64,000 nucleotides of DNA from Sporosarcina koreensis. GTDB taxonomy: Bacteria > Bacillota > Bacilli > Bacillales_A > Planococcaceae. A program made the position numbers and the translations under genes. The DNA lies in contig NZ_LN651337.1 in the NCBI RefSeq assembly GCF_000826145.2, forward strand, positions 65,774-129,773, given 5' to 3'. Shown here piece after piece: positions 1-64,000 of this stretch. The notes under the pieces were generated by a model. The model was not told where the DNA came from. It was given only the letters and a program-made list of their open reading frames with translations, and did not search any database. Every line of letters starts with the position of its first letter. Position 1 is the stretch's first letter.

Positions 1-80
1 CCACAAGACTTTGTCTTGAGAGATAAGATGGACGTTACAGAACTCCCGCTATCTCTCAAGAGACTGGCGGGAGTTCTTTT
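1..80 (+). promoter_or_regulatory. 3' part of a probable SAM-I (S-box) riboswitch with terminator, ahead of metA
   Basis: Only the 3' end is inside the window. The GAGATAAGA string near 20-28 resembles the 3' strand of the SAM-I P1 helix. A perfect 11-bp stem (39-49 with 67-77) followed by TTTT forms an intrinsic terminator. The segment 15-25 is exactly complementary to 50-60 in the terminator loop, so the two foldings are mutually exclusive, as in a transcriptional riboswitch. metA genes of Bacillales are known S-box targets. The aptamer core lies to the left and cannot be checked here; a Met T-box is a less likely alternative. Confidence 0.6.
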
Positions 81-107
81 GACTGGCTGGAATTGGAGTG
101 GAACCAT

Positions 108-1016
108 ATGCCGATTACAATCCCCGAAGCACTGCCTGCAGGTGAGTTGCTGAAAGAAGAAAAGATCTTTGTCATGGAAGAGGGTCGCGCAACAACCCAG
201 GATATCCGGCCGCTCCGGATACTCATCGTCAACCTGATGCCCCAGAAGGAGAAGACCGAGCTGCAGCTGCTGCGGCTTCTCGGAAATACACCTCTCCAGG
301 TCAGCATCACATTTCTGAGGACGGAGTCATATATCTCGAAAAACGTGAGTGAAACGCATCTGGCCTCATTCTACAAGACGTTCCGCGAGGTGGAGAAGGA
401 ACGGTTCGACGGCATGATCGTGACAGGCGCGCCCGTCGAGCAGATGGAATTCGAAGAAGTGGACTACTGGTCTGAGATCCAGCAGATCCTTGACTGGGCA
501 GAGACTCATATAACATCTTCCATGCATATTTGCTGGGGTGCGCAGGCTGCACTGTACCATTATTACGGAATCGAAAAACAGCCGCTCAGCGCAAAGTGCT
601 TCGGCATCTTCAGCCATACGCTGACAGATCCGACAGTGAGCCTTGCGAGAGGGTTCAATGACCAATTCCCCGCTCCGCATTCACGGCATACAGGAATTTC
701 GGAGCAGGCACTGGCTGCTCATCGCGATTTGTCCGTACTGGCTGGATCTGAGGAAGCCGGTCCGTTCATCATCCTGTCGAACGACGGGAAGAATATCATG
801 ATCACAGGGCATCTGGAATATGATGCCTGCACGCTGAAGGAAGAGTATGACCGGGACATCGCCAAAGGGCTGGATATCGACATGCCGCTCCATTATTTCC
901 CCAATGATGACCCGGACCAGACGCCGCTGAATACGTGGCGTTCCCATACCCATCTGCTGTTCTCCAACTGGCTGAATTATTATGTCTATCAGCAGACGCC
1001 ATATGACTGGTGCTGA
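108..1016 (+). CDS. metA: homoserine O-acetyltransferase, MetA type
   Basis: Acylates the hydroxyl of L-homoserine in the first committed step of methionine synthesis, in the cytoplasm. 302 aa, the usual length. Numbering from ATG 108 puts the catalytic cysteine at 142 (HICWGAQ) and the His/Glu pair at 235/237 (GHLEYD), the positions known in the family. Residue 111 is Glu (GAPVEQ); in MetA enzymes Glu here goes with acetyl-CoA and Gly with succinyl-CoA, so acetyl transfer is inferred. ATG 108 is preferred over TTG 93 because GGAGTGG (95-101) is well placed and the family starts MPI. Expression is probably set by the riboswitch just upstream. Confidence 0.95.
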
Positions 1017-1033
1017 TGGATGGGCTGCATGGT

Positions 1034-1062
1034 TTGAACGATGCAGCCGCCTGTGCTATAAT
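1034..1062 (+). promoter_or_regulatory. sigma-A promoter of the tetR gene
   Basis: TTGAAC (1034-1039), a 17-bp spacer and a perfect TATAAT (1057-1062). The operator copy begins at the last base of the -10 box, so a bound repressor would block initiation. Confidence 0.75.
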
Positions 1063-1078
1063 GAATGACAGTCAGTCA
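1062..1078 (+). promoter_or_regulatory. operator copy 1 of the TetR-family regulator
   Basis: The 17-bp sequence TGAATGACAGTCAGTCA recurs identically at 1735-1751, ahead of the efflux genes. The TGAC...GTCA core is an imperfect palindrome. Two identical copies flanking a tetR gene point to autoregulation plus control of the efflux pair. This is inferred from position and identity. Confidence 0.7.
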
Positions 1079-1096
1079 GTTCGAGGAGGGGTGCAA

Positions 1097-1684
1097 GTGA
1101 ACAAACAGGAGACCATTCTCCAGTCGGCCATCCGGATGTTCACGGAAAAGGGCGTCGACAAGACGACCATTTCCGATATCGTCAAAGATGCCGGAGTCGC
1201 ACAGGGAACGTTCTATCTGTACTATCCATCCAAATTGTCTTTGATGCCGGCAATCGCTGAAGTGATGGTGAAGGCTACATTGGATGAAGTCATCACAGCT
1301 GTCGATCCAGCAGCTTCTCCCCGTACCCAGCTCGCCCAATTCGTGGATGCGATCTTCCGGGTCAGCCGTGATCATCATGAAATCCAGGCGATGATCTATG
1401 CGGGTCTCGCTTCATCCGAGCATCTGCGGGAATGGGAAAGCGTCTATGCGCCTGTCTACGAATGGGTCAGCCGTCTCATCGAAACGGGCCGGGAGCATGG
1501 GGATTTCCGGACCGACAGCAGCCCCGACCAGCTTGCGAAGCTGATCATCGCATTGACGGAATCAGCAGCCGAACAGATCTATCTGTATGACGTGGAGACG
1601 GATCAGGAAAACCGTGCTGCAATCCAGAAAGAGGAAACGGTCAGGTTCCTGGCATACGCTCTCGGGCTGCCGGCGGACGATTGA
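1097..1684 (+). CDS. TetR/AcrR-family transcriptional repressor
   Basis: 195 aa from GTG 1097, which follows GAGGAGGGG (1083-1091). Residues about 5-50 form the TetR N-terminal helix-turn-helix, with the typical TTISDIVKDAGVAQGTFYLYY recognition region; the rest is a helical ligand-binding domain. It lies directly upstream of two SMR efflux genes and shares an identical 17-bp element with them, so it most likely represses itself and the pump and is released by a toxic cation or similar drug. The actual ligand cannot be read from the sequence. Confidence 0.9.
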   Translation: MNKQETILQSAIRMFTEKGVDKTTISDIVKDAGVAQGTFYLYYPSKLSLMPAIAEVMVKATLDEVITAVDPAASPRTQLAQFVDAIFRVSRDHHEIQAMIYAGLASSEHLREWESVYAPVYEWVSRLIETGREHGDFRTDSSPDQLAKLIIALTESAAEQIYLYDVETDQENRAAIQKEETVRFLAYALGLPADD

Positions 1685-1690
1685 AACAAG

Positions 1691-1718
1691 CGGCGCTCCA
1701 TTCATCAGCGGAGCGCCG
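1691..1718 (+). terminator. stem-loop after tetR
   Basis: 9-bp GC-rich stem CGGCGCTCC / GGAGCGCCG (1691-1699 with 1710-1718) followed by a weak T-containing tail. It separates tetR from the operator and SMR genes. Confidence 0.5.
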
Positions 1719-1734
1719 GACATTTATATTGAAG

Positions 1735-1751
1735 TGAATGACAGTCAGTCA
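1735..1751 (+). promoter_or_regulatory. operator copy 2, ahead of the SMR efflux pair
   Basis: Same 17 bp as at 1062-1078. It ends 23 bp before the ATG of the first SMR gene, overlapping where a promoter or start of transcription would lie. Confidence 0.7.
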
Positions 1752-1774
1752 TTATGGATGAGGAGCAGAAAATT

Positions 1775-2122
1775 ATGCAAAAAGCTTGGTTATATGTAGC
1801 AGCAACAAGTTTCTTTGAACTTGTCTGGATCTTCGGTTTCAACACAGCATCGGAATGGTGGCACTGGATTCCGATCGTCGCTTTCATTTTTGTGGATTTC
1901 CATTTCCTTACGAAAGCATGCGCCGCCCTGCCGACCGGGACTGTCTATGCGATCTTCGCGGCCGTCGGCACAATCGGTACGGCTCTCATGGATGTCCTGT
2001 TTTTCGGCCAGACTCTGAGCGGCGGCAAGCTGTTCTTCATCGCTGTCCTCGTTGCCGGAGTGATCGGCCTGAAGCTGGCGGACGGGCGGGACGAGAAAAC
2101 ACAGACAGAAGGGGGGAACTGA
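1775..2122 (+). CDS. SMR-family efflux subunit, YkkC-like
   Basis: 115 aa, four predicted transmembrane helices. The membrane-embedded Glu of helix 1 is visible (FFELVWIFGF), and helix 3 carries GTVYAIFAAVGTIG, the SMR dimer-packing region. It resembles the first partner of paired SMR pumps (YkkC/YkkD type), which export small cations such as guanidinium or quaternary ammonium compounds using the proton gradient. ATG 1775 is chosen because AGGAG (1761-1765) fits it; ATG 1754 would lie just after the operator. The partner gene follows after one base. Confidence 0.88.
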   Translation: MQKAWLYVAATSFFELVWIFGFNTASEWWHWIPIVAFIFVDFHFLTKACAALPTGTVYAIFAAVGTIGTALMDVLFFGQTLSGGKLFFIAVLVAGVIGLKLADGRDEKTQTEGGN

Positions 2123-2123
2123 T

Positions 2124-2438
2124 ATGGGCTGGTTATATGTATTTCTGGCGGCCGGTTTTGAATTCGCCGGCGTTGCAGGACTGAACAAATACAGTAAACG
2201 GAAAACATTGCTGTCCGGGGCCGTCTACCTTGGCGGCTTCGGGCTGTCGTTCCTGTTCCTGTATACCTCATTCAAATACTTGCAGGTGAGTACTGCGTAT
2301 GCCGTATGGATCGGTATCGGTACGGCAGGGGCTGTCCTGCTGAATATGATTTTCTTCGGGGAGTCGAAGAGCCTGTCACGGATCGCGAGTCTGACTCTGA
2401 TCATCATCGGTGTCGTCGGTCTGAAAGCCTTATCGTAA
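2124..2438 (+). CDS. SMR-family efflux subunit, YkkD-like
   Basis: 104 aa, four helices, conserved Glu in helix 1 (GFEFAGVAGL) and STAYAVWIGIGTAG in helix 3. The stop of the first SMR gene is one base away, which suggests translational coupling and a heterodimer with opposed subunits. In B. subtilis the ykkCD pair is under a guanidine riboswitch; no such RNA is seen here, and the TetR operator takes that place. Substrate is not determinable. Confidence 0.88.
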   Translation: MGWLYVFLAAGFEFAGVAGLNKYSKRKTLLSGAVYLGGFGLSFLFLYTSFKYLQVSTAYAVWIGIGTAGAVLLNMIFFGESKSLSRIASLTLIIIGVVGLKALS

Positions 2439-2496
2439 ACGGTGTTTGATATTTTGGCAGGAATTCCGCATAATGGAGCCATAAGGAGACATGATC

Positions 2497-3393
2497 ATGC
2501 GAAACCAACCAACGAAACACACACCGAAAGCCTACACATACACCGTTCGGAAAGAGGAGGCACTGCTGCCGTTCCTGCTCGCAACCATCAAGAAAAGCCG
2601 GAATGCTGTCAAAGGGACACTGTCGCGCGGCCAGGTGGCTGTCAATGGGGAAGTCACGACGCGGCATGATCATATGCTGCAGGCCGGCGATGCCGTTGAG
2701 ATCCTGACGAACGAAGCCGCGAAGCAGGACAGCGAAATGACAGGTATTTCGATCATGTACGAAGACGATGCGATCATCGTCATCGACAAGGAAGCAGGTA
2801 TCCTGTCGATGGCGGCAAAGGATAAGAAGGAACTGACCGCATTCAGCGAGCTTTCGGCATATGTCCGGAAGAAGGACCGGAACAGCCGTGTATTCATCGT
2901 CCATCGGCTCGATCGGGAAACGTCAGGTGTGATGCTGTTCGCAAAGTCGGAAACCGTGAAAAAACAGCTGCAGGATAATTGGGACGAATCCGTCAAAGAG
3001 CGGGGCTATGTTGCGCTTGTTGAAGGGAAAGTCTGCAGGGAGTCCGGGGAGATCATCTCCTGGCTGAAGGAGACACGGACATTCAAAGTGTACTCCAATC
3101 CGACCGATAATGGAGGACAGAAGGCGATCACCCGATTCATCCGCCTGCAGAGCAGCGCGCAGTACAGTCTGCTTGAATTGAGGCTGGCGACAGGACGGAA
3201 AAATCAGATCCGTGTCCATATGGAAGAGATCGGACATCCGGTCGCGGGTGACAAGAAATACGGCGCATCGACGAATCCGCTGAAGCGGCTCGGTCTGCAT
3301 GCGGCGAAGCTGTCGATCATCCATCCGGTCACGAAAGAACTCCATACGTTCATCTCCGATCCGCCTTCTTCATTTTACAAACGATCAAAATAA
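2497..3393 (+). CDS. RluA-family 23S rRNA pseudouridine synthase
   Basis: 298 aa. An N-terminal S4-like RNA-binding segment (about 20-75) is followed by the catalytic domain. The signature HRLDRETSG carries the catalytic Asp, and GRKNQIRVH is the second conserved block. It isomerises uridine in structured RNA; the exact position is not assignable. ATG 2497 fits AAGGAG (2483-2488) with 8 bp spacing, whereas ATG 2491 is too close. It is a single gene ended by the hairpin at 3393-3424. Confidence 0.88.
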   Translation: MRNQPTKHTPKAYTYTVRKEEALLPFLLATIKKSRNAVKGTLSRGQVAVNGEVTTRHDHMLQAGDAVEILTNEAAKQDSEMTGISIMYEDDAIIVIDKEAGILSMAAKDKKELTAFSELSAYVRKKDRNSRVFIVHRLDRETSGVMLFAKSETVKKQLQDNWDESVKERGYVALVEGKVCRESGEIISWLKETRTFKVYSNPTDNGGQKAITRFIRLQSSAQYSLLELRLATGRKNQIRVHMEEIGHPVAGDKKYGASTNPLKRLGLHAAKLSIIHPVTKELHTFISDPPSSFYKRSK

Positions 3394-3428
3394 CCGCAGA
3401 CGCCTTGACGGCATCTGCGGTTTTTCTT
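3393..3428. terminator. bidirectional terminator between the pseudouridine synthase and coat-protein genes
   Basis: Stem ACCGCAGACGCC / GGCATCTGCGGT with one mismatch, followed by TTTTTCTT. It lies between two convergent genes. Confidence 0.75.
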
Positions 3429-4059
3429 ATTGCATCGGCGGCATGCCCGGCTGGCCCTGGGCCGGTGCATACGCATTTAACAGTTCGGTCATATCCTGCC
3501 TGTCGAGCTGCGGCACTTGGTAGTAATGGTGTTTGTTCTGGTAAATCGATAACTCGTACGCCATCTCGATACAGTTCGGAACGGAGTCGGCAATGACGCG
3601 GCGCAAGACCGGGTTGCACACTTCACAAGCAGCCATCGCTTTTGAAGAAGCACCGGCTTTCGCGGAGCTGAGCAGGAAACCGGAAATAATCTCATCCGAG
3701 ATTTCGTTAGCGCTGGTCATCGGCTTTTTCGGCTGCCCGGGATTCATGCCATAGATGAAGTCATTGCCCGTCTGCATTTTGTACGACTGTGTCGGGTGGG
3801 ACGGATCTTTGCCGGTCTTGAAGCTTTCGACCGTAATGTTGTACTCATCCAGCATGAAGCGGTACTGCCTGTCCAGAATATCGAGCAGTTCCGGGTCTTT
3901 GACGTGTGGACGCAGCAGGATCGACTGGTTCAGAGCTCCGATTGCTGCAGACAGGATTTCATGGACGTCGAACATTTCGTGTCCACCATGGTTCATGTTT
4001 TGCGGTACAGCGCCTGTCTGCATGTTCTGATGTGTCGGGCCATTCGGGTTTGTTGTCAA
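3427..4059 (-). CDS. CotF-family spore coat protein, YhcQ-like
   Basis: 210 aa. A Met/Gly/His-rich N-terminus (NHGGHEMFDVHE) precedes two helical coat-F-type segments; LLRPHVKD...LLDILDRQYRFM and PVLRRVIADSVPNCIEMAYE match the family pattern, and the C-terminus is Pro/Gly/Gln-rich. It is probably a structural protein of the spore coat or forespore. The start is TTG at 4059, seven bases after AAGGAGG. The sequence CATACTA on the minus strand about 40 bp upstream suits a forespore sigma factor. It lies divergent from a spore germination hydrolase, which supports a sporulation role. Confidence 0.85.
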   Translation of the reverse strand: MTTNPNGPTHQNMQTGAVPQNMNHGGHEMFDVHEILSAAIGALNQSILLRPHVKDPELLDILDRQYRFMLDEYNITVESFKTGKDPSHPTQSYKMQTGNDFIYGMNPGQPKKPMTSANEISDEIISGFLLSSAKAGASSKAMAACEVCNPVLRRVIADSVPNCIEMAYELSIYQNKHHYYQVPQLDRQDMTELLNAYAPAQGQPGMPPMQ

Positions 4060-4099
4060 ATCAGTTCCTCCTTAGAAATGTGTGATCGCCGAGCAATTG

Positions 4100-4128
4100 T
4101 AGTATGCGCGCGGTGTCCTGTTCTATCC
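4100..4128 (-). promoter_or_regulatory. possible sigma-G/F-type promoter of the coat protein gene
   Basis: On the minus strand, GGATA (4124-4128), 17-bp spacer and CATACTA (4100-4106). The -10 box matches the forespore sigma consensus well, the -35 only partly. Confidence 0.4.
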
Positions 4129-4148
4129 GGTCCATTCCAGCACATAGG

Positions 4149-4178
4149 GGCATAGCAGGCGGCATATCATCATACACT
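4149..4178 (+). promoter_or_regulatory. possible sigma-E promoter of sleL
   Basis: GGCATAGC (4149-4156), 14-bp spacer, CATACACT (4171-4178). The -10 and spacing agree with the mother-cell sigma-E consensus, and the B. subtilis counterpart yaaH is a sporulation gene. Confidence 0.5.
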
Positions 4179-4217
4179 GATGGAACAATCCGTAAAAAGG
4201 GAAAGGTGTGGACAGAC

Positions 4218-5501
4218 GTGCAGATTCACGCAGTCAGCCAGGGGGAAAGCCTCTATTCAATCGGGAAACGATATGGTGTGAGCTGGGAAGAAATAGCGGA
4301 AGTGAATGAGATCGGCAATCCGGAAGCACTTGCCATCGGGCAGGCGCTCGTCATTCCGTCTGATGGAAATATGTATACGGTGCAGCCCGGGGATTCTCTC
4401 TATTCGATCGCACAGCGGAACGGCATGACGATCACGCAATTGGCGAACCGGAATAACATCTCCATCTCTGCGCCGCTTTCAGTCGGACAGCGTCTCTACA
4501 TCCCGTCGGCTCCGAAGCGGAATGCCGAAACGCTGCTGTACGTGGAGCCGCGGACACCCGTCAGTGAAGCGATGATCGCCGAGACGGCCCGCCGCGTCGG
4601 CGATCTGACGTATTTGGCGATGTTCAGTTACCAAGTGAAGAGGGACGGGACTCTGGACGCGCCGTCCACCGCAAACCTGACGCAGCTGGCAGCTGATGCG
4701 GGCGCACTCAATGCAATGGTCATCAGCAACTTGGAAAATTTCGCATTCAGCGCTGAACTGGCACGGGATATCTTCCTCAGTACAGGGGTCCAGGATCTGC
4801 TCTTCACAGAAATACTGGAAATCGCCGGGCGGGTCGGTTACCGTGATATCCATTTCGATTTTGAATTACTGTTCCCGGAAGACCGGGCATTATACAATGC
4901 ATTCCTCAGAAGGGCGCGCGACCGGTTCCATGCAGCCGGCCTTACCTTGTCAACAGCACTCGCTCCCAAGACAAGTGACGTGCGAACAGGCATATACGGT
5001 GCGCACGATTACAAAGCGCACGGGGAGATCGTTGACTTCGTCTCCCTGATGACCTATGAATGGGGATACACGTACAGTGAACCGCAGGCAGTGAGTCCGC
5101 TGCCGCAAGTCGAGCAAGTTGTAAAATATGCCGTACAGGAAATCCCGCGCAGCAAGATTTTCCTCGGGCAGAACCTGTATGGCTACGACTGGCAGGAACC
5201 GTATCCGCCGCAGGGCGGGCAGCCGGCAAAAGCGGTGAGTCCGAAACAGGCCACAGAGCTGGCGGTTGCGCAGCGTGCCCGTATCGAATACGATTCGACG
5301 GCACAGGCGCCCCACTTCAGTTATTACGACGCTTCGGGCGCACGCCATGAAGTATGGTTTGAAGATGCGCGCAGCATCCAGGCGAAATTCGATCTGCTGA
5401 AGAAATACCGTCTCCGCGGGATGATGTACTGGAAGCTCGGTCTTGCGTTCCCGCAGAACTGGGCGCTGCTGGAAAGCAATTTCAATATCGTGAAGAAATA
5501 A
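4218..5501 (+). CDS. sleL: spore peptidoglycan hydrolase, LysM plus GH18 (SleL/YaaH)
   Basis: 427 aa, the same length as B. subtilis YaaH. Two LysM repeats (about 1-47 and 50-95; each with the QGESLYSI or PGDSLYSI start) bind cortex peptidoglycan. The GH18 domain (about 105-427) shows the catalytic DIHFDFE motif. SleL-type enzymes are N-acetylglucosaminidases acting on spore cortex fragments during germination. GTG 4218 gives the family start (M-Q-I-H) and has GGAAAGG 11 bp upstream; GTG 4206 is the alternative. A sigma-E-like promoter lies at 4149-4178. Confidence 0.9.
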   Translation: MQIHAVSQGESLYSIGKRYGVSWEEIAEVNEIGNPEALAIGQALVIPSDGNMYTVQPGDSLYSIAQRNGMTITQLANRNNISISAPLSVGQRLYIPSAPKRNAETLLYVEPRTPVSEAMIAETARRVGDLTYLAMFSYQVKRDGTLDAPSTANLTQLAADAGALNAMVISNLENFAFSAELARDIFLSTGVQDLLFTEILEIAGRVGYRDIHFDFELLFPEDRALYNAFLRRARDRFHAAGLTLSTALAPKTSDVRTGIYGAHDYKAHGEIVDFVSLMTYEWGYTYSEPQAVSPLPQVEQVVKYAVQEIPRSKIFLGQNLYGYDWQEPYPPQGGQPAKAVSPKQATELAVAQRARIEYDSTAQAPHFSYYDASGARHEVWFEDARSIQAKFDLLKKYRLRGMMYWKLGLAFPQNWALLESNFNIVKK

Positions 5502-5545
5502 CAGTATACATTCCCCTTGCCTGAACGACCGCGGTCGACGGTTTT

Positions 5546-5573
5546 TTGAAGAAAAATTTCAAAATAGTATAAT
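5546..5573 (+). promoter_or_regulatory. sigma-A promoter of gdhA
   Basis: TTGAAG (5546-5551), 16-bp spacer and TATAAT (5568-5573), 60 bp upstream of the gene start. Confidence 0.6.
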
Positions 5574-5632
5574 AATGCAGTATACTAGTCATACACAGAA
5601 GGAAAAGCAGCGGATCCAAGAGGGGGATGTGT

Positions 5633-7015
5633 ATGACAAAGTTGAATGTAAGCCATGTTGATGTCCAGCAGCGATCGAACGATTATGTCCACCAAGTTTA
5701 CGACAGCGTGAAGCGGCGCAATCCGAACGAAACGGAGTTCCTCCAGGCGGCCCGTGAGATTTTCGACTCGCTCCGACCGGTGTTTGCCCAGCATCCGGAG
5801 TATATCGCCAGCGGAATACTGGAACGCCTGACAGAACCGGAGCGGATTGTCACGTTCCGTGTCGCCTGGGAGGATGATACCGGTAAAGTCCAGGTCAACC
5901 GGGGATTCCGGGTGCAATTCAGCAGTGAGCTCGGTCCGTACAAAGGCGGTCTGCGGTTCCATCCGTCCGTGAACAGCAGCATCATGAAATTCCTGGCATT
6001 CGAGCAGATTTTCAAGAATGCGCTCACAGGCCAGCCGATCGGTGCTGGGAAAGGCGGGGCTGATTTCGATCCCAAGGGTAAATCCGACCGGGAGATCATG
6101 CGCTTCTGTCAAAGTTTCATGACGGAACTCAGCCGTCATATCGGACCGGATATCGATGTGCCTGCTGGCGATATCGGTGTCGGCAAACGGGAGATCGGCT
6201 ACTTGTTCGGGCAGTATAAACGACTGAAAGGCGGCTATGAAGCGGGTGTGCTGACCGGCAAGGACCCCGGTCACGGCGGCAGTCTCGGCCGGAAGGAGGC
6301 GACCGGATACGGCACGGTCTATTTTACGGAGGAGATGCTGAAAGAGTACGGCCTGTCTTTCAAAGGGAAGACAGTCATCGTATCGGGTTCTGGAAATGTC
6401 TCCATCTATGCGATGGAAAAAGCGCAGCAGCTCGGCGCGACCGTCATTGCATGCAGTGATTCATCAGGATATATCAAGGACCCGGCTGGTATCGATCTGG
6501 CATGTGTCAAACAGCTGAAGGAAGTGGAGAACAAACGGATACAGGAATACATCAAGACCCATCCGGATGCTGAGTATTTCGATGACTGCAGCGGTATCTG
6601 GTCCGTACCGTGCGACATTGCACTCCCATGCGCCACCCAGAACGAACTGACGGAAGAGGATGCCGTCATGCTGATCCGTCAGGGCGTGAAAGCGGTCGGC
6701 GAAGGGGCCAACATGCCGTGTACGACAGAAGCGATCACCCGGTTCCAGGATCATGGTGTGCTGTTCGCACCTGCAAAAGCTGCCAATGCCGGCGGAGTGG
6801 CGGTTTCTGCCATGGAGATGTCCCAGAACAGCATGCGGCTTCGCTGGACGGCCGAGGAAGTGGATGAACGGCTGCATGTCGTCATGCGCTCCATCTATGA
6901 CAGCTGCACAGATGCCGCAAGCCGATTCGGGAAGCCGGGGAATCTCGTCATGGGTGCCAATATCGCCGGGTTTCTCCGAGTGGCGGACGCAATGGCGGCA
7001 CACGGACTCAGCTGA
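5633..7015 (+). CDS. gdhA: NADP-specific glutamate dehydrogenase
   Basis: 460 aa, typical of the hexameric type I enzyme. It makes glutamate from 2-oxoglutarate and ammonia. The active-site region PIGAGKGGADFDPKGKSD is intact, as is the coenzyme fold (IVSGSGNVSIYAMEKAQ); the similarity to the E. coli-type NADP enzyme is higher than to the catabolic RocG/GudB type. ATG 5633 follows AAGAGGGGG with 6 bp spacing; ATG 5627 is too close. Single gene with its own promoter and terminator. It may matter for the his operon nearby, as it points to direct ammonia assimilation in this organism. Confidence 0.95.
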   Translation: MTKLNVSHVDVQQRSNDYVHQVYDSVKRRNPNETEFLQAAREIFDSLRPVFAQHPEYIASGILERLTEPERIVTFRVAWEDDTGKVQVNRGFRVQFSSELGPYKGGLRFHPSVNSSIMKFLAFEQIFKNALTGQPIGAGKGGADFDPKGKSDREIMRFCQSFMTELSRHIGPDIDVPAGDIGVGKREIGYLFGQYKRLKGGYEAGVLTGKDPGHGGSLGRKEATGYGTVYFTEEMLKEYGLSFKGKTVIVSGSGNVSIYAMEKAQQLGATVIACSDSSGYIKDPAGIDLACVKQLKEVENKRIQEYIKTHPDAEYFDDCSGIWSVPCDIALPCATQNELTEEDAVMLIRQGVKAVGEGANMPCTTEAITRFQDHGVLFAPAKAANAGGVAVSAMEMSQNSMRLRWTAEEVDERLHVVMRSIYDSCTDAASRFGKPGNLVMGANIAGFLRVADAMAAHGLS

Positions 7016-7027
7016 ACAGAACCACCG

Positions 7028-7056
7028 AACACATCTGAAAAGGTGTGTTTTCTTTT
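7028..7056 (+). terminator. terminator of gdhA
   Basis: 9-bp stem AACACATCT / AGGTGTGTT with GAAA loop, then TTTCTTTTG. Confidence 0.75.
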
Positions 7057-7114
7057 GTGGAAAATGAAGTTTTCGATTGCATTTCAGTGAATGCATGTTA
7101 TTATAAATATACTT

Positions 7115-7133
7115 TATAATGTATAAAGATACA
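7115..7133 (+). promoter_or_regulatory. argG promoter -10 with overlapping palindrome, possible ARG box
   Basis: TATAAT (7115-7120) overlaps TGTATAAAGATACA (7120-7133), a perfect 5-bp inverted repeat with 4-bp centre. The AT-rich palindrome resembles ArgR/AhrC operators (TGAATA...TATTCA type), which fits argG. No good -35 was found. Confidence 0.4.
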
Positions 7134-7152
7134 AAAGGCGAAAGGGGAATGC

Positions 7153-8364
7153 ATGATGATAAAGCAAAAAGTGGTATTGGCATATTCAGGAGGACTTGAT
7201 ACATCGGTCGCTGTCCAGTGGCTGACGGAGCAGGGATATGCTGTTGTCGCGTGCTGTCTTGATGTCGGCGAAGGGAAAGATCTGGAATTCATCCAGCAGA
7301 AAGCACTCCAGGTCGGTGCAGTCGAAAGCTATGTCATCGATGCGAAAAAGGAATATGCGCAAGAATACGCGCTGCTCGCGCTTCAGGCGCGTACGCTGTA
7401 TGAAGAGAAGTATCCGCTCATCTCAGCGCTGTCCCGTCCGCTGATCGCCAAAAAGCTGGTTGAAGTGGCGCACAAGGAGGGAGCTGTCGCAGTGGCGCAT
7501 GGCTGCACCGGAAAAGGGAACGACCAAGTCCGCTTCGAAGTCGGCATCAAGGCGCTCGACCCAACCCTTGAAGTGATCGCCCCTGTCCGCGAATGGAGCT
7601 GGTCGCGTGAAGAGGAGATCGAGTATGCGAAGGAACACAATATCCCGATACCTATCGTGCTGGACAGTCCGTACTCCATCGATCAGAACCTCTGGGGCCG
7701 CAGCAACGAATGCGGCATCCTCGAGAACCCGTGGGCAGCACCTCCGGAGGATGCATACGGCCTGACGTCTTCCATAAAGGACGCACCGGATCAGCCGGAT
7801 ACGATCGAGATTTCATTCGACAAAGGGGTGCCGGTGAGCATCGACGGAACGGCGTACGAGCTGGATGAACTGATCCTCAAGCTGAACGATCTTGCAGGGA
7901 AACATGGGATCGGACGCATCGACCACGTCGAAAACCGACTCGTCGGCATCAAGTCCCGTGAAGTGTATGAATGCCCGGGTGCGATGACACTCATCAAAGC
8001 GCATAAGGAGCTGGAGGATATCACGCTGGTCAAGGAAACGGCCCATTTCAAACCGCTCGTTTCCCAGAAGCTGAGCGAGCTCATCTACAACGGCCTGTGG
8101 TTCTCCCCGCTCCGCACAGCACTGGAAGCGTTCATCAAAGAGACGCAGCAGACGGTCAATGGCACTGTGCGCGTCAAGCTCTTCAAAGGGCACGCCATCG
8201 TCGAAGGACGCAAATCCGACAACTCGCTGTACGACGAAAAACTTGCGACCTACACGAAAGAAGACGCCTTCAACCAGGAGGCGGCCGTCGGGTTCATCCA
8301 ATTGTGGGGTCTGCCGACAGAAGTGCACGCCACCGTCAACAAACAGCTCATATCGGTGAAATGA
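7153..8364 (+). CDS. argG: argininosuccinate synthase
   Basis: 403 aa. It joins citrulline and aspartate with ATP in the penultimate step of arginine synthesis. The N-terminal P-loop-like motif AYSGGLDTS and the later conserved block [13 protein letters not shown] are present. ATG 7153 and 7156 both fit the AAAGGGG site at 7141-7147. In many Bacillales argG is followed by argH; here a strong terminator follows and no argH is in the window, so argininosuccinate lyase must be encoded elsewhere. Confidence 0.96.
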
Positions 8365-8369
8365 ATGCC

Positions 8370-8400
8370 AAACGCCCGGGACATTTCCGGGCGTTTTGTT
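8370..8400 (+). terminator. terminator of argG
   Basis: 12-bp stem AAACGCCCGGGA / TCCGGGCGTTTT, CATT loop, then TGTTGTG. Confidence 0.85.
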
Positions 8401-8440
8401 GTGTTCGGAGGAACAACGGGGACTGCTTGTGAAAACCGGG

Positions 8441-8601
8441 GACAATGATCATAAATCCCGGAAAATGATCATAAAACATGAAAAGTGATCATAAACCCGG
8501 GAAAGTGATCATAAAAAGAGAAAAGTGATCATAAAATTGGAAAAGTGATCATAAATCTCGCAAAGTGATCAAAACCACTCCGCTGCGCTCATAACTTCAC
8601 A
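8441..8601. repeat. 20-bp tandem repeat array 1 (GATC-containing)
   Basis: Seven units with exact 20-bp period: TGATC starts at 8446, 8466, 8486, 8506, 8526, 8546 and 8566. Consensus is AAARTGATCATAAA plus a six-base variable part, often CCCGGG-like. The array ends in a diverged unit, CGCTCATAACTTCACA (8586-8601), which is repeated exactly at the end of array 2. The TGATC-ATAA core puts stops TGA and TAA in one frame, so it does not encode a repeated peptide. Function unknown. Confidence 0.9.
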
Positions 8602-8756
8602 TTTTGATGGCTGCCAGACACCAAGCGCGCGGAAAAGCTGCAGCTCTCTCACGGCCCTGGACCGCGCAGAAAAAGGACAAGTCAAGGGCCGGCTTGCCGG
8701 CTCCGCTATGCTCCGCATTTTCTGTGGTGCGTGCAAGGCAATTGCGGCACACGAAA
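8602..8756. other. spacer between the two repeat arrays, no supported gene
   Basis: About 155 bp, GC-rich, with a GCCGGCTTGCCGGC-type inverted motif near 8691-8704. A 60-codon open frame (8604-8786) runs into the repeats but has no convincing ribosome site and low-complexity composition. I see no gene here. Confidence 0.6.
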
Positions 8757-8940
8757 AGCAAAGTGATCATAAACCCAGGAAAATGATCATAAATCATGAA
8801 AAGTGATCATAAACCCGGGAAAGTGATCATAAAACGAGGAAAATGATCATAAACCCGAGAAAGTGATCATAAACCCGAGAAAGTGATCATAAGCCAAGAA
8901 AAGCGATCATAAACCCATCCAACGCGCTCATAACTTCACA
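8757..8940. repeat. 20-bp tandem repeat array 2 (GATC-containing)
   Basis: Eight units with exact 20-bp period: GATC-containing cores start at 8764, 8784, 8804, 8824, 8844, 8864, 8884 and 8904 (the last as CGATC). Same consensus and orientation as array 1. It closes with the same 16-bp terminal element CGCTCATAACTTCACA (8925-8940). Together the arrays hold 15 GATC sites in about 470 bp. Confidence 0.9.
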
Positions 8941-8986
8941 ATCTCCTATCAGCACCCCGGCCGGCAGGAAGAACCAAGCCATCCAT

Positions 8987-9787
8987 TCACCCGAGCAGCC
9001 GGCTGATCGGGTGAAATTCTGGCTCGCCGGCCTCAAAGGATGCAATATACCGGAAGCCGGTATCCATAGCCAACTCCAGACTCTTCCTCACTTCATAACC
9101 GACATCCTCCGGGCGGTGTGCATCGGAACCGATCGTAAGCACCTCACCGCCGCATTGCTTATAAAGTTTCAGAATATCAGGGCTCGGCATTGCAGAAGGG
9201 AGTCCATACCGGGTGCCGGATGTATTGATTTCAATCCCTTTGCCTTTCGGGATGATCGTCTCAAAAATATCTTGGAGACTGCCGCGGTAATCGGCGTTCG
9301 GCACTTGATCCGCATACCGCTTGATCAGATCCGCGTGACCGAGCACACTGTAGGCTGAAAACCCCTTCACACACTTGTACAGATCCGAATAATACGCATC
9401 GAATGCATCCTCCGCAGTCAGCTCCCCGAAAATTGCCCGGGAGTGCAGATCGCTGCCCCGCACGGTGTGGACCGAGCAGATGATGAAGTCGAACTGCTCT
9501 TCCTGTATGAGCTGTTCATACTGCCCTAGCAAGTGCGGCTGCACGCCGATTTCCACTCCCCGTTTCACGTTGCAGATACCCTCAAAACGTTCGGCCAGCT
9601 GTTCAATCTCTTTCCGGTACACCGTCTTGTCAAAATCGAAGACGAACGCCGGATCAGGATAGTCATAATCGACGTGGTCAGTGAAACAGATCTCCGTGAG
9701 CCCCTTCGCAACCGCCGCTTCCGCCATCTGTCCTGGTTCCGCCCGGCAGTCCGCCGAATGATATGTGTGCATATGATAATCGAACAT
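8987..9787 (-). CDS. hisJ: histidinol-phosphatase, PHP family
   Basis: 266 aa. Removes phosphate from histidinol phosphate, the step before HisD. The PHP metal motif HMHTYHS is at the N-terminus, and further metal ligands appear in CFTDHVDY, CSVHT, GHADL and GSDAHRPEDVG. It is divergent from the hisZ operon and shares its control region, so co-regulation is likely. It supplies the phosphatase activity that HisB of this type lacks. Start ATG 9787 follows GGGAGAG on the minus strand. Confidence 0.92.
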   Translation of the reverse strand: MFDYHMHTYHSADCRAEPGQMAEAAVAKGLTEICFTDHVDYDYPDPAFVFDFDKTVYRKEIEQLAERFEGICNVKRGVEIGVQPHLLGQYEQLIQEEQFDFIICSVHTVRGSDLHSRAIFGELTAEDAFDAYYSDLYKCVKGFSAYSVLGHADLIKRYADQVPNADYRGSLQDIFETIIPKGKGIEINTSGTRYGLPSAMPSPDILKLYKQCGGEVLTIGSDAHRPEDVGYEVRKSLELAMDTGFRYIASFEAGEPEFHPISRLLG

Positions 9788-9808
9788 GAAAGTTCTCTCC
9801 CTTTTTTG

Positions 9809-9837
9809 TTGACTTTTCGAAACTGTCTATTTATAGT
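9809..9837 (+). promoter_or_regulatory. sigma-A promoter of the his operon
   Basis: TTGACT (9809-9814), 17-bp spacer, TATAGT (9832-9837), about 50 bp before the hisZ start. Confidence 0.75.
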
Positions 9838-9859
9838 ACTAGATAATTTCATCCTAGTA
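9837..9859 (+). promoter_or_regulatory. inverted repeat TACTAG-N11-CTAGTA, candidate his operator
   Basis: Perfect 6-bp inverted repeat (9837-9842 and 9854-9859) just downstream of the -10 box. CTAG-containing half-sites are typical of TrpR-family repressors; a TrpR-family histidine regulator (HisR/YerC) in Firmicutes is a reasonable candidate. Inference only. Confidence 0.5.
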
Positions 9860-9885
9860 AAGTGATAAAGAGAAGGAGTGATGTT

Positions 9886-10827
9886 TTGACTGATTTGTTC
9901 GAAACAGCAGCAGCAGAGCAGGCGATCCGGAACGTCTTCCTGCGGACTGCTGTACCAAAAGGGTACCGGGAAGTGAAACTGCCGATGCTGGAATCCTATG
10001 AAACCTATGAAACCATTCAAACCACACAGGAGCGGAACCGGCTGCTGAAACTGATCGGCAGGGACGGTGCCATCCGCGTGCTGCGGCCCGACATGACGAT
10101 TGCCCTCATGAAAGAACTGGCGGCAGGTGCCTCAGCTGATGCGCGTGATCTGCGCTGCTGGTATATGCAGCCCGTGTTCAGGCAGGAGGAGGATAAGGCT
10201 GGCCCCTCCGAAAGAAGGCAGGCGGGCATTGAGCTGTTCGGGGAGGAGACGGTCGGGCGGGATGCGGAAGCCATCTTGCTGGCCTGCAAGGTGATGATGG
10301 AAGCAGGAGTGACGGATTTCAAGCTGGAGATTGGCCATGCCGGCATACTGGATGAAGCCGCTCAGCGGATGAAGCTGGACGAAAACAAAACAAGGCAGGC
10401 TGCGGCACTGCTCCAGCAGAAGAACAGCGGGGAGATGGCAGGGTTCATCGCCGAAAACGGAGTGGATGAGGCAACCGGCTCTTTTCTGAAATATCTTATC
10501 GGCACATACGGCAGCGCGGCAAATGTGTCCACACGACTCGGACAATCTTCCATGAACAGCCGGACAGACAAGATCTTCACCCACTTGAAAGCCGTCATCG
10601 GACTGGTGGCAGATCAGGGATACGGACACTGTCTCACCATCGACCTGGGGATGGTCAATGACATGGACTACTACTCAGGCATCCAGTTCCAGGGATTCAG
10701 CAGCTCATATGGAAAGCCGGTTTTGATGGGCGGCCGGTATGATAACGTCAGCCGCAAATTCGGAGCGGACCTGCCTGCTGTCGGTTTTGCCTGCTTTGTG
10801 GATGCTCTGATTGCAGGGAAGTCATAA
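9886..10827 (+). CDS. hisZ: ATP phosphoribosyltransferase regulatory subunit HisZ, short form
   Basis: 313 aa. A class II histidyl-tRNA-synthetase-like protein that binds short-form HisG to make an active, feedback-sensitive ATP phosphoribosyltransferase. Motifs kept: LRPDMT, the FRQEEDKAG region and GGRYDN. It stops right after the motif 3 region (AVGFACFVDALI), about 70 residues earlier than the roughly 390-aa B. subtilis protein, so the C-terminal extension is missing. The start is TTG 9886, seven bases after AAGGAG (9873-9878). First gene of the his operon. Confidence 0.88.
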   Translation: MTDLFETAAAEQAIRNVFLRTAVPKGYREVKLPMLESYETYETIQTTQERNRLLKLIGRDGAIRVLRPDMTIALMKELAAGASADARDLRCWYMQPVFRQEEDKAGPSERRQAGIELFGEETVGRDAEAILLACKVMMEAGVTDFKLEIGHAGILDEAAQRMKLDENKTRQAAALLQQKNSGEMAGFIAENGVDEATGSFLKYLIGTYGSAANVSTRLGQSSMNSRTDKIFTHLKAVIGLVADQGYGHCLTIDLGMVNDMDYYSGIQFQGFSSSYGKPVLMGGRYDNVSRKFGADLPAVGFACFVDALIAGKS

Positions 10828-10860
10828 CGGGCCAATTGATAAAGAAAGGGGTGTAAGAAC

Positions 10861-11523
10861 ATGGCACCGCTGAAAATTGCCGTCGCAAAAGGAAGGATAG
10901 CGGATACGGCAAGGGAATTGCTGTCGGAAGGGGGCGTCGGATTCCCGGACGCTCAATATGATGAACGGAAACTGATCATCACAAGCACCAGCGGGACACA
11001 CCAGCTGCTGCTGGTTAAACCGGCAGATGTCCCCACATATGTCGAGCAGGGGGCTGCCGATCTGGGGATTGCAGGGAAAGATACCATTCTGGAAGAACGG
11101 AAAGATGTCTACGAAGTGCTCGATCTCGGAGTCGGCAGATGCAGGATGGTCGTCGCAGGGTTTCCCGACAGTACGCCGGACCCTGCCAGAGCCTTGAAGG
11201 TTGCGACCAAATACCCGAATATCGCAGATTCCTACTTTGCACAGGAAGGCATCCGCGCAGAGATCAGTAAACTGCATGGCTCCATTGAGCTCGCCCCCCT
11301 TGCAGGTCTTGCGGATGTCATCGTGGATATTGTGGAAACCGGCGCGACACTTCGGGAGAACGGCCTTGTGGTCCTTCGGGAAATCGCTCAGGTGAGTGCG
11401 CGTGTCATCGTCAACAAAGCGAGTTTCGCGACCCGCACAGACGACGTAAGGCAATGCCTACAACTGCTTGAGAAAGGAGTGGGGAAGCAGCATGAGGCTA
11501 CTGACGGATTGGCAGCAGATTGA
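10861..11523 (+). CDS. hisG: ATP phosphoribosyltransferase catalytic subunit, short form
   Basis: 220 aa. Condenses ATP with PRPP in the first step of histidine synthesis. Its length marks the short HisG that lacks the C-terminal regulatory domain and needs HisZ, which is encoded just upstream. The PRPP-binding block DIVETGATLRENGL is present near residues 160-173. The 3' end overlaps hisD by 32 bp, so the two are probably translationally coupled. Confidence 0.94.
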   Translation: MAPLKIAVAKGRIADTARELLSEGGVGFPDAQYDERKLIITSTSGTHQLLLVKPADVPTYVEQGAADLGIAGKDTILEERKDVYEVLDLGVGRCRMVVAGFPDSTPDPARALKVATKYPNIADSYFAQEGIRAEISKLHGSIELAPLAGLADVIVDIVETGATLRENGLVVLREIAQVSARVIVNKASFATRTDDVRQCLQLLEKGVGKQHEATDGLAAD

Positions 11524-12769
11524 ACAGCAGCTGCAACGGAGGACTGCCGGCGCACCGGTTGAAGAGACGGTGCGTACGATCATCTCCCGTGTCAGGGCAA
11601 ATGGCGACGCGGAACTGCTGGCGCTTGCCAGACAATATGATGGTGCGGATCTCGAAAACCTGCAGGTCACCCTACAGGAGATCACAGAAGCCGTCCGGGA
11701 TGTGCCCGACGGTCTGATGAAGTCCCTTACAGCAGCAAAAATGCGTATCCAGCGCTTTCACGATCAGCAGAAGGAAGAGAGCTGGGATTTCCGGCCGGAA
11801 CCTGGCGTGCGTCTCGGCCAGCTCATCCGGCCAGTGGAAGCGGCAGGCATCTACATACCTGGCGGAAAAGCCGCGTACCCATCAACTGTGCTGATGAATG
11901 TGCTGCCCGCGAAGATTGCAGGCGTGGAACGGATTGTCATGGTCACGCCGCCGGATTCCGAAGGCCGCGTTCACCCTGCCGTGTTGGCGGCGGCCGATCT
12001 ATGCGGAATCACGGAGATCTACAAAGTCGGGGGCGCGCAGGCAATCGCCGCCCTGGCATACGGCACGGAAACGATCGGCCCGGTTGAAAAGATCACTGGG
12101 CCGGGCAATGCATATGTCGCGTGTGCGAAGAAACTCGTCCAGGGTGACGTCGGAATCGATATGATCGCCGGTCCCAGCGAAGTATGCATCTGGGCGGATG
12201 AACAGGCCGACCCCGCGTTCATCGCCGCAGATCTCCTCGCACAGGCGGAGCATGACGAACAGGCGACGGCCTGCTGCATCGTGGAGACCGAAGCTTTCGG
12301 CCAGGCGGTCATCCGTGAGATCGGAAGGCAGCTGGAAGTGCTTGACCGGAAGGACATCGCAGGCAGAGCCATAGCGGAACACGGATGGATCGCCGTCCTT
12401 TCGGCAGAGGATGATGCCATCCGCCTGATCAACCGGCTGGCTCCTGAGCATCTGGAAATCATGACTGCCGAACCTGAAAAGCGGCTGGAGGATATCCGCA
12501 ATGCGGGAGCGATATTCATCGGTCCTTATTCTCCGGAAGCGCTCGGTGATTATATGGCAGGGCCGAACCATACGCTGCCGACGAATGGGACCGCGAAATT
12601 CTCCTCGCCGCTTGGCGTGTACGACTTTACGAAACGGACAAGTATCATCCGGTATGAGGAGCAGGCACTCCGTTCCGTCGCGGATGAAATCATCACACTG
12701 GCACGGACTGAACAGCTTGGCGGTCACGCCGGTTCGATTGCCATCAGAACTAAGGAGGCAGGATTATGA
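11492..12769 (+). CDS. hisD: histidinol dehydrogenase
   Basis: 425 aa. Oxidises histidinol to histidine in two NAD-dependent steps. Conserved blocks: PGGKAAYPS, GGAQAIAALAYGT, GPSEV, LLAQAEHDE, LAPEHLEI and PNHTLPT. ATG 11492 lies inside the end of hisG; the upstream in-frame ATG 11468 is less likely because GAAAGGAG lies between them. The stop overlaps the next gene in an ATGA junction. Confidence 0.95.
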   Translation: MRLLTDWQQIEQQLQRRTAGAPVEETVRTIISRVRANGDAELLALARQYDGADLENLQVTLQEITEAVRDVPDGLMKSLTAAKMRIQRFHDQQKEESWDFRPEPGVRLGQLIRPVEAAGIYIPGGKAAYPSTVLMNVLPAKIAGVERIVMVTPPDSEGRVHPAVLAAADLCGITEIYKVGGAQAIAALAYGTETIGPVEKITGPGNAYVACAKKLVQGDVGIDMIAGPSEVCIWADEQADPAFIAADLLAQAEHDEQATACCIVETEAFGQAVIREIGRQLEVLDRKDIAGRAIAEHGWIAVLSAEDDAIRLINRLAPEHLEIMTAEPEKRLEDIRNAGAIFIGPYSPEALGDYMAGPNHTLPTNGTAKFSSPLGVYDFTKRTSIIRYEEQALRSVADEIITLARTEQLGGHAGSIAIRTKEAGL

Positions 12770-13347
12770 GGCAGGCAGCGATAGACCGGAAGACCGCGGA
12801 GACGGACATCAGCCTTTCCCTGAAACTGGACGCTGAAGGAACCAGCGATATCCGTACAGGCATTGGATTTCTCGATCACATGCTGACACTTACCGCGATG
12901 CACGGCCGTCTCGATCTGGGTGCCGCCTGCACCGGTGACCTGGAAACGGATCAGCATCACAGTGCGGAAGACGTCGGTATCGTTCTCGGGCAGGCGTTCC
13001 GCCAGTGCCTCGGCACGAAGGAAGGGATCGAACGATATGCATCCGTCACAATTCCGATGGACGAGTCGCTTGCGACTGTGTCACTCGACATCAGCGGAAG
13101 GTCACTGCTCGTCTACAACGTGCCCGGTCTCAAGGATAAGATCGGCGACTTCGATACGGAACTTGCCGAGGAGTTTTTCCTTGCATTCACACGTCATGCA
13201 GATGTCACACTGCACATCAGCCTGCACTATGGAAAAAACAGCCACCATATGCTCGAAGCGGTGTTCAAAGCGTTCGGGAGGGCGCTGCGCACCGCATCGG
13301 CCCGGACGTCAACCGAAGGGGTGCCGTCCACGAAAGGTCTACTATAA
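12766..13347 (+). CDS. hisB: imidazoleglycerol-phosphate dehydratase
   Basis: 193 aa, the monofunctional form without a phosphatase domain. It dehydrates imidazole-glycerol phosphate. Metal-binding motifs are present: DHMLT, HHSAEDVGI, and SLHYGKNSHHMLEAVFKA (about residues 148-165), ending in STKGLL. Starts in an ATGA overlap with hisD. In most operons hisH comes next; here hisA starts only 24 bp further on. Confidence 0.95.
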   Translation: MRQAAIDRKTAETDISLSLKLDAEGTSDIRTGIGFLDHMLTLTAMHGRLDLGAACTGDLETDQHHSAEDVGIVLGQAFRQCLGTKEGIERYASVTIPMDESLATVSLDISGRSLLVYNVPGLKDKIGDFDTELAEEFFLAFTRHADVTLHISLHYGKNSHHMLEAVFKAFGRALRTASARTSTEGVPSTKGLL

Positions 13348-13370
13348 ACGGACTGAAAGGAGTTGGGGAG

Positions 13371-14084
13371 ATGATACTGTTTCCGGCAATCGATATCCGG
13401 CAGGAAAAGTGTGTCAGGCTTGTGCAGGGAGATTTCGGGCGGCAGACCGTCTATCATGATTCGCCGCTTGAGATGGCATGGAACTGGGCCGGAAAGGGGG
13501 CGGAGTGGCTTCATGTCGTCGATCTGGATGGCGCGGAATCCGGCCGGTCCGTGAACCGGGAACTGGTTCTGTCCCTTGCGGAAAAGATCGGCATACCGAT
13601 CCAGCTGGGCGGAGGCATCCGTTCTATCAAGACAATCGATGAGTATCTGGCTGCTGGCATCGAGCGTGTCATCCTTGGGACAGCAGCCATCGAGGATCCT
13701 CGTCTGCTGGAGCGTGCCGTTGAAAACTACGGAAACCGGATCGCCGTTTCGATCGATACGAAAAACGGAATACCGACGACCGCAGGCTGGACACGGACGG
13801 CTGCTGTGTCGCTTGAGGAATTACTGCAGCGTCTCATTGGGACCGGCATCCAGACGGTCATATACACGGATATCGGTAAAGACGGCATGCTTTCAGGACC
13901 CAACTTCAGCGACCTGAACCGGCTGCGGCAGAACAGCACGCTCAATACCATCGCATCCGGCGGTGTCACGACTGCGGAGGATGTCCGCCGGCTGAAGGAA
14001 GATGGGTTTCATGGGGCAATCGCCGGCAAAGCCATTTACGAGAACGAAGGCCGTTTTGAAGAAATGATGGGAGGACTTTCATGA
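13371..14084 (+). CDS. hisA: ProFAR isomerase
   Basis: 237 aa, a (beta-alpha)8 barrel that isomerises 5'-ProFAR to PRFAR, the substrate of HisF. Catalytic aspartates are in AIDIR (near residue 8) and SIDTKNG (about 128); phosphate-binding loops GGGIR and ASGGV are intact. AAAGGAG lies just upstream. The stop overlaps the start of the hisF fusion (ATGA), so coupling is close. Confidence 0.95.
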   Translation: MILFPAIDIRQEKCVRLVQGDFGRQTVYHDSPLEMAWNWAGKGAEWLHVVDLDGAESGRSVNRELVLSLAEKIGIPIQLGGGIRSIKTIDEYLAAGIERVILGTAAIEDPRLLERAVENYGNRIAVSIDTKNGIPTTAGWTRTAAVSLEELLQRLIGTGIQTVIYTDIGKDGMLSGPNFSDLNRLRQNSTLNTIASGGVTTAEDVRRLKEDGFHGAIAGKAIYENEGRFEEMMGGLS

Positions 14085-15436
14085 AAAAGCGAACAATACT
14101 AGCATGTCTGGACATCGATAACCGCCGTGTGGTGAAAGGGAAGAAATTCGAAGATGTGAAAGAGCTTGCAGATCCCGTGGAACTCGCAAGGAAATATGAA
14201 GCTGAGGGCGCCGATGAACTCGTATTCTACGATATATCGGCATCCGTCGACAGACGCGGCATGTTTATGGACCTTATCAGGACGATCGCCGATGAACTCA
14301 CAATCCCGTTCATCGTCGGCGGAGGGATCCAGACGCTGTCTGACGCAGAACTCGCTTTCGAAGCGGGGGCTGACCGGGTATCCGTCAACAGCGGAGCGCT
14401 CAGAGATCCGGAACTGTTGCGCCGGATATCCGAACGGTACGGTGCTGAGAAGCTGCTCCTCTCCATGGACGTGAGCCGGTCATCAGAAGGGCAGTGGAAC
14501 GTGTACGCGAAGGCGGGCAGGGAAGACACCGGACAGGATGCCTTGGAATGGGCAGCAGAAGGGGAACGTCTCGGCGCAGGCGGGCTTGTCGTCAACTGCA
14601 TCGATGAAGATGGGATGCAGAACGGTTACAATCTGGAGCTCACTGAGAAAATCGCGCAATCCGTTTCCATACCCGTCATTGCCAGCGGAGGGGCAGGCCG
14701 TCCCCAACACATTACAGAGCTGTTCGAGCGCACGTCCGCACAAGGTGCTCTTGCAGCCTCGATCCTGCACTATGGCCAAGTGACCCTTCAGGAGCTGCAG
14801 GAGGCAAAACGAAGCGCCGGATCTTCTGCCGTCAAGTGGGATGAAAACGGTCTGGTGCCTGCTATCCTACAGGATGCACAAACGAAAGATGTGCTGACAC
14901 TTGCCTATATGAATGACGAGGCACTCGAGAAGACGATCAAAACGAAAGAGACATGGCTGTTCAGCAGGTCCCGGCAGGAATTATGGCACAAAGGCAAGAC
15001 ATCCGGCAACCGGCAGACTGTCAGGGAGATCCGGTACGACTGTGACAGGGATGCGGTCCTGCTGCTGGTCGATCCGATGGGGCCGGCATGTCATACCGGT
15101 TCGGCTTCATGCTTCAGCGGGGAAGCGCCCGGCGCCAAGTCGCAGGCAGAGACTGTCCTGCAGGATCTTGCTGACCGGATTGCGGCACGACAAGCGGCCC
15201 CGGCGGATGGTTCCTACACATCCTATCTGTTTCGGGAAGGGCTGGATAAGATACTGAAGAAAGTCGGGGAAGAAGCGACAGAGGTGGTCATCGGTGCGAA
15301 AAACGGCAATCTGAATGAAACAGCAAATGAAATCGCGGACCTGGCATACCACGTATTGGTTTTGATGGCGGAACTCGGCCTGCCAGCTAAAAACGTGACA
15401 GATATCTTGAAAGGACGAAAAACGGAAAAGGAGTGA
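14081..15436 (+). CDS. hisF: trifunctional HisF-HisI-HisE fusion: IGP synthase cyclase, PRA-CH and PRA-PH
   Basis: 451 aa with three domains in line. HisF (about 1-246): catalytic Asp11 (ACLDID) and Asp130 (LSMD), phosphate loops GGGI and ASGGAG. HisI (about 252-345): NGLVPAI, the zinc/metal block YDCDRDAVLL and ACHTG...SCF. HisE (about 355-445): GEEATEVVIGAKN and NEIADLAYHVLVL. The last helix of HisF is shortened and runs straight into HisI. HisI/HisE catalyse steps 2-3 and HisF step 5. By my alignment to known HisF, gate residues Arg5, Lys99 and Glu167 are Thr5, Arg99 and Gly168 here; Glu46 remains. No hisH is in the operon. I have not seen this domain order described and cannot search; the reading frame is clean, without a frameshift. 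Confidence 0.93.
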   Translation: MKKRTILACLDIDNRRVVKGKKFEDVKELADPVELARKYEAEGADELVFYDISASVDRRGMFMDLIRTIADELTIPFIVGGGIQTLSDAELAFEAGADRVSVNSGALRDPELLRRISERYGAEKLLLSMDVSRSSEGQWNVYAKAGREDTGQDALEWAAEGERLGAGGLVVNCIDEDGMQNGYNLELTEKIAQSVSIPVIASGGAGRPQHITELFERTSAQGALAASILHYGQVTLQELQEAKRSAGSSAVKWDENGLVPAILQDAQTKDVLTLAYMNDEALEKTIKTKETWLFSRSRQELWHKGKTSGNRQTVREIRYDCDRDAVLLLVDPMGPACHTGSASCFSGEAPGAKSQAETVLQDLADRIAARQAAPADGSYTSYLFREGLDKILKKVGEEATEVVIGAKNGNLNETANEIADLAYHVLVLMAELGLPAKNVTDILKGRKTEKE

Positions 15437-15442
15437 TCAGCC

Positions 15443-16516
15443 ATGTCCGACCTATGGAGTGAAATGGCAAAACGCGCCAAACCGTATGAGGCAGGCGAAC
15501 AATCCCTCCGTCCGGGAACCGTCAAGCTCAATACAAATGAAAATCCGTATCCGCCATGTCCTCCCTTCTTCAAAGCACTGGAATCATGCCTTGGCAGCAG
15601 CCTGCGCACATATCCGGATCCCAATTCATCAACCTTGCGTCAGGCTATCGCCCGGCTCCATGGTGTGAACGAGAACCAGGTTTTCGCCGGGAACGGATCC
15701 GACGAAGTGCTCGGGTTTGCATTCATGGCTTTCTTCCGTACGGACAGAACCATCCGCTTTCCGGAAGTGACCTACTCATTCTACCCGGCCTATGCACAGC
15801 TGTTCGGCATCCCATACGAAAAAACGGCTCTCCGGGAGGATTTCACGATCGATGAAGCCCGTTTTTTCGGATCGGAAGGCGGTGTCATCTTCCCGAATCC
15901 GAATGCGCCGACCGGCATAGTACTGCCACTGTCGGCAGTAAGAGATATTTGCATGAACAACGGAGACCGCCCCGTCATCGTCGATGAAGCGTATATCGAC
16001 TTTGGAGGAGAGACTGCCATTTCCGCCATCGCTGAATTCAAAAATCTTCTCATTGTTCGAACCCTGTCGAAATCGCGATCGCTCGCCGGATTGAGGGTCG
16101 GCTATGCGGTCGGTCAGGAAGACATGATCGAAGCACTGAACCGCGTGAAAAACTCGTTCAATTCCTATCCTCTCGACCGGCTGGCACAGGCCGCCGCACA
16201 AGCCGCTATCGAAGATGAAAGCTATTTCAATGAGACCGTCTCCGTGATTAAACGGACAAGAGAAACTGCGCAAGAGACTTTCGTGTCCCTCGGATTCGAT
16301 GTCCTGCCGTCGTCTGCAAACTTCCTGTTCGTCCGCCCGCCCGTCCTGCCGGCAGAACAGCTGTACCGGGAGCTGAAAGACCGCGGCATACTCGTACGCC
16401 ACTTCAAACAGAAGAAGACCGAGGATTGGCTGAGGGTATCGATCGGCAAGGAAGAGGAAATGGCACAGCTATACCGCGAACTGGCGGACATATTGTCTGC
16501 AGCGATACAGACATGA
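15443..16516 (+). CDS. hisC: histidinol-phosphate aminotransferase
   Basis: 357 aa, fold-type I PLP enzyme. Transfers the amino group from glutamate to imidazole-acetol phosphate; in Bacilli it often also serves aromatic amino acids. Motifs: NTNENPYP at the N-terminus, NPNAPTG, DEAYIDFG, and the PLP lysine in RTLSKSRSLAGLRVGY. AAAAGGAG (15427 onward) precedes the ATG. Last gene of the his operon. Confidence 0.94.
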   Translation: MSDLWSEMAKRAKPYEAGEQSLRPGTVKLNTNENPYPPCPPFFKALESCLGSSLRTYPDPNSSTLRQAIARLHGVNENQVFAGNGSDEVLGFAFMAFFRTDRTIRFPEVTYSFYPAYAQLFGIPYEKTALREDFTIDEARFFGSEGGVIFPNPNAPTGIVLPLSAVRDICMNNGDRPVIVDEAYIDFGGETAISAIAEFKNLLIVRTLSKSRSLAGLRVGYAVGQEDMIEALNRVKNSFNSYPLDRLAQAAAQAAIEDESYFNETVSVIKRTRETAQETFVSLGFDVLPSSANFLFVRPPVLPAEQLYRELKDRGILVRHFKQKKTEDWLRVSIGKEEEMAQLYRELADILSAAIQT

Positions 16517-16603
16517 CGGGGGAGGATCTCCGCGAAATGGAGCACCGTCCCTAAAGGAAATCTGGTATCATGGAAGCATGATAGAGAACGAGGGGGAGTA
16601 GGG

Positions 16604-16942
16604 ATGGCAACATTACCGAATTGTCCACAATGCAGCTCACCGTACACATACGAGGACGGTCTGCAGTACGTCTGCCCGGAATGCGGCTACGAATTGATGG
16701 AAGCCGGGGACGTATCCGATACGGAACAGCTTGACGTGAAGGATGCGAACGGCAACCCGCTGCAGGACGGAGACACGGTCACCATCATCAAGGACCTGAA
16801 AGTGAAAGGGAGCTCAGCACTGCTCAAGATGGGCACCAAAGTGAAGGGGATCCGGCTTTCGGACGGAGATCATAACATCGACTGCAAAATACCGGGGTTC
16901 GGCGCCATGCAGCTGAAGTCCGAGTTCGTGAAAAAGAACTGA
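16604..16942 (+). CDS. yjdM: YjdM/PhnA-family zinc-ribbon protein
   Basis: 112 aa. N-terminal zinc ribbon with two CxxC pairs (CPQC, CPEC) and a C-terminal PhnA/YjdM beta domain ([26 protein letters not shown]). The family was once linked to phosphonate metabolism, but its role is not settled. GAGGGGGAG lies just upstream. A small membrane gene follows after two bases. Confidence 0.88.
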
Positions 16943-16944
16943 CG

Positions 16945-17133
16945 ATGGGGAAATACTTCAATTCCAAGTCTGCGGATATCCTGTTTGCCGTGCTGCTCGG
17001 CTGGTTCGCCTGGAACCGGTATGCAGACGGCCACACCAGCATTGCAATCCTTCTTGCGGTGATTGCAGCACTGAACCTCCTGTCGTTCGCCATCAAGCTC
17101 AATATCGACAGGAAAACGAATCCGAAACAATAG
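16945..17133 (+). CDS. small membrane protein, unknown function
   Basis: 62 aa with two hydrophobic segments (about 12-27 and 33-50) and a basic tail (KLNIDRKTNPKQ). It follows yjdM after two bases and shares its terminator, so the two are probably co-transcribed. I do not recognise the family. Confidence 0.65.
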   Translation: MGKYFNSKSADILFAVLLGWFAWNRYADGHTSIAILLAVIAALNLLSFAIKLNIDRKTNPKQ

Positions 17134-17143
17134 CAGCAGTCCG

Positions 17144-17174
17144 AGACGCCTCTTCCGAAAGGCGTCTTTTTTCG
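17144..17174 (+). terminator. terminator after yjdM and the small membrane gene
   Basis: Stem AGACGCC / GGCGTCT with a 10-base loop followed by TTTTTTC. Confidence 0.8.
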
Positions 17175-17184
17175 TGCGCAGCGG

Positions 17185-17213
17185 TTGTGCGGCGTCCGGA
17201 TATCCTGTACAAT
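17185..17213 (+). promoter_or_regulatory. sigma-A promoter of rlmN
   Basis: TTGTGC (17185-17190), 17-bp spacer, TACAAT (17208-17213). Confidence 0.6.
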
Positions 17214-17250
17214 ATACGGATGACATCATTTTTTGAAATGAGGATATGTA

Positions 17251-18315
17251 ATGAAAAAATCCATATATGGCCTGACGTTCGAGCAGTTGACCGCTTTCTT
17301 GACGGAACATGGCCAAAAGAAATTCCGCGCCGCACAAGTATGGGACTGGATCTATAAGAAACGGATCACGCAATTTGCCGACATGAAAAACGTCAATGGG
17401 GACTGTATTGCATTATTGGAAGAGAATTTCGAAATCCAGACGCTGGAACAGACTGTCAAACAGGAATCAGCCGACGGGACGATCAAGTTCCTCTTCAAGA
17501 TGCAGGACGGAAACCTGATCGAAACCGTGCTGATGACATTTCCATATGGCCACTCCGTCTGTGTCACGACTCAAGTCGGCTGCAATATCGGCTGCAGTTT
17601 CTGCGCGAGCGGCCTGCTGAAGAAGAACCGTGATCTTAATGCAGGTGAAATCGTCGAACAGATCATGAAAGTCCAGCAGCATCTGGATGCGAAAGGCACA
17701 GATGAACGTGTCAGTCATATCGTGGTCATGGGCATCGGGGAACCGTTCGATAACTACACGAATCTGATGAACTTCCTGCGGGTGGTCAATGATCAGAAGG
17801 GTCTGATGATCGGCGCACGCCACATCACCGTCTCAACGAGCGGCCTGACACCGAAAATCCGTGAATTCGCCGAAGAGAACATCCAGATCAATCTGGCCGT
17901 TTCCCTTCACGCACCGAACAATGAATTGCGCACACGCATCATGAAGATCAACCGGGCGTACCCGATCGAGAAACTGATGGATGCGATCGATTATTATCTG
18001 GAAACGACGAACCGCCGGATCACGTTCGAATACATCCTGCTGAACGATGTGAACGACCATCCGGAAGAGGCGGAGCAGCTTGCGAAACTGCTTCATAACA
18101 AACGGCATCTGTCGTACGTCAACCTGATTCCGTACAATCCGGTCGATGAGCATGACCAATATACAAGAAGCGAACCCGAGCACATCAAGAAGTTTTACGA
18201 AACACTTAAAAAAAGGGGCATCAACTGCGGCGTCCGGCTCGAGCAGGGGACGGATATCGATGCAGCATGCGGACAATTACGAAGCAAGCAGATCAAAAAA
18301 GAGAAAGCCGTATAA
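17251..18315 (+). CDS. rlmN: dual-specificity 23S rRNA/tRNA adenine-C2 methyltransferase
   Basis: 354 aa radical-SAM enzyme that methylates C2 of A2503 in 23S rRNA and of A37 in some tRNAs. The cluster motif CNIGCSFC (CxxxCxxC) and the second conserved cysteine near the C-terminus (AACGQL) are both present, as is GIGEPFDNY. Length is normal. Monocistronic, ended by the hairpin at 18325-18357. Confidence 0.95.
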
Positions 18316-18324
18316 CGGTATACC

Positions 18325-18365
18325 AAAAGCAGGCGGGAGACATCCCCGCCTGCTTTTATTTTTTC
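18325..18365. terminator. bidirectional terminator between rlmN and the next minus-strand gene
   Basis: 13-bp stem AAAAGCAGGCGGG / CCCGCCTGCTTTT followed by ATTTTTTCTT. It overlaps the stop of the convergent membrane gene. Confidence 0.85.
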
Positions 18366-18721
18366 TTCGCTAAAATGAGTATGAACTGGATGATCAGCCC
18401 GATTCCAAGGCTGAATGAGGAAATGATATACAGCGATAGGACACCGAGCGATTGGCCGAGTTCACCTTCATACATGAAGATACTGCGGAAGAATTCTTCG
18501 AAGCTGATCACCATGCCTGCCATGAAAAACCAAAAAGCCAGTTTCAGTTTATAGAACAGCAGCAGCACAGCGAGCAGGCCGACTGTCAGGCTGAAGATGG
18601 TGAATGCCAGGTAATTCTTCCAATCAAGTTCGTGCCCGCCGATCGTTCGGACACCGATGATGAAAAGGACAAGGGTCGTCAGTCCGGTGAATAACCCGAT
18701 TTTCCGTATGTGCTGATCCAT
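18356..18721 (-). CDS. small membrane protein, unknown function
   Basis: 121 aa with four strongly hydrophobic helices and a short basic C-terminus (AKKK). An acidic loop (FEEFFRSIFMYEGE) lies between helices 3 and 4. ATG 18721 is preferred because AGGTG lies 6 bp upstream on the minus strand; ATG 18751 has no clear ribosome site. No recognised domain. Confidence 0.65.
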   Translation of the reverse strand: MDQHIRKIGLFTGLTTLVLFIIGVRTIGGHELDWKNYLAFTIFSLTVGLLAVLLLFYKLKLAFWFFMAGMVISFEEFFRSIFMYEGELGQSLGVLSLYIISSFSLGIGLIIQFILILAKKK

Positions 18722-18778
18722 CAGATGCACCTGCTTTCCATTCAACATCATACCGGAAACCAGGGCGGCTGCACAACA

Positions 18779-18812
18779 AAAAACACAGCCCCTGGTGAGG
18801 GCTGTGCCGCAT
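18779..18812 (-). terminator. terminator of the general stress protein gene
   Basis: On the minus strand a CACAGCCC / GGCTGTG-type stem is followed by TTTTTTG. Confidence 0.75.
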
Positions 18813-18819
18813 ACTGAAA

Positions 18820-19140
18820 TTATTTATTGGCGATGACGACGAGCTTGCCTTTGTCGAGTTCGCTCTCCGCTGCTGCTGCGTCCTCTTCCGAAAGACCAGC
18901 CCCGTGCATTTTGCTGCGGAGTTCGTCACCGCGTGAGCTGAACATGTTTTTCATGGAATCGAGGAAGCCCTGTTCCTTCATGCCGGCTTCTTCCGTATCG
19001 AGCGCATCATTGATATCCGATCCGCGCTTTTTATCATGAGCAAACACATAGATGTCGTCATGTGTATAGCCTTTCCCAACAAGTTCATCTACTTTCTCTT
19101 TCGCCTGCACTGCATTTTCTACATAAAACTTTTCAACCAT
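18820..19140 (-). CDS. general stress protein, YflT/GSP17M-like
   Basis: 106 aa. The N-terminal part (FYVENAVQAKEKVDELVGKG...DDIYVFAHDKKR, residues about 4-40) fits the heat-induced GSP17M/YflT domain, followed by an acidic, Ala-rich C-terminus. Members are cytoplasmic, sigma-B-dependent and of unknown biochemical role. ATG 19140 follows GGAGGG on the minus strand. A sigma-B-like promoter lies at 19192-19217, which supports the call. Confidence 0.8.
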   Translation of the reverse strand: MVEKFYVENAVQAKEKVDELVGKGYTHDDIYVFAHDKKRGSDINDALDTEEAGMKEQGFLDSMKNMFSSRGDELRSKMHGAGLSEEDAAAAESELDKGKLVVIANK

Positions 19141-19191
19141 TCCGAATCCCTCCAAGTGATTTTTGTAAGTACTGCTTGTTCTAGTGTTTGT

Positions 19192-19217
19192 ATACCATCG
19201 TCTGCATGATACTAAAC
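19192..19217 (-). promoter_or_regulatory. sigma-B-like promoter of the stress protein gene
   Basis: Minus strand: GTTTAG (19212-19217), 14-bp spacer, TGGTAT (19192-19197), close to GTTTAA-N12-15-GGGTAT. Confidence 0.55.
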
Positions 19218-19269
19218 ATCCCGCAGAACCGAAGCAATGGGTCACAATGGAAAACCGGGAGAAAGGATA

Positions 19270-19566
19270 TTAGACATGCTCGCTTTTCAGCTTGCGGAAT
19301 GTTCTCTCGAAGGCTGCCGGGTCACTCGTAACGTGAAATGTCCGCACGCCATGATTGGTATGCAGATAAAACAGGCAAGTCCCATCCGAAAAAGGCTTAT
19401 GAGAACAGTCGAAAACCGATTGCAGAGGGAACATCTGGTTTGCGGAGTGGATGCTTTCTCTATAAAGTGCCAGTGTTCCATCGGTCCGGGAAATGGACTG
19501 TTCAATCCAGCCGACTCTTTTTTCAGCGGTCATATAGGTCAGAGACATCAATGGTTGGTTCGTCAA
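19270..19566 (-). CDS. small conserved-looking protein, unknown function
   Basis: 98 aa, soluble, with mixed alpha/beta composition and no recognised motif. TTG 19566 has a good AGGAGG seven bases upstream, which is the main reason to accept it. It follows the SCO1 gene by 19 bp on the same strand and may be the last gene of that operon. Confidence 0.6.
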   Translation of the reverse strand: MTNQPLMSLTYMTAEKRVGWIEQSISRTDGTLALYRESIHSANQMFPLQSVFDCSHKPFSDGTCLFYLHTNHGVRTFHVTSDPAAFERTFRKLKSEHV

Positions 19567-19585
19567 AAAATTCCTCCTGTCGAAA

Positions 19586-20155
19586 TCAGTCCAAATATTT
19601 TTTCACCGTTTTCATCAAATCATGGAGATAATCCTCGTCCACATAGTTGAATTCACTGACAAGCTTACCGCCCGGGGCGATCAGGTAGAAATTCGTTCCA
19701 TGGATCACCTGATCACTGGTGGTTGGCTTCTGGACGATCGTCTGGAAATTCTCGAACGCGAACTCAGTGATTTCCCTGGACGAATACCCGGTGAGGAAAT
19801 GCCAGTTCGTCTGGTCGTCCGTATATTGTTCAGCGTATGTCATCAGTTTCTCAGGTGTGTCCACTTCAGGATCGACTGTGAATGAAACGAATTGGACATC
19901 GAGCCCTTCCTCCGTGAATTCTCTTCGCAGGGCTGCCATCTCTGACGTCATCGGCGGACAGACGGTTTCACAATTCGTGAAGACGAAATCCGCAATCCAC
20001 ACGGTATCCTTCAGCTGACTCATGCCGAATGCATTGCCTTGCTGATCCAGAAACGTGAAGGTGGAGATCTTGCGCTCCGGTCCGTGTCCGGCAGAGCACC
20101 CAGATGAGAGGAGCAGCACAGCAGTCATCAGAAGTATGGTACGGACAGCGTTCAT
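19586..20155 (-). CDS. SCO1/SenC-family lipoprotein, copper delivery to cytochrome oxidase
   Basis: 189 aa. Lipoprotein signal with lipobox LLSSGC (about 16-20), then a thioredoxin-like fold. Copper-binding residues are present: CETVC (CxxxC) near residue 65 and a later His in QVIHGTNFYLI. SCO proteins such as B. subtilis YpmQ insert or reduce the CuA site of cytochrome c oxidase outside the membrane. Its ATG overlaps the kinase stop (ATGA), so it belongs to the two-component operon. Confidence 0.9.
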   Translation of the reverse strand: MNAVRTILLMTAVLLLSSGCSAGHGPERKISTFTFLDQQGNAFGMSQLKDTVWIADFVFTNCETVCPPMTSEMAALRREFTEEGLDVQFVSFTVDPEVDTPEKLMTYAEQYTDDQTNWHFLTGYSSREITEFAFENFQTIVQKPTTSDQVIHGTNFYLIAPGGKLVSEFNYVDEDYLHDLMKTVKKYLD

Positions 20156-21552
20156 AACGGATCCTCCTCGGTAAGCAGCGGAAAATCAATTGTGACTGTA
20201 GTTCCGAGCTGCGGGTCGCTGTCCATGACGAAGGCACCGTCATGCAGCCGTACAATCTCCCTCACAATGGACAGGCCGAGTCCGGTGCCGCCTGTCGTGC
20301 GCGTGCGGGCTTTATCGGTGCGGAAGAAACGTTCACCCATCCGGCTTAAATCGTCTTTCGAAATTGTCAGCCCGGTGTTGCGGATCGTAAATCGGGCATC
20401 ACCGCCATGCTCTGATAGGGAGATGGAGATGTCACCACCCGGGGAGACGTATTTGACCGCATTGTCGATCGTATTATAGAACACTTGCTGAATCCTGTCG
20501 GCATCGCCTGAAATGATGAGATCCTCTTCAATCTGAATAGAAAGCCGGATGGCACGGTCCGTAATCCGGATGCGGAACAGGTCGATCGTATCGAACAGCA
20601 GCTGTGCCACGACAATCGGCTGCGAACTGATCGTGAACAGCTCTTGCTGCAGATAGTTCAGTTCCGTCAAGTCGCTGATCAGCTTGCTGAGACGGGCTGT
20701 CTCTTTCTCGATCGTATCAAGATAACTGCGGGCTTCCGTGTTCTCCTCGTCCGCATGCTGCTTCAGTGCATGCGTATAGCCGCTGATATACGTCAGAGGC
20801 GTCCGCATCTCGTGGGCGAGGTTGCTTGTGAATTCCCGCTTCCGCTCTTCTTGTGCTTCCAGTGAGGAACTCATCACGTTGAAGGCGGAAGCCAGCTGGC
20901 CGATCTCATCATCGCGTTTTGTTTCGATACGGCCCGAATAGTCACCATGCGATACATTTGCAGCGAGATCCTCAATTTTACGGAGCGGCTTGAACAGCGA
21001 GGCCCATACCCTGTTGATGAGCAGGAACAGAATGAGGAAGAATCCGATTCCCACTGCGGCGAGCAGCGGAATGCTCTCGGCGAATACATCCTGGATAGCT
21101 GCGAGAGGCACATAGATATAGATGAATCCGATCAGGGAGTCTTTCCCGCGGATCGGGAAAACCGCCCCGAGGATTTCCCGGTTGAATTCCGATACGTAGC
21201 CTTTCTTGACGACGTATGACCCTTTTTCCAAAGTATGACGGTCTTCGGAATCGATCAGATCTTCATAGTCCACCTTGTAAGGGAAATAGGAAGGCAGCTC
21301 ATCGAGCCGATCCACAACGACAATTTCATATTCCGAGACAACGTTGTACCATTGGATCTTTTCGATGATGTCTTCACTGAGTTCCCCGAAATGGTAATGG
21401 GCGGCCGTACGTTTCCCCTGGTAGATGATCGATTCCTCGATACTTTCCAAATACAGTTTGGAATAGAGGAAGTGGATGAAGAAGAAGGAAAACAGGATCG
21501 TGCAGGCAAGGCTCAGAAAAAAAAGCGAGAGCACTTTCTTACTCAGTGTCAT
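20152..21552 (-). CDS. membrane sensor histidine kinase
   Basis: 466 aa. TM1 about 7-30, an extracytoplasmic domain about 31-158, TM2 about 160-182, HAMP 183-235, HisKA with phospho-His 247 (LAHEMRTPL), then HATPase with NTIDNAVKY, GTGLGLSI and related boxes. It is paired with the response regulator 10 bp upstream and overlaps the SCO1 gene. ATG 21552 is used; TTG 21558 is possible, and neither has a strong ribosome site. Signal unknown; the neighbours suggest redox or copper. Confidence 0.9.
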   Translation of the reverse strand: MTLSKKVLSLFFLSLACTILFSFFFIHFLYSKLYLESIEESIIYQGKRTAAHYHFGELSEDIIEKIQWYNVVSEYEIVVVDRLDELPSYFPYKVDYEDLIDSEDRHTLEKGSYVVKKGYVSEFNREILGAVFPIRGKDSLIGFIYIYVPLAAIQDVFAESIPLLAAVGIGFFLILFLLINRVWASLFKPLRKIEDLAANVSHGDYSGRIETKRDDEIGQLASAFNVMSSSLEAQEERKREFTSNLAHEMRTPLTYISGYTHALKQHADEENTEARSYLDTIEKETARLSKLISDLTELNYLQQELFTISSQPIVVAQLLFDTIDLFRIRITDRAIRLSIQIEEDLIISGDADRIQQVFYNTIDNAVKYVSPGGDISISLSEHGGDARFTIRNTGLTISKDDLSRMGERFFRTDKARTRTTGGTGLGLSIVREIVRLHDGAFVMDSDPQLGTTVTIDFPLLTEEDPL

Positions 21553-21562
21553 CTTCAAGGAT

Positions 21563-22234
21563 TCAGACCTCGAATTTGTAGCCGATGCCCCACACGGTCT
21601 CAATCCGCTTCCCTTCGTCGCCCAGCTTGAGGCGCAGCGTTTTGATATGGGTATCGACAGTGCGGACACTGCTTTCGTGCTCGTCGCCCCAGACGATTTG
21701 CAGCAGCTCATCGCGCGTATAGACACGGCCCGTATGCTTTGCCAGCACGTACAGGATGCCGAATTCTTTCAGCGTCAGGGACAGCGGTCTGCCGTTCAAG
21801 GCGGCGCGGTGGGCCTCCTTGTCGATTTCCAGAGGACCGAACGTCAAGGAGTTATTCAGATCATTGCGCTGGTAGGATCTGCGCAGCACCGATGCCACAC
21901 GTGCCAGCAATTCACCAGGCATGAACGGTTTGACGATGTAGTCATCGCCGTGTTTCAGCCCCTGGATCTTATCCGGCTCATCGCCTTTTGCAGACAGGAA
22001 GATGATCGGCAGGTCGATGGTCCGTTTCACTTCCTGGGCGAACAAGAAGCCGTCCATGTACGGCATCATCACATCGGCCAGGCACAGGTCGACATGGACA
22101 TCGTGCAGCAGCGACAGGGCATGGACGCCATCAGTCGCTTCCACCACCTGGTAGCCGTCCCGCTCCAGGAATGCACGAATCATTTTCCTCATTTCCGCCT
22201 CATCGTCAATCACCATGATTGTATAGGGGTTCAT
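21563..22234 (-). CDS. OmpR/PhoB-family response regulator
   Basis: 223 aa. Receiver domain with acidic pocket D10-D11, phospho-acceptor Asp54 (CLADVMMP), and conserved SAKG and KPF; winged-helix DNA-binding domain about 128-223 (RDELLQIVWG, RTVDTHIKTLRLKL). First gene of the RR-kinase-SCO1 operon and divergent from the YtkA-domain lipoprotein gene, which it may control. Confidence 0.92.
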   Translation of the reverse strand: MNPYTIMVIDDEAEMRKMIRAFLERDGYQVVEATDGVHALSLLHDVHVDLCLADVMMPYMDGFLFAQEVKRTIDLPIIFLSAKGDEPDKIQGLKHGDDYIVKPFMPGELLARVASVLRRSYQRNDLNNSLTFGPLEIDKEAHRAALNGRPLSLTLKEFGILYVLAKHTGRVYTRDELLQIVWGDEHESSVRTVDTHIKTLRLKLGDEGKRIETVWGIGYKFEV

Positions 22235-22408
22235 GTATAAGCCTCATTTCCTTTTGCTTTTCAAACCAGTTTCTCAAGATAACGTGAACATTCCATGAAG
22301 TGCGGTGACTTCATACTTACTTCGAAAACGTACAGTACAATGGATTCTATACAAGTATCATACGCTATAGCGGGCTTGCCGTTAAGCAATAAGGAGAGGA
22401 CATCATTC

Positions 22409-23188
22409 ATGAAAAAGAAATTTCCGGCTGCGGGGGCAGCTCTCATCGCACTCATGCTGGCAGGGTGCGGACAGGATAATGGAGATACAGCTGCGGAAAC
22501 AGACACAGAGGATGTTGAAATCGTACCGATCAGTGTCGATCTGACAGTTCCCGGAACGGGGACGGCCGGTGAGCCTGTCGCTTTGAAAGCGGCCGTAACA
22601 CAAGGGGAAGAAAAGGTATCGGATGCTGGTGAAGTCGTCTACGAGATCTGGGAAGAGGGCAAGAAGGACGACAGCCGTATGGTGGAAGCCGAACAGACCG
22701 GCGACGGTGTCTACGAAGCGGAAACCGAATTCGATGCTGACGGACTCTACCATGTGCAAGTGCATGTGACGGCACGCGATATGCACACGATGCCGATGAA
22801 AGACATTACCATCGGCGAAGGGGCGGCAGTTGATGAGGGACATGCAAGTGCCCATGGTGAAGGGCATGAGCATCATCACACGGCTCCCGGATTCTCCATG
22901 CATTTCATGGAGCCGGACCATGCCGCGGCAGGGACGCCGGCAGCTATGATGGTGCATCTGCAGCAGGACAATCAGCCTCTTGAACATGCGCGTGTCCGTC
23001 TGGAAATCATAGAGAACGGGAAAACAGATGCCGCACAGTGGGTGAAGCTTGAAGAAGGGAAAGCCGGCGAATATGCAGGGGACGTGACATTCGATGCAGC
23101 GGGAAAAGCGGAGATCACTGTCCATGTGGAAGACGACAGCGGTCTGCATGAGCACGAAACCCATGAACTGGACGTCCAGGCACCATGA
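22409..23188 (+). CDS. lipoprotein with two YtkA-like domains and a His-rich linker
   Basis: 259 aa. Signal peptide with lipobox LMLAGC. Two similar beta-sandwich units (about 43-135 and 160-259) fit the YtkA-like/FixH-like domain; each has the pattern of a built-up ligand chain ending in (V)QVHVTARD or (I)TVHVEDDS. The linker HASAHGEGHEHHHT is His-rich and could bind metal. ATG 22409 follows AAGGAGAGG; the upstream extension is unlikely. Its divergent position from the SCO1 two-component operon points to a role in respiratory copper handling, by inference. Confidence 0.8.
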   Translation: MKKKFPAAGAALIALMLAGCGQDNGDTAAETDTEDVEIVPISVDLTVPGTGTAGEPVALKAAVTQGEEKVSDAGEVVYEIWEEGKKDDSRMVEAEQTGDGVYEAETEFDADGLYHVQVHVTARDMHTMPMKDITIGEGAAVDEGHASAHGEGHEHHHTAPGFSMHFMEPDHAAAGTPAAMMVHLQQDNQPLEHARVRLEIIENGKTDAAQWVKLEEGKAGEYAGDVTFDAAGKAEITVHVEDDSGLHEHETHELDVQAP

Positions 23189-23257
23189 ACGGCAGGATCG
23201 CTATTCCTTTGTGAACCCTGTATACTATAGGGAGATATTGAAATGGAGGAATGCGTA

Positions 23258-23587
23258 ATGGAATACCCTGAAAAAACATGTTCGGTGGAACGTCTTGTCA
23301 CAGTACCAGAGGATGTCCGCAAAGTGCTGGAAGGCAAGAAAACTGCGACGAGAAGAAACGGTGTCTATGCGTATCCCGGCGAAATCATGACACTTGAAGG
23401 CAGGGAGTTCGAAGTGAAAAACCTCTACGAACAGTCTTTGGGAGAAGTGACGGAGGAGCATGCCCGTCAGGAAGGGTTCGACAGCCTGGATGCATACAAG
23501 CAGTCCATACTGGGGATGCACGAGGGCATGAAGTGGATCCCGGCGATGAAAGTCTGGGTGCACGAGTTCGCTGCTGTAGAGAATTGA
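23258..23587 (+). CDS. ASCH-domain protein
   Basis: 109 aa. Small beta-barrel of the ASCH (PUA-like) superfamily, with EGKKTATRR and MTLEGREFEV near the N-terminal half. Such proteins bind RNA or nucleosides; some are amidohydrolases acting on acetylcytidine. ATG 23258 has GGAGGA seven bases upstream, which favours it over ATG 23243. A membrane gene follows after 10 bp. Confidence 0.75.
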   Translation: MEYPEKTCSVERLVTVPEDVRKVLEGKKTATRRNGVYAYPGEIMTLEGREFEVKNLYEQSLGEVTEEHARQEGFDSLDAYKQSILGMHEGMKWIPAMKVWVHEFAAVEN

Positions 23588-23597
23588 TGGGCCCGGC

Positions 23598-24038
23598 ATG
23601 GGTACCTTCTATACACTCATCGTCTACGTGCATGTCGTTTCTGCAGTAGTGTCCGTCGGTCCGCTGGTTGTTCTGTTTCCGCTCATCCGCAAGATGCGGA
23701 CAGCGTCGGCGGGGGAAGAATCGATGCTCCTGTCGCTGTTCAAGTGGACGATACGGTTCGTCATGCACGCCGGTCATGTGCTCGTCGTGACAGGTGTCCT
23801 GCTGCTCATCTTCGGACCGTGGCCATGGTATACATCATGGGTGATTGTGACGGTCGGCGTCATGATGCTGTCCATCGTTTTCCTTGCGAGGGGGTTTTCG
23901 AAAGTGCTCAGCCGGTTCCCGGATGAGCCTGAAAACCGCGACAGCCTGCTCAGGACACTGAAAGAAACGGCCTGGCGCTACATACTGCTGCTGCTGATCA
24001 TGCTCTATCTGATGGTTGCGAAACCATCCTTCTGGTAA
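23598..24038 (+). CDS. four-helix membrane protein, unknown function
   Basis: 146 aa, four predicted transmembrane segments with conserved-looking HVVSAVVSVGP in helix 1 and HAGHVLVVTGVLLL in helix 2; the histidines near the membrane surface recall DUF2269-type or heme-handling membrane proteins, but I cannot assign it. Probably co-transcribed with the ASCH gene and ended by the hairpin at 24049-24098. Confidence 0.7.
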   Translation: MGTFYTLIVYVHVVSAVVSVGPLVVLFPLIRKMRTASAGEESMLLSLFKWTIRFVMHAGHVLVVTGVLLLIFGPWPWYTSWVIVTVGVMMLSIVFLARGFSKVLSRFPDEPENRDSLLRTLKETAWRYILLLLIMLYLMVAKPSFW

Positions 24039-24048
24039 TGGTACATAG

Positions 24049-24098
24049 AAAAGGCTGCCCGGCGTTTCGATTGCGAAACGTTCCGGACAGCCTTTTTT
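24049..24098. terminator. bidirectional terminator
   Basis: Long stem AAAAGGCTG.CCGG.CGTTTCG with CGAAACG.TCCGGACAGCC followed by TTTTTTT, between convergent genes. Confidence 0.85.
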
Positions 24099-25922
24099 TC
24101 AATTGTTTGCTGTTTGTGCGTTGATCTCGTCTGTCAGCTCGATCAGCTGGTCGATCAGGCCGCCGATGTAGGCAATCGTATTTTTGAGCGGCTCTTCCGT
24201 CGTAATATCGACACCCGCCATCTTGGATAATTCCGCAGGTGTTTTCGTTCCGCCTGCCTGCAGGACTTTCAGCCAATCCTCCACTGCAGGCTGGCCTTCG
24301 TTCAGCACCCGTTTCGACATTTCGGTGGAAATCGTCAGACCGGCACTGTACGTATATGGATAGAGACCCATGTAGTAGTGCGGCTGGCGCATCCACGTCA
24401 GTTCAGCACCTTCGTTGATATCCACGGTGTCACCCCAGAATTCTTCCAGTACACTCCGTTTCAGCTTGTTGAGTGTCGCAGCATTGACGCTTCCGCCTTC
24501 ATCGATGATCTCATAGACCTTCCGCTGGTATGCAGCTTCCAGCAGATGCGTGACAAAGTTATGATAGTATGTCCGGGAAATGATCGAGGAAATGACCCAG
24601 CGCTTGAATTTCGGATCATCCGAATTCGACAGCAGGTGGTTGGCCACGAGCATTTCATTCATCGTCGACGGCGCTTCGATGAAATACGTTGACGGACGTG
24701 AATTGAAGACGTTCTGATGCTTATGGGCATTGTAGAAATGTCCGGCATGTCCAAGCTCGTGGGCCAGGACGAAGACGTCTTCCATGCTGCCTGTCCAGGA
24801 GATCAGGATGTACGGATGTGTACCGTACGGGCTGGAACAGAATGCACCGGTCGATTTCCCTTTGTTCTGGGCGAAATCCGTCCAGCGCTCATCGTACGAC
24901 CGCTTGACCATATCCAGGTAGTCGTCTCCCATGATCGCGAGGGAATCATGGATATACTTCTTGGATTCCTCCACTGTGATGGTCGGTTCATAGGTCGGAT
25001 CGAGCGGAATCTTCAAATCTGCGAACGTCATCTTGTCCAGACCGTATTCCTTCTGCAGCAGCTTCGCATATTTCCGCATATGCGGTGCCAGCTCTTCAGT
25101 GATCAAGTCTATCTGACGGTTGTACATGGAACGGTCGACTTCCTGGTTGAAGAGCAGGTAATCCGTGATGCTGTCATACCCGCGCAGATCGGATGTGATC
25201 TTCTCAATCTGCAGATGCGCATCATATGTCTTGGCTGTCGTATGCTGATAATCACGCAGTTTCTTCGAGAATGCATCGAAAGCTGCCCGGCGCTTGCGTG
25301 TATCGGGTTCAGCTTCCCAGCCGCCTTCGAACGTGACGTAACTGAGCGGATACTTTTCCCCGTCCACAGTGAAGTCTTCAAAATCCATATCGACCATTTT
25401 CGTCGTGTTGTACAGGCCGTATGGTGCGTCGAAGGCAGCGGAGTAGGCGGCAAGCACTTTCTCGGCTTCCGGATGCAGCCGGTACTGTTTTTCTCGGAGC
25501 AGTTCCTTCAAATAGTGGCTGTACTCCTCGGATGTTTCCATCGCGGTCTGCAGTACGTCTTCCGGAAGGGCGAGCAGTTCACTCGTCACGAAAGAGAGCT
25601 GACTTCCCACTTTGGCGGCCACGGCCCCGAAATGGCTGTCCCGCATCTGGGTTTCATCGTCTGTCTGATCGACGCTGACTGCCAGATTCGTGAACGTGCC
25701 GAGCGGGATGATCTGCATGTAGAGGCTCTCGTATTCTTTCACTGCATCGATAACGTCATCGGCGGATTGGATCTTCCCCTCATACTTCTCTGCAAATCCT
25801 TTTACATCCCTCTGCAGTTTTTCAAGTGCTTCTTTGTACGCCTGCTCGGAAGCGAATAAGTCATCTAAATTCCACGTTTCCTGAACAGGGACTTCGGAAC
25901 GCGGCGGCAATTGTTTAACCAA
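24099..25922 (-). CDS. pepF: oligoendopeptidase F
   Basis: 607 aa, M3 family zinc metallopeptidase of the cytoplasm that cuts short peptides. The HELGH zinc motif (VLAHELGHAGHF) sits near residue 390, with the third ligand in the downstream EAPSTMNE. Start is TTG 25922, eight bases after AAGGAG on the minus strand. Monocistronic. Confidence 0.93.
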   Translation of the reverse strand: MVKQLPPRSEVPVQETWNLDDLFASEQAYKEALEKLQRDVKGFAEKYEGKIQSADDVIDAVKEYESLYMQIIPLGTFTNLAVSVDQTDDETQMRDSHFGAVAAKVGSQLSFVTSELLALPEDVLQTAMETSEEYSHYLKELLREKQYRLHPEAEKVLAAYSAAFDAPYGLYNTTKMVDMDFEDFTVDGEKYPLSYVTFEGGWEAEPDTRKRRAAFDAFSKKLRDYQHTTAKTYDAHLQIEKITSDLRGYDSITDYLLFNQEVDRSMYNRQIDLITEELAPHMRKYAKLLQKEYGLDKMTFADLKIPLDPTYEPTITVEESKKYIHDSLAIMGDDYLDMVKRSYDERWTDFAQNKGKSTGAFCSSPYGTHPYILISWTGSMEDVFVLAHELGHAGHFYNAHKHQNVFNSRPSTYFIEAPSTMNEMLVANHLLSNSDDPKFKRWVISSIISRTYYHNFVTHLLEAAYQRKVYEIIDEGGSVNAATLNKLKRSVLEEFWGDTVDINEGAELTWMRQPHYYMGLYPYTYSAGLTISTEMSKRVLNEGQPAVEDWLKVLQAGGTKTPAELSKMAGVDITTEEPLKNTIAYIGGLIDQLIELTDEINAQTANN

Positions 25923-26006
25923 TGGAATCTCTCCTTTATTTCGAATTCTGAACTAATTCCAGTATAAAACAAGCAGACTGAAATGTAAAAAGATTTCGAG
26001 ACTGTA

Positions 26007-26459
26007 TTACCCGGAATCCGGCCGGTTCGTCAGGATGAACTGCAGAATCCAGTCCATGTCCAGAGAGTCGCCGACGACGGTAAACTGTTCACCTGCTTCA
26101 GTAACGATCAGATGGTCTTCGGTCAGGATGGTAATCCGGTTTTCGTCGGTATCCTGCAGTGAAATGGTGAACTGGTTGAAATCCAGATCGCTGACCTCGA
26201 GCTGGGTATCAATTTTCTGCACCTCGACCGACTGGAGGAAAGACAGCAGACGGACGATCTCTTCCTTGTCCGTGACAATCCAGGCAGTAGCTTCCGAGCT
26301 GACAGGCAGCGGTTTCGTGAACACAAGCTGCTCCACGGAATTCGCCGGTCCCGGGAGAATATCATGGAACCCTTTCACTTGGAATTCCACCATTGATATA
26401 TACATGGCATACGCGCCGCCGATCAGCAGGCAGACTAACAGCATGGCCCGTAATTTCAT
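26007..26459 (-). CDS. membrane-anchored or secreted protein, unknown function
   Basis: About 150 aa. One N-terminal hydrophobic segment (LRAMLLVCLLIGGAYAMYI) without a lipobox, then a soluble beta-rich domain. ATG 26459 fits AAGGGGG with 8 bp spacing; GTG 26465 overlaps that site. No family recognised. Confidence 0.7.
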   Translation of the reverse strand: MKLRAMLLVCLLIGGAYAMYISMVEFQVKGFHDILPGPANSVEQLVFTKPLPVSSEATAWIVTDKEEIVRLLSFLQSVEVQKIDTQLEVSDLDFNQFTISLQDTDENRITILTEDHLIVTEAGEQFTVVGDSLDMDWILQFILTNRPDSG

Positions 26460-26617
26460 CTTCACAGCCCCCTTGGTACGATGGTTACTGCATTATACGC
26501 AGCAGATCGACGAGATGATATCGTCCTCCGCCACTACTATATGCAGAAAGGTGCCTGAAAAGTCTCAGAACGATTGTGATATAATAGGAGACACTCAGAT
26601 GAAAAGGGGGAATTTTC

Positions 26618-27100
26618 TTGCAGCAGTTTACAGAACACGCAATTCAAGATATGTATCCGGATGACTTTTCGAGGTGTTACGGATGCGGCCGTCTGAATGA
26701 GGAGGGGCATCATTTCCGGACAGGCTGGGAAGGGGACAAGACTGTCACATACTATGAACCTCAGGCAGATCAGACGGCAATTCCCGGTTTCGTCTATGGC
26801 GGACTCATTGCATCTTTGGTCGACTGCCACGGTACTGGCTCTGCGTCACTTGCACTGCATCGGAAAAACGGGTTCGAGCCGGAAAGCGCCGAGACGCCGC
26901 CACGCTTTGTCACCGCTTCACTTGCTGTCAACTTCCTGAAACCGACACCCCAGGGACGGAGGCTGAAAGCTGTCGGAACTATCGAAGAGATCCATCCTAA
27001 GAAGTTCAAAGTGTCTGTGGAGGTTTTTGCGGACAGCGAACTGTGTGCAAACGGGGAAGTGACGGCAGTCGTGATGCCGGCATCGTTCGGTGCGAAATAA
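26618..27100 (+). CDS. PaaI/hot-dog-fold thioesterase-like protein
   Basis: 160 aa. The hot-dog core is visible: CYGCG near the N-terminus, PGFVYGGLIASLVDCHGTGSA (a PaaI-type active-site helix) and LAVNFLKPTP. Likely acts on an acyl-CoA, substrate unknown. Start is TTG 26618, seven bases after AAGGGGG. Confidence 0.8.
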   Translation: MQQFTEHAIQDMYPDDFSRCYGCGRLNEEGHHFRTGWEGDKTVTYYEPQADQTAIPGFVYGGLIASLVDCHGTGSASLALHRKNGFEPESAETPPRFVTASLAVNFLKPTPQGRRLKAVGTIEEIHPKKFKVSVEVFADSELCANGEVTAVVMPASFGAK

Positions 27101-27165
27101 GTTGAATCCTTTTGTGTGTTCATCCGTAGAATCCAGTATAGAGAGTAAGGGAAGGGTGAATACCT

Positions 27166-27471
27166 ATGGAAGCAAAAGGACTTAAAATATTGGTGCATGC
27201 CAGCGCATTCTTTGCGCCGTTCCTCGTACCGTTTGTCGTCTATCTGGTCAGTCCGGATTTGCAGGTGAAACGGATGTCCGTACAGGCGCTGCTGTTCCAG
27301 CTTGTGATGGGGGTGCTCATCACGGTATCCATCATCTTTTCGTTCGTGCTCATCGGACTGCCGTTTCTTGTCATCTTCGGTCTGATGACACTCATCGTGC
27401 CGATCATCGCTATCGTCAAAGCTATCAATGATGAGCCGTATAACTATCCGATCGTCGGACGCTGGTTCTGA
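27166..27471 (+). CDS. DUF4870-family membrane protein
   Basis: 101 aa with three hydrophobic segments; HASAFFAPFLVPFVVYLVS at the start and a Tyr/Pro-rich C-terminus (YNYPIVGRWF) are typical of DUF4870. Function unknown. GGGAAGGG precedes the ATG; ended by the hairpin at 27490-27526. Confidence 0.8.
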   Translation: MEAKGLKILVHASAFFAPFLVPFVVYLVSPDLQVKRMSVQALLFQLVMGVLITVSIIFSFVLIGLPFLVIFGLMTLIVPIIAIVKAINDEPYNYPIVGRWF

Positions 27472-27489
27472 CGGCCGGATGTACAGAAG

Positions 27490-27528
27490 ACTTCCCGGGA
27501 CTGTATTTGTCTCCGGGAAGTTTTTCTT
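27490..27528 (+). terminator. terminator of the DUF4870 gene
   Basis: Stem ACTTCCCGGGA / TCCGGGAAGT followed by TTTTCTT. Confidence 0.8.
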
Positions 27529-27608
27529 ATATAATGATTGGAAGCGTTTGCATTGTCTTGGGCGCTATGGAATAGAGTGTTGGAAAGAGAAGAAAGGGAG
27601 GGAGAACA

Positions 27609-28835
27609 TTGAAGATCCGTTTCAATTTGGTTACGCAGATATTTGCGGCGTTTGTCCTTGCAATTATTCTCGGGAGTATTTTCGGCAGTAAAATCGATTT
27701 CCTGCAGCCGCTGGGGGATCTGTTCCTGCGTCTCATCAAATTTGTCATCGCACCTCTGATCCTTTCGACACTGGTTGTCGGTGTCGCAAGCATGTCCGAT
27801 CCGAAACAGCTCGGACGGATCGGTGTAAAGACGATCATCTACTACCTCGGAACCACTGCGGTGGCGATCATTATCGGATTAGGAGTCGCGCTCCTCATGA
27901 GTCCCGGAAAAGGTGTCGATATCCCGGCCGGAGAAACGGCCGTGCCGGAAGCGGCTGCTGCTGAACCGCAGAGCGCCGTCGATACACTGCTGAATATCGT
28001 CCCGACCAATCCGTTTGAAGCACTGGCCACCGGAAATATCCTGCAGATCATCTTCTTTGCACTGTTCCTCGGTATCGCCATTACGATGATCGGCGAGAAA
28101 GCGTCGCCGGTACTGCGGTTCTTCGAAGGGTTTGCGGAAATCATGTATAAAGTGACAGGGATCATCATGCGTGTCGCGCCGATCGGGATACTCGGACTCA
28201 TGGCGCCGGTTGTCGGACAGTACGGTCTGTCGGTGCTGATGCCGCTTCTGAAAGTGGTGCTGGCTGTCTATATCGCATGCGTTGTCCATGCGCTCGTCGT
28301 CTATTCCCTTGCCGTGAAGACGCTCGGCAAGATGAGCCCCGTCACGTTCTTCAAAGGGATCTTCCCGGCAGCACTTGTTGCGTACAGCACAGCGAGCAGT
28401 GCGGGCACTCTGCCGGTGACTATCAAAAATACGACCGAGAACCTCGGTGTGCCGAAACGGGTTGCCAGTTTCGTACTGCCGCTCGGTGCGACCATCAATA
28501 TGGACGGCACAGCGATCTACCAGGGGGTCGCAGTTGTGTTCATCGCTCAGTTCTTCCATCTTGAGCTTACGTTCCTGCAGCTGCTGACAGTGGTGCTGAC
28601 GACCGTCCTGGCTTCGATCGGTACAGCCGGCGTGCCGGGAGCCGGAATGATCATGCTGGCGATGGTACTCAATTCCGTCAATATGCCGCTCGAAGGGATC
28701 GCGCTGATCGCCGGAATCGACCGGGTCCTGGATATGATGCGCACGTCTGTCAATATTGTGGGCGATGCGTCCGCAGCTGTCTGTGTTGCCGGTTCCGAGA
28801 AGGGATTGACCCCGGCGGCCGCGGCAGACGAGTAA
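27609..28835 (+). CDS. dicarboxylate/amino acid:cation symporter (GltP/GltT-like)
   Basis: 408 aa, DAACS family. Family motifs are intact: serine-rich hairpin loop STASSAGTLP (~260), NMDGTAIYQ (~299), GTAGVPGAG and DRVLDMMRTSVNIVGD at the substrate site. It probably imports glutamate/aspartate with protons or sodium. Helix 3-4 loop is Ala/Pro/Glu-rich. Start is TTG 27609 after GGGAGGGAG. Monocistronic. Confidence 0.92.
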   Translation: MKIRFNLVTQIFAAFVLAIILGSIFGSKIDFLQPLGDLFLRLIKFVIAPLILSTLVVGVASMSDPKQLGRIGVKTIIYYLGTTAVAIIIGLGVALLMSPGKGVDIPAGETAVPEAAAAEPQSAVDTLLNIVPTNPFEALATGNILQIIFFALFLGIAITMIGEKASPVLRFFEGFAEIMYKVTGIIMRVAPIGILGLMAPVVGQYGLSVLMPLLKVVLAVYIACVVHALVVYSLAVKTLGKMSPVTFFKGIFPAALVAYSTASSAGTLPVTIKNTTENLGVPKRVASFVLPLGATINMDGTAIYQGVAVVFIAQFFHLELTFLQLLTVVLTTVLASIGTAGVPGAGMIMLAMVLNSVNMPLEGIALIAGIDRVLDMMRTSVNIVGDASAAVCVAGSEKGLTPAAAADE

Positions 28836-28848
28836 TTGAATCATAAGG

Positions 28849-28890
28849 AAGACGCTTCTTCTCCCATCTGGGGAGGGGGCGTCTTTTTTC
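28849..28890 (+). terminator. terminator of the symporter gene
   Basis: Stem GAAGACGC...CTCCC / GGGAG...GCGTCTTTTTTC. Confidence 0.8.
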
Positions 28891-28966
28891 AGCTCTGTCT
28901 GTAAAGTATTGCAGTGCTCGGACATATACTTGCAGTATCACATTTGCAGGAGGTGCGATCATCCAA

Positions 28967-29593
28967 TTGGCATATCGTATTCTGATCCAGATCGGCAGCT
29001 GTATGCTGATCGCGCTGGGACTCAACGGGTTCCTCGTGCCATTCGGCCTGATGGAAGGCGGAGCGCTCGGCATCAGTCTTATCATCCATTACCTATCCGG
29101 CATGAAAGTCGGTTTGATGTTTCTGGTTATCAGTCTTCCTATCTTCCTGATGGCTTGGATTTGGCATCGCCCATTCTTCTATAACGGAATCCACGGTATG
29201 CTCGCCTCCTCGCTGATTATCGACCTGCTGGCTCCGGTACGCTCTATTTCCGATGCAGTCAGTATCGGACCGGCTGCGAGTGCAGTCTGCGGAGGTCTGC
29301 TGATCGGCCTGGGCACCGGTATCTTACTGCGTTCAGGAATCAGTATCGGCGGGACGGATCTGCTTGCACAGCTGCTGGCGAACTGGATGAGACTGAATAC
29401 GGGTTTCGTGATCCTGCTGTTCGATCTTTGTATCGTCACAGCAGGCAGTCTGCTCATTCCGGGTATTTCCATACTGCTGTCGACAGCCACCGTCCTCTCT
29501 GTCGGGGGAATGATCAGCCTGATCGTCTGGGGGTTCCCGGAGAACAGGCCGGCAGCAGTACGGCGGATCCTTCAGTCGTCGGATGCCGGCTGA
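28967..29593 (+). CDS. YitT-family membrane protein, N-terminal part only
   Basis: 208 aa, five to six transmembrane segments, with the family blocks FLVPFGLMEGGALGISL and GIGLGTGILLRSGISIGGTD-like (residues about 115-130). Most YitT proteins are about 280 aa and carry a C-terminal DUF2179 domain; that domain is absent here, and the frame ends cleanly. Start TTG 28967 is 11 bp from AGGAGGTG, an unusually long gap. Function unknown. Confidence 0.8.
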   Translation: MAYRILIQIGSCMLIALGLNGFLVPFGLMEGGALGISLIIHYLSGMKVGLMFLVISLPIFLMAWIWHRPFFYNGIHGMLASSLIIDLLAPVRSISDAVSIGPAASAVCGGLLIGLGTGILLRSGISIGGTDLLAQLLANWMRLNTGFVILLFDLCIVTAGSLLIPGISILLSTATVLSVGGMISLIVWGFPENRPAAVRRILQSSDAG

Positions 29594-29937
29594 TCTGCCG
29601 ACTTGAAACACTGGTGGACGTCCACCGTATTGACGATTAGCAGCAAGGTGACAAGCAGAAGGGAACACCAGAACAGTCCCGGCTCACTGAATGGATGGAC
29701 TTCACGCCGTGTCCCTTCGTAAAGGGCTTCCAGACTGCGTGAAAAGAGGTCCTTGTCGAGCAACAGGGGGAACAACGTGCATGTCCAGCTCATATTCACG
29801 AGGAGGTTCACAGCTGCCAGTTTCTTGGAGTGTTTTCCCTCAAGCGACCAATAAGCCCCTACTGTAATATCGATCACTGCCAAAATCAGCACAAGCGGCA
29901 GGTAGAAAGAGAGGGCGAGTTCATCCGCTTCGCTCAT
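29572..29937 (-). CDS. membrane protein, unknown function
   Basis: 121 aa, three hydrophobic segments, acidic N-terminus (MSEADE). Convergent with the YitT gene and overlapping its last 22 bp. AAGGATG lies about 9 bp before the ATG on the minus strand. No recognised family. Confidence 0.65.
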   Translation of the reverse strand: MSEADELALSFYLPLVLILAVIDITVGAYWSLEGKHSKKLAAVNLLVNMSWTCTLFPLLLDKDLFSRSLEALYEGTRREVHPFSEPGLFWCSLLLVTLLLIVNTVDVHQCFKSADQPASDD

Positions 29938-29962
29938 ACAATCACATCCTTCAAGAAAATTG

Positions 29963-30001
29963 TTGACAAAAGAACGGGTGGTTAACCATACGGGTGATTA
30001 A
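29963..30001 (+). promoter_or_regulatory. promoter region of the betaine transporter with direct repeats
   Basis: TTGACA at 29963-29968, no clear -10. Two near-identical elements, ACGGGTGGTTAA (29974-29985) and ACGGGTGATTAA (29990-30001), lie 16 bp apart and could bind a regulator (for example an OpcR/GbsR-type osmotic repressor). Inference only. Confidence 0.45.
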
Positions 30002-30085
30002 AAATACAAGACAGTCCGCTTTGATGTTACAGACCCCGAAAGTAGGGTAACTGATGAGTATCTGATTATTTAGGAGTCGTTGCCA

Positions 30086-31651
30086 ATGGAAAAGAAGTTT
30101 TGGAAAAACCCTGTATTCGGCATCTCGGCAGCCGTCATCTTCATCCTGGTCCTGCTAGGTGCAATCTGGGCCGAGGAGTTCGGTGTCATCGCCGATAAGC
30201 TTTATAATTTCACGACAAGGAGTTTTGGCTGGTTTTATCTGCTCGTCGTATTCGGTCTGATTGTCTTCCTAGTAGGACTTGCTATCAGCAAATACGGAGC
30301 GATCCGTCTCGGCGGTGATGAGGAACGGCCCGATTATCCGTTCTTTACGTGGATCGGGATGCTGTTTTCAGCAGGTTTCGGTGTCGGGCTCGTCTTCTAT
30401 GGCGTCGCCGAACCGATGAGCCATTACATAAGCGCACCCGTGTCAGGTGTGCAGCCGAACAGTGAGGAGGCTGCGAGACTGGCGATGGGCTATTCGTTCT
30501 TCCATTGGGGTGTTTCCCAATGGGCGATTTTCGGCCTGGTCGGCCTGGTCATCGCGTTCCTGCAGTTCCGGAAAAAAAGGGACGGGCTGGTTTCCACAGC
30601 CCTTGAACCGATTGTCGGTTCCAACAAATATTTGAAAGGCGGCATCGATTCCCTGGCTGTCATTGCGACAGTGATGGGGATTGCCACATCACTCGGACTC
30701 GGCGTCCTGCAGATGAGCGGCGGGCTGGAGTATGCATTCGACATCAAGAATACGTTCTTCGTCCAGTTCATCATCATTGCAGTCGTATTCGCTGCGTACA
30801 TGCTGTCTGCCTCCAGCGGGCTGAACAAAGGGATCCGATACTTGGGGAATTTCAACTTGGGACTCGCAATCGCCCTGCTGGCCTTTTTCTTCATTGTCGG
30901 CCCGAAGGTTTTCATTCTCGATAGTTTCACGCTTGCGATCGGTGACTATATTACGAATTTCATCCAGTACAGCCTGCGTCTGCAGCCATACGGCGAAGGG
31001 ACCTGGGTCCAGAAGTGGACGATCTTCTATTGGGCCTGGACGATCGCCTGGTCGCCATTCGTCGGCGCATTTGTCGCCCGTGTTTCGAAGGGGCGCACGA
31101 TCCGTGAATTCATCGTCGGGGTCATGGTGATCCCGCCGGTCTTCGCCTGCATGTGGGTTGCGACGCTGGGCGGTACAGCGCTGTACAGTGACTTGAAGAA
31201 TGGTACGAAGATCGGGGAGGCGGTCGGACAGGATGTAACGTCCGCATTGTTCGAGACATTCCAGCACATGCCATTCACCGGATTGCTGACGATTTTGGCG
31301 CTCGTTCTTATTTTCACTTTCCTTATTACATCTGCGGATTCAGCGACGTATATATTGGGGAGTATGACAACACGCGGCAGTCTGATGCCGCCGATGGCTG
31401 TAAAGCTGACATGGGGCGTTCTTATGGCGGCAATCGCAGGTGTGCTTCTCAAAGCGGGGGGTCTCGAGGCCCTGCAGTCCGCTTCGCTCGTATCGGCGCT
31501 GCCCTTCTGTCTGTTCCTGATCATCATGCTGTTCGCGCTGGTGAAGATGCTGAAAAAGGAACCGATCACGGTGAGGCCGAGAGACGTTCGCCGGTTCGAG
31601 CGCATCGAAGCGGAATACAGGAAGAGGAAAGAGAAGGGCAAGAAGAAGTAA
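30086..31651 (+). CDS. BCCT-family glycine betaine transporter, OpuD-like
   Basis: 521 aa, twelve transmembrane helices. BCCT hallmarks: the Trp-rich HWGVSQWAIFGLVG, the sodium/proton signature region WTIFYWAWTIAWSPFVG near residue 325, and a charged C-terminal tail rich in Lys/Arg/Glu that in this family senses osmotic stress. Imports glycine betaine or related solutes with Na+. ATG 30086 has TAGGAG 9 bp upstream; TTG 30080 is too close. Confidence 0.93.
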   Translation: MEKKFWKNPVFGISAAVIFILVLLGAIWAEEFGVIADKLYNFTTRSFGWFYLLVVFGLIVFLVGLAISKYGAIRLGGDEERPDYPFFTWIGMLFSAGFGVGLVFYGVAEPMSHYISAPVSGVQPNSEEAARLAMGYSFFHWGVSQWAIFGLVGLVIAFLQFRKKRDGLVSTALEPIVGSNKYLKGGIDSLAVIATVMGIATSLGLGVLQMSGGLEYAFDIKNTFFVQFIIIAVVFAAYMLSASSGLNKGIRYLGNFNLGLAIALLAFFFIVGPKVFILDSFTLAIGDYITNFIQYSLRLQPYGEGTWVQKWTIFYWAWTIAWSPFVGAFVARVSKGRTIREFIVGVMVIPPVFACMWVATLGGTALYSDLKNGTKIGEAVGQDVTSALFETFQHMPFTGLLTILALVLIFTFLITSADSATYILGSMTTRGSLMPPMAVKLTWGVLMAAIAGVLLKAGGLEALQSASLVSALPFCLFLIIMLFALVKMLKKEPITVRPRDVRRFERIEAEYRKRKEKGKKK

Positions 31652-31665
31652 CCGGCTCATGCAAA

Positions 31666-31708
31666 AAAAGGTCCCGTTCCTGTTCAGGAAGCGGGACCCT
31701 TTTTGTGT
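31666..31708. terminator. bidirectional terminator
   Basis: 16-bp stem AAAAGGTCCCGTTCCT / AGGAAGCGGGACCCTTTT with T-run on both sides, between convergent genes. Confidence 0.85.
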
Positions 31709-32424
31709 GTATGATCTGCAGGTACTGAGATCTCCTTCTTTTCCGGCAGGACGAGGCAGTTCAGCTGGCCGCCGAATACAGCGCCGCCATCTATGCCGAT
31801 AATCGAATTGGCACCGAAAAAAATGTGATGGGAATCCGGGTCGCCATGCAATCCGGACACCGGGGTATGGCCGAAGACGATTGTTTTCGGCCCTGCATAT
31901 TTGCTGTGGAACTCGTCGCGTATCCAGACAAGGTCATAGGGATCCGTTTCCGCCAGCGGCACGTCCGGTTTCACACCGGCATGGACAAAGACCGTATCCT
32001 CTTCCTCCATGTAAACGGGAAGCCTTTGCAGGAAAGCCAGATGCCTGGCCAGAACGGCATCCGACAGGACAGGCTGGATGAATTCCTCTTCATCTCTGAA
32101 CAGAAAGGATTCCGGTTCGAACCCGTAGCTTTTCAGTGTGGCATCGCCGCCGTTCCGGCCGGTCCAGTTGCGCCAAGTCCGTTCGTGTCCTTCGGTCAAT
32201 GACCGGATCATCATGTGTTCATGATTGCCCTGCAGTGCGACAGCCCCGTTTTTGACGAGCTGGATGACACGGTCCACTACACCTTTGGAATCCGGCCCGC
32301 GGTCTATATAATCGCCGAGCAGGATCAGACGGTCCTTCCCCGCGATGTACTCCGCTTTCTCAAGCAGAGCATCCAGCATCCCGGCTTCCCCGTGGATATC
32401 ACTGATCACTAAGGTCCGCTGCAT
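31684..32424 (-). CDS. PPP-family metallophosphoesterase/serine-threonine phosphatase
   Basis: 246 aa. All PPP motifs are present in order: SDIHG, GDYIDRGPDS, GNHEH, HAG and FGHTPVSG, which bind the two-metal centre. It could act on phosphoproteins or on diadenosine polyphosphates, as in the related PrpE/ApaH group; substrate not clear. Start ATG 32424 follows GGAGAGG. Confidence 0.85.
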   Translation of the reverse strand: MQRTLVISDIHGEAGMLDALLEKAEYIAGKDRLILLGDYIDRGPDSKGVVDRVIQLVKNGAVALQGNHEHMMIRSLTEGHERTWRNWTGRNGGDATLKSYGFEPESFLFRDEEEFIQPVLSDAVLARHLAFLQRLPVYMEEEDTVFVHAGVKPDVPLAETDPYDLVWIRDEFHSKYAGPKTIVFGHTPVSGLHGDPDSHHIFFGANSIIGIDGGAVFGGQLNCLVLPEKKEISVPADHTHKKGPAS

Positions 32425-32504
32425 GGATTTCCACCTCTCCTTCTATATAATCAGCATAGCAGGAGAGTGTGGAATGTGGCAAACGATGCCAGACGGTCCG
32501 GCCG

Positions 32505-33119
32505 TTAAAGGAACGGGATGAACCGCTGCAGCGGACTGTTCTCGGGAATGATACGTTCCAAGTCTTTCAGCGCAATTGGGAAGTAGGGGAAGCCCCACAC
32601 GTACGGGGTGATTTCATACAGCTGGAAGAAGACGACGAGTGAGGTGTCCGCCAAATAGAAATCCTGGTCGCGCCGGATACCGGTGAATGGGGGATCGAGC
32701 AGGTCCACATCCCATTGGTCGATCTTTTTACGGACGATCTCCGAGATCGGTTTCTCGAACTCCTGGGAACCGAACAGGTCATGCAGTGAATATTTATTAC
32801 CGGTTGTTGTATCAAATGTCAGCGGTTTGACGACAGTCATCCCGTGCGCCCCCCCTGTAAATGAGTAGGCGATCAGCGTCAGGCTCAGAATATCGCGTTC
32901 ATTAGTCTTCACTTCATAGTAAACGATCAGTTCCACAAGATTCGGATCATAATAATTCTGGTCGATGAGCAGCTGGTTCAGCGCATCCCGGATTTGGGTG
33001 TTCAGGCTATGCTGGACAGCAGGGAGATGGGGCAATAGGACTTCTGGATAGACGATTGAAACGGAAGGGGACGGATTCGGCAGCGGCCGGGATGTGACCA
33101 GTACAGGATTGTTCCTCAA
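32505..33119 (-). CDS. DUF3298/RsiV-like protein
   Basis: 204 aa, without signal peptide. The DUF3298 block is clear: YSFTGGAHGMT, then LTFDTTTGNKYSLHDLF and a C-terminal ITPYVWGFPYFPIAL. Related domains bind peptidoglycan or lysozyme (RsiV, PdaC), usually outside the cell, so the lack of an export signal is odd. TTG 33119 follows AAAGGA by 8 bp; I saw no better upstream start. Confidence 0.75.
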   Translation of the reverse strand: MRNNPVLVTSRPLPNPSPSVSIVYPEVLLPHLPAVQHSLNTQIRDALNQLLIDQNYYDPNLVELIVYYEVKTNERDILSLTLIAYSFTGGAHGMTVVKPLTFDTTTGNKYSLHDLFGSQEFEKPISEIVRKKIDQWDVDLLDPPFTGIRRDQDFYLADTSLVVFFQLYEITPYVWGFPYFPIALKDLERIIPENSPLQRFIPFL

Positions 33120-33183
33120 GACATCATCCTTTCTCTATTCTCCATTGTATGTAGATGGGTCTTGCAGCATGCCACCGCAGAAA

Positions 33184-33212
33184 AACAGCCGCCCCGGGGT
33201 CGGGACGGCTGT
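33184..33212 (-). terminator. terminator of the manganese transporter operon
   Basis: GC-rich stem AACAGCC...GGCTGTT followed on the minus strand by TTTTTC. Confidence 0.75.
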
Positions 33213-33222
33213 TCGTCAGGTG

Positions 33223-34185
33223 TCAGCGTTTTTTGCTCATCTCGTCGTGCATGAGATCGATGTTGTAGTTCAAGTATTTCACATACGTATCGATTTCCTC
33301 GCCGGGATCTCCGATCTCATCCGAATAGATCGGTTTGTCTGCAATTGGTACACCGGTCTCTTTCGATACTGTTTCCATCGGACGAGTGTCGACGTTCGAC
33401 TCGACGAAGAGGACAGGAACCTTATGCTCTTTGATGAAGTGTACGAGGTCCTTGATCTGTTTCGGGGAGCCGTTCTCCTCTGTGTCGATTTCCCAGATGA
33501 ATGCTTCTTTCAAGCCATAGTGGGCCGCCATGTACTGGAATGCCCGTTCACTCGTCACAAGTGTACGGTTCTCCTCTGGGATGTCATTGATGCGGTCTTC
33601 GTATTCCTTATCAATCTCTTTCAGGCGGGCGATATACTCCTCACCCGTCTTTTCGATTTTGTCGCTGTCTGTCGGATGTTTCTCTTTCAGGATGCGTGTA
33701 ATATCCTCCGCCATCTTGACTCCGACACCGGGATCGATGAACGCATGCGGGTTCATCTCTTCATCACGTCCGTCCGCTCCTGATAAGTACATCGGTTCCA
33801 CATGCTCTGTCAGGTTGAAGATGTTTTCATCTTTCTGATGGACGGAGTCCGTCAATTTTTTGAACCAGCCGTGTTCGCCGCCTTCCAGGTTCAGTCCGTT
33901 ATAGAGGAGGACGTCCGCGTCAGTAGCTGCTTTGATATCGTTCGGAAGCGGTTCGTATTCGTGCGGATCCGTTCCGGATGGCACCAGGTTATGCACTTCC
34001 ACATAATCGCCGCCGATCTGGCGGACCATATCCGCGATGATCGTGAAAGAGGTGACGACTTTCAGTTTGCCGCCGCTGTCCTTGTTGTCACCCGACGCGG
34101 ATGACACATCTTTACCGCTTCCGCAAGCGGCAAGCAGGAATACTGCCATGAGCGAAAGGCCCAGCCATGTTGCTAACTTCTTCAT
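33223..34185 (-). CDS. mntC: manganese ABC transporter, substrate-binding lipoprotein (MntC/MntA)
   Basis: 320 aa. Lipobox LLAACG, then a cluster A-I (TroA-like) metal-binding fold. Metal ligands fit the family: His in GTDPHEYEP (~73), His in MNPHAFIDP (~146), Glu in TSERAFQY (~213), Asp near ADKPIYSDEIG (~290). No His-rich loop of the zinc-type ZnuA, which with the promoter boxes favours Mn. Named by Staphylococcus order (ATPase-permease-binding protein). Confidence 0.85.
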   Translation of the reverse strand: MKKLATWLGLSLMAVFLLAACGSGKDVSSASGDNKDSGGKLKVVTSFTIIADMVRQIGGDYVEVHNLVPSGTDPHEYEPLPNDIKAATDADVLLYNGLNLEGGEHGWFKKLTDSVHQKDENIFNLTEHVEPMYLSGADGRDEEMNPHAFIDPGVGVKMAEDITRILKEKHPTDSDKIEKTGEEYIARLKEIDKEYEDRINDIPEENRTLVTSERAFQYMAAHYGLKEAFIWEIDTEENGSPKQIKDLVHFIKEHKVPVLFVESNVDTRPMETVSKETGVPIADKPIYSDEIGDPGEEIDTYVKYLNYNIDLMHDEMSKKR

Positions 34186-34263
34186 AGATACTTCTTTCCC
34201 TTCTCTGTCTGAAATTATAGTGAAGTGCTGTGTGCCGAAGCAGACAGCCCATACTTCCTTATC

Positions 34264-35121
34264 TTACGCCGCAGATTTGCGGGGGTTCTTCGAACGGAAA
34301 TACTGAGTGATGAGTCCCTGCTGCGGGGAGAACAGGAATGCCAGGATGAAGATCGACGTCGTTGCCAGTGCAATGACAGGACCTGAGGGCATGTTGTACA
34401 AGAAACTGAAGTACAGGCCGATCACCGCTGACAATGCACCGAAGAATGACGCCAGCACAACCATGGCGGACAGGCGGTTCGTCAGCAGATACGCAGCGGA
34501 TGCCGGCGTGATCAGCATGGAAACGACGAGAATGACACCTACCGTCTGGAGTGAAGCGACTGTCACCAATGTCAGCATGAACATGATCGCATAGTGGATG
34601 AATCGTACGTTCAGCCCGTAGGCTGCCGCCATTGTTTCGTCGAAGCTCGACACTTTCAATTCTTTGAAGAACAGGAATACGGTGACGATGATGATGACGC
34701 CGATCACGAGGGTGATCCACATATCCGAATCACGGACGGACAGAACGTTTCCGAACAGGATCTGCGTCAAGTCTGTCGCACTTTTCGCCTTCGTAATCAA
34801 AATGATACCGAGCGCGAAGAAGGCGGAAAACACGATACCGATCGCAGAGTCGCTTTTGATGCGGCTGTTCTGGCTGATTGCGCCGATTCCGAATGCGGTC
34901 AGCACGCCGGTCAGGACTGCACCATAGAAGTAGTTGATGCTCAGCATGTAAGAGATGGCCACACCCGGCAGGACGGCGTGTGAAATGGCATCCCCCATCA
35001 GCGCCATGCCCCGCAGGACGATGAAACTGCCGATCACTCCGCAGATGATCCCGACCATGACGGATGTGATGAACGCCTTTTGCAGAAATGCATAATTGAA
35101 CAGATCATGTATGAACTCCAT
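34264..35121 (-). CDS. mntB: manganese ABC transporter, permease
   Basis: 285 aa, about eight helices of the ABC-3 (TroCD/ZnuB) family, with DAISHAVLPGVAISY and the coupling region near SDSAIGIVFSAFFALG. Overlaps the stop of the ATPase gene (TAATG). One permease gene only, so it probably forms a homodimer. Confidence 0.88.
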   Translation of the reverse strand: MEFIHDLFNYAFLQKAFITSVMVGIICGVIGSFIVLRGMALMGDAISHAVLPGVAISYMLSINYFYGAVLTGVLTAFGIGAISQNSRIKSDSAIGIVFSAFFALGIILITKAKSATDLTQILFGNVLSVRDSDMWITLVIGVIIIVTVFLFFKELKVSSFDETMAAAYGLNVRFIHYAIMFMLTLVTVASLQTVGVILVVSMLITPASAAYLLTNRLSAMVVLASFFGALSAVIGLYFSFLYNMPSGPVIALATTSIFILAFLFSPQQGLITQYFRSKNPRKSAA

Positions 35122-35864
35122 TACACCTGAACCTCCACATCGTCGAACATTGTCATCGGGCGGTTATATGCCCGTGTCATATTTCTCTCCTGGAACACCT
35201 GGTCGACAGGACCAGCGCCGATCAGTTCCCGATTCATGAGGATCAGTTCATCGAAGTAACTTTTCACTTTGGATAGGTCATGGTGGACGACGAAGACGGT
35301 CTTGCCCTGCTCCTTCAGTTTCCTGAGGATATTGATGATCACTTCCTCACTGGATACGTCGATACCGACGAACGGTTCATCCAGGAAAAAGTAGTCGGCT
35401 TTCTGTGCAAGTGCCCGAGCGAGAAAGACCCGCTGCTGCTGACCGCCTGACAGTTCCCCGATCTGCCGGTCCGCGAAGTCCTGCATGCCGACCTGCTTCA
35501 GGCAATCCATTGCCCATGCTTTGTCTTGCTTGCTGGGTCTGCGGAACAATCCGAGTTTCGGATAGGTGCCAAGCAACACGGTATCCTTCACGACGATCGG
35601 GAAGTTCCAGTCGATGTTGGACCGCTGCGGTACATATGCGATAATTTTCCGTTTCCGTTCGATCGGTTCACTGCCGATCTGGACAGTTCCATTGTCTTTT
35701 TTGATGAGGCCGAGCATCGCTTTCATTAACGTCGACTTTCCGGCGCCATTCGGACCGAGAACGCCGATCAGGCTGCCGGGCGCGAAAGTGAAGGACACAT
35801 CCTGCACGACTTGTTTGCCTGAATAAGAGACGGAAATATGATTTGCCGTTATGGGTTCAGTCAT
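35121..35864 (-). CDS. mntA: manganese ABC transporter, ATP-binding subunit
   Basis: 247 aa. Walker A GPNGAGKST (~38), signature LSGGQQQR (~139) and Walker B YFFLDEPF (~162) are intact. First gene of the operon; three MntR-like boxes lie in its leader and promoter. It energises Mn2+ uptake. Confidence 0.9.
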   Translation of the reverse strand: MTEPITANHISVSYSGKQVVQDVSFTFAPGSLIGVLGPNGAGKSTLMKAMLGLIKKDNGTVQIGSEPIERKRKIIAYVPQRSNIDWNFPIVVKDTVLLGTYPKLGLFRRPSKQDKAWAMDCLKQVGMQDFADRQIGELSGGQQQRVFLARALAQKADYFFLDEPFVGIDVSSEEVIINILRKLKEQGKTVFVVHHDLSKVKSYFDELILMNRELIGAGPVDQVFQERNMTRAYNRPMTMFDDVEVQV

Positions 35865-35890
35865 CTTTGTTCCTCCTGTTGATCAATATA

Positions 35891-35911
35891 TTTTTCCTTC
35901 GTGCAACTTTT
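35891..35911 (-). promoter_or_regulatory. MntR-like box C (leader)
   Basis: TTCCTTCGTGCAACTTTT matches boxes A and B. It lies in the transcribed leader, about 27 bp before the mntA start. Confidence 0.55.
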
Positions 35912-36012
35912 TAGCAAATGTTCGCCCTTTGTTGGAATGTGAAGGGCAGCACGTAGTTTTTCATCGTATGCACGATTGTGCCGAATTGTTCATCATCCAG
36001 CATACTGCAAAC

Positions 36013-36053
36013 AGTTTCCTTTGCGCAACTTTAAGTTTCCTCTGTGCAACTTT
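36013..36053 (-). promoter_or_regulatory. tandem MntR-like boxes A and B
   Basis: AGTTTCCTTTGCGCAACTTT (36013-36032) and GTTTCCTCTGTGCAACTTT (36035-36053), about 20 bp apart. Read on the minus strand they resemble the B. subtilis MntR site (TTTTGCATGAGGGAAACTT). They sit just downstream of the -10 box, where MntR with Mn2+ would block transcription. Confidence 0.7.
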
Positions 36054-36057
36054 CAAC

Positions 36058-36086
36058 AGTATAAAACATCGGATTTCACATGTAAA
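36058..36086 (-). promoter_or_regulatory. sigma-A promoter of the manganese transporter operon
   Basis: Minus strand: TTTACA (36081-36086), 17-bp spacer, TATACT (36058-36063). Confidence 0.7.
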
Positions 36087-36224
36087 GCGGAAAGTAAAAA
36101 TTTTTAGAATGGTTGCTTTTCTGTGTAACGTCCTGCAGCGTAGGGGAGGAGTGGCTGTACCTGTTTGCGAAACACCGGAAATCGGATAAACTGGAAGGAG
36201 ACTTATAGGAAAAGAGGCATCCAC

Positions 36225-37385
36225 ATGAAAATCTTCCATACAGCGGACTGGCATCTCGGCAAAGTGCTGCAGGGGGTCTCACTGCTCGCAGAACAGCGCT
36301 TCGTCCTGGAGCAGTTCATCGAAGCGGTACGACAGGAAAAACCGGACGCTGTCATTATCGCCGGAGATCTGTACGACCGGTCCGTCCCCCCTGCAGATGC
36401 TGTCAACCTACTTGATGAAGTGCTTTGGACACTGACTGTCGACCTTGAAACACCGGTTCTTGCGGTAGCAGGCAACCACGACAGTCCGGCGCGGCTCCAG
36501 TTCGGCAGCCGGCTGATGAAGCGGACAGGCCTTTACATAGCAGGGAAACCCGAAAGCGATGGCGGCTGCATGACGGTTGAGATGGCGGATGAAAGCGGCC
36601 CCGTCGTCTTCCATTTGATCCCATTCGCCGATCCATCGGTCATCCGCAATTTGACGGGGGACGGCACAGTGGACAGCCATCACAGCGCGATGGAGAAAGT
36701 TATACAGAAAATCGGTGAGCTGGATGGCAATGCGCGCCACGTAGCTGTCGCCCATGCTTTCGTGACACCCGGCGGGAAGGCGGAGGAGAATACGAGTGAT
36801 TCGGAACGGCCGCTCGCAATCGGGGGGGCAGAGTATGTCGCAGCCGATCTGTTCAGGAGATTCCATTACACAGCGCTCGGTCATCTGCATCAGGCCCATT
36901 TTGCGGGAGACGAAACGGTCCGGTACGCAGGATCGCCGATGAAATATTCCATCTCGGAAGAACATCATAGAAAAGGGTTTTTAGTTGTGACGATTGACGG
37001 GGATGGCAACACGGAAGTGGAGAAACGAGAGCTGTATCAGAATCGGGATATCCGTACGGTGAAGGCGCTGATGGAAGACCTGCTGAAATTTGAACGGAGT
37101 GATGATTATGTTTTCGTCAAACTTCTCGACACGGCGCCGGTGCTCTCCCCAATGGAAAAAGTGCGGTCGGTCTTTGCGAATGCCATGCATGTGGAACGGG
37201 TTGTGAACCGGCCGCTCCCTGATGGGGGAGTCTCGCGTGTTTCCGATATCGAACGCCTCGATGACCGATCGCTGTTCCGGTCGTTCTATGGAGAAATGAC
37301 CGGCAGGCAGCCAGATGAAGAAACAGAAAAAATACTTGATGAAGTATTCCAGGAACTGCTGGATGGAGAGGAGCGGAACGGATGA
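36225..37385 (+). CDS. sbcD: exonuclease subunit SbcD (Mre11-like nuclease)
   Basis: 386 aa. Phosphoesterase motifs of the Mre11 group: HTADWHLGK, GDLYDR, GNHDSP, AHAF and GHLHQ. With SbcC it forms a nuclease that opens hairpins and trims DNA ends. ATG 36225 has AAAAGAGG 8 bp upstream. The stop overlaps the sbcC start (ATGA). Confidence 0.94.
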   Translation: MKIFHTADWHLGKVLQGVSLLAEQRFVLEQFIEAVRQEKPDAVIIAGDLYDRSVPPADAVNLLDEVLWTLTVDLETPVLAVAGNHDSPARLQFGSRLMKRTGLYIAGKPESDGGCMTVEMADESGPVVFHLIPFADPSVIRNLTGDGTVDSHHSAMEKVIQKIGELDGNARHVAVAHAFVTPGGKAEENTSDSERPLAIGGAEYVAADLFRRFHYTALGHLHQAHFAGDETVRYAGSPMKYSISEEHHRKGFLVVTIDGDGNTEVEKRELYQNRDIRTVKALMEDLLKFERSDDYVFVKLLDTAPVLSPMEKVRSVFANAMHVERVVNRPLPDGGVSRVSDIERLDDRSLFRSFYGEMTGRQPDEETEKILDEVFQELLDGEERNG

Positions 37386-40300
37386 GACCCGACCAGTTGA
37401 CGATGACAGCATTCGGACCGTACCGTGATACGGAGACAGTGGATTTCACCAAGCTTAAGGAATATGGGCTGTTCGCCGTTTCGGGTGCCACAGGCGCAGG
37501 CAAGACGACAATCTTCGATGCGATCTGTTTTGCATTGTACGGACAGGCAAGCGGAGAGGATCGGACCGATATCCGCGCACTTCGCAGCGATTTTGCAAGA
37601 AACGATGTGCAGACAACAGTGGAATTGGTATTTTCACTGCAATCCCGCCGGTTCCGTGTATTCCGGCAAGTTCCCTATACGAAGGAAGGCAACAAGAGCG
37701 AAACGGGCGGTAAGGTCGAGTTTTACGAACTGACCGACCAGGGGGAACTGCCGGCTGTCGACCGTCAGATCGTCTCAGAAGTGAACAGGAAGGTCGAGGA
37801 GCTGATCGGCTTCACCTTAGCCCAGTTCAGCCAGATCGTCATGCTGCCGCAAGGGGAGTTCCGAAAGTTCCTGACATCGGATACGGAAAACAAAGAGATG
37901 ATTTTGCGGAAGATCTTCAAGACGGAACGGTACCGGAACCTTGCAGATAAACTGAAGGTGAGGAAAGACGCCCTGGACAATGAATTACGTTCGTCACGTC
38001 TCACGATGGAACAGCTGGCGGCACATCTGCCGGGTGCCTTTCCGGAACGGGAATCGCGGCTGCACACCGAACTGAAGTCGGCATCCATCCATTATCACCG
38101 TCTGCTCGATGCACTGCAGGAGGAGGCGGATCATTACAGGGAGCAGTCGAAACAGAACAGTGATCGCTATAAGCGTGAGTATGAAGCCCACGGGAAAGCC
38201 CAGCAGGAATTCTCTTCAGCCGCTTCGCTGAACAGCCAATTCGACAATCTGGAAAAGAACAGAGCGGAGCGGCTTCGGCTGCAGGGGCAGGAGGAAGCAG
38301 TGCAGGCAGCACGGCTGCAGTTGAAAAAGGCGGAACATGCCGCCATCCTCGAAACGGCAGAACAGCGGGCAGCCGAAACCGCTGCCGAGATGAAAAAGCG
38401 GAAAGAAGAGCTCAGACTGGCCGAAGAAAAGCTTACGATTGCACAGCTTGCTGCATCTGAAGCGGAGGATCGCTGGAAAAGAGAACAGCTGAAAACTCCC
38501 CAGCGCGACGAAGCAGGGAAACAGCTCCTCACACTGCAGTCATACATGCCGGCGGTCCGGGAGCTGGAACAGCGGAAGTCGGAGATCATCCGTCTTGAGA
38601 AGCAGGCTGCTGAAGAACAGCAGCGCGTGATGAAGATGGCCGCCGATCTGCAGCGTGCAGCTGCTGGAACCGCAGAGCTGAAGAATAGCATGCAGCAATT
38701 GGAACAGTCCGCAGAAGGATATGAAATTCTGCTTGAGCAGCTGAATCATGCCAGGGAGAGCCACAAACAAATCAGCGATTATATGGCTCTCCAACACACG
38801 GTCAGCAAAGTTTCACAGCAGGCAGCAGACTTTGAAAAGACCTACAGGGAGCTGAAGCTGAAACAGGACACTTTGGAGTCGGAATGGCTGTCCGATCAGG
38901 CGGCACTGCTCGCTGCTTCTCTCGAAGACGGACAGCCGTGCCCTGTGTGCGGCAGCGCCCATCATCCTGCAGTGCAGGAAAGCGGAGCGACTCATGAAGT
39001 GACACGGGAAGTGCTCAAACAGACGAAACAGCAGACAGCTGCTGCATATGAACAGTTCCAGACTGTGAAAGTACGGCTTGAGAACGGGCGGGCTGAGTTG
39101 GCTGAAGCAGAAGTGCAGTTAGGTGCAAAGCCGGATGACGGCTGGGCGCAGGGAGCTTTGGAAACTGTACAGAAAACGGAAGCCCGCCTCGAAAAGAAAA
39201 AGCAGGCGAGAGGGAGTTTGCAAGCCGTACGAATTAAATACGAAAACGAAAGCAGCTCGCTCGCTGCCCTCCAAACCGCTGCCGCTGATAAGGAGAAGCA
39301 GGCTGCGGCAGTCGCCGCTGATCTGGAGAAAGCAAGATCGGTATTAGAGGCGACCATCCACAATGTCCCCCAAGACTTCCGCAGCGTTGAAACTCTTGAA
39401 CAGGAAATCACTGCTCAGCAGGAGCTGAAGAAGCGGCTGGAGCAAGCATGGGAAAAAGCTCAAGCCGAGCGGCAGTCGGCGGCTGAGGCGCTGTCCTCCG
39501 CCCGGTCGGCATTCCAATACACCGAGCAGGCGTCTGAGGAGTCGATACTTAAGCAGCAGCAAGCGGCCGGCCGGTTCGCAGAGTCGCTCAGCACATCGAT
39601 TTTTGAGAGTGAAACGGATTATCGGAACAGCAAGCGCACCGCTGCGCAGCGTGATAAGCTCGCTTCAGCAATCCAGGACTTTGAAGTGGCATGGCGGACC
39701 GTAAACGGTGCAGTCACCGAATTGGAACAGAGATTGGACGGAAAGCAGCGGGCGGATACGGAGCAGATGGAAGAGCGGATCAAGCAGCACAAGCTGTTGT
39801 ACGAGCAAGCCTATGCGCAGTCCCTTTCCGACAGCCATCTTGCAAAATCAGCAGAGGAGGCCAGGACGAAACTGGCAGCTCTCCTCGAGGAACAGGGCAG
39901 CCTCGAGCAACGGCATGGCCGCACAGCGGAACTGCACGATTTGGTAAGAGGGCAGAATGACCGCAAGCTGTCGTTCGAACGCTATTTGCAGACGGAATAC
40001 TTGGAGCGTATCCTGAGTGCAGCAAACGGCAGGCTGGATAGTTTGTCGAACGGCCAGTTCCAGCTCATGCACAGCGACCGGCAGGAAAGCAGAGGCAGGC
40101 AGAGCGGACTCGGAATCGATGTCTATGACGGATACACAGGCCAGCATCGTGATGTCAAGACGCTGTCCGGCGGGGAAAAATTCAATGCATCACTCAGTCT
40201 TGCACTCGGCATGGCGGATGTCATTCAAAGTTTCCAAGGGTCCATTTCCGTGGAAACAATGTTCATTGACGAAGGATTCGGTTCGCTGGATGAGGAATCA

Positions 40301-40459
40301 TTGCAGAAAGCGATCGACACACTTGTCAATCTCCAGAAAGACGGCAGGATGATCGGCGTCATTTCGCATGTCGCAGAACTGAAAGAGGCATTTCCGGCAG
40401 TGCTCCGCGTGCAGAAGAGTGTCGAAGGGCACAGTCATACTGAAATTATTATCCAATGA
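37382..40459 (+). CDS. sbcC: exonuclease subunit SbcC (Rad50-like ATPase)
   Basis: 1025 aa. Walker A GATGAGKTTIFDAI near residue 35, long coiled coils (about 190-500 and 560-860, rich in Glu/Gln/Lys/Ala), zinc hook CPVCGSAHHP near 520, ABC signature LSGGEKFNASLSLALG and Walker B FIDEGFGSLD near the C-terminus. Clamps DNA ends for SbcD. Length is within the family range. Confidence 0.95.
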   Translation: MRPDQLTMTAFGPYRDTETVDFTKLKEYGLFAVSGATGAGKTTIFDAICFALYGQASGEDRTDIRALRSDFARNDVQTTVELVFSLQSRRFRVFRQVPYTKEGNKSETGGKVEFYELTDQGELPAVDRQIVSEVNRKVEELIGFTLAQFSQIVMLPQGEFRKFLTSDTENKEMILRKIFKTERYRNLADKLKVRKDALDNELRSSRLTMEQLAAHLPGAFPERESRLHTELKSASIHYHRLLDALQEEADHYREQSKQNSDRYKREYEAHGKAQQEFSSAASLNSQFDNLEKNRAERLRLQGQEEAVQAARLQLKKAEHAAILETAEQRAAETAAEMKKRKEELRLAEEKLTIAQLAASEAEDRWKREQLKTPQRDEAGKQLLTLQSYMPAVRELEQRKSEIIRLEKQAAEEQQRVMKMAADLQRAAAGTAELKNSMQQLEQSAEGYEILLEQLNHARESHKQISDYMALQHTVSKVSQQAADFEKTYRELKLKQDTLESEWLSDQAALLAASLEDGQPCPVCGSAHHPAVQESGATHEVTREVLKQTKQQTAAAYEQFQTVKVRLENGRAELAEAEVQLGAKPDDGWAQGALETVQKTEARLEKKKQARGSLQAVRIKYENESSSLAALQTAAADKEKQAAAVAADLEKARSVLEATIHNVPQDFRSVETLEQEITAQQELKKRLEQAWEKAQAERQSAAEALSSARSAFQYTEQASEESILKQQQAAGRFAESLSTSIFESETDYRNSKRTAAQRDKLASAIQDFEVAWRTVNGAVTELEQRLDGKQRADTEQMEERIKQHKLLYEQAYAQSLSDSHLAKSAEEARTKLAALLEEQGSLEQRHGRTAELHDLVRGQNDRKLSFERYLQTEYLERILSAANGRLDSLSNGQFQLMHSDRQESRGRQSGLGIDVYDGYTGQHRDVKTLSGGEKFNASLSLALGMADVIQSFQGSISVETMFIDEGFGSLDEESLQKAIDTLVNLQKDGRMIGVISHVAELKEAFPAVLRVQKSVEGHSHTEIIIQ

Positions 40460-40471
40460 GCATTGTAAATT

Positions 40472-40507
40472 TAAACCGCGGCTTGCTTTTTAGCAGGCCG
40501 CGGTTTA
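40472..40507 (+). terminator. hairpin after sbcC
   Basis: Near-perfect stem TAAACCGCGGC.TTGCT / AGCAG.GCCGCGGTTTA; no T-run follows, so termination is uncertain. It lies 60 bp before brnQ. Confidence 0.5.
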
Positions 40508-40566
40508 TGATGTAGACCTGCAATATATCGCATACAACTATCAGTCATCGTTGGAAGGAGTTCCAT

Positions 40567-41952
40567 ATGGATCGTAAATTACCGCTGTCATCGCTTATTG
40601 TCATTGGAACCATGCTGTTCGCATTATTTTTCGGAGCAGGGAACCTGATTTTCCCTGCTCAGCTTGGCCAGGAGGCGGGCACCAGCTTCTGGCTCGCAGT
40701 CATCGGCTTTCTGATCACCGGTGTAGGACTTCCGCTGCTCGGGATCCTGGCGATCGGATTTTCAGGAAGCGCCAATCTGCAGGAGCTGGCAAGCCGCATC
40801 CATCCTGTCTATGCGGTCATCTTCACTTCAGCGCTGTACCTGACGATCGGTCCGTTCTTTGCGGCCCCCCGGACGGGCGCAGTAGCTTTCGATATAGGGG
40901 TTGTGCCATTTTTAGGCGGGTCGGATCCGTTCGTCCCAAGACTGCTGTTCACCGCCGTTTTCTTCGGTCTGACAATCTGGCTGTCTCTGAATCCGCAGAA
41001 GATCGCCGATCGAGTCGGCAAGTTCCTCTCACCGGCGATCATCGTCCTGCTGCTCTTCCTGCTGGCGGCTGCCTTGTGGAAGCCGATGGGCTCGTTCCAG
41101 CAGCCGGGTGAAGCGTATGCTTCCGGTGCGTTCGGCACCGGATTCACGGAAGGGTATAATACGATGGACGCGCTCGCTTCACTCGTGTTCGGGATCATTG
41201 TCATCACAGTTGTCCGTTCCATGGGTGTTAAGTCGAAAAAGGGGATCATGGGTGCCACTATGAAAACCGGATTCGTGGCAGCTTCATGTCTCGGAGTCCT
41301 CTATTTGGGCATCGCATTCCTCGGAGCCAGCAGTGTCTCATCACTCGGCGTACTTGAGACAGGAGGGGCTGTGCTCACCGAAGTGGCTGTTCACTATTTC
41401 GGACAGGCCGGCCTCGTACTCCTGGCTGTTGTCATCCTGCTCGCGTGCCTGACGACAAGTATCGGTCTTATGACGGCTTGCGGCGAGTATTTCCATACGC
41501 TTATTCCGCGGATGTCCTACAAAACGATCGTTACAGTGTTCACAACGTTCTGCTTTGTGATCTCGAATATCGGGCTGGCCAATATCATCACCTACTCCGT
41601 ACCGGTGCTGATGTTCTTGTATCCGCTCGCGATAACACTGATGCTGCTGACGTTTGTATCCCCGCTGTTCGGGCATGCAAGGATCGTATACGTGGCAGTA
41701 ACGGCTGTTGCCATGCTGGTCAGTATCGTGGACGGTCTGGCAGCACTCGCGGACACTTTGCCGGGTGGCCGTCTCGAGTCCATCACTGCCCCCGTTGTCC
41801 GCTTCTACAGCGATGTCCTGCCGTTTTACAATGACGGTCTCGGCTGGCTCGTCCCTTCCATCGCAGCCATCGTCATTTTTGGTGTCATCGCCAAAGCGGC
41901 AGGCTGGACATCCGGTCATACAAATAATGAGAAGACGAATACCGCAAGCTGA
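40567..41952 (+). CDS. brnQ: branched-chain amino acid carrier BrnQ
   Basis: 461 aa, LIVCS family, about twelve helices. The N-terminal TMLFALFFGAGNLIFPAQLG and later IGPFFAAPRTGAVAF blocks are diagnostic. Imports leucine, isoleucine and valine with Na+ or H+. Terminates at 41977-42018. Confidence 0.94.
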   Translation: MDRKLPLSSLIVIGTMLFALFFGAGNLIFPAQLGQEAGTSFWLAVIGFLITGVGLPLLGILAIGFSGSANLQELASRIHPVYAVIFTSALYLTIGPFFAAPRTGAVAFDIGVVPFLGGSDPFVPRLLFTAVFFGLTIWLSLNPQKIADRVGKFLSPAIIVLLLFLLAAALWKPMGSFQQPGEAYASGAFGTGFTEGYNTMDALASLVFGIIVITVVRSMGVKSKKGIMGATMKTGFVAASCLGVLYLGIAFLGASSVSSLGVLETGGAVLTEVAVHYFGQAGLVLLAVVILLACLTTSIGLMTACGEYFHTLIPRMSYKTIVTVFTTFCFVISNIGLANIITYSVPVLMFLYPLAITLMLLTFVSPLFGHARIVYVAVTAVAMLVSIVDGLAALADTLPGGRLESITAPVVRFYSDVLPFYNDGLGWLVPSIAAIVIFGVIAKAAGWTSGHTNNEKTNTAS

Positions 41953-41976
41953 TCGGCAAAGAATTCAACAGCAAAC

Positions 41977-42018
41977 AAACCGCATGGACCCGATAAATAT
42001 CGGGACCATGCGGTTTAT
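41977..42018. terminator. bidirectional terminator between brnQ and gntR
   Basis: 17-bp stem AAACCGCATGGACCCGAT / ATCGGGACCATGCGGTTT, then ATTG; ends between convergent genes. Confidence 0.75.
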
Positions 42019-42033
42019 TGATGTCTTCGGAAA

Positions 42034-42705
42034 CTAGACTTTCAAAGATTTGAATTCGTTGATCGCCCGCAGCCAGTTTCCGCGCATATAGGCGGAAGCC
42101 TGCTCGGCTTGTTTATTCTCCAGCATGGAGATGATTGTCTCATGCTCTTCGATCGACTTTTCCGTAAGGATGATCGAATTATGGAAAAACAGTCTGCGGA
42201 CATGGGCCTGCAGCGATTCTGTGATCGATGAGATATACGAATTCGCTGCTGCATCGACGATAAGCTGGTGGAATGATTCATCGATTTTCAGTGCGTTGAA
42301 ATAATCCTCGTTGCGGACGGATTCAGCGAATTCGCTGTTCAGACGTTTGAGGTCTTGGATCATTTGATCCGATATGACCGGGGCTGCGAGCTCCGCGGCA
42401 AGTGCCTGAAGGGCGGCCAGCGGCGGCAGCAGCTCGGTGATGGAGTCCTTTTCGACGTCCGTTACTTGGGTCGCCTTTCCCGGATACATTTTGACGAATC
42501 CCTGCACTTCCAGCAGCTGCAGCGATTCACGGATCGGCGTGCGGCTGACGCCGAGTGCTTGGGCGAGTTCACTATCGACGAGCTTTTCCCCAGATTTCAG
42601 CGTGCCGTCGATGATCCATTGCTGCAGCTGATTGAAGGCGCTTTCTTTTGCCGTCTGTCTTGCAGGCTTTTTATGGTCTTGTGGTATTGGCATTGAATTC
42701 ACCAT
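42034..42705 (-). CDS. GntR-family regulator, FadR/FCD subgroup
   Basis: 223 aa. N-terminal winged helix (about 19-80; SELAQALGVSRTPIRESLQ) and C-terminal all-helical FCD domain with metal-type histidines (IDESFHQL, HVRRLFFH, EEHETI). Such regulators control sugar-acid or carboxylate genes; none is adjacent, so the target may be its own promoter or elsewhere. Start ATG 42705 or 42693; neither ribosome site is strong. Confidence 0.88.
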   Translation of the reverse strand: MVNSMPIPQDHKKPARQTAKESAFNQLQQWIIDGTLKSGEKLVDSELAQALGVSRTPIRESLQLLEVQGFVKMYPGKATQVTDVEKDSITELLPPLAALQALAAELAAPVISDQMIQDLKRLNSEFAESVRNEDYFNALKIDESFHQLIVDAAANSYISSITESLQAHVRRLFFHNSIILTEKSIEEHETIISMLENKQAEQASAYMRGNWLRAINEFKSLKV

Positions 42706-42727
42706 CCTGATCTGACATTCATTCTAC

Positions 42728-42756
42728 AGTATACCGTATTTTGACACCGGTTTGAA
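42728..42756 (-). promoter_or_regulatory. sigma-A promoter of the GntR gene
   Basis: Minus strand: TTCAAA (42751-42756), 17-bp spacer, TATACT (42728-42733). Confidence 0.6.
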
Positions 42757-42825
42757 CAGTCATCGGCAAATGTTTCTGACGCTTGTAACATTCGGTTTGT
42801 TTTTGTAACCGGAATGGAGGTTACC

Positions 42826-42842
42826 TGTAACATCGCTGTAAT
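42826..42842 (+). promoter_or_regulatory. WalR (YycF) box ahead of the LysM-3D gene
   Basis: TGTAAC-ATCGC-TGTAAT is an exact match to the TGTWAH-N5-TGTWAH consensus of WalR. Further TGTAAC copies lie at 42784 and 42804. WalR activates yocH of B. subtilis, which encodes the same domain type. Confidence 0.75.
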
Positions 42843-42889
42843 ATTGGGCTGTTAATCTATACCCAGACTTAAAAAAGGGAGCGGAGCTT

Positions 42890-43474
42890 TTGAAGAAACT
42901 TATTTTCACATTCATCTTAGCTACGGCACTATTAGTCAGCGGATCACATGAAAGTTCGGCGGCAGCGTCGTCCTACAAGGTAAAAAAGGGAGATACCCTA
43001 TACAAAATTTCACGGACGTATAACGTTTCAGTAGGCAATATCATGAAATGGAACGGTCTCAAATCGACTGTTATCTATCCGAATCAGAATTTACGGGTCG
43101 TAAGCGGCGGTACTGCGTCAGCAGCGAAAGCACCTGCTAAGAAACCTGCGAAAACACCGTCACGTTCAAATGATGATACAGTGACAAAAGAATTCATCGC
43201 CAATGCATCAGCCTATACGGCTTCTTGCCGCGGATGCTCTGGCATCACGAAAACAGGCTTGAATCTTAAGAAAAATCCTTCACTTAAAGTGATTGCAGTC
43301 GATCCGAACGTCATCCCGCTCGGTTCGAAAGTATATGTGGAAGGCTATGGATATGCAGTCGCCGGCGACATCGGCGGCGCTATCAAAGGCAACCGTATCG
43401 ATGTCTTTGTACCGACACACAGCCAGGCGATCCAGTGGGGACGCAAGAATGTACGGGTGAAGGTACTGAACTGA
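42890..43474 (+). CDS. secreted LysM-3D cell wall hydrolase, YocH-like
   Basis: 194 aa. Signal peptide (about 1-25), one LysM (about 28-71; KKGDTLYKISRTY), a Lys/Ala/Pro linker, and a C-terminal 3D domain (about 105-194) with the three aspartates in AVDPNVIPLG, AGDIGG and NRIDVF. B. subtilis YocH has two LysM repeats; one here. Probably cleaves peptidoglycan in growth. Start TTG 42890 follows GGGAGCGGAG. Confidence 0.88.
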   Translation: MKKLIFTFILATALLVSGSHESSAAASSYKVKKGDTLYKISRTYNVSVGNIMKWNGLKSTVIYPNQNLRVVSGGTASAAKAPAKKPAKTPSRSNDDTVTKEFIANASAYTASCRGCSGITKTGLNLKKNPSLKVIAVDPNVIPLGSKVYVEGYGYAVAGDIGGAIKGNRIDVFVPTHSQAIQWGRKNVRVKVLN

Positions 43475-43486
43475 ATAAATGAATGA

Positions 43487-43519
43487 GGCCAGCTGCGAAC
43501 CTGCAGTTGGTCTTTTTTT
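43487..43519 (+). terminator. terminator of the LysM-3D gene
   Basis: 10-bp stem with two GU pairs (GGCCAGCTGC / GCAGTTGGTC) then TTTTTTT. Confidence 0.75.
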
Positions 43520-43560
43520 ACCCGTAAAGGTACACTGATAATCATATAAGGAGGGATTGT

Positions 43561-44277
43561 ATGGAACTCTACATCGTTACAGGCGCATCGAAAGGGATTG
43601 ATGCAGCCTGTATGGAAGTATTACAGCAACAGGGGAAGACCGCAATCGGCATCGCCCGCAGCAACCCGGGCGGTCATGAGCATTTTGAAGAAATCGATCT
43701 GACAGAACGCAGCCAGCGGCAGGGTGCCATTGAACGGCTCCTGTCGCCTTACTTGCATGAGGCCGAATCATTCACACTCATCAACAATGCGGGAACAGTG
43801 GAGCCGGTTGGAAAGGTGGGCGCCCTCTCAGCTGATGGTATCCGCCAGGCGATCGAGCTGAACCTGTCTGCACCGATCGAACTGTGCAATGAGTTCATCG
43901 AAGTGCTGGCACGCACAGATGCAAAGAAGCGGATTGTCAATATTTCATCCGGAGCGGGCCGCAGTGCAATGGAAGGATGGGGAGTCTACTGTACAACGAA
44001 GGCGGGACTCGACCGGTTTTCCGAGGTCGTCCGCCTGGAACAGAAGCGCGCGGAATTCCCGGCAGGCATCGTATCCATTGCGCCGGGCATCATTGACACG
44101 GACATGCAGAAGACGATCCGGTCCAGTGAACAGGAAGGGTTCCCGCTGCTCGGAAAATTCATCGACTACAAAGAGTCCGGCCAGCTGAGCAGTCCCGAAG
44201 ACACGGCAGAACGTCTTCTGAACTGGATTACCCGTTCCGATCTGACAGAGACGGAAGTCATCAGCCGCTTGAATTGA
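43561..44277 (+). CDS. short-chain dehydrogenase, YueD-type (benzil reductase-like)
   Basis: 238 aa Rossmann-fold NAD(P)H enzyme: TGASKGID at the N-terminus, NNAG near 75, catalytic Ser in NISSGAG and YxxxK as YCTTK. Closest in pattern to YueD/benzil reductase of Bacillus. The physiological substrate is unknown. Single gene ended by the hairpin at 44281-44314. Confidence 0.85.
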   Translation: MELYIVTGASKGIDAACMEVLQQQGKTAIGIARSNPGGHEHFEEIDLTERSQRQGAIERLLSPYLHEAESFTLINNAGTVEPVGKVGALSADGIRQAIELNLSAPIELCNEFIEVLARTDAKKRIVNISSGAGRSAMEGWGVYCTTKAGLDRFSEVVRLEQKRAEFPAGIVSIAPGIIDTDMQKTIRSSEQEGFPLLGKFIDYKESGQLSSPEDTAERLLNWITRSDLTETEVISRLN

Positions 44278-44280
44278 AGA

Positions 44281-44318
44281 AGACCGCTGCCCGCAAGTTG
44301 CCGGGCAGCGGTCTTTCG
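44281..44318. terminator. terminator after the YueD-type reductase
   Basis: 13-bp stem AGACCGCTGCCCG / CGGGCAGCGGTCT followed by TTCGTTTGG. Confidence 0.75.
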
Positions 44319-44333
44319 TTTGGCTTCCTTGAA

Positions 44334-44912
44334 TCAGCGTGCGGATTTTTCTATCAGCAGAAGAAACGGGGGCCGCTGCCGGGTGTTGACGGTCTCATAC
44401 CGGATCACCTGGAATTCTTTCGAATCCAGTGCTTGTACCAGTTCCAGGACTGCATCCCGTTCCGCCGCGCCGCCGGGATGTCCGTCGTAGACAGCGACCG
44501 ATACCATGCCGCCTGGTTTCAGCAGGCGGAGTGCAGTGCGGATCGCAGGGACGGTCGATTCCGCTGCTGTGATGATGGAGCGGTCCTCACCATTCGGGAG
44601 GAAGCCGAGGTTGAACATGACAGCTGATACACCCGCCGTCACGTACTGAGCCATATTTGCGTGACTGTCGAGGATCAGCCGGGTACGATCTGTGAGAACG
44701 CCGAGCCGTTCCCTGGTCGTATCGACAGCAGCGGGCTGGACATCGAATGCAAATACGGTACCTGAACTCCCGACCGTTTCTGCCAGGAACTCGGTATCCT
44801 GGCCAGTACCCATTGTGGCGTCGACAGCGGTGTCACCTTCCTGAAGGACACCTCTCAGCGCTGTTTTTGCATAGGACAGCACCCGTTCTGTCCGGAAACG
44901 AGGAGTCTTCAC
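44334..44912 (-). CDS. mnmM: class I methyltransferase MnmM (YtqB)
   Basis: 192 aa. SAM-binding motif DATMGTGQDTEFLA near residue 32 and FNLGFLPNGED. The YtqB/MnmM family methylates the 5-aminomethyl group of the tRNA wobble uridine (mnm5s2U34). It follows ytqA on the same strand with a 4-bp overlap, as in B. subtilis. Confidence 0.88.
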   Translation of the reverse strand: MKTPRFRTERVLSYAKTALRGVLQEGDTAVDATMGTGQDTEFLAETVGSSGTVFAFDVQPAAVDTTRERLGVLTDRTRLILDSHANMAQYVTAGVSAVMFNLGFLPNGEDRSIITAAESTVPAIRTALRLLKPGGMVSVAVYDGHPGGAAERDAVLELVQALDSKEFQVIRYETVNTRQRPPFLLLIEKSAR

Positions 44913-45868
44913 TGTACAATCGGCTCTTTCATGTAATACTTCCCCTGCCAGCTGTCCCGGCGCTCCAGCTCTTGCGTAATGTCATTCAGGACATCCCATT
45001 TCGTCACGCTCCACATCGGGCCGATCAGAAGATCGATCGGTCCGTCCCCGGTGATCCGGTGGACGATCATCTCAGGCGGCAGCATCTCGAGCTGGTCGAC
45101 GACGAGGCTTACATACGTCTCCTGATCGAGGAAGTCAAGAAGCCCCTTCTCGTACTGTTTCACCATCGGCGTCCCTTTCAGGAGGTGCAGCAGATGGATT
45201 TTGATGCCCTGCACATCGAGATTTGCAACTTCCCGTGCCGTCTCTTTCATCATGTCCAGATCTTCGCCCGGCAGGCCGTTGATGATATGGGTGCAGACCC
45301 GGATGTTGCGGTCACGGAGCTTCTGGACACCTTCCTTATAAAGCGTGAAATCGTGCGCGCGATTGATGAGCTTCGCCGTCTTTTCATGCACCGTCTGCAG
45401 TCCCAGCTCCACCCACAGGTAGGTGCGTTCGTTCAGTTCCGCCAAGTACTCGACAACGTCATCCGGCAGACAGTCCGGGCGCGTTGCGATGGACAGGGCG
45501 ACGACCCCTTCCTGGGCGAGAGCCGCCTCGAATTTCTCTTTCAGTTTGTCGAGAGGCGCATGCGTATTCGTATACGCCTGGAAGTAGGCCATGTATTTTC
45601 CATTCTTCCATTTCTTATGCATGCGGTCGCGGATCTCAGCGAATTGGACATCGATCGGATCGACCCGGTCGCCGGCGAAATCCCCGGAGCCTGCAGCACT
45701 GCAGAACGTACAGCCGCCATAGGCGACGGTGCCGTCCCGGTTCGGGCAGTCGAATCCTGCGTCGAGCGCAACTTTAAACACTTTGAAGCCGAACCGGTCT
45801 TTCAGATGCCGTGACCATGTATGATAGCGCATTCCGTCCGATGGGAACGGATAGTTGTTGTTTTCCAT
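44909..45868 (-). CDS. ytqA: radical-SAM protein YtqA (TIGR01212 family)
   Basis: 319 aa. The cluster motif has the family's stretched form, CPNRDGTVAYGGCTFC (CX13CXXC). C-terminal part holds GLPGED and LLHLLKGTPM. No defined reaction. ATG 45868 fits AAGGAG with 9 bp spacing; GTG 45877 would overlap it. Upstream of and overlapping mnmM. Confidence 0.88.
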   Translation of the reverse strand: MENNNYPFPSDGMRYHTWSRHLKDRFGFKVFKVALDAGFDCPNRDGTVAYGGCTFCSAAGSGDFAGDRVDPIDVQFAEIRDRMHKKWKNGKYMAYFQAYTNTHAPLDKLKEKFEAALAQEGVVALSIATRPDCLPDDVVEYLAELNERTYLWVELGLQTVHEKTAKLINRAHDFTLYKEGVQKLRDRNIRVCTHIINGLPGEDLDMMKETAREVANLDVQGIKIHLLHLLKGTPMVKQYEKGLLDFLDQETYVSLVVDQLEMLPPEMIVHRITGDGPIDLLIGPMWSVTKWDVLNDITQELERRDSWQGKYYMKEPIVQ

Positions 45869-46012
45869 TGATACCACTCCTTAAAAAGACAGTGTACCAC
45901 CTTTTCCGGAGAAACGAATCCTTTCGCGGCAAAATAACCGTTTTCCTCTTGTCAATCAGGGAATAAAGGCATACAATCGTATACTGGAATTGCTGGAGGG
46001 GAGGCAGTCATA

Positions 46013-47197
46013 TTGCCTAAAAAAGTTTGGCTCCTGATCATCGGGATGTTCGTGAATGTTATCGGCAACTCATTTCTGTGGCCGCTGAATACAATATATA
46101 TGCATGATTATTTAGGGAAGTCCTTGTCCGTTGCGGGTCTTGTGCTGATGGCGAACGCTGGGGCGGGTGTCGTTGGCAACTTGCTTGGCGGATTTTTCTT
46201 TGATAAGATCGGCGGCTACAAATCGATGATGATGGGGATCCTCATTTCATCTGGTGCGCTGGCTGTTCTCGTTGTCAATCACTCGTGGGGGCCCTACGTT
46301 GTCCTGCTGACAGTGCTCGGTTTCAGCGGAGGCATCATTTTCCCGAGTTTCTACGCGATGGTCGGCACGGTCTGGCCGGAAGGCGGGCGCCGGTCGTTCA
46401 ACTCGATCTATCTGTCACAGAACGTCGGTGTTGCAATCGGACCGGCACTCGCAGGTCTCGTGGCTTCCGTCAACATCAATTACATCTTCGCGGCGAACTT
46501 GCTGTTCTATATCATTTTCTTCTTCATCGCCTTCTTCTTCTATAAGAATATGAGTATCGCACCTGAAGTGCATACATCGATCTTGAAAGAGAACACGGGC
46601 ATCAAGAAGAAGGTGCCGTTCATCGCGCTGCTTATCGTCATGATCGGCTATCTGCTGACGCAGCTCGTCTATTCGCAATGGTCGACGACGATCTCCACCC
46701 ATGCCACGTCCGTAGGTGTCACGCTGACACAATACAGTCTGATCTGGACGATCAACGGATTGCTCATCGTCCTGGGACAACCGCTCATCAAGCCGCTCAT
46801 CAAGCGGATCGAGAACCGGGTGAAGCTGCAGATCCTCCTCGGACTCGGCATCATGCTCATCTCATTCATCGTTGTCAGTTTCGCCAATGTCTTCAACGTA
46901 TTCGTCATTGCGATGATCATTCTGACATTCGGGGAGATGATCGCCTGGCCGGCATTTCCGGCACTGGCCGATCAGCTGGCGCCCCGCGGGAAGGAAGGGT
47001 TCTATCAGGGTATCGTGAACTCGGCCGGAACAATTGGCAAAATGATCGGACCGATGGCAGGGGGGATCCTCGCCGACATCTATGGCGTCCAGATCGCCCT
47101 GTGGGTGCTGACAGGTCTCATGAGTCTGTCCGTCTTCCCGACTCTGTTTTACGACATCCAGCTGAAACGCACGGATTACAAGCCGAAAAGCTATTGA
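46013..47197 (+). CDS. MFS transporter, YttB-like
   Basis: 394 aa, twelve predicted helices. MFS loop 2-3 signature GGFFFDKIGGYKSMMMG. The YttB/drug-efflux type is likely from sequence style and context next to ytqAB; substrate unknown. Start TTG 46013, eight bases after GGAGG. Confidence 0.82.
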   Translation: MPKKVWLLIIGMFVNVIGNSFLWPLNTIYMHDYLGKSLSVAGLVLMANAGAGVVGNLLGGFFFDKIGGYKSMMMGILISSGALAVLVVNHSWGPYVVLLTVLGFSGGIIFPSFYAMVGTVWPEGGRRSFNSIYLSQNVGVAIGPALAGLVASVNINYIFAANLLFYIIFFFIAFFFYKNMSIAPEVHTSILKENTGIKKKVPFIALLIVMIGYLLTQLVYSQWSTTISTHATSVGVTLTQYSLIWTINGLLIVLGQPLIKPLIKRIENRVKLQILLGLGIMLISFIVVSFANVFNVFVIAMIILTFGEMIAWPAFPALADQLAPRGKEGFYQGIVNSAGTIGKMIGPMAGGILADIYGVQIALWVLTGLMSLSVFPTLFYDIQLKRTDYKPKSY

Positions 47198-47300
47198 GCT
47201 TTTCGGTTTTCTTTTCGTTTCATTGCAAAATACGAAACAGTCTGATTAACTTATAGATGAGTACAGAACTAACTATGCTGAACTACTGGAGGTAGGTCCG

Positions 47301-47987
47301 ATGAAAACAATCTATTCATCCGCACGCGAAGCGGTGGAGCCGATTCAGGATGGCATGACGCTGATGGTAGGCGGTTTCGGCCTTGTCGGGATCCCCGAGC
47401 AGCTGATTCTGGCACTGGTCGAGAAGGGCGTCAAGGACTTGACGATCATTTCCAACAACTGCGGTATCGATGACTGGGGTCTCGGCTTGCTGCTGAAAGA
47501 GAAGCAGATCAAGAAGATGATCGCTTCGTATGTAGGGGAGAACAAGGAATTCGAACGGCAGGCGCTGTCCGGTGAGCTGGAAGTCGAGCTTACGCCGCAG
47601 GGGACACTCGCTGAAAAGATCCGGGCAGGCGGGGCAGGGATCCCTGCATTCTTCACCCCGGCCGGCGTGGGGACGGAAATTGCGGAAGGCAAGGAAATCC
47701 GTGAATTCAATGGCAAGGAATATGTCCTCGAAGAATCGCTGACAGCGGACTTTTCATTGGTGCGCGCCTTGAAAGCGGATACATTCGGCAACCTCATCTA
47801 CAATAAGACGGCGATGAACTTCAATCCGATGATGGCGGCTGCAGGCCGGGTCACCATCGCGGAAGCGGAAGAGATCACGGAAGCCGGAAGCCTGGACCCG
47901 GCCTGCATCCATACACCGAGCATCTATGTACAGGGACTGCTGCAGGCAGACCAGGAGAAACGGATCGAACGCCTGACGACACGATAA
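47301..47987 (+). CDS. scoA: 3-oxoacid CoA-transferase subunit A
   Basis: 228 aa. CoA-transferase family I alpha subunit: [12 protein letters not shown] near 25 and [15 protein letters not shown]. Moves CoA from succinyl-CoA to acetoacetate, in ketone-body or acetoacetate use. Starts a pair with scoB. Confidence 0.93.
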
Positions 47988-48004
47988 GGAAGGGGATGGA
48001 CAGT

Positions 48005-48652
48005 ATGGCAACAGCAAATTCACGGGAACTGATCGCTCGGCGGGCGGAAAAGGAGATTGCGGACGGAGATTATGTAAATCTCGGTATCGGCATGCCGACG
48101 CTCGTCGCAAATTATATTTCACCGGACAAGACGGTCGTCCTCCAGTCGGAAAACGGACTTCTCGGCATCGGGCCATACCCGAAGGAATCGGAAGTTGACC
48201 CGGATCTCATCAATGCCGGCAAGGAAACCGTGACCGCAAGTACGGGTGCTGCGTATTTCGACAGCGCTGAATCGTTCGCGATGATCCGCGGCGGGCATAT
48301 CGACGTCGCCATCCTAGGCGGAATGGAAGTGTCGGAAAAAGGGGATCTCGCAAACTGGATGATCCCCGGCAAAGTGATCAAAGGGATGGGCGGTGCAATG
48401 GACCTCGTGCACGGCGCAAAGAAGATCATCGTCATCATGGACCACGTCTCGAAAAAAGGCGAACCGAAGATCAAAAAGACGTGCGACCTCCCGTTGACAG
48501 GCAAGCAGGTCGTCGATAAGATCATCACAGAGCGCGGACTGATCGAAGTGACGCCGGACGGACTTGTACTGAAAGAAGTGTTCGAGGGGTATACTGTCCA
48601 GGACATACTGGATGCAACTGAAGCGGAACTGACGATCGATGTAAAAGAGTGA
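48005..48652 (+). CDS. scoB: 3-oxoacid CoA-transferase subunit B
   Basis: 215 aa. The catalytic glutamate is in QSENGLLGIGP (near 48), plus GGMEVSEKGDLANWMIPG. ATG 48005 fits AAGGAAGGGG with 9 bp spacing; ATG 47996 abuts it. Confidence 0.94.
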   Translation: MATANSRELIARRAEKEIADGDYVNLGIGMPTLVANYISPDKTVVLQSENGLLGIGPYPKESEVDPDLINAGKETVTASTGAAYFDSAESFAMIRGGHIDVAILGGMEVSEKGDLANWMIPGKVIKGMGGAMDLVHGAKKIIVIMDHVSKKGEPKIKKTCDLPLTGKQVVDKIITERGLIEVTPDGLVLKEVFEGYTVQDILDATEAELTIDVKE

Positions 48653-48662
48653 GCGCTCGTTC

Positions 48663-48687
48663 GGCCGCCGCTTGTCAAACGGCGGCC
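48663..48687 (+). terminator. hairpin after scoB
   Basis: Stem GGCCGCCG / CGGCGGCC with a 9-base loop, overlapping the leuS promoter; weak T tail. Confidence 0.5.
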
Positions 48688-48700
48688 ATTCCGGTAGAAT
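48672..48700 (+). promoter_or_regulatory. sigma-A promoter of the leuS leader
   Basis: TTGTCA (48672-48677), 17-bp spacer, TAGAAT (48695-48700). Confidence 0.7.
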
Positions 48701-48708
48701 AAGTTTCA

Positions 48709-48957
48709 ATAGCAAGGACGCCGACGGAGATCAGTAGGCGGATCGCCTCTTTACAGAGAGCTGACGGACGGTGTGAGTCAGCAGGAGGCCCCGGTGAACT
48801 CGCTTCCGAGTCCGCACAGCAGAATGTATTGTGCCGTATAATCCGCGTTAAGGAGTCAAGTTGGGCGGCCATGGCCGTCAATTTGGGTGGTACCGCGGGA
48901 ACCTGTCTTCACTCTCGTCCCTATTTTACAGTGGGGACGGGAGTTTTTTATTTTTTT
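48709..48957 (+). promoter_or_regulatory. Leu T-box leader of leuS
   Basis: T-box sequence GGGTGGTACCGCG at 48885-48897, a long stem I with AGTA (48733-48736), and a specifier loop around GAACTCGC, with CTC (Leu) at 48799-48801. It ends in a terminator stem (48911-48921 with 48934-48944) and T-run. Uncharged tRNA-Leu would stabilise the antiterminator and let leuS be read. Confidence 0.9.
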
Positions 48958-48978
48958 CAACTTAGGAGGAACACGAGT

Positions 48979-51396
48979 ATGAGCTACAATCACCAGGAAA
49001 TCGAGAAGAAGTGGCAGCATTATTGGGATGAACACGAAACCTTCAAAATGACGGATGACCCGTCGAAACCGAAGTTCTACGCTTTGGATATGTTTCCGTA
49101 TCCGTCAGGCGCCGGCCTGCACGTCGGCCATCCGCTCGGGTACATCGCAACGGATATCCTGAGCCAGTTCAAGCGGAAGCAGGGCTACAACGTCCTTCAT
49201 CCGATGGGATGGGATGCGTTCGGTCTGCCTGCGGAGCAGTACGCACTCGACACGGGGAATGATCCGGCTGAATTCACCACGAAAAATATCGCGACATTCA
49301 AACGTCAGATGAACGAACTCGGCTTCTCCTACGACTGGAGCCGGGAGATCAACACGACGGACCCTCAGTATTACAAGTGGACACAGTGGATCTTCATTCA
49401 GCTGTATAAGCGCGGTCTTGCCTACATCGATGAAGTCGCGGTCAACTGGTGTCCGGCACTGGGAACGGTCCTTGCGAACGAAGAGGTCATCGATGGGAAG
49501 TCGGAGCGCGGCGGACACCCGGTGGAGCGCCGTCCGATGCGCCAATGGGTGCTGCGGATCACGGAATATGCGGATCGTCTGCTGGAGGATCTCGACGATC
49601 TCGACTGGCCTGACAGTTTGAAAGATATGCAGCGCAACTGGATCGGCCGGTCGGAAGGTGCGCAGGTGACGTTCGATATCGAGGGAAGTGATCAGTCATT
49701 CGATGTGTTCACCACGCGTCCTGACACGATTTTTGGAGCGACGTATGCCGTACTTGCACCAGAGCATAAGCTTGTCGAAAAGATTACATCAGACATCCAG
49801 AAAGAAGCGGTTCAGGCATATCTGGATAAAGTCAAGCTGAAGAGTGACCTGGAACGGACCGATCTTGCAAAAGAGAAGACCGGCGTGTTCACCGGTGCGT
49901 ATGCCGTGAACCCGGCAAGCGGCGAAAAAATGCCGATCTGGATTGCGGACTACGTACTCGTCTCGTACGGTACAGGCGCCATCATGGCAGTGCCGGCCCA
50001 CGACGAGCGCGATTATGAGTTCGCGCAGGAGTTCAACCTGCCGATCCGCGAAGTGGTGGCGGGCGGAGATGTCAGCAACGAGGCATACACGGGCGACGGA
50101 GATCACGTGAATTCCGGCTTCCTCGACGGTCTTGGAAAAGACGAAGCGATTACGAAATCGATCGAGTGGCTTGAGGGTGCTGGCAAGGGCGAGAAGAAGG
50201 TGACATACCGTCTCCGTGACTGGCTGTTCTCCCGTCAGCGCTACTGGGGTGAGCCGATCCCGGTCATCCATTGGGAAGACGGCACGATGACAACGGTGGA
50301 TGAATCCGAGCTGCCGCTTGAATTGCCGAAAACGACGAATATCCGTCCGAGCGGGACCGGTGAATCCCCGCTCGCCAATATCGATGAGTGGGTCAATGTC
50401 GTCGACCCTGAAACCGGCATGAAAGGACGCCGGGAGACGAACACGATGCCGCAATGGGCAGGCAGCTGCTGGTACTACTTGCGCTACATCGATCCGAAAA
50501 ACAGTGAGACGCTCATCGATCCGAAACTTGCGGAACGCTGGCTGCCGGTCGATATCTATGTCGGCGGTGCGGAACATGCCGTACTCCACTTGCTGTATGC
50601 CCGCTTCTGGCACAAAGTGCTGTACGATATCGGTGTCGTCCAGACGAAAGAACCGTTCCAGAAACTGTTCAACCAGGGGATGATCCTCGGGGAAGGCAAC
50701 GTCAAGATGTCGAAATCCCTCGGCAACGTCATCAACCCGGATGATATCGTCCACTCGCATGGGGCCGATACGCTGCGCGTCTATGAAATGTTCATGGGGC
50801 CTCTCGATGCATCGAAAGAATGGTCGACGAACGGTCTCGATGGTGCACGCAAATTCCTCGACCGGATCTGGCGCCTGTTCGTGAACGAAGACGGAACGCT
50901 CGGAAGCAAAATCGGCGGGGAAGCGGGCGGTCCGCTTGAGAAAGTGTATAACCAGACCGTGAAGAAAGTGACCGACGACTTTGAGCACATGCATAACAAC
51001 ACCGCGATCTCACAAATGATGGTGTTCATCAATGAATGCTATAAAGCGGATCGCGTGCCGACTGAATATGCAGAAGGATTTGTTTTACTGCTGTCGCCGA
51101 TCGCTCCTCACTTCGCTGAAGAACTATGGCAGAAACTCGGACATGACGGATCGATCACGTACGTCGCATGGCCTGAATACGATGAGGATAAACTTGTTGA
51201 CGACACAGTGGAAATCGCTGTGCAGATCAACGGCAAAGTGCGTGCGAAGATCATGGTCGCCAAAGACATCACGAAAGAAGAGTTGGAAAAAGAGGCACTT
51301 GCCAATGAAGAAGTCCGTAAATGGATTGACGGCAAGGAACTGAAGAAAGTCATCGCAATTCCGGGACGCCTTGTCAATATTGTGGCAGTCGGGTAA
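48979..51396 (+). CDS. leuS: leucyl-tRNA synthetase
   Basis: 805 aa, class I. HIGH motif in [11 protein letters not shown] (~50), editing domain, KMSKS motif in VKMSKSLGN (~578) and a normal C-terminus. ATG 48979 follows AGGAGG. Controlled by the T-box upstream. Confidence 0.97.
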
Positions 51397-51407
51397 CTCG
51401 ATAAAGG

Positions 51408-51440
51408 AAAGCCAGACGGGAACTTCCGTCTGGCTTTGTT
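51408..51440 (+). terminator. terminator of leuS
   Basis: 12-bp stem AAAGCCAGACGG / CCGTCTGGCTTT followed by GTTT. Confidence 0.8.
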
Positions 51441-51461
51441 TGGCTGTGAGGGCGTCGGCAA

Positions 51462-51536
51462 ACCGGCCCGTTTCGGCGGTGGACCCGCCCGTTCTGGCAG
51501 GGAACCCGCCCGTTACGGCGGCAGACCGGCCCGTTC
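51462..51536. repeat. 21-bp tandem repeats between leuS and ytfP
   Basis: Four direct copies with exact 21-bp period, starting at 51462, 51483, 51504 and 51525. Core is ACC(C/G)GCCCGTT-N-(C/T)GGC(G/A)G. In one frame they spell a heptad pattern xPAR(F/S/Y)G(G/R), but no ribosome site or longer frame supports a gene. GC-rich, between two hairpins. Confidence 0.85.
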
Positions 51537-51569
51537 CCATCAAAAAAACCCGCGAAGTCCAGCCGTTCG

Positions 51570-51620
51570 CACGAAAAAAGCCCGGACAGCCCCTCTTATC
51601 GAGGGACAATCCGGGCTAAT
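51570..51620. terminator. terminator of ytfP (minus strand), also facing leuS
   Basis: Stem AGCCCGGAC..CCCTC / GAGGG..TCCGGGCT with TTTTTT on the minus-strand side. Confidence 0.75.
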
Positions 51621-51626
51621 CACTTT

Positions 51627-52907
51627 TTAATCAATCGATTCCGCAGCAGCATACTCACTCGCATTCTTTCCGGCGAGACGGCCTGTAACGAGAGCCGACG
51701 TGATATTGTAGCCGCCGGTATAGCCGTGGATATCGAGGATTTCCCCGCAGAAGTACAACCCCTCTTTTTTCCGGGACGCCATCGTCTTCGGCTCAATCTC
51801 TTTCACGGAAACACCGCCGCCGGTAACGAACGCTTTTTCGATCGGCTGCGTACCGTTTACGGTCATCTGGAACGCTTTCAGGCAGGACGCCAGTTTACGG
51901 ATTTTATCAGCTGCGAACGTATTCGCCGTCTCGTTCGCATCCATGCCGAGCTGCTCGAACAGGAACAGCAGCCAGCGCTCTGGCGCGACACCTTTCAGGG
52001 CGTTTTTGAGCGCTTTCTTCGGATCATCCTTCAAAATGGCCGTCAGCTGCTGGAACGCCTGCTCTTCATTCACATCCGGCAGTACATCGATTTTGACAGT
52101 GACCGGCTGATTGCCGTTTTTCATGCGTTCCTTGACGACGTACTGACTGCAGCGTAGTATCGCAGGTCCACTCAGCCCGAAATGGGTGAACAGCATGTCC
52201 ATCCGATGGGTGACGAGCGTCTTGCCTTTTGCATTCAGCACGGAGACCGCTGCATCACGCAGTGCGAGTCCCTGCAGTTCTTTCGACCGGATGAACGGCT
52301 CATCGGACAGGAGCGGAACTTCTGTAGGGTACAGTTCGGTCACCGTATGGCCAGCCTGTTCCGCCCACGGATAGCCGTCCCCGGTGCTGCCGGTATGCGG
52401 GACGGCTTTGCCGCCGACCGCCACGACGACGGACTTCGCCCGAAGCTCCTCTCCGTCGGTGAGACGGACGCCGAGCACCTGCGATTCATCCATGAGCAAC
52501 TTTTTGACTTTCGTTTCCGTCCTGATCTCGACACCGAGTCTGTCCATTTCGGACAGGAGCGCATTGACGACGTCTTTCGCTTTATTTGAAACCGGGAACA
52601 TCCGGCCGTGATCCTCTTCCTTCAGCGGAACACCGAGCCCTTCGAAGAATGCGATAATGTCTTCGTTGTTGAAGACGGAGAAGGGGCCATACAGGAACCG
52701 GCCGTTGCCGGGAATGTGCTTCACGATTTCCTCCGCAGACAGGCGGTTCGTCACGTTGCACCGGCCGCCTCCTGAAATGGCGAGCTTATTGCCGAGTTTC
52801 CTTCCCTTGTCCAGCAGGAGCACACGGCTGCCCGGCTCCGCTGCTGCGATGGACGCCATCAGACCCGACGGCCCGCCGCCGATTATAATTACATCATACA
52901 TAGTCAA
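51627..52907 (-). CDS. ytfP: FAD-dependent oxidoreductase, YtfP/HI0933 family
   Basis: 426 aa. N-terminal dinucleotide motif GGGPSG and the HI0933 signature [13 protein letters not shown] (~42-54); C-terminal [14 protein letters not shown](I) closes the FAD site. Substrate unknown. Start TTG 52907 or ATG 52901; the ribosome site is weak. Confidence 0.87.
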
Positions 52908-53018
52908 TCACACTTTCGGTTTTTCTCCAGTATACAACAGATCGGGCAGAAAACATTGTGAAAACTGCCGCCTGAGAGTACACTGTATACTAGCTCAATG
53001 AATGGAAGGAAAAAAATC

Positions 53019-54638
53019 ATGGGATCCAATCTTCTTAAAGGCACGGCGATTTTGACGATCGGCCTCTTTTTATCCAAAGCCCTCGGACTGATCTATGTTA
53101 TTCCGTTTTACAGTATTGTAGGGGACAAAAACATTGCCCTTTACCAATACGCCTACATACCTTACAACATTGCGCTGTCTATCGCCATATCAGGGGCACC
53201 GCTCGCCATTTCGAAATTTGTCTCCAAATACAACGCGCTCGGTGACTACGCAACCGGCAGGAAATTGCTGAAGTCGAGCGTCGGCATCATGGCTGTGACC
53301 GGAGTCCTGTCATTTCTTGCCCTGTACTTCATGGCGGAACCGATCGCCCATCTGGTCATCAAAGATGATGAACAAGTATTCACCATCCAGGACATCACCT
53401 CTGTCATCCGCTGGGTCAGCTACGCGCTGCTTGCTGTCCCGATCATGAGTGTCATGCGGGGCTTCCTGCAGGGCTATCAGAAATTCGAACCGACATCCGT
53501 CTCACAGCTCGTCGAACAGATTGTCCGGATTGCCGTCGTGCTGATCGGCGCTTATCTTGTGGTCGATGTCTTCGGCGGCTCACCGAAAACAGCTGTCAAG
53601 TTCGCTGTCTTTGCCGCTTTTGTCGGTGCGATCGCAAGTCTTGGAGTGCTCGGCCTGTATTGGCGCAAATACTCTCCGGAGATGAACCGCCTTCTCGAGA
53701 GCAGTCCGCCGGCAGGGGAATTGCCGGTGTCGGCGATCTACAAAGAGATCATCAAATACATTCTGCCGTTCGTCCTTGTAGGTGTCATCAACCCGCTCTA
53801 CCAGTTTGTCGACATGATCACCTTCAACGGAACGATGTCATCGATCGGCCTTGCATCAGTGACCGATACCTATTTGACAATGCTCAACTTCCTGACCCAT
53901 AAAGTCGTCATGATCCCCGTCATGGTCGCGACAGGATTCTCCATGGCGATCATCCCGGTCATCACCGATTACTATTCGAAGGGGGATCAGAAAGGGATCA
54001 CCCGGTCGCTCGATCAGACCTACCAGATCATGCTCTTCGTGACCATCCCCATGGTCGTCGGGCTCATGGCGCTTTCGGGTGAAACGTACCAGTTCCTGTA
54101 CTCGAAAAGCAGCATGGGCGCAAGCGTCCTGGAGCATTACGCACCCGCTGCCATCCTGTTCGGCATGTATACGGTCACTGCTGCTATCATGCAGGGGATC
54201 GACCGTCACAAATGGATCGTTTTCACATCACTGCTCGGCCTGCTGTTCAAGATGATCCTCAATATCCCGCTCATCCGGCTGTTCGAAGTGAATGGCGCGA
54301 TAGCGGCAACGATCATCGGCTATACAATTGCGGTAGGAGTCAACCTGTATGTCATCCGCAGGGAGATGAATTATAAGTCGCACATCGTCATCCGGCGCAT
54401 CATCCTGATCCTGGCATTCAATGCGGTCATGCTGGCTGCCGTCCTGCTCGTGCGCACCGGCCTCTATGCCATCCATGTGCCGTCCGGCAAGCTGCAGGCA
54501 CTGCTGTATGTATTGATCTGCAGCGGCGTCGGAGCAGCCGTCTATGGCTTCCTGTCACTCCGGAGCGGGCTTGCACAGAAACTGCTCGGCAGTCGGATCA
54601 CCCGGATCACCAACAAATTGAAGATGGGACGATCGTGA
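53019..54638 (+). CDS. murJ: lipid II flippase MurJ, YtgP type
   Basis: 539 aa, about fourteen helices of the MOP/MATE group. The N-terminal LKGTAILTIGLFLSKALG, KFVSKYN and VMRGFLQGYQ match YtgP. It flips the lipid-linked peptidoglycan precursor across the membrane. ATG 53019 follows GGAAGG by 10 bp; ATG 52998 lacks a site. Confidence 0.9.
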   Translation: MGSNLLKGTAILTIGLFLSKALGLIYVIPFYSIVGDKNIALYQYAYIPYNIALSIAISGAPLAISKFVSKYNALGDYATGRKLLKSSVGIMAVTGVLSFLALYFMAEPIAHLVIKDDEQVFTIQDITSVIRWVSYALLAVPIMSVMRGFLQGYQKFEPTSVSQLVEQIVRIAVVLIGAYLVVDVFGGSPKTAVKFAVFAAFVGAIASLGVLGLYWRKYSPEMNRLLESSPPAGELPVSAIYKEIIKYILPFVLVGVINPLYQFVDMITFNGTMSSIGLASVTDTYLTMLNFLTHKVVMIPVMVATGFSMAIIPVITDYYSKGDQKGITRSLDQTYQIMLFVTIPMVVGLMALSGETYQFLYSKSSMGASVLEHYAPAAILFGMYTVTAAIMQGIDRHKWIVFTSLLGLLFKMILNIPLIRLFEVNGAIAATIIGYTIAVGVNLYVIRREMNYKSHIVIRRIILILAFNAVMLAAVLLVRTGLYAIHVPSGKLQALLYVLICSGVGAAVYGFLSLRSGLAQKLLGSRITRITNKLKMGRS

Positions 54639-55358
54639 ATGAGACTCGATAAACTGCTCGGCAACAATGGATTCGGCACCCGGAAAGACGTGAAACAGCT
54701 GATCCGCAAAGGGACTGTCAAAGTGAATGGCACCACGGAGAAAGATCCAGGCGCCCACATAGATCCTGAAACAGACACGGTCACCCTGCTCGGCGAACCG
54801 GTCATCCATCAGGAATTCATCTATCTGATGATGAACAAACCGCAAGGCGTCATTTCCGCGACGGAAGACAGCCGGGACCGGACTGTCGTCGATCTGTTGT
54901 CGCCTGAGGAACAGCGGTACGAGCCGTTTCCGGTCGGGCGGCTCGATAAGGATACGGAAGGGCTGCTCGTCCTGACGAATGACGGAAAACTGGCACATGA
55001 ACTGCTGTCGCCTAAGAAAGATGTCCCAAAAACATATTTTGCCGTCATCGACGGCCTGGTGACGGAAACGGACATCCATGCATTCTCTGAAGGTGTGATA
55101 CTGGAGGACGGCTTCCATACGAAGCCGGGAATCCTGAAAATCCTGGAAGCCGGGGATCGGTCGGAGATTGAGCTGACGATCACGGAAGGGAAATTCCATC
55201 AGGTGAAGAGGATGTTCGAGGCGGTCGGGAAGAGAGTGGTGTTCCTGAAACGTCTGTCGATGGGGACGCTTCGGCTGGATGCATCTCTCGAACCGGGTGC
55301 GTTCCGGCCGCTGTCGGACACGGAACTGGCTGAACTGGATCCAAGAAAAAAGGGCTGA
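54639..55358 (+). CDS. rsuA: 16S rRNA pseudouridine-516 synthase, RsuA type
   Basis: 239 aa. S4 domain (1-60) and catalytic domain with GRLDKDTEGLL (Asp ~103) and GKFHQVKRMF. Starts directly after the murJ stop, so the two are coupled; the same neighbour pair is seen in B. subtilis (ytgP-ytzG). Confidence 0.93.
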   Translation: MRLDKLLGNNGFGTRKDVKQLIRKGTVKVNGTTEKDPGAHIDPETDTVTLLGEPVIHQEFIYLMMNKPQGVISATEDSRDRTVVDLLSPEEQRYEPFPVGRLDKDTEGLLVLTNDGKLAHELLSPKKDVPKTYFAVIDGLVTETDIHAFSEGVILEDGFHTKPGILKILEAGDRSEIELTITEGKFHQVKRMFEAVGKRVVFLKRLSMGTLRLDASLEPGAFRPLSDTELAELDPRKKG

Positions 55359-55390
55359 ATGGCATATTGCGATTCAGTCCTTTTTCTGAG
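55347..55390. terminator. terminator between rsuA and ytzE
   Basis: Stem AAAAGGGCTGAAT / ATTCAGTCCTTTTT, between convergent genes. Confidence 0.75.
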
Positions 55391-55412
55391 CTCCTGCAAT
55401 TGAGGGGTTGCG

Positions 55413-55634
55413 TTAAGAAGGCAATTTCACTTTCCTTGCTGTCGTTGTCCATTGGCCGCGGACCGGACTCGTGATGAGATCATTGTACTCGAGGACGTTC
55501 AAGTCCCGTTGTGCGGTGCGCGGCGTGATGCTAAATTCTTCAACTACATTCTCTGTGGTGACAGTTCCGTTACCATAGATATACAAATAGACATCTTTGA
55601 TACGGGTCAGCATTCGGTCTGTAGCAGGATTCAA
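55413..55634 (-). CDS. ytzE: DeoR-type helix-turn-helix protein YtzE
   Basis: 73 aa, a lone winged-helix domain with TTENVVEEFSITPRTAQRDL and no effector domain. Matches YtzE of B. subtilis in length and position next to ytzG. Start TTG 55634, about 10 bp after AAGGAG. Possible operator-like inverted repeat at 55749-55770. Confidence 0.88.
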   Translation of the reverse strand: MNPATDRMLTRIKDVYLYIYGNGTVTTENVVEEFSITPRTAQRDLNVLEYNDLITSPVRGQWTTTARKVKLPS

Positions 55635-55981
55635 CGGTGAACCACTCCTTCATCATCAATTTCCAAATAAGTTGGGCTTGAGACGTGGAAATGTTACGTT
55701 AGCTTATTTGAAATCGCCTTGGCTCCGCACTTCCTCTCCATTGGATTCTGTCAGACTATTTGTTCTGACAATACTAGTATAACGTATTTGCTTGAAAAAG
55801 TAAGGGCAAGCTGCTTAAGCGCCTGAATCCGCCAGATAGGAGGTTTTGTTCTTTATTTTCCGGCGGTAACATGGGAAAATGAATAGGATGGGCGGATTCA
55901 GCACGGGTTCGCCGAGTCTCCCGCCGGCGCATACACTAGAGGGAAAGACGAAAGCAATTTTTGCTTGAGAGGAGATCAGAC
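55635..55981. other. intergenic region between ytzE and dat, with two inverted repeats
   Basis: About 350 bp without a gene. It holds TGTCAGA-N8-TCTGACA (55749-55755 and 55764-55770), and an 11-bp inverted repeat CTGAATCCGCC (55823-55833) with GGCGGATTCAG (55891-55901). No clear promoter was found. Confidence 0.6.
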
Positions 55982-56839
55982 ATGACTTTGTATTTCAAGA
56001 ATGGTAAGTATACACAGAAGGATGAAGTGACCGTATCCATCGACGACAGAGGGTACTACTTCGGGGATGGCGTCTATGAAGTGATTAAAGTATACGGGGG
56101 CAGTCTTTATACAGCAGAAGAGCACTTCACACGGTTCCTGTCGAGTGCAGAAAAGATCAGGATGCCTCTGCCGTACACGGTCGCGGAATTCACAGAGATC
56201 GCAGAGAGATTAGCGGAAGATAACGGGATCACGGAAGGGCATGTGTATATCCAGGCAACTCGCGGTGTCGCGCCCCGTATCCACAACTTCCCGGGAGAGG
56301 AGACCGAGCCGATGATCACGGGCTATGCAATCGAAAACCCACGTCCGCTCGCAAAACTCGAATCGGGTGTTGCGGTCAAGACGGTCGACGATATCCGCTG
56401 GCTCCGCTGTGATATCAAAAGTCTGAATCTGCTGGCGAATGTCATGGCGAAACAGGAAGCTGTGGAAGCGGACTGTGCGGAAGCCGTCTTCATCCGCGAT
56501 GGTATTGTGACGGAAGGCTCGTCTTCCAACATTTTCGGTGTGAAAGACGGGATCCTTTATACGCATCCGGCAACCAATCTGATCCTGAACGGCATCACCC
56601 GCCGTGTCGTGCTGAAATGCTGCGCACAGGAAAGCATCGGTGTCATGGAAGAAACGTTTTCGCTGGACGAATTACGCGCCATGGATGAAGTATTCCTCAC
56701 TTCGACGACCTCGGAAATCACACCGATCACGTCGATCGACGGTGAGCAGGTCGGAGACGGCAAGCCGGGCCCCTTGACGGCACGGCTGCAGGCAGTATTC
56801 GAGAGTACGATCGGACAGGTGCAGCAGAAAACCAACTGA
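55982..56839 (+). CDS. dat: D-amino-acid transaminase
   Basis: 285 aa, fold-type IV PLP enzyme; supplies D-Ala/D-Glu for cell wall or interconverts D-amino acids with 2-oxo acids. FGDGVYEVIKVYGG near 24 and the PLP lysine in ANVMAKQEA (~147). ATG 55982 follows GAGAGGAG. Confidence 0.93.
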   Translation: MTLYFKNGKYTQKDEVTVSIDDRGYYFGDGVYEVIKVYGGSLYTAEEHFTRFLSSAEKIRMPLPYTVAEFTEIAERLAEDNGITEGHVYIQATRGVAPRIHNFPGEETEPMITGYAIENPRPLAKLESGVAVKTVDDIRWLRCDIKSLNLLANVMAKQEAVEADCAEAVFIRDGIVTEGSSSNIFGVKDGILYTHPATNLILNGITRRVVLKCCAQESIGVMEETFSLDELRAMDEVFLTSTTSEITPITSIDGEQVGDGKPGPLTARLQAVFESTIGQVQQKTN

Positions 56840-56864
56840 AACGGAAAGCGCAGGTGAATGGGGG

Positions 56865-57845
56865 ATGGCACAGCTTGTCAAAATGCTCGATTACGTCTCG
56901 CGTTATGAACAGGATCTCTCCCGTTATACGGCACAGTTCATCCGCCTGAAACGGTCACAATGGGAACGCATGAAGAGGCAGTGGGACAACGGAGTCGACC
57001 TGGCAGCCTGGCAGCAGACAGACGAGGGGACAGAAGAAGCCGCGGCAGCTGCGGAAGGGACGCAGCCGAAAAAGCGCTTTTTCACGTTATCCCGGCTGCT
57101 TCCTTTCCGGAAAGAAGAGACTCCGGAAGAGGAAGCCCGGATTCCTGCCCATGAGGAGGAGCTGGAATTCGTCCCGAATCTTATCCAGCAGCCGCGCTCT
57201 GTGCAGCAGCTCCGCAAACTGTATGTCGATCAGCTGTTCCACTTCCAGGTGAAGTGGGCCAGCTCGACTTTGACTGAGTGGTCCAATGTCGATGGCGGCT
57301 ATTTGAGGGACAGGCTGCTCAAAGAACTGCTCGGCCGGCTGCCTGACAGTTTCCTCGTGTTCTATTATCCGGTCCTGAAACTTAAGAAAGCGCCTGTGGA
57401 GCTGGAAGTGATCATGCTGACACCGGTCGAGTGCTTATGCATTACTGTGATGACCGGGAAGAACGGCTCTGTCTTCACGGGAAGCGGAGACCGGTTCTGG
57501 GCGGAAAAGATCGGTGACAAGGAGTCCAGGCTGCTGAATCCGATGATTTCGCTGAACCGGATGACGAAGATCATCGCCAGCCTGTTTTCGGCGGCGGAAC
57601 TTGATTTCCCGATACGGAAAGTGCTGCTGACGAAAGACAGTTACCTCGATTTCACATCAGCCGCACATGATATCGTACAGGTGGACCGGCGGAACTTCGA
57701 CAAATGGACAGAGAAGCTGAAGGCAGTCAGCGTCCCGATGAAATCCAAACAATTCAAAGCGGCGCAGACCATATTATCGGTCTGCCAGACAACTGCGGCA
57801 AGCAGGCTGTTCGATCCCCGTCAGCAAGGCGGGGAACAGCCATGA
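56865..57845 (+). CDS. NERD-like protein, unknown function (tentative)
   Basis: 326 aa. Basic N-terminal helix, an acidic/Ala-rich linker (about 50-70), and a C-terminal domain (about 110-285) whose order of strands and the VELEVIMLTPVECL / LLTKDSYLDF pattern recall the nuclease-related NERD fold. It follows dat by 25 bp and precedes trmB by 38 bp, so it is probably in that operon. I cannot name it with confidence. Confidence 0.7.
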   Translation: MAQLVKMLDYVSRYEQDLSRYTAQFIRLKRSQWERMKRQWDNGVDLAAWQQTDEGTEEAAAAAEGTQPKKRFFTLSRLLPFRKEETPEEEARIPAHEEELEFVPNLIQQPRSVQQLRKLYVDQLFHFQVKWASSTLTEWSNVDGGYLRDRLLKELLGRLPDSFLVFYYPVLKLKKAPVELEVIMLTPVECLCITVMTGKNGSVFTGSGDRFWAEKIGDKESRLLNPMISLNRMTKIIASLFSAAELDFPIRKVLLTKDSYLDFTSAAHDIVQVDRRNFDKWTEKLKAVSVPMKSKQFKAAQTILSVCQTTAASRLFDPRQQGGEQP

Positions 57846-57883
57846 CCGGTCGGACTATTAACGAAGAAGAGAGTGTATAGAAG

Positions 57884-58534
57884 ATGAGATTACGTCACAA
57901 ACCGTGGGCGAAAGAGTACTTGGAAGAAAATGCGGGCATTGTCATCAAGGAACCGCAGACGAAAAAAGGCAAGTGGGCGCAGCTGTTCGGCAATTCGAAT
58001 CCGATCTGCGTGGAAGTCGGAACAGGCAAGGGGCAGTTCGTAGTAGGGATGGCCAAGGCCAATCCGGACGTGAACTATGTAGGGATCGAGCATTTCGACA
58101 GTATCCTCGTGTCTGCAGTTGAGAAGACGGTGGACGCCGGTATACCGCATAATCTGAGGCTGCTGCGGGCGAACGGCAAGGAACTGACAGACATCTTTGC
58201 TGAAGGGGAAGTTTCCAGGGTCTATTTGAATTTCTCGGATCCGTGGCCGAAGTCGAAACACGCAAAGCGCAGACTGACGTACAAAGATTTCCTGCAGCTC
58301 TATGAGCAGGTGATGACACCGGAAGGCCAGATCCATTTCAAGACGGATAACCGGGGGCTGTTCGAGTATTCACTCGTTTCGATGTCGCAGTACGGCATGG
58401 AACTGGTCAGTGTCTCACTCGACCTGCATGCGGAAATGCCGGAAGATAATGTGATGACAGAGTATGAAGAGAAATTCTCGGCGAAAGGACAGCCGATCTA
58501 CCGCTTGGAAGCTTGGTTTCCGGGCAGGTCCTGA
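57884..58534 (+). CDS. trmB: tRNA (guanine-N7) methyltransferase
   Basis: 216 aa. Methylates G46 of tRNA. SAM motif [10 protein letters not shown] (~43) and the family block [16 protein letters not shown] (~115) are exact. Position next to ytnP as in B. subtilis (ytmQ). Confidence 0.95.
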
Positions 58535-58557
58535 AAACAGCGGAAGGGGATGAAGGA

Positions 58558-59409
58558 ATGGATACATACACGTTTCATGACATGGAACTGACATGGCTGG
58601 ACGGAGGGGTGAATTACCTGGACGGAGGGACGATGTTCGGCGTCGTGCCGAAAGCGATGTGGTCAAAGAAATACCCGCCCGCTGACGGGAATCTGATCGA
58701 GCTCCGGACCGATCCCATCCTGATCCGGTATATGGGGAAAAATCTGCTTGTCGATTCCGGCATCGGGAAAGGCAAGCTGGATGAAAAGAAAATGCGCAAT
58801 CTGGGGATCCGTGCAGAGACACGTGTGGCTGAGAGTCTTGGGAAACTCGGTCTGACACCGTCGGATATCGACATGGTGCTTATGACGCATCTGCATAACG
58901 ACCATGCCGCAGGCCTCACGGAATGGCGGGACGGACGGCTCGTATCGGTGTTTCCGAATGCTGATATCTTCGTTTCCCAGATTGAGTGGGATGAAATGAG
59001 AAATCCGAATATCCGGTCCCGCAATACGTATTTCAAAGAGAACTGGGAAGCGGTGCAGGATCAGGTGAAACCATTCGAAAAGGAATTCTCGCCGATGCCA
59101 GGCATCACGATGGAGCATACGGGCGGTCACAGCGATGGGCACAGCATCATCCGGCTGGAGCAGGGCGGCGAAACGATGATCCACATGGCGGACATCATGC
59201 CGACCCATGCCCACAGCAATCCGCTGTGGGTGCTGGCGTTCGACGATTATCCGATGGACTCCATATTCGCGAAAGAACGGCTGATGAACGAAGCGAAAGA
59301 CAAGGGGCACCGGTTCTTCTTCTATCACGATGCAGTCTACCGGGTCGTGCGTTTCGACGATACCGGACGGAATGTGATCGAATCGATGGGACGGACGCGG
59401 GACGAATGA
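58558..59409 (+). CDS. ytnP: metallo-beta-lactamase-fold lactonase, YtnP
   Basis: 283 aa. The zinc motif [10 protein letters not shown] (~104-113) and the later His ligands in HTGGHSDGH and [11 protein letters not shown] fit. YtnP is a known lactone hydrolase that degrades signalling molecules in B. subtilis. ATG 58558 has GAAGG just upstream. Confidence 0.88.
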
Positions 59410-59440
59410 TCCGGCAGGCGCTCTGTGTGCATCAAACTGA

Positions 59441-59490
59441 AAAGGCTGTCCCATTCCTCCTTCATGCGGAGGAGCGGGACAGCCTTTCAG
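59441..59490. terminator. bidirectional terminator after ytnP
   Basis: 20-bp stem AAAGGCTGTCCCATTCCTCC / GGAGGAGCGGGACAGCCTTT (one mismatch), between convergent genes. Confidence 0.85.
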
Positions 59491-59500
59491 CGCTGCTGCT

Positions 59501-59815
59501 TCAGTTCTTGACCAATTCGACAACCGTGCCGGTTTTGGCATCCGCTGCAAATTCGTATTGTTCCAGGACCCCGTTCTTGATACGGGAGATTCCGCCGCGG
59601 TAGACATTCATCGAAATAACGTTGTTCGTGAACGGCTCGGTCTTCATGACAATCCAGGACCCGTCGATCGGACCTTCTTTCTTGAACGCATCTTTGACCG
59701 TCTTCAACACTTGTTCAGCCGGGACCGCTGAGTTCGAACGGTCGATCGCTTCCTTGACGACCAGTCCGGCGGCCGCCCCAGTTAGCACGCCCGCTGCAAA
59801 TTCCTTGAACTTCAT
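59501..59815 (-). CDS. ytzB: PepSY-like protein YtzB
   Basis: 104 aa, one N-terminal hydrophobic helix (AAGVLTGAAAGLVV) and a PepSY-type domain (VLKTVKDAFKKEG; FAADAKTGTVVE). Function unknown; the fold is tied to inhibition of secreted proteases. Convergent with ytnP, as in B. subtilis. Confidence 0.82.
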   Translation of the reverse strand: MKFKEFAAGVLTGAAAGLVVKEAIDRSNSAVPAEQVLKTVKDAFKKEGPIDGSWIVMKTEPFTNNVISMNVYRGGISRIKNGVLEQYEFAADAKTGTVVELVKN

Positions 59816-59954
59816 ACTGACAACACCCCTTGTTAGTTATTTTGATAAGTGTATCATATCATTCCCGATCTGTAGAAGCGAGACACAGCCTTTTGCTCCG
59901 GTCGGTAAGATTGTCTGGTTTGCAGATAAATAGTTCGGGACCCTAACTATACTG

Positions 59955-59984
59955 TTGGCAATTGCGACTGAATTGTTCTACAAT
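59955..59984 (+). promoter_or_regulatory. sigma-A promoter of ytoP
   Basis: TTGGCA (59955-59960), 18-bp spacer, TACAAT (59979-59984). Confidence 0.6.
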
Positions 59985-60023
59985 ACAGGATGTACATACT
60001 GACAAACAGGAGCTGGTGAAGAG

Positions 60024-61097
60024 ATGAATAACGAAACATTACAGATGTTCAAGACGCTGACGGAACTTCCGGGAGCACCCGGCAATGAATCAGCGGTACG
60101 GCGCTATATGCGTGAGGAACTCGGGAAGTATTCGGACGAAATCATCCAGGATAATCTCGGCGGTATTTTCGGTGTGAAAAAAGGGCCGGAAGACGGTCCG
60201 AAGATCATGGTGGCCGGCCACATGGATGAAGTCGGCTTCATGATCACAGGGATCACGGACAACGGAATGCTGCGGTTCCAGACGCTCGGCGGCTGGTGGA
60301 ACCAGGTCATGCTGGCACAGCGCGTGGAGATCATGACTGCGGACGGAGTCGTGCCGGGAGTCATCGGTTCAATTCCGCCGCACCTGCTGACAGATGAGAA
60401 GCGTGCGAAACCGATGGATGTGAAAAATATGCTCATCGACATCGGCGCCGATGACGAAGACGATGCAAAACGGATCGGCATCCGCCCCGGCCAGGCAGCC
60501 GTGCCGGTCTGTCCGTTCACACCGATGGCGAACGAAAAGAAGATCATGGCAAAAGCATGGGATAACCGGTACGGCTGCGGTCTTGCACTCGAGCTGCTGA
60601 AGGAAGTGCACGGTGAGGAACTGCCGAACCGTCTGTATTCCGGCGCGAATGTCATGGAAGAAGTCGGCCTGCGCGGTGCCCAGGTGGCGGCGAATATGAT
60701 CGATCCCGACTTGTTCTTCGCACTGGATGCCAGTCCTGCCAACGACATGTCAGGGAGTAAAAAGGAGTTCGGCCAGCTTGGACAGGGGACCCTGCTCCGG
60801 ATTCTCGACCGGACGATGATCACCCACCGGGGCCTCCGTGAATTCATCCTGGATACAGCGGAAACAAACAACATTCCGTACCAGTATTTCATATCCCAGG
60901 GCGGCACGGATGCGGGGAAGGTCCATCTCTCGAATGAGGGGGTGCCGAGTGCCGTCATCGGGATCTGCTCACGCTATATCCACACGTCCTCGTCGATCAT
61001 CCATACGGACGATTATGCGGCAGCAAAAGAACTGCTCGTCAAACTTGTGAAAACATGCGACAGGACTACAATGGAAACGATCCGGCAGAACGTCTGA
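60024..61097 (+). CDS. ytoP: M42-family aminopeptidase YtoP
   Basis: 357 aa. Zinc-binding residues: AGHMDEVGF (~67), AKAWDNRYG (~180), [10 protein letters not shown] (~211) and the final His in [10 protein letters not shown]. Cytoplasmic exopeptidase of the glutamyl-aminopeptidase type. Ended by the hairpin at 61121-61144. Confidence 0.92.
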
Positions 61098-61120
61098 CGG
61101 ACAGTCATCGATCAGGCAGG

Positions 61121-61153
61121 GGCAGTCACCAGCAGGTGGCTGCCTTTTCTTCT
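61121..61153 (+). terminator. terminator of ytoP
   Basis: Stem GGCAGTCACC / GGTGGCTGCC, AGCA loop, then TTTTCTTCTT. Confidence 0.8.
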
Positions 61154-61244
61154 TGAGCGCCATCATTGCATACGGACCAGATGGTTGCAGAGATGGCGGC
61201 GGACAGATAAACTAAACGTACTGCATGGAAATGGAGGAAGAAAT

Positions 61245-61763
61245 GTGATCAGCAAAAACAAATTCTTCATCTCAGCTGCGCTTGCGGGACTGCTGCTCGC
61301 AGGATGCGGACAAACTGTCGAAGATGAGGCGGACACAGCTGTATCGAATGCAAGAGATGCATTTGAAATGAATGCTGGAAAAACGACAGAAAAAACAGCG
61401 GATTCCGGTTTCTATATACCTGCCGGATGGAAGGCGGATATCCATGAGAATGAGCATATGGTATTCCTGACAAAAGGCAAACGCACACTGACAATGCAAT
61501 ACGATCCGAACGCCAAACCGGAATCCCGCTCGTACTATGATCTGCTTAAGGCGGACGGGCAGACAGCGGTCCTGAGAGAAGAGACCTTCTCGGATGCCGG
61601 CGCTTTCGGCTTCATCTCCATCAATAAGCGGGGGGACCAGCTGGCAGAAATCACTGCAGGCACCGGCCAGGCACAAGTGAAAGCGATTGTCGGTCTGCAC
61701 GACGTGGAAACAGCGGCGGAACAGATGATGAAGATCGCACGTTCTGTGCAGATTTTTGAATGA
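61245..61763 (+). CDS. lipoprotein of unknown function
   Basis: 172 aa. Lipobox LLLAGCG, then a soluble domain (about 50-172) with YIPAGWKADIHENEHMVF. Starts at GTG 61245, six bases after GGAGGA. It occupies the place where B. subtilis has ytpP (thioredoxin-like); this protein has no CxxC and is unrelated. Ends 25 bp before ytpQ, so likely in the same operon. Confidence 0.75.
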   Translation: MISKNKFFISAALAGLLLAGCGQTVEDEADTAVSNARDAFEMNAGKTTEKTADSGFYIPAGWKADIHENEHMVFLTKGKRTLTMQYDPNAKPESRSYYDLLKADGQTAVLREETFSDAGAFGFISINKRGDQLAEITAGTGQAQVKAIVGLHDVETAAEQMMKIARSVQIFE

Positions 61764-61788
61764 GACGAACCAGCAAGGGGTGGATACT

Positions 61789-62607
61789 TTGAAATCTGAA
61801 GAGCTCGTGGAAAGACTGAAAAAACAGCTAGATTCGCTGGATTTCGATTGGCAATTCGACCGGAAGGCGGATAAGGTGCGTTTGGTGCATACGGAACTGA
61901 AGAGGGGAATGGATATTTCGCTCCCTGAAATCATCGCAAAGTATGAACAGAAACAAGAAGCGGCGGTCGAGGAAGTCGTCTACACGATCAGGGAGACATT
62001 CCGGGCAATGGAAGCGGAGTCGCGTCAAGGATTCAGTGCAGATGCGGAAATCCTGCCGGTCATCCGTTCCACATCGTTTCCAAAAGAGTCGAAGGCGGGC
62101 AGTCCGTTCGTAGTCCGCCCGCACACGGCAGAGACCGCGGTCTACTATGCGCTCGATCAGGGGACGACGTACCGCCTCATCGATGAGGACATCCTGAGGG
62201 GAATCGGCAAGACTGAACAGGAAGTTGCCGAAACCGCCCTGTTCAACGTCCGTAAACTGGCGACTGACGTCAAAATGGACGAGGTCGCGGGGAACAGGTA
62301 TTATTTCCTGAACCGTAACGATGGCTACGACGCAAGCCGGATCCTGAACGCCGCATTCCTGAAAGGGATGGAGGAGCGGATCGAAGGGCAGATGACCGTC
62401 TCCGTCCCTCACCAGGATGTGCTGATCATCGGCGACATACGGAACGACACCGGATACGACGTGCTGGCCCAGATGACAATGCATTTCTTCACGGTCGGCG
62501 CCGTTCCGATCACGTCCCTGTCCTTCCTCTGCTCAGAAGGACAGCTGGAACCTATTTTCATCATGGCGAAGAATCGTCCTGCTACTAAAGGAGAGAGAAA
62601 GAAATGA
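61789..62607 (+). CDS. ytpQ: DUF1444-family protein YtpQ
   Basis: 272 aa, the usual length. [20 protein letters not shown] and [18 protein letters not shown] are typical. Function unknown. TTG 61789 follows AAGGGG (61775-61780) with 8 bp spacing. Its stop overlaps the ytpR start. Confidence 0.88.
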
Positions 62608-63209
62608 ATGTATTCATGAACAGAAACGGTGTCGGCGATGTATTGATGGTGCAGCTGACGACAGACCGTCCGGAACAGACATCGATTGAAACGAAAGGCG
62701 ATGTCACCCTCATCAAAAATACGGAAACCGGGGAGCCGGTCGCATTCAACCTGTTCCGTGCCTCGCACTACACAGGGAATTTGTCTGACGGACCTGTGGA
62801 GCTGACACAGGGACTAGTGGCTGCCATCCAGAAATCCCTGTCGGACAATGGTGCCGGCCTTCAGCTGGACGTGGACTTCAGTCCGAAATTCGTCGTCGGT
62901 CATGTCTTGACGAAAGAAAAACATCCGAACGCCGACAAGCTGAACATCTGCACAGTGGATGTAGGCAGTGAAACATTGCAGATCGTCTGCGGTGCGCCGA
63001 ATGTAGAACAGGATCAGAAAGTGGTCGTCGCGAAAGTAGGTGCCGTCATGCCGTCCGGAATGGTGATCCGCGATGCTGAACTCCGCGGGGTGCCGTCATC
63101 CGGTATGATCTGTTCGGCACGTGAACTTGAATTGCCCGATGCCCCAGCTGAGAAAGGGATCCTCATCCTGCCGGCGGATGCACAAGCAGGCACCGCTTTT
63201 GTTAAATGA
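62604..63209 (+). CDS. ytpR: tRNA-binding-domain protein YtpR
   Basis: 201 aa. C-terminal tRNA-binding/EMAP domain (about 92-201) with [19 protein letters not shown] and VCGAPNV, as in the N-terminal part of PheT. The N-terminal half is family-specific. ATGA overlap with ytpQ. Confidence 0.9.
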
Positions 63210-63223
63210 TTCCCAATAAGGAA

Positions 63224-63271
63224 GGCTGCCCGGAAGGTCACGGTTCGTGAATCTTCCAGGCAGTCTTTTTT
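63224..63271 (+). terminator. terminator of the ytpQ-ytpR operon
   Basis: Stem GGCTGCC.GGAAG..CACG / CGTG..CTTCC.GGCAGTC followed by TTTTTTAT. Confidence 0.75.
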
Positions 63272-63368
63272 ATCGGCCGTTCTGCCTTTTATCAGGAAGC
63301 CGACCGGTGCTGCAGGAACCAGACTGTATGACATCGGTCACCTCTTTACGGACAGAGCGCATGTCCAT

Positions 63369-63398
63369 TTGATTTTATGGCCGGAAACCTGCTAAAAT
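63369..63398 (+). promoter_or_regulatory. sigma-A promoter of sftA
   Basis: TTGATT (63369-63374), 18-bp spacer, TAAAAT (63393-63398). Confidence 0.6.
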
Positions 63399-63427
63399 AG
63401 GGTGATTGAAATGAAAAGAGTGATAGA

Positions 63428-64000
63428 GTGAGCTGGATAAAAAAAACGATGGGACGCTTGTTCGGCCAGCAATCGGATGAATTATCCGACCAGCCGGCGG
63501 AAGGCATACAAAACCAGGAATCTCGTCAGGAAGACGAGTCGCAGGAGCGGCGTGCATTCCGGTTCCCTATGATTACAGATGCTGAAATATACGGATGGGA
63601 TGAAGAATCCGGTGACATCCGGACGACCACACATGACATCCCTTTAATAAAAGAAGACGATCGTTTTGAACGTGCGACTCCCCTTTTTGAAAACAGGAGA
63701 TGGCCGGCCGAACAGCCGAAAGGTGAAGTGCACCGTGCCGGTACCAACAGCAGCAAGTACAGGACCCCCGCTGAGCGGTTGCCTGCAAAAAGCCGGGATC
63801 TGAGCCCCGCTGACAGGAAGCGGGAGATTGTGGAAAAACGCATACATACACCGTTCACGCCGACGGAAGTGCCATCGCCCGTTTACGGGTTTTCCAAACG
63901 GAAACCGCCTTCTTTCCCGCAGACTGATAAAAAAACTTCTGCTGAGCAGGCTGCCCCGGCAGAACATCAGGAACTCCGGGAGACGAAGACTGCTTCCGAC
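63428..64000 (+). CDS. sftA: DNA translocase SftA (YtpS), N-terminal part, runs off the window
   Basis: 191 codons from GTG 63428 to the window edge, open throughout. The start VSWIKKTMGRLFG, the block RAFRFPMITDAEIYGWDEES and HTPFTPTEVPSPVYGFSK (~140-157) match the disordered N-terminal region of SftA, which clears DNA from the closing septum. Only this linker part is visible; the ATPase motor lies beyond. Position after ytpR as in B. subtilis. Confidence 0.82.
   Translation, partial: MSWIKKTMGRLFGQQSDELSDQPAEGIQNQESRQEDESQERRAFRFPMITDAEIYGWDEESGDIRTTTHDIPLIKEDDRFERATPLFENRRWPAEQPKGEVHRAGTNSSKYRTPAERLPAKSRDLSPADRKREIVEKRIHTPFTPTEVPSPVYGFSKRKPPSFPQTDKKTSAEQAAPAEHQELRETKTASD

Follow-up and report, generated by a model that had tools for sequence, protein, structure and literature searches.

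Four WalR-type half-sites ahead of an extended –10 element without a –35 hexamer: a conserved array at the promoter of a yocH-like gene of Sporosarcina koreensis

WalR is a regulator of the OmpR/PhoB type and binds direct repeats. In Bacillus subtilis yocH is among its targets, as a sequence-only reading of the present DNA had stated, and its promoter is reported to be bound and activated by WalR (PMC4478028, PMC7299342). The locus described here, situated in a window of 64 kb (the whole stretch of Sporosarcina koreensis DNA analysed), raises the question of whether a yocH-like gene of this organism is placed under WalR in the same manner, and by what promoter architecture. The gene (42890–43474, plus strand; assigned from its translation and Pfam matches) starts with TTG and codes for a YocH-like LysM-3D protein of 194 aa. 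It is separated by an intergenic stretch of 184 bp (42706–42889) from a divergent gene for a GntR/FCD regulator (42034–42705, minus strand). The product comprises a LysM domain (PF01476, 2.4e-16) and a 3D domain (PF06725, 1.2e-24), both above the cut-off, and its N-terminus, judged by eye, resembles a signal peptide; it has the composition characteristic of the YocH family, i.e., a secreted LysM protein with a C-terminal 3D domain. AVDPNVIPLG, GDIGGAI, and IDVFV, which we take to be the Asp motifs of the 3D domain with the roles usually ascribed to them, can be read in it, and hydrolytic activity is predicted. TTG is the homologous start codon in the 36 genus promoters read, three of which (L038, L040, and L041) have an in-frame ATG 9 nt upstream. 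The gene is followed on the plus strand by an intrinsic-terminator-like hairpin with a T tail (43485–43514), and therefore probably forms a one-gene transcript.

The intergenic stretch carries four WalR half-sites, all on the plus strand: H1 (TGTAAC, 42784–42789), H2 (TGTAAC, 42804–42809), H3 (TGTAAC, 42826–42831), and H4 (TGTAAT, 42837–42842). They lie at offsets 66, 46, 24, and 13, respectively, the offset being the distance of a half-site upstream of the TG of an extended –10 element. H3 and H4 are the upstream and downstream halves of an exact WalR box, TGTAAC-ATCGC-TGTAAT (42826–42842), the sole match to TGTWAH-N5-TGTWAH on both strands of the 64-kb window, in which 0.03 matches would be expected. 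The exact match had been pointed out in the sequence-only reading together with further TGTAAC copies upstream at about 20-bp steps, and both statements hold: the copies start at 42784 and 42804, and the successive steps from H1 to H4 are 20, 22, and 11 bp. When the 184-bp stretch was dinucleotide-shuffled 2000 times, four TGTAAY on the plus strand were never obtained, and any pair of half-sites 11 bp apart was obtained once; the WalR box is thus confirmed and greatly exceeds chance expectation. The promoter thus contains the consensus site that marks the WalR regulon, it is conserved (see below), and its binding by WalR is predicted.

An inverted repeat, GTAACC-N8-GGTTAC (42805–42824, without strand), which the same reading had noted as overlapping the array, does exist, but it does not rise above chance level. 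The stretch contains two inverted repeats of 6 bp (spacer 3–20), and at least as many were found in 401 of the 2000 shuffles; moreover, just two of the 38 anchored genus promoters retain GTAAC together with GTTAC, the two arms of the repeat. It was rejected as an operator and looks incidental.

The extended –10 element TGT-TAATCT (TGNTANNNT, 42850–42858, plus strand) begins 7 bp after H4, so that H4 ends 10 bp ahead of the –10 hexamer. There is no –35 hexamer 16–18 bp upstream of the –10, where the best sequence matches TTGACA in one position of six, and a consensus promoter scan listed no plus-strand promoter in 42650–43600. Among 38 promoters of the genus the match to TTGACA is at most four of six, reached in L033 only. 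The position expected for the –35 hexamer is occupied by the proximal pair H3–H4, and the promoter thereby has a class II layout, in which direct repeats of 11 bp, set at a constant spacing to the –10, replace the –35 element.

The genome codes for both partners of the presumed signalling system. WalR was identified with NF040534 (459.9 bits against an NCBIfam cut-off of 340) and WalK with NF033092 (862.9 against 725), so the WalR–WalK pair that a WalR regulon presupposes is present in the same genome. In the gene row (L073) they are followed by YycH (PF07435), YycI (PF09648), a metallo-beta-lactamase-fold gene, and a trypsin-fold gene; by position, the metallo-beta-lactamase-fold gene takes the place of YycJ and the trypsin-fold gene is HtrA-like. 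YycH is present in one copy, on contig C2, and in all 61 genus genomes. The receiver domain of WalR aligns closely with two YycF chains, 2zwm and 3f6p; a third, 2d1v, is matched by the DNA-binding domain (203.8 bits over 107 residues). Read from the alignment, the phospho-acceptor Asp54 (equivalent to the published D53) is kept, and so is Thr102, equivalent to Thr101 of B. subtilis, which is phosphorylated by PrkC.

Conservation of the array was examined in a genus promoter set of 40 members, comprising 37 genus-set loci and L160, L161, and L164, which came with the family set, belong to the same genus, and are counted here. An anchor on TGNTANNNT was obtained for 38 of them but not for L032 and L039, and L027 was anchored wrongly. 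Among the anchored promoters H1 is present in 35, H2 in 37, H3 in 37, and H4 in 36, with all four in 34; H1 lies at offset 66 in 27 of them and at offset 67 in eight. Inspection by eye of L032, L039, and L027 revealed GG or AG instead of TG, with no loss of half-sites and with the –10 hexamer still 10 bp away. This replacement occurs in four genus members, G014, G015, G025, and G084; in the yocH-like gene of the last (L234) the half-sites follow at steps of 21, 22, and 11 and end 10 bp before TAAGCT, preceded by AG for TG, and the array lies about 160 bp before the TTG start. The information content is 1.2–1.8 bits per position in the TGTAA of H2–H4 and at the fixed positions of the –10, while most spacer positions are below 0.8, the exceptions being offsets 60, 59, 47, 37, 36, 34, 17, and 7 with about 0.8–1.3 bits.

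A core pattern, made up of a half-site pair with an 11-bp step, a gap of 7 bp, and the extended –10 TGNTANNNT, was then sought throughout 61 genomes of the genus and found in 56, exactly one copy in each, against none for the reversed-pattern control. All of these matches except one lie at the yocH-like gene: 33 were assigned by coordinates, three are at L160, L161, and L164, and 19 came from 20 further loci fetched, in which the core precedes an ORF aligning full-length to the 194-aa protein with 58–99% identity. The exact core is absent from five genomes (G014, G015, G025, G033, and G077), the first four of which have near forms (loci L039, L032, L027, and L042, respectively). The strict pattern of four half-sites was found in two of 250 genomes drawn from the class, both belonging to the own genus, from which four genomes had been drawn; the strict array has been seen in this genus only, while the geometry of three offsets is wide. 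The exceptional core match, L203 (G084:C1:2980708), lies away from the yocH-like gene, and no long ORF was found after it. In G006 (L043) the array is followed by a yocH-like ORF of 153 aa that lacks most of LysM and keeps the 3D domain.

Outside the genus, the family set consists of the 30 best-scoring loci from 121 genomes, and of 18 further genera it represents three; L171 and L172, in which the match begins inside the gene, were left out of the count. In these three genera 19 of 19 loci score at least four of five at offsets 13, 24, and 46. A more distant sample was formed by the best 80 of 537 loci retrieved with B. subtilis YocH, from which 20 representatives were chosen by name, unnamed Bacillus sp. 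being left out. When 1420 three-site geometries were compared on the best 80 of 537, the geometry learned from the genus came top with a mean of 14.3, the mean over all geometries being 7.9 with a standard deviation of 1.28; the loci are related, so this distance is not a probability. With blind anchoring, in which the –10 anchor is picked without regard to half-sites, offsets 46, 24, and 13 ranked 1, 2, and 3 of 84 in the representatives (19 of 20 with an anchor) and held ranks 1–3 of 89 in the best 80 of 537 (74 with an anchor). Among 3363 triples in the 20 representatives (18,24,46) ranked first with 14.15 and (13,24,46) second with 13.96; a comparison with shuffles was set aside as unfair here, since many shuffles have no –10 anchor and so score 0. 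Offset 13 is the weakest outside the family, especially in Neobacillus, Lederbergia, Ureibacillus, and others with TGTTCT at offset 24. The feature is thus kept within the genus and in three further genera belonging to its family, its spacing recurs at Bacillus-group yocH, and walRK is present, which agrees with the earlier suggestion of a conserved WalR–yocH link; as a feature of the DNA, the WalR box on the YocH-like gene is supported, and the link appears to reach well beyond Bacillus. L129, L130, L154, L155, and similar Bacillus-like yocH promoters, with TGTTCT at 24, have TGCAAT/TGCCAT repeats further upstream at an 11-bp spacing, which may represent a WalR array that has diverged.

The closest known counterpart is yocH of B. 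subtilis, which likewise codes for a LysM-3D product and has an extended –10 preceded by half-sites at 46, 24, and 13. B. subtilis-group yocH loci have the form TGTAAT-16-TGTTAT-5-TGACAT-7-TGTTACGAT. The exact pair lies there at offsets 57/46, 33 bp further upstream than in S. koreensis (24/13), while the pair at 24 and 13, exact in S. koreensis, is degenerate (TGTTAT, TGACAT); H1 of the S. koreensis promoter is at offset 66. The genes also differ in the start codon (ATG in the B. subtilis group, TTG here) and in LysM repeats, of which B. subtilis YocH has two and Pfam found one here. A layout of the same kind is that of the E. coli pho box, which consists of an 11-bp repeat with 10 bp to the –10. 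The pho box is said usually to substitute for the –35 region (PMC4971064), and PhoB class II promoters likewise have direct repeats replacing the –35 near the –10; the promoter discussed here differs in its predicted regulator, WalR, in its extended –10, and in its presumed membership of a wall-metabolism regulon.

Direct repeats that end 10 bp before the –10 without a –35, in a pho-box-like arrangement, lead one to expect activation by recruitment. We therefore consider it likely that the yocH-like promoter is directly activated by WalR, with H3–H4 replacing the –35 for sigma-A RNA polymerase, and the gene probably depends on WalR for being switched on. Phosphorylated WalR (WalR~P) would bind H3–H4 head-to-tail at about –39 to –23 (positions inferred from the –10), the pair would stand in for the missing –35 hexamer, and the bound regulator would hold sigma-A RNA polymerase at the extended –10. 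H2 and H1, which point to roughly the same side of the helix, may add further WalR subunits, and expression of the wall enzyme would thereby be tied to WalK signalling. Some observations weigh against this reading: the relaxed TGTWAH consensus is barely enriched in the genome, offset 13 is weak in part of the Bacillus-like loci, a triple with 18 in its stead does slightly better among the representatives, and four genus members have GG or AG where the TG should be.

The main rival holds that WalR, once bound to the array, represses the gene, opposite to B. subtilis yocH, the proximal box blocking RNA polymerase, because in Staphylococcus aureus WalR sites located between or downstream of the –35 and –10 are associated with repression (PMC10746227). 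The proximal box, in the –35/spacer region, fits this position rule; H4 falls in its repression zone, which counts against activation, and in S. aureus activation goes with sites upstream of the –35 element (PMC10746227), whereas the proximal site here is in the –35 position. As worded, however, the rule concerns promoters with a –35 element, and there is little –35 to be blocked here, with one match of six in S. koreensis and at most four (L033 only) in 38 genus promoters. Offsets 13, 24, and 46 are, furthermore, those found at B. subtilis-group yocH, and B. subtilis yocH is activated. On balance we regard repression as unlikely.

Direct activation by WalR also has to be weighed against two readings in which WalR is not the principal user of the array. 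In B. subtilis the PhoP box also consists of direct repeats, with a related hexamer recurring about every 11 bp, and another regulator of the OmpR family, such as PhoP of the phosphate response, could on that account be the main user. The sixth base of the half-sites is nevertheless almost always C or T, while the reverse complement of the PhoP hexamer ends in A; besides, at the five places with a strict box in the genome no phosphate-uptake gene was seen in the 5–5.5-kb stretches read, and we think this explanation improbable. That the half-sites are chance or neutral ancestral leftovers without function might be argued from the common descent of these promoters and from the conserved spacer positions, but the difference in information between half-site and spacer positions, the identical spacing across genera, and the failure of any of the 2000 shuffles to reach four half-sites disfavour this reading so strongly that we hardly credit it at all.

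The link between WalR and yocH is already known, and what is added here is the conserved promoter architecture; a literature search in titles and abstract openings retrieved no description of the half-site/–10 geometry. Slightly better than even, in our judgement, are the prospects of a wider proposal, namely that yocH promoters, from those of the B. subtilis group to those of the present genus, share a WalR platform of direct half-sites in a register of about 11 bp, which ends 10 bp before the –10 and replaces the –35. In that case WalR could activate from within the –35/spacer region, the position rule of S. aureus, by which sites in between mean repression, would need a clause for promoters devoid of a –35, and the functional site of B. 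subtilis yocH would include a degenerate proximal pair missed by consensus searches. Many Bacillota depend on WalRK for viability, and activation or repression by it is predicted from site position; a class of promoters in which WalR replaces the –35 would alter such predictions and would allow WalR~P to be assayed in a straightforward way by transcription in vitro. Direct control by WalR, predicted here, is described for ssaA, isaA, and sle1 of S. aureus, which likewise code for secreted wall hydrolases, and two WalR sites each are given for isaA and ssaA (PMC10746227).

The strict box (TGTAAY half-sites) has six matches in the S. koreensis genome, two of them overlapping, against one in the reversed control. 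The five places are yocH, two NlpC/P60-SLH genes (L074 and L075), the region upstream of murA (L077), and L076. Of the three other 3D-protein matches in the genome, the two inspected (L046 and L047) have no WalR box. The relaxed TGTWAH consensus gives 12 matches against nine in the reversed control; being hardly enriched, it cannot alone list the WalR regulon and was rejected for that use. In L077 (G000:C4:1617500-1623000) the strict box lies at locus position 2749 on the minus strand, about 235–245 bp before murA, and a murA strict box is present also in G009, G019, and G021 (L237, L246, and L247; the count leaves out L245 of G001); if functional, it would bring a wall precursor enzyme under WalR. 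L074 has a triple array of WalR half-sites (locus positions 2487–2514) ahead of its NlpC/P60-SLH endopeptidase gene. Triple arrays occur in 52 of the 61 genus genomes and never in the controls; in 25 of the 30 such loci read (L204–L233) the array is followed, 18–20 bp beyond its last half-site, by an extended –10, and as judged by reading 24 of the 25 precede NlpC/P60-like ORFs (the exception is L210). In these 25 loci the last half-site is thus at offset 24–26, within 2 bp of H3 of yocH. In L243 (G009) and L249 (G021) a strict box is situated 22–35 bp before an ORF with one hydrophobic stretch.
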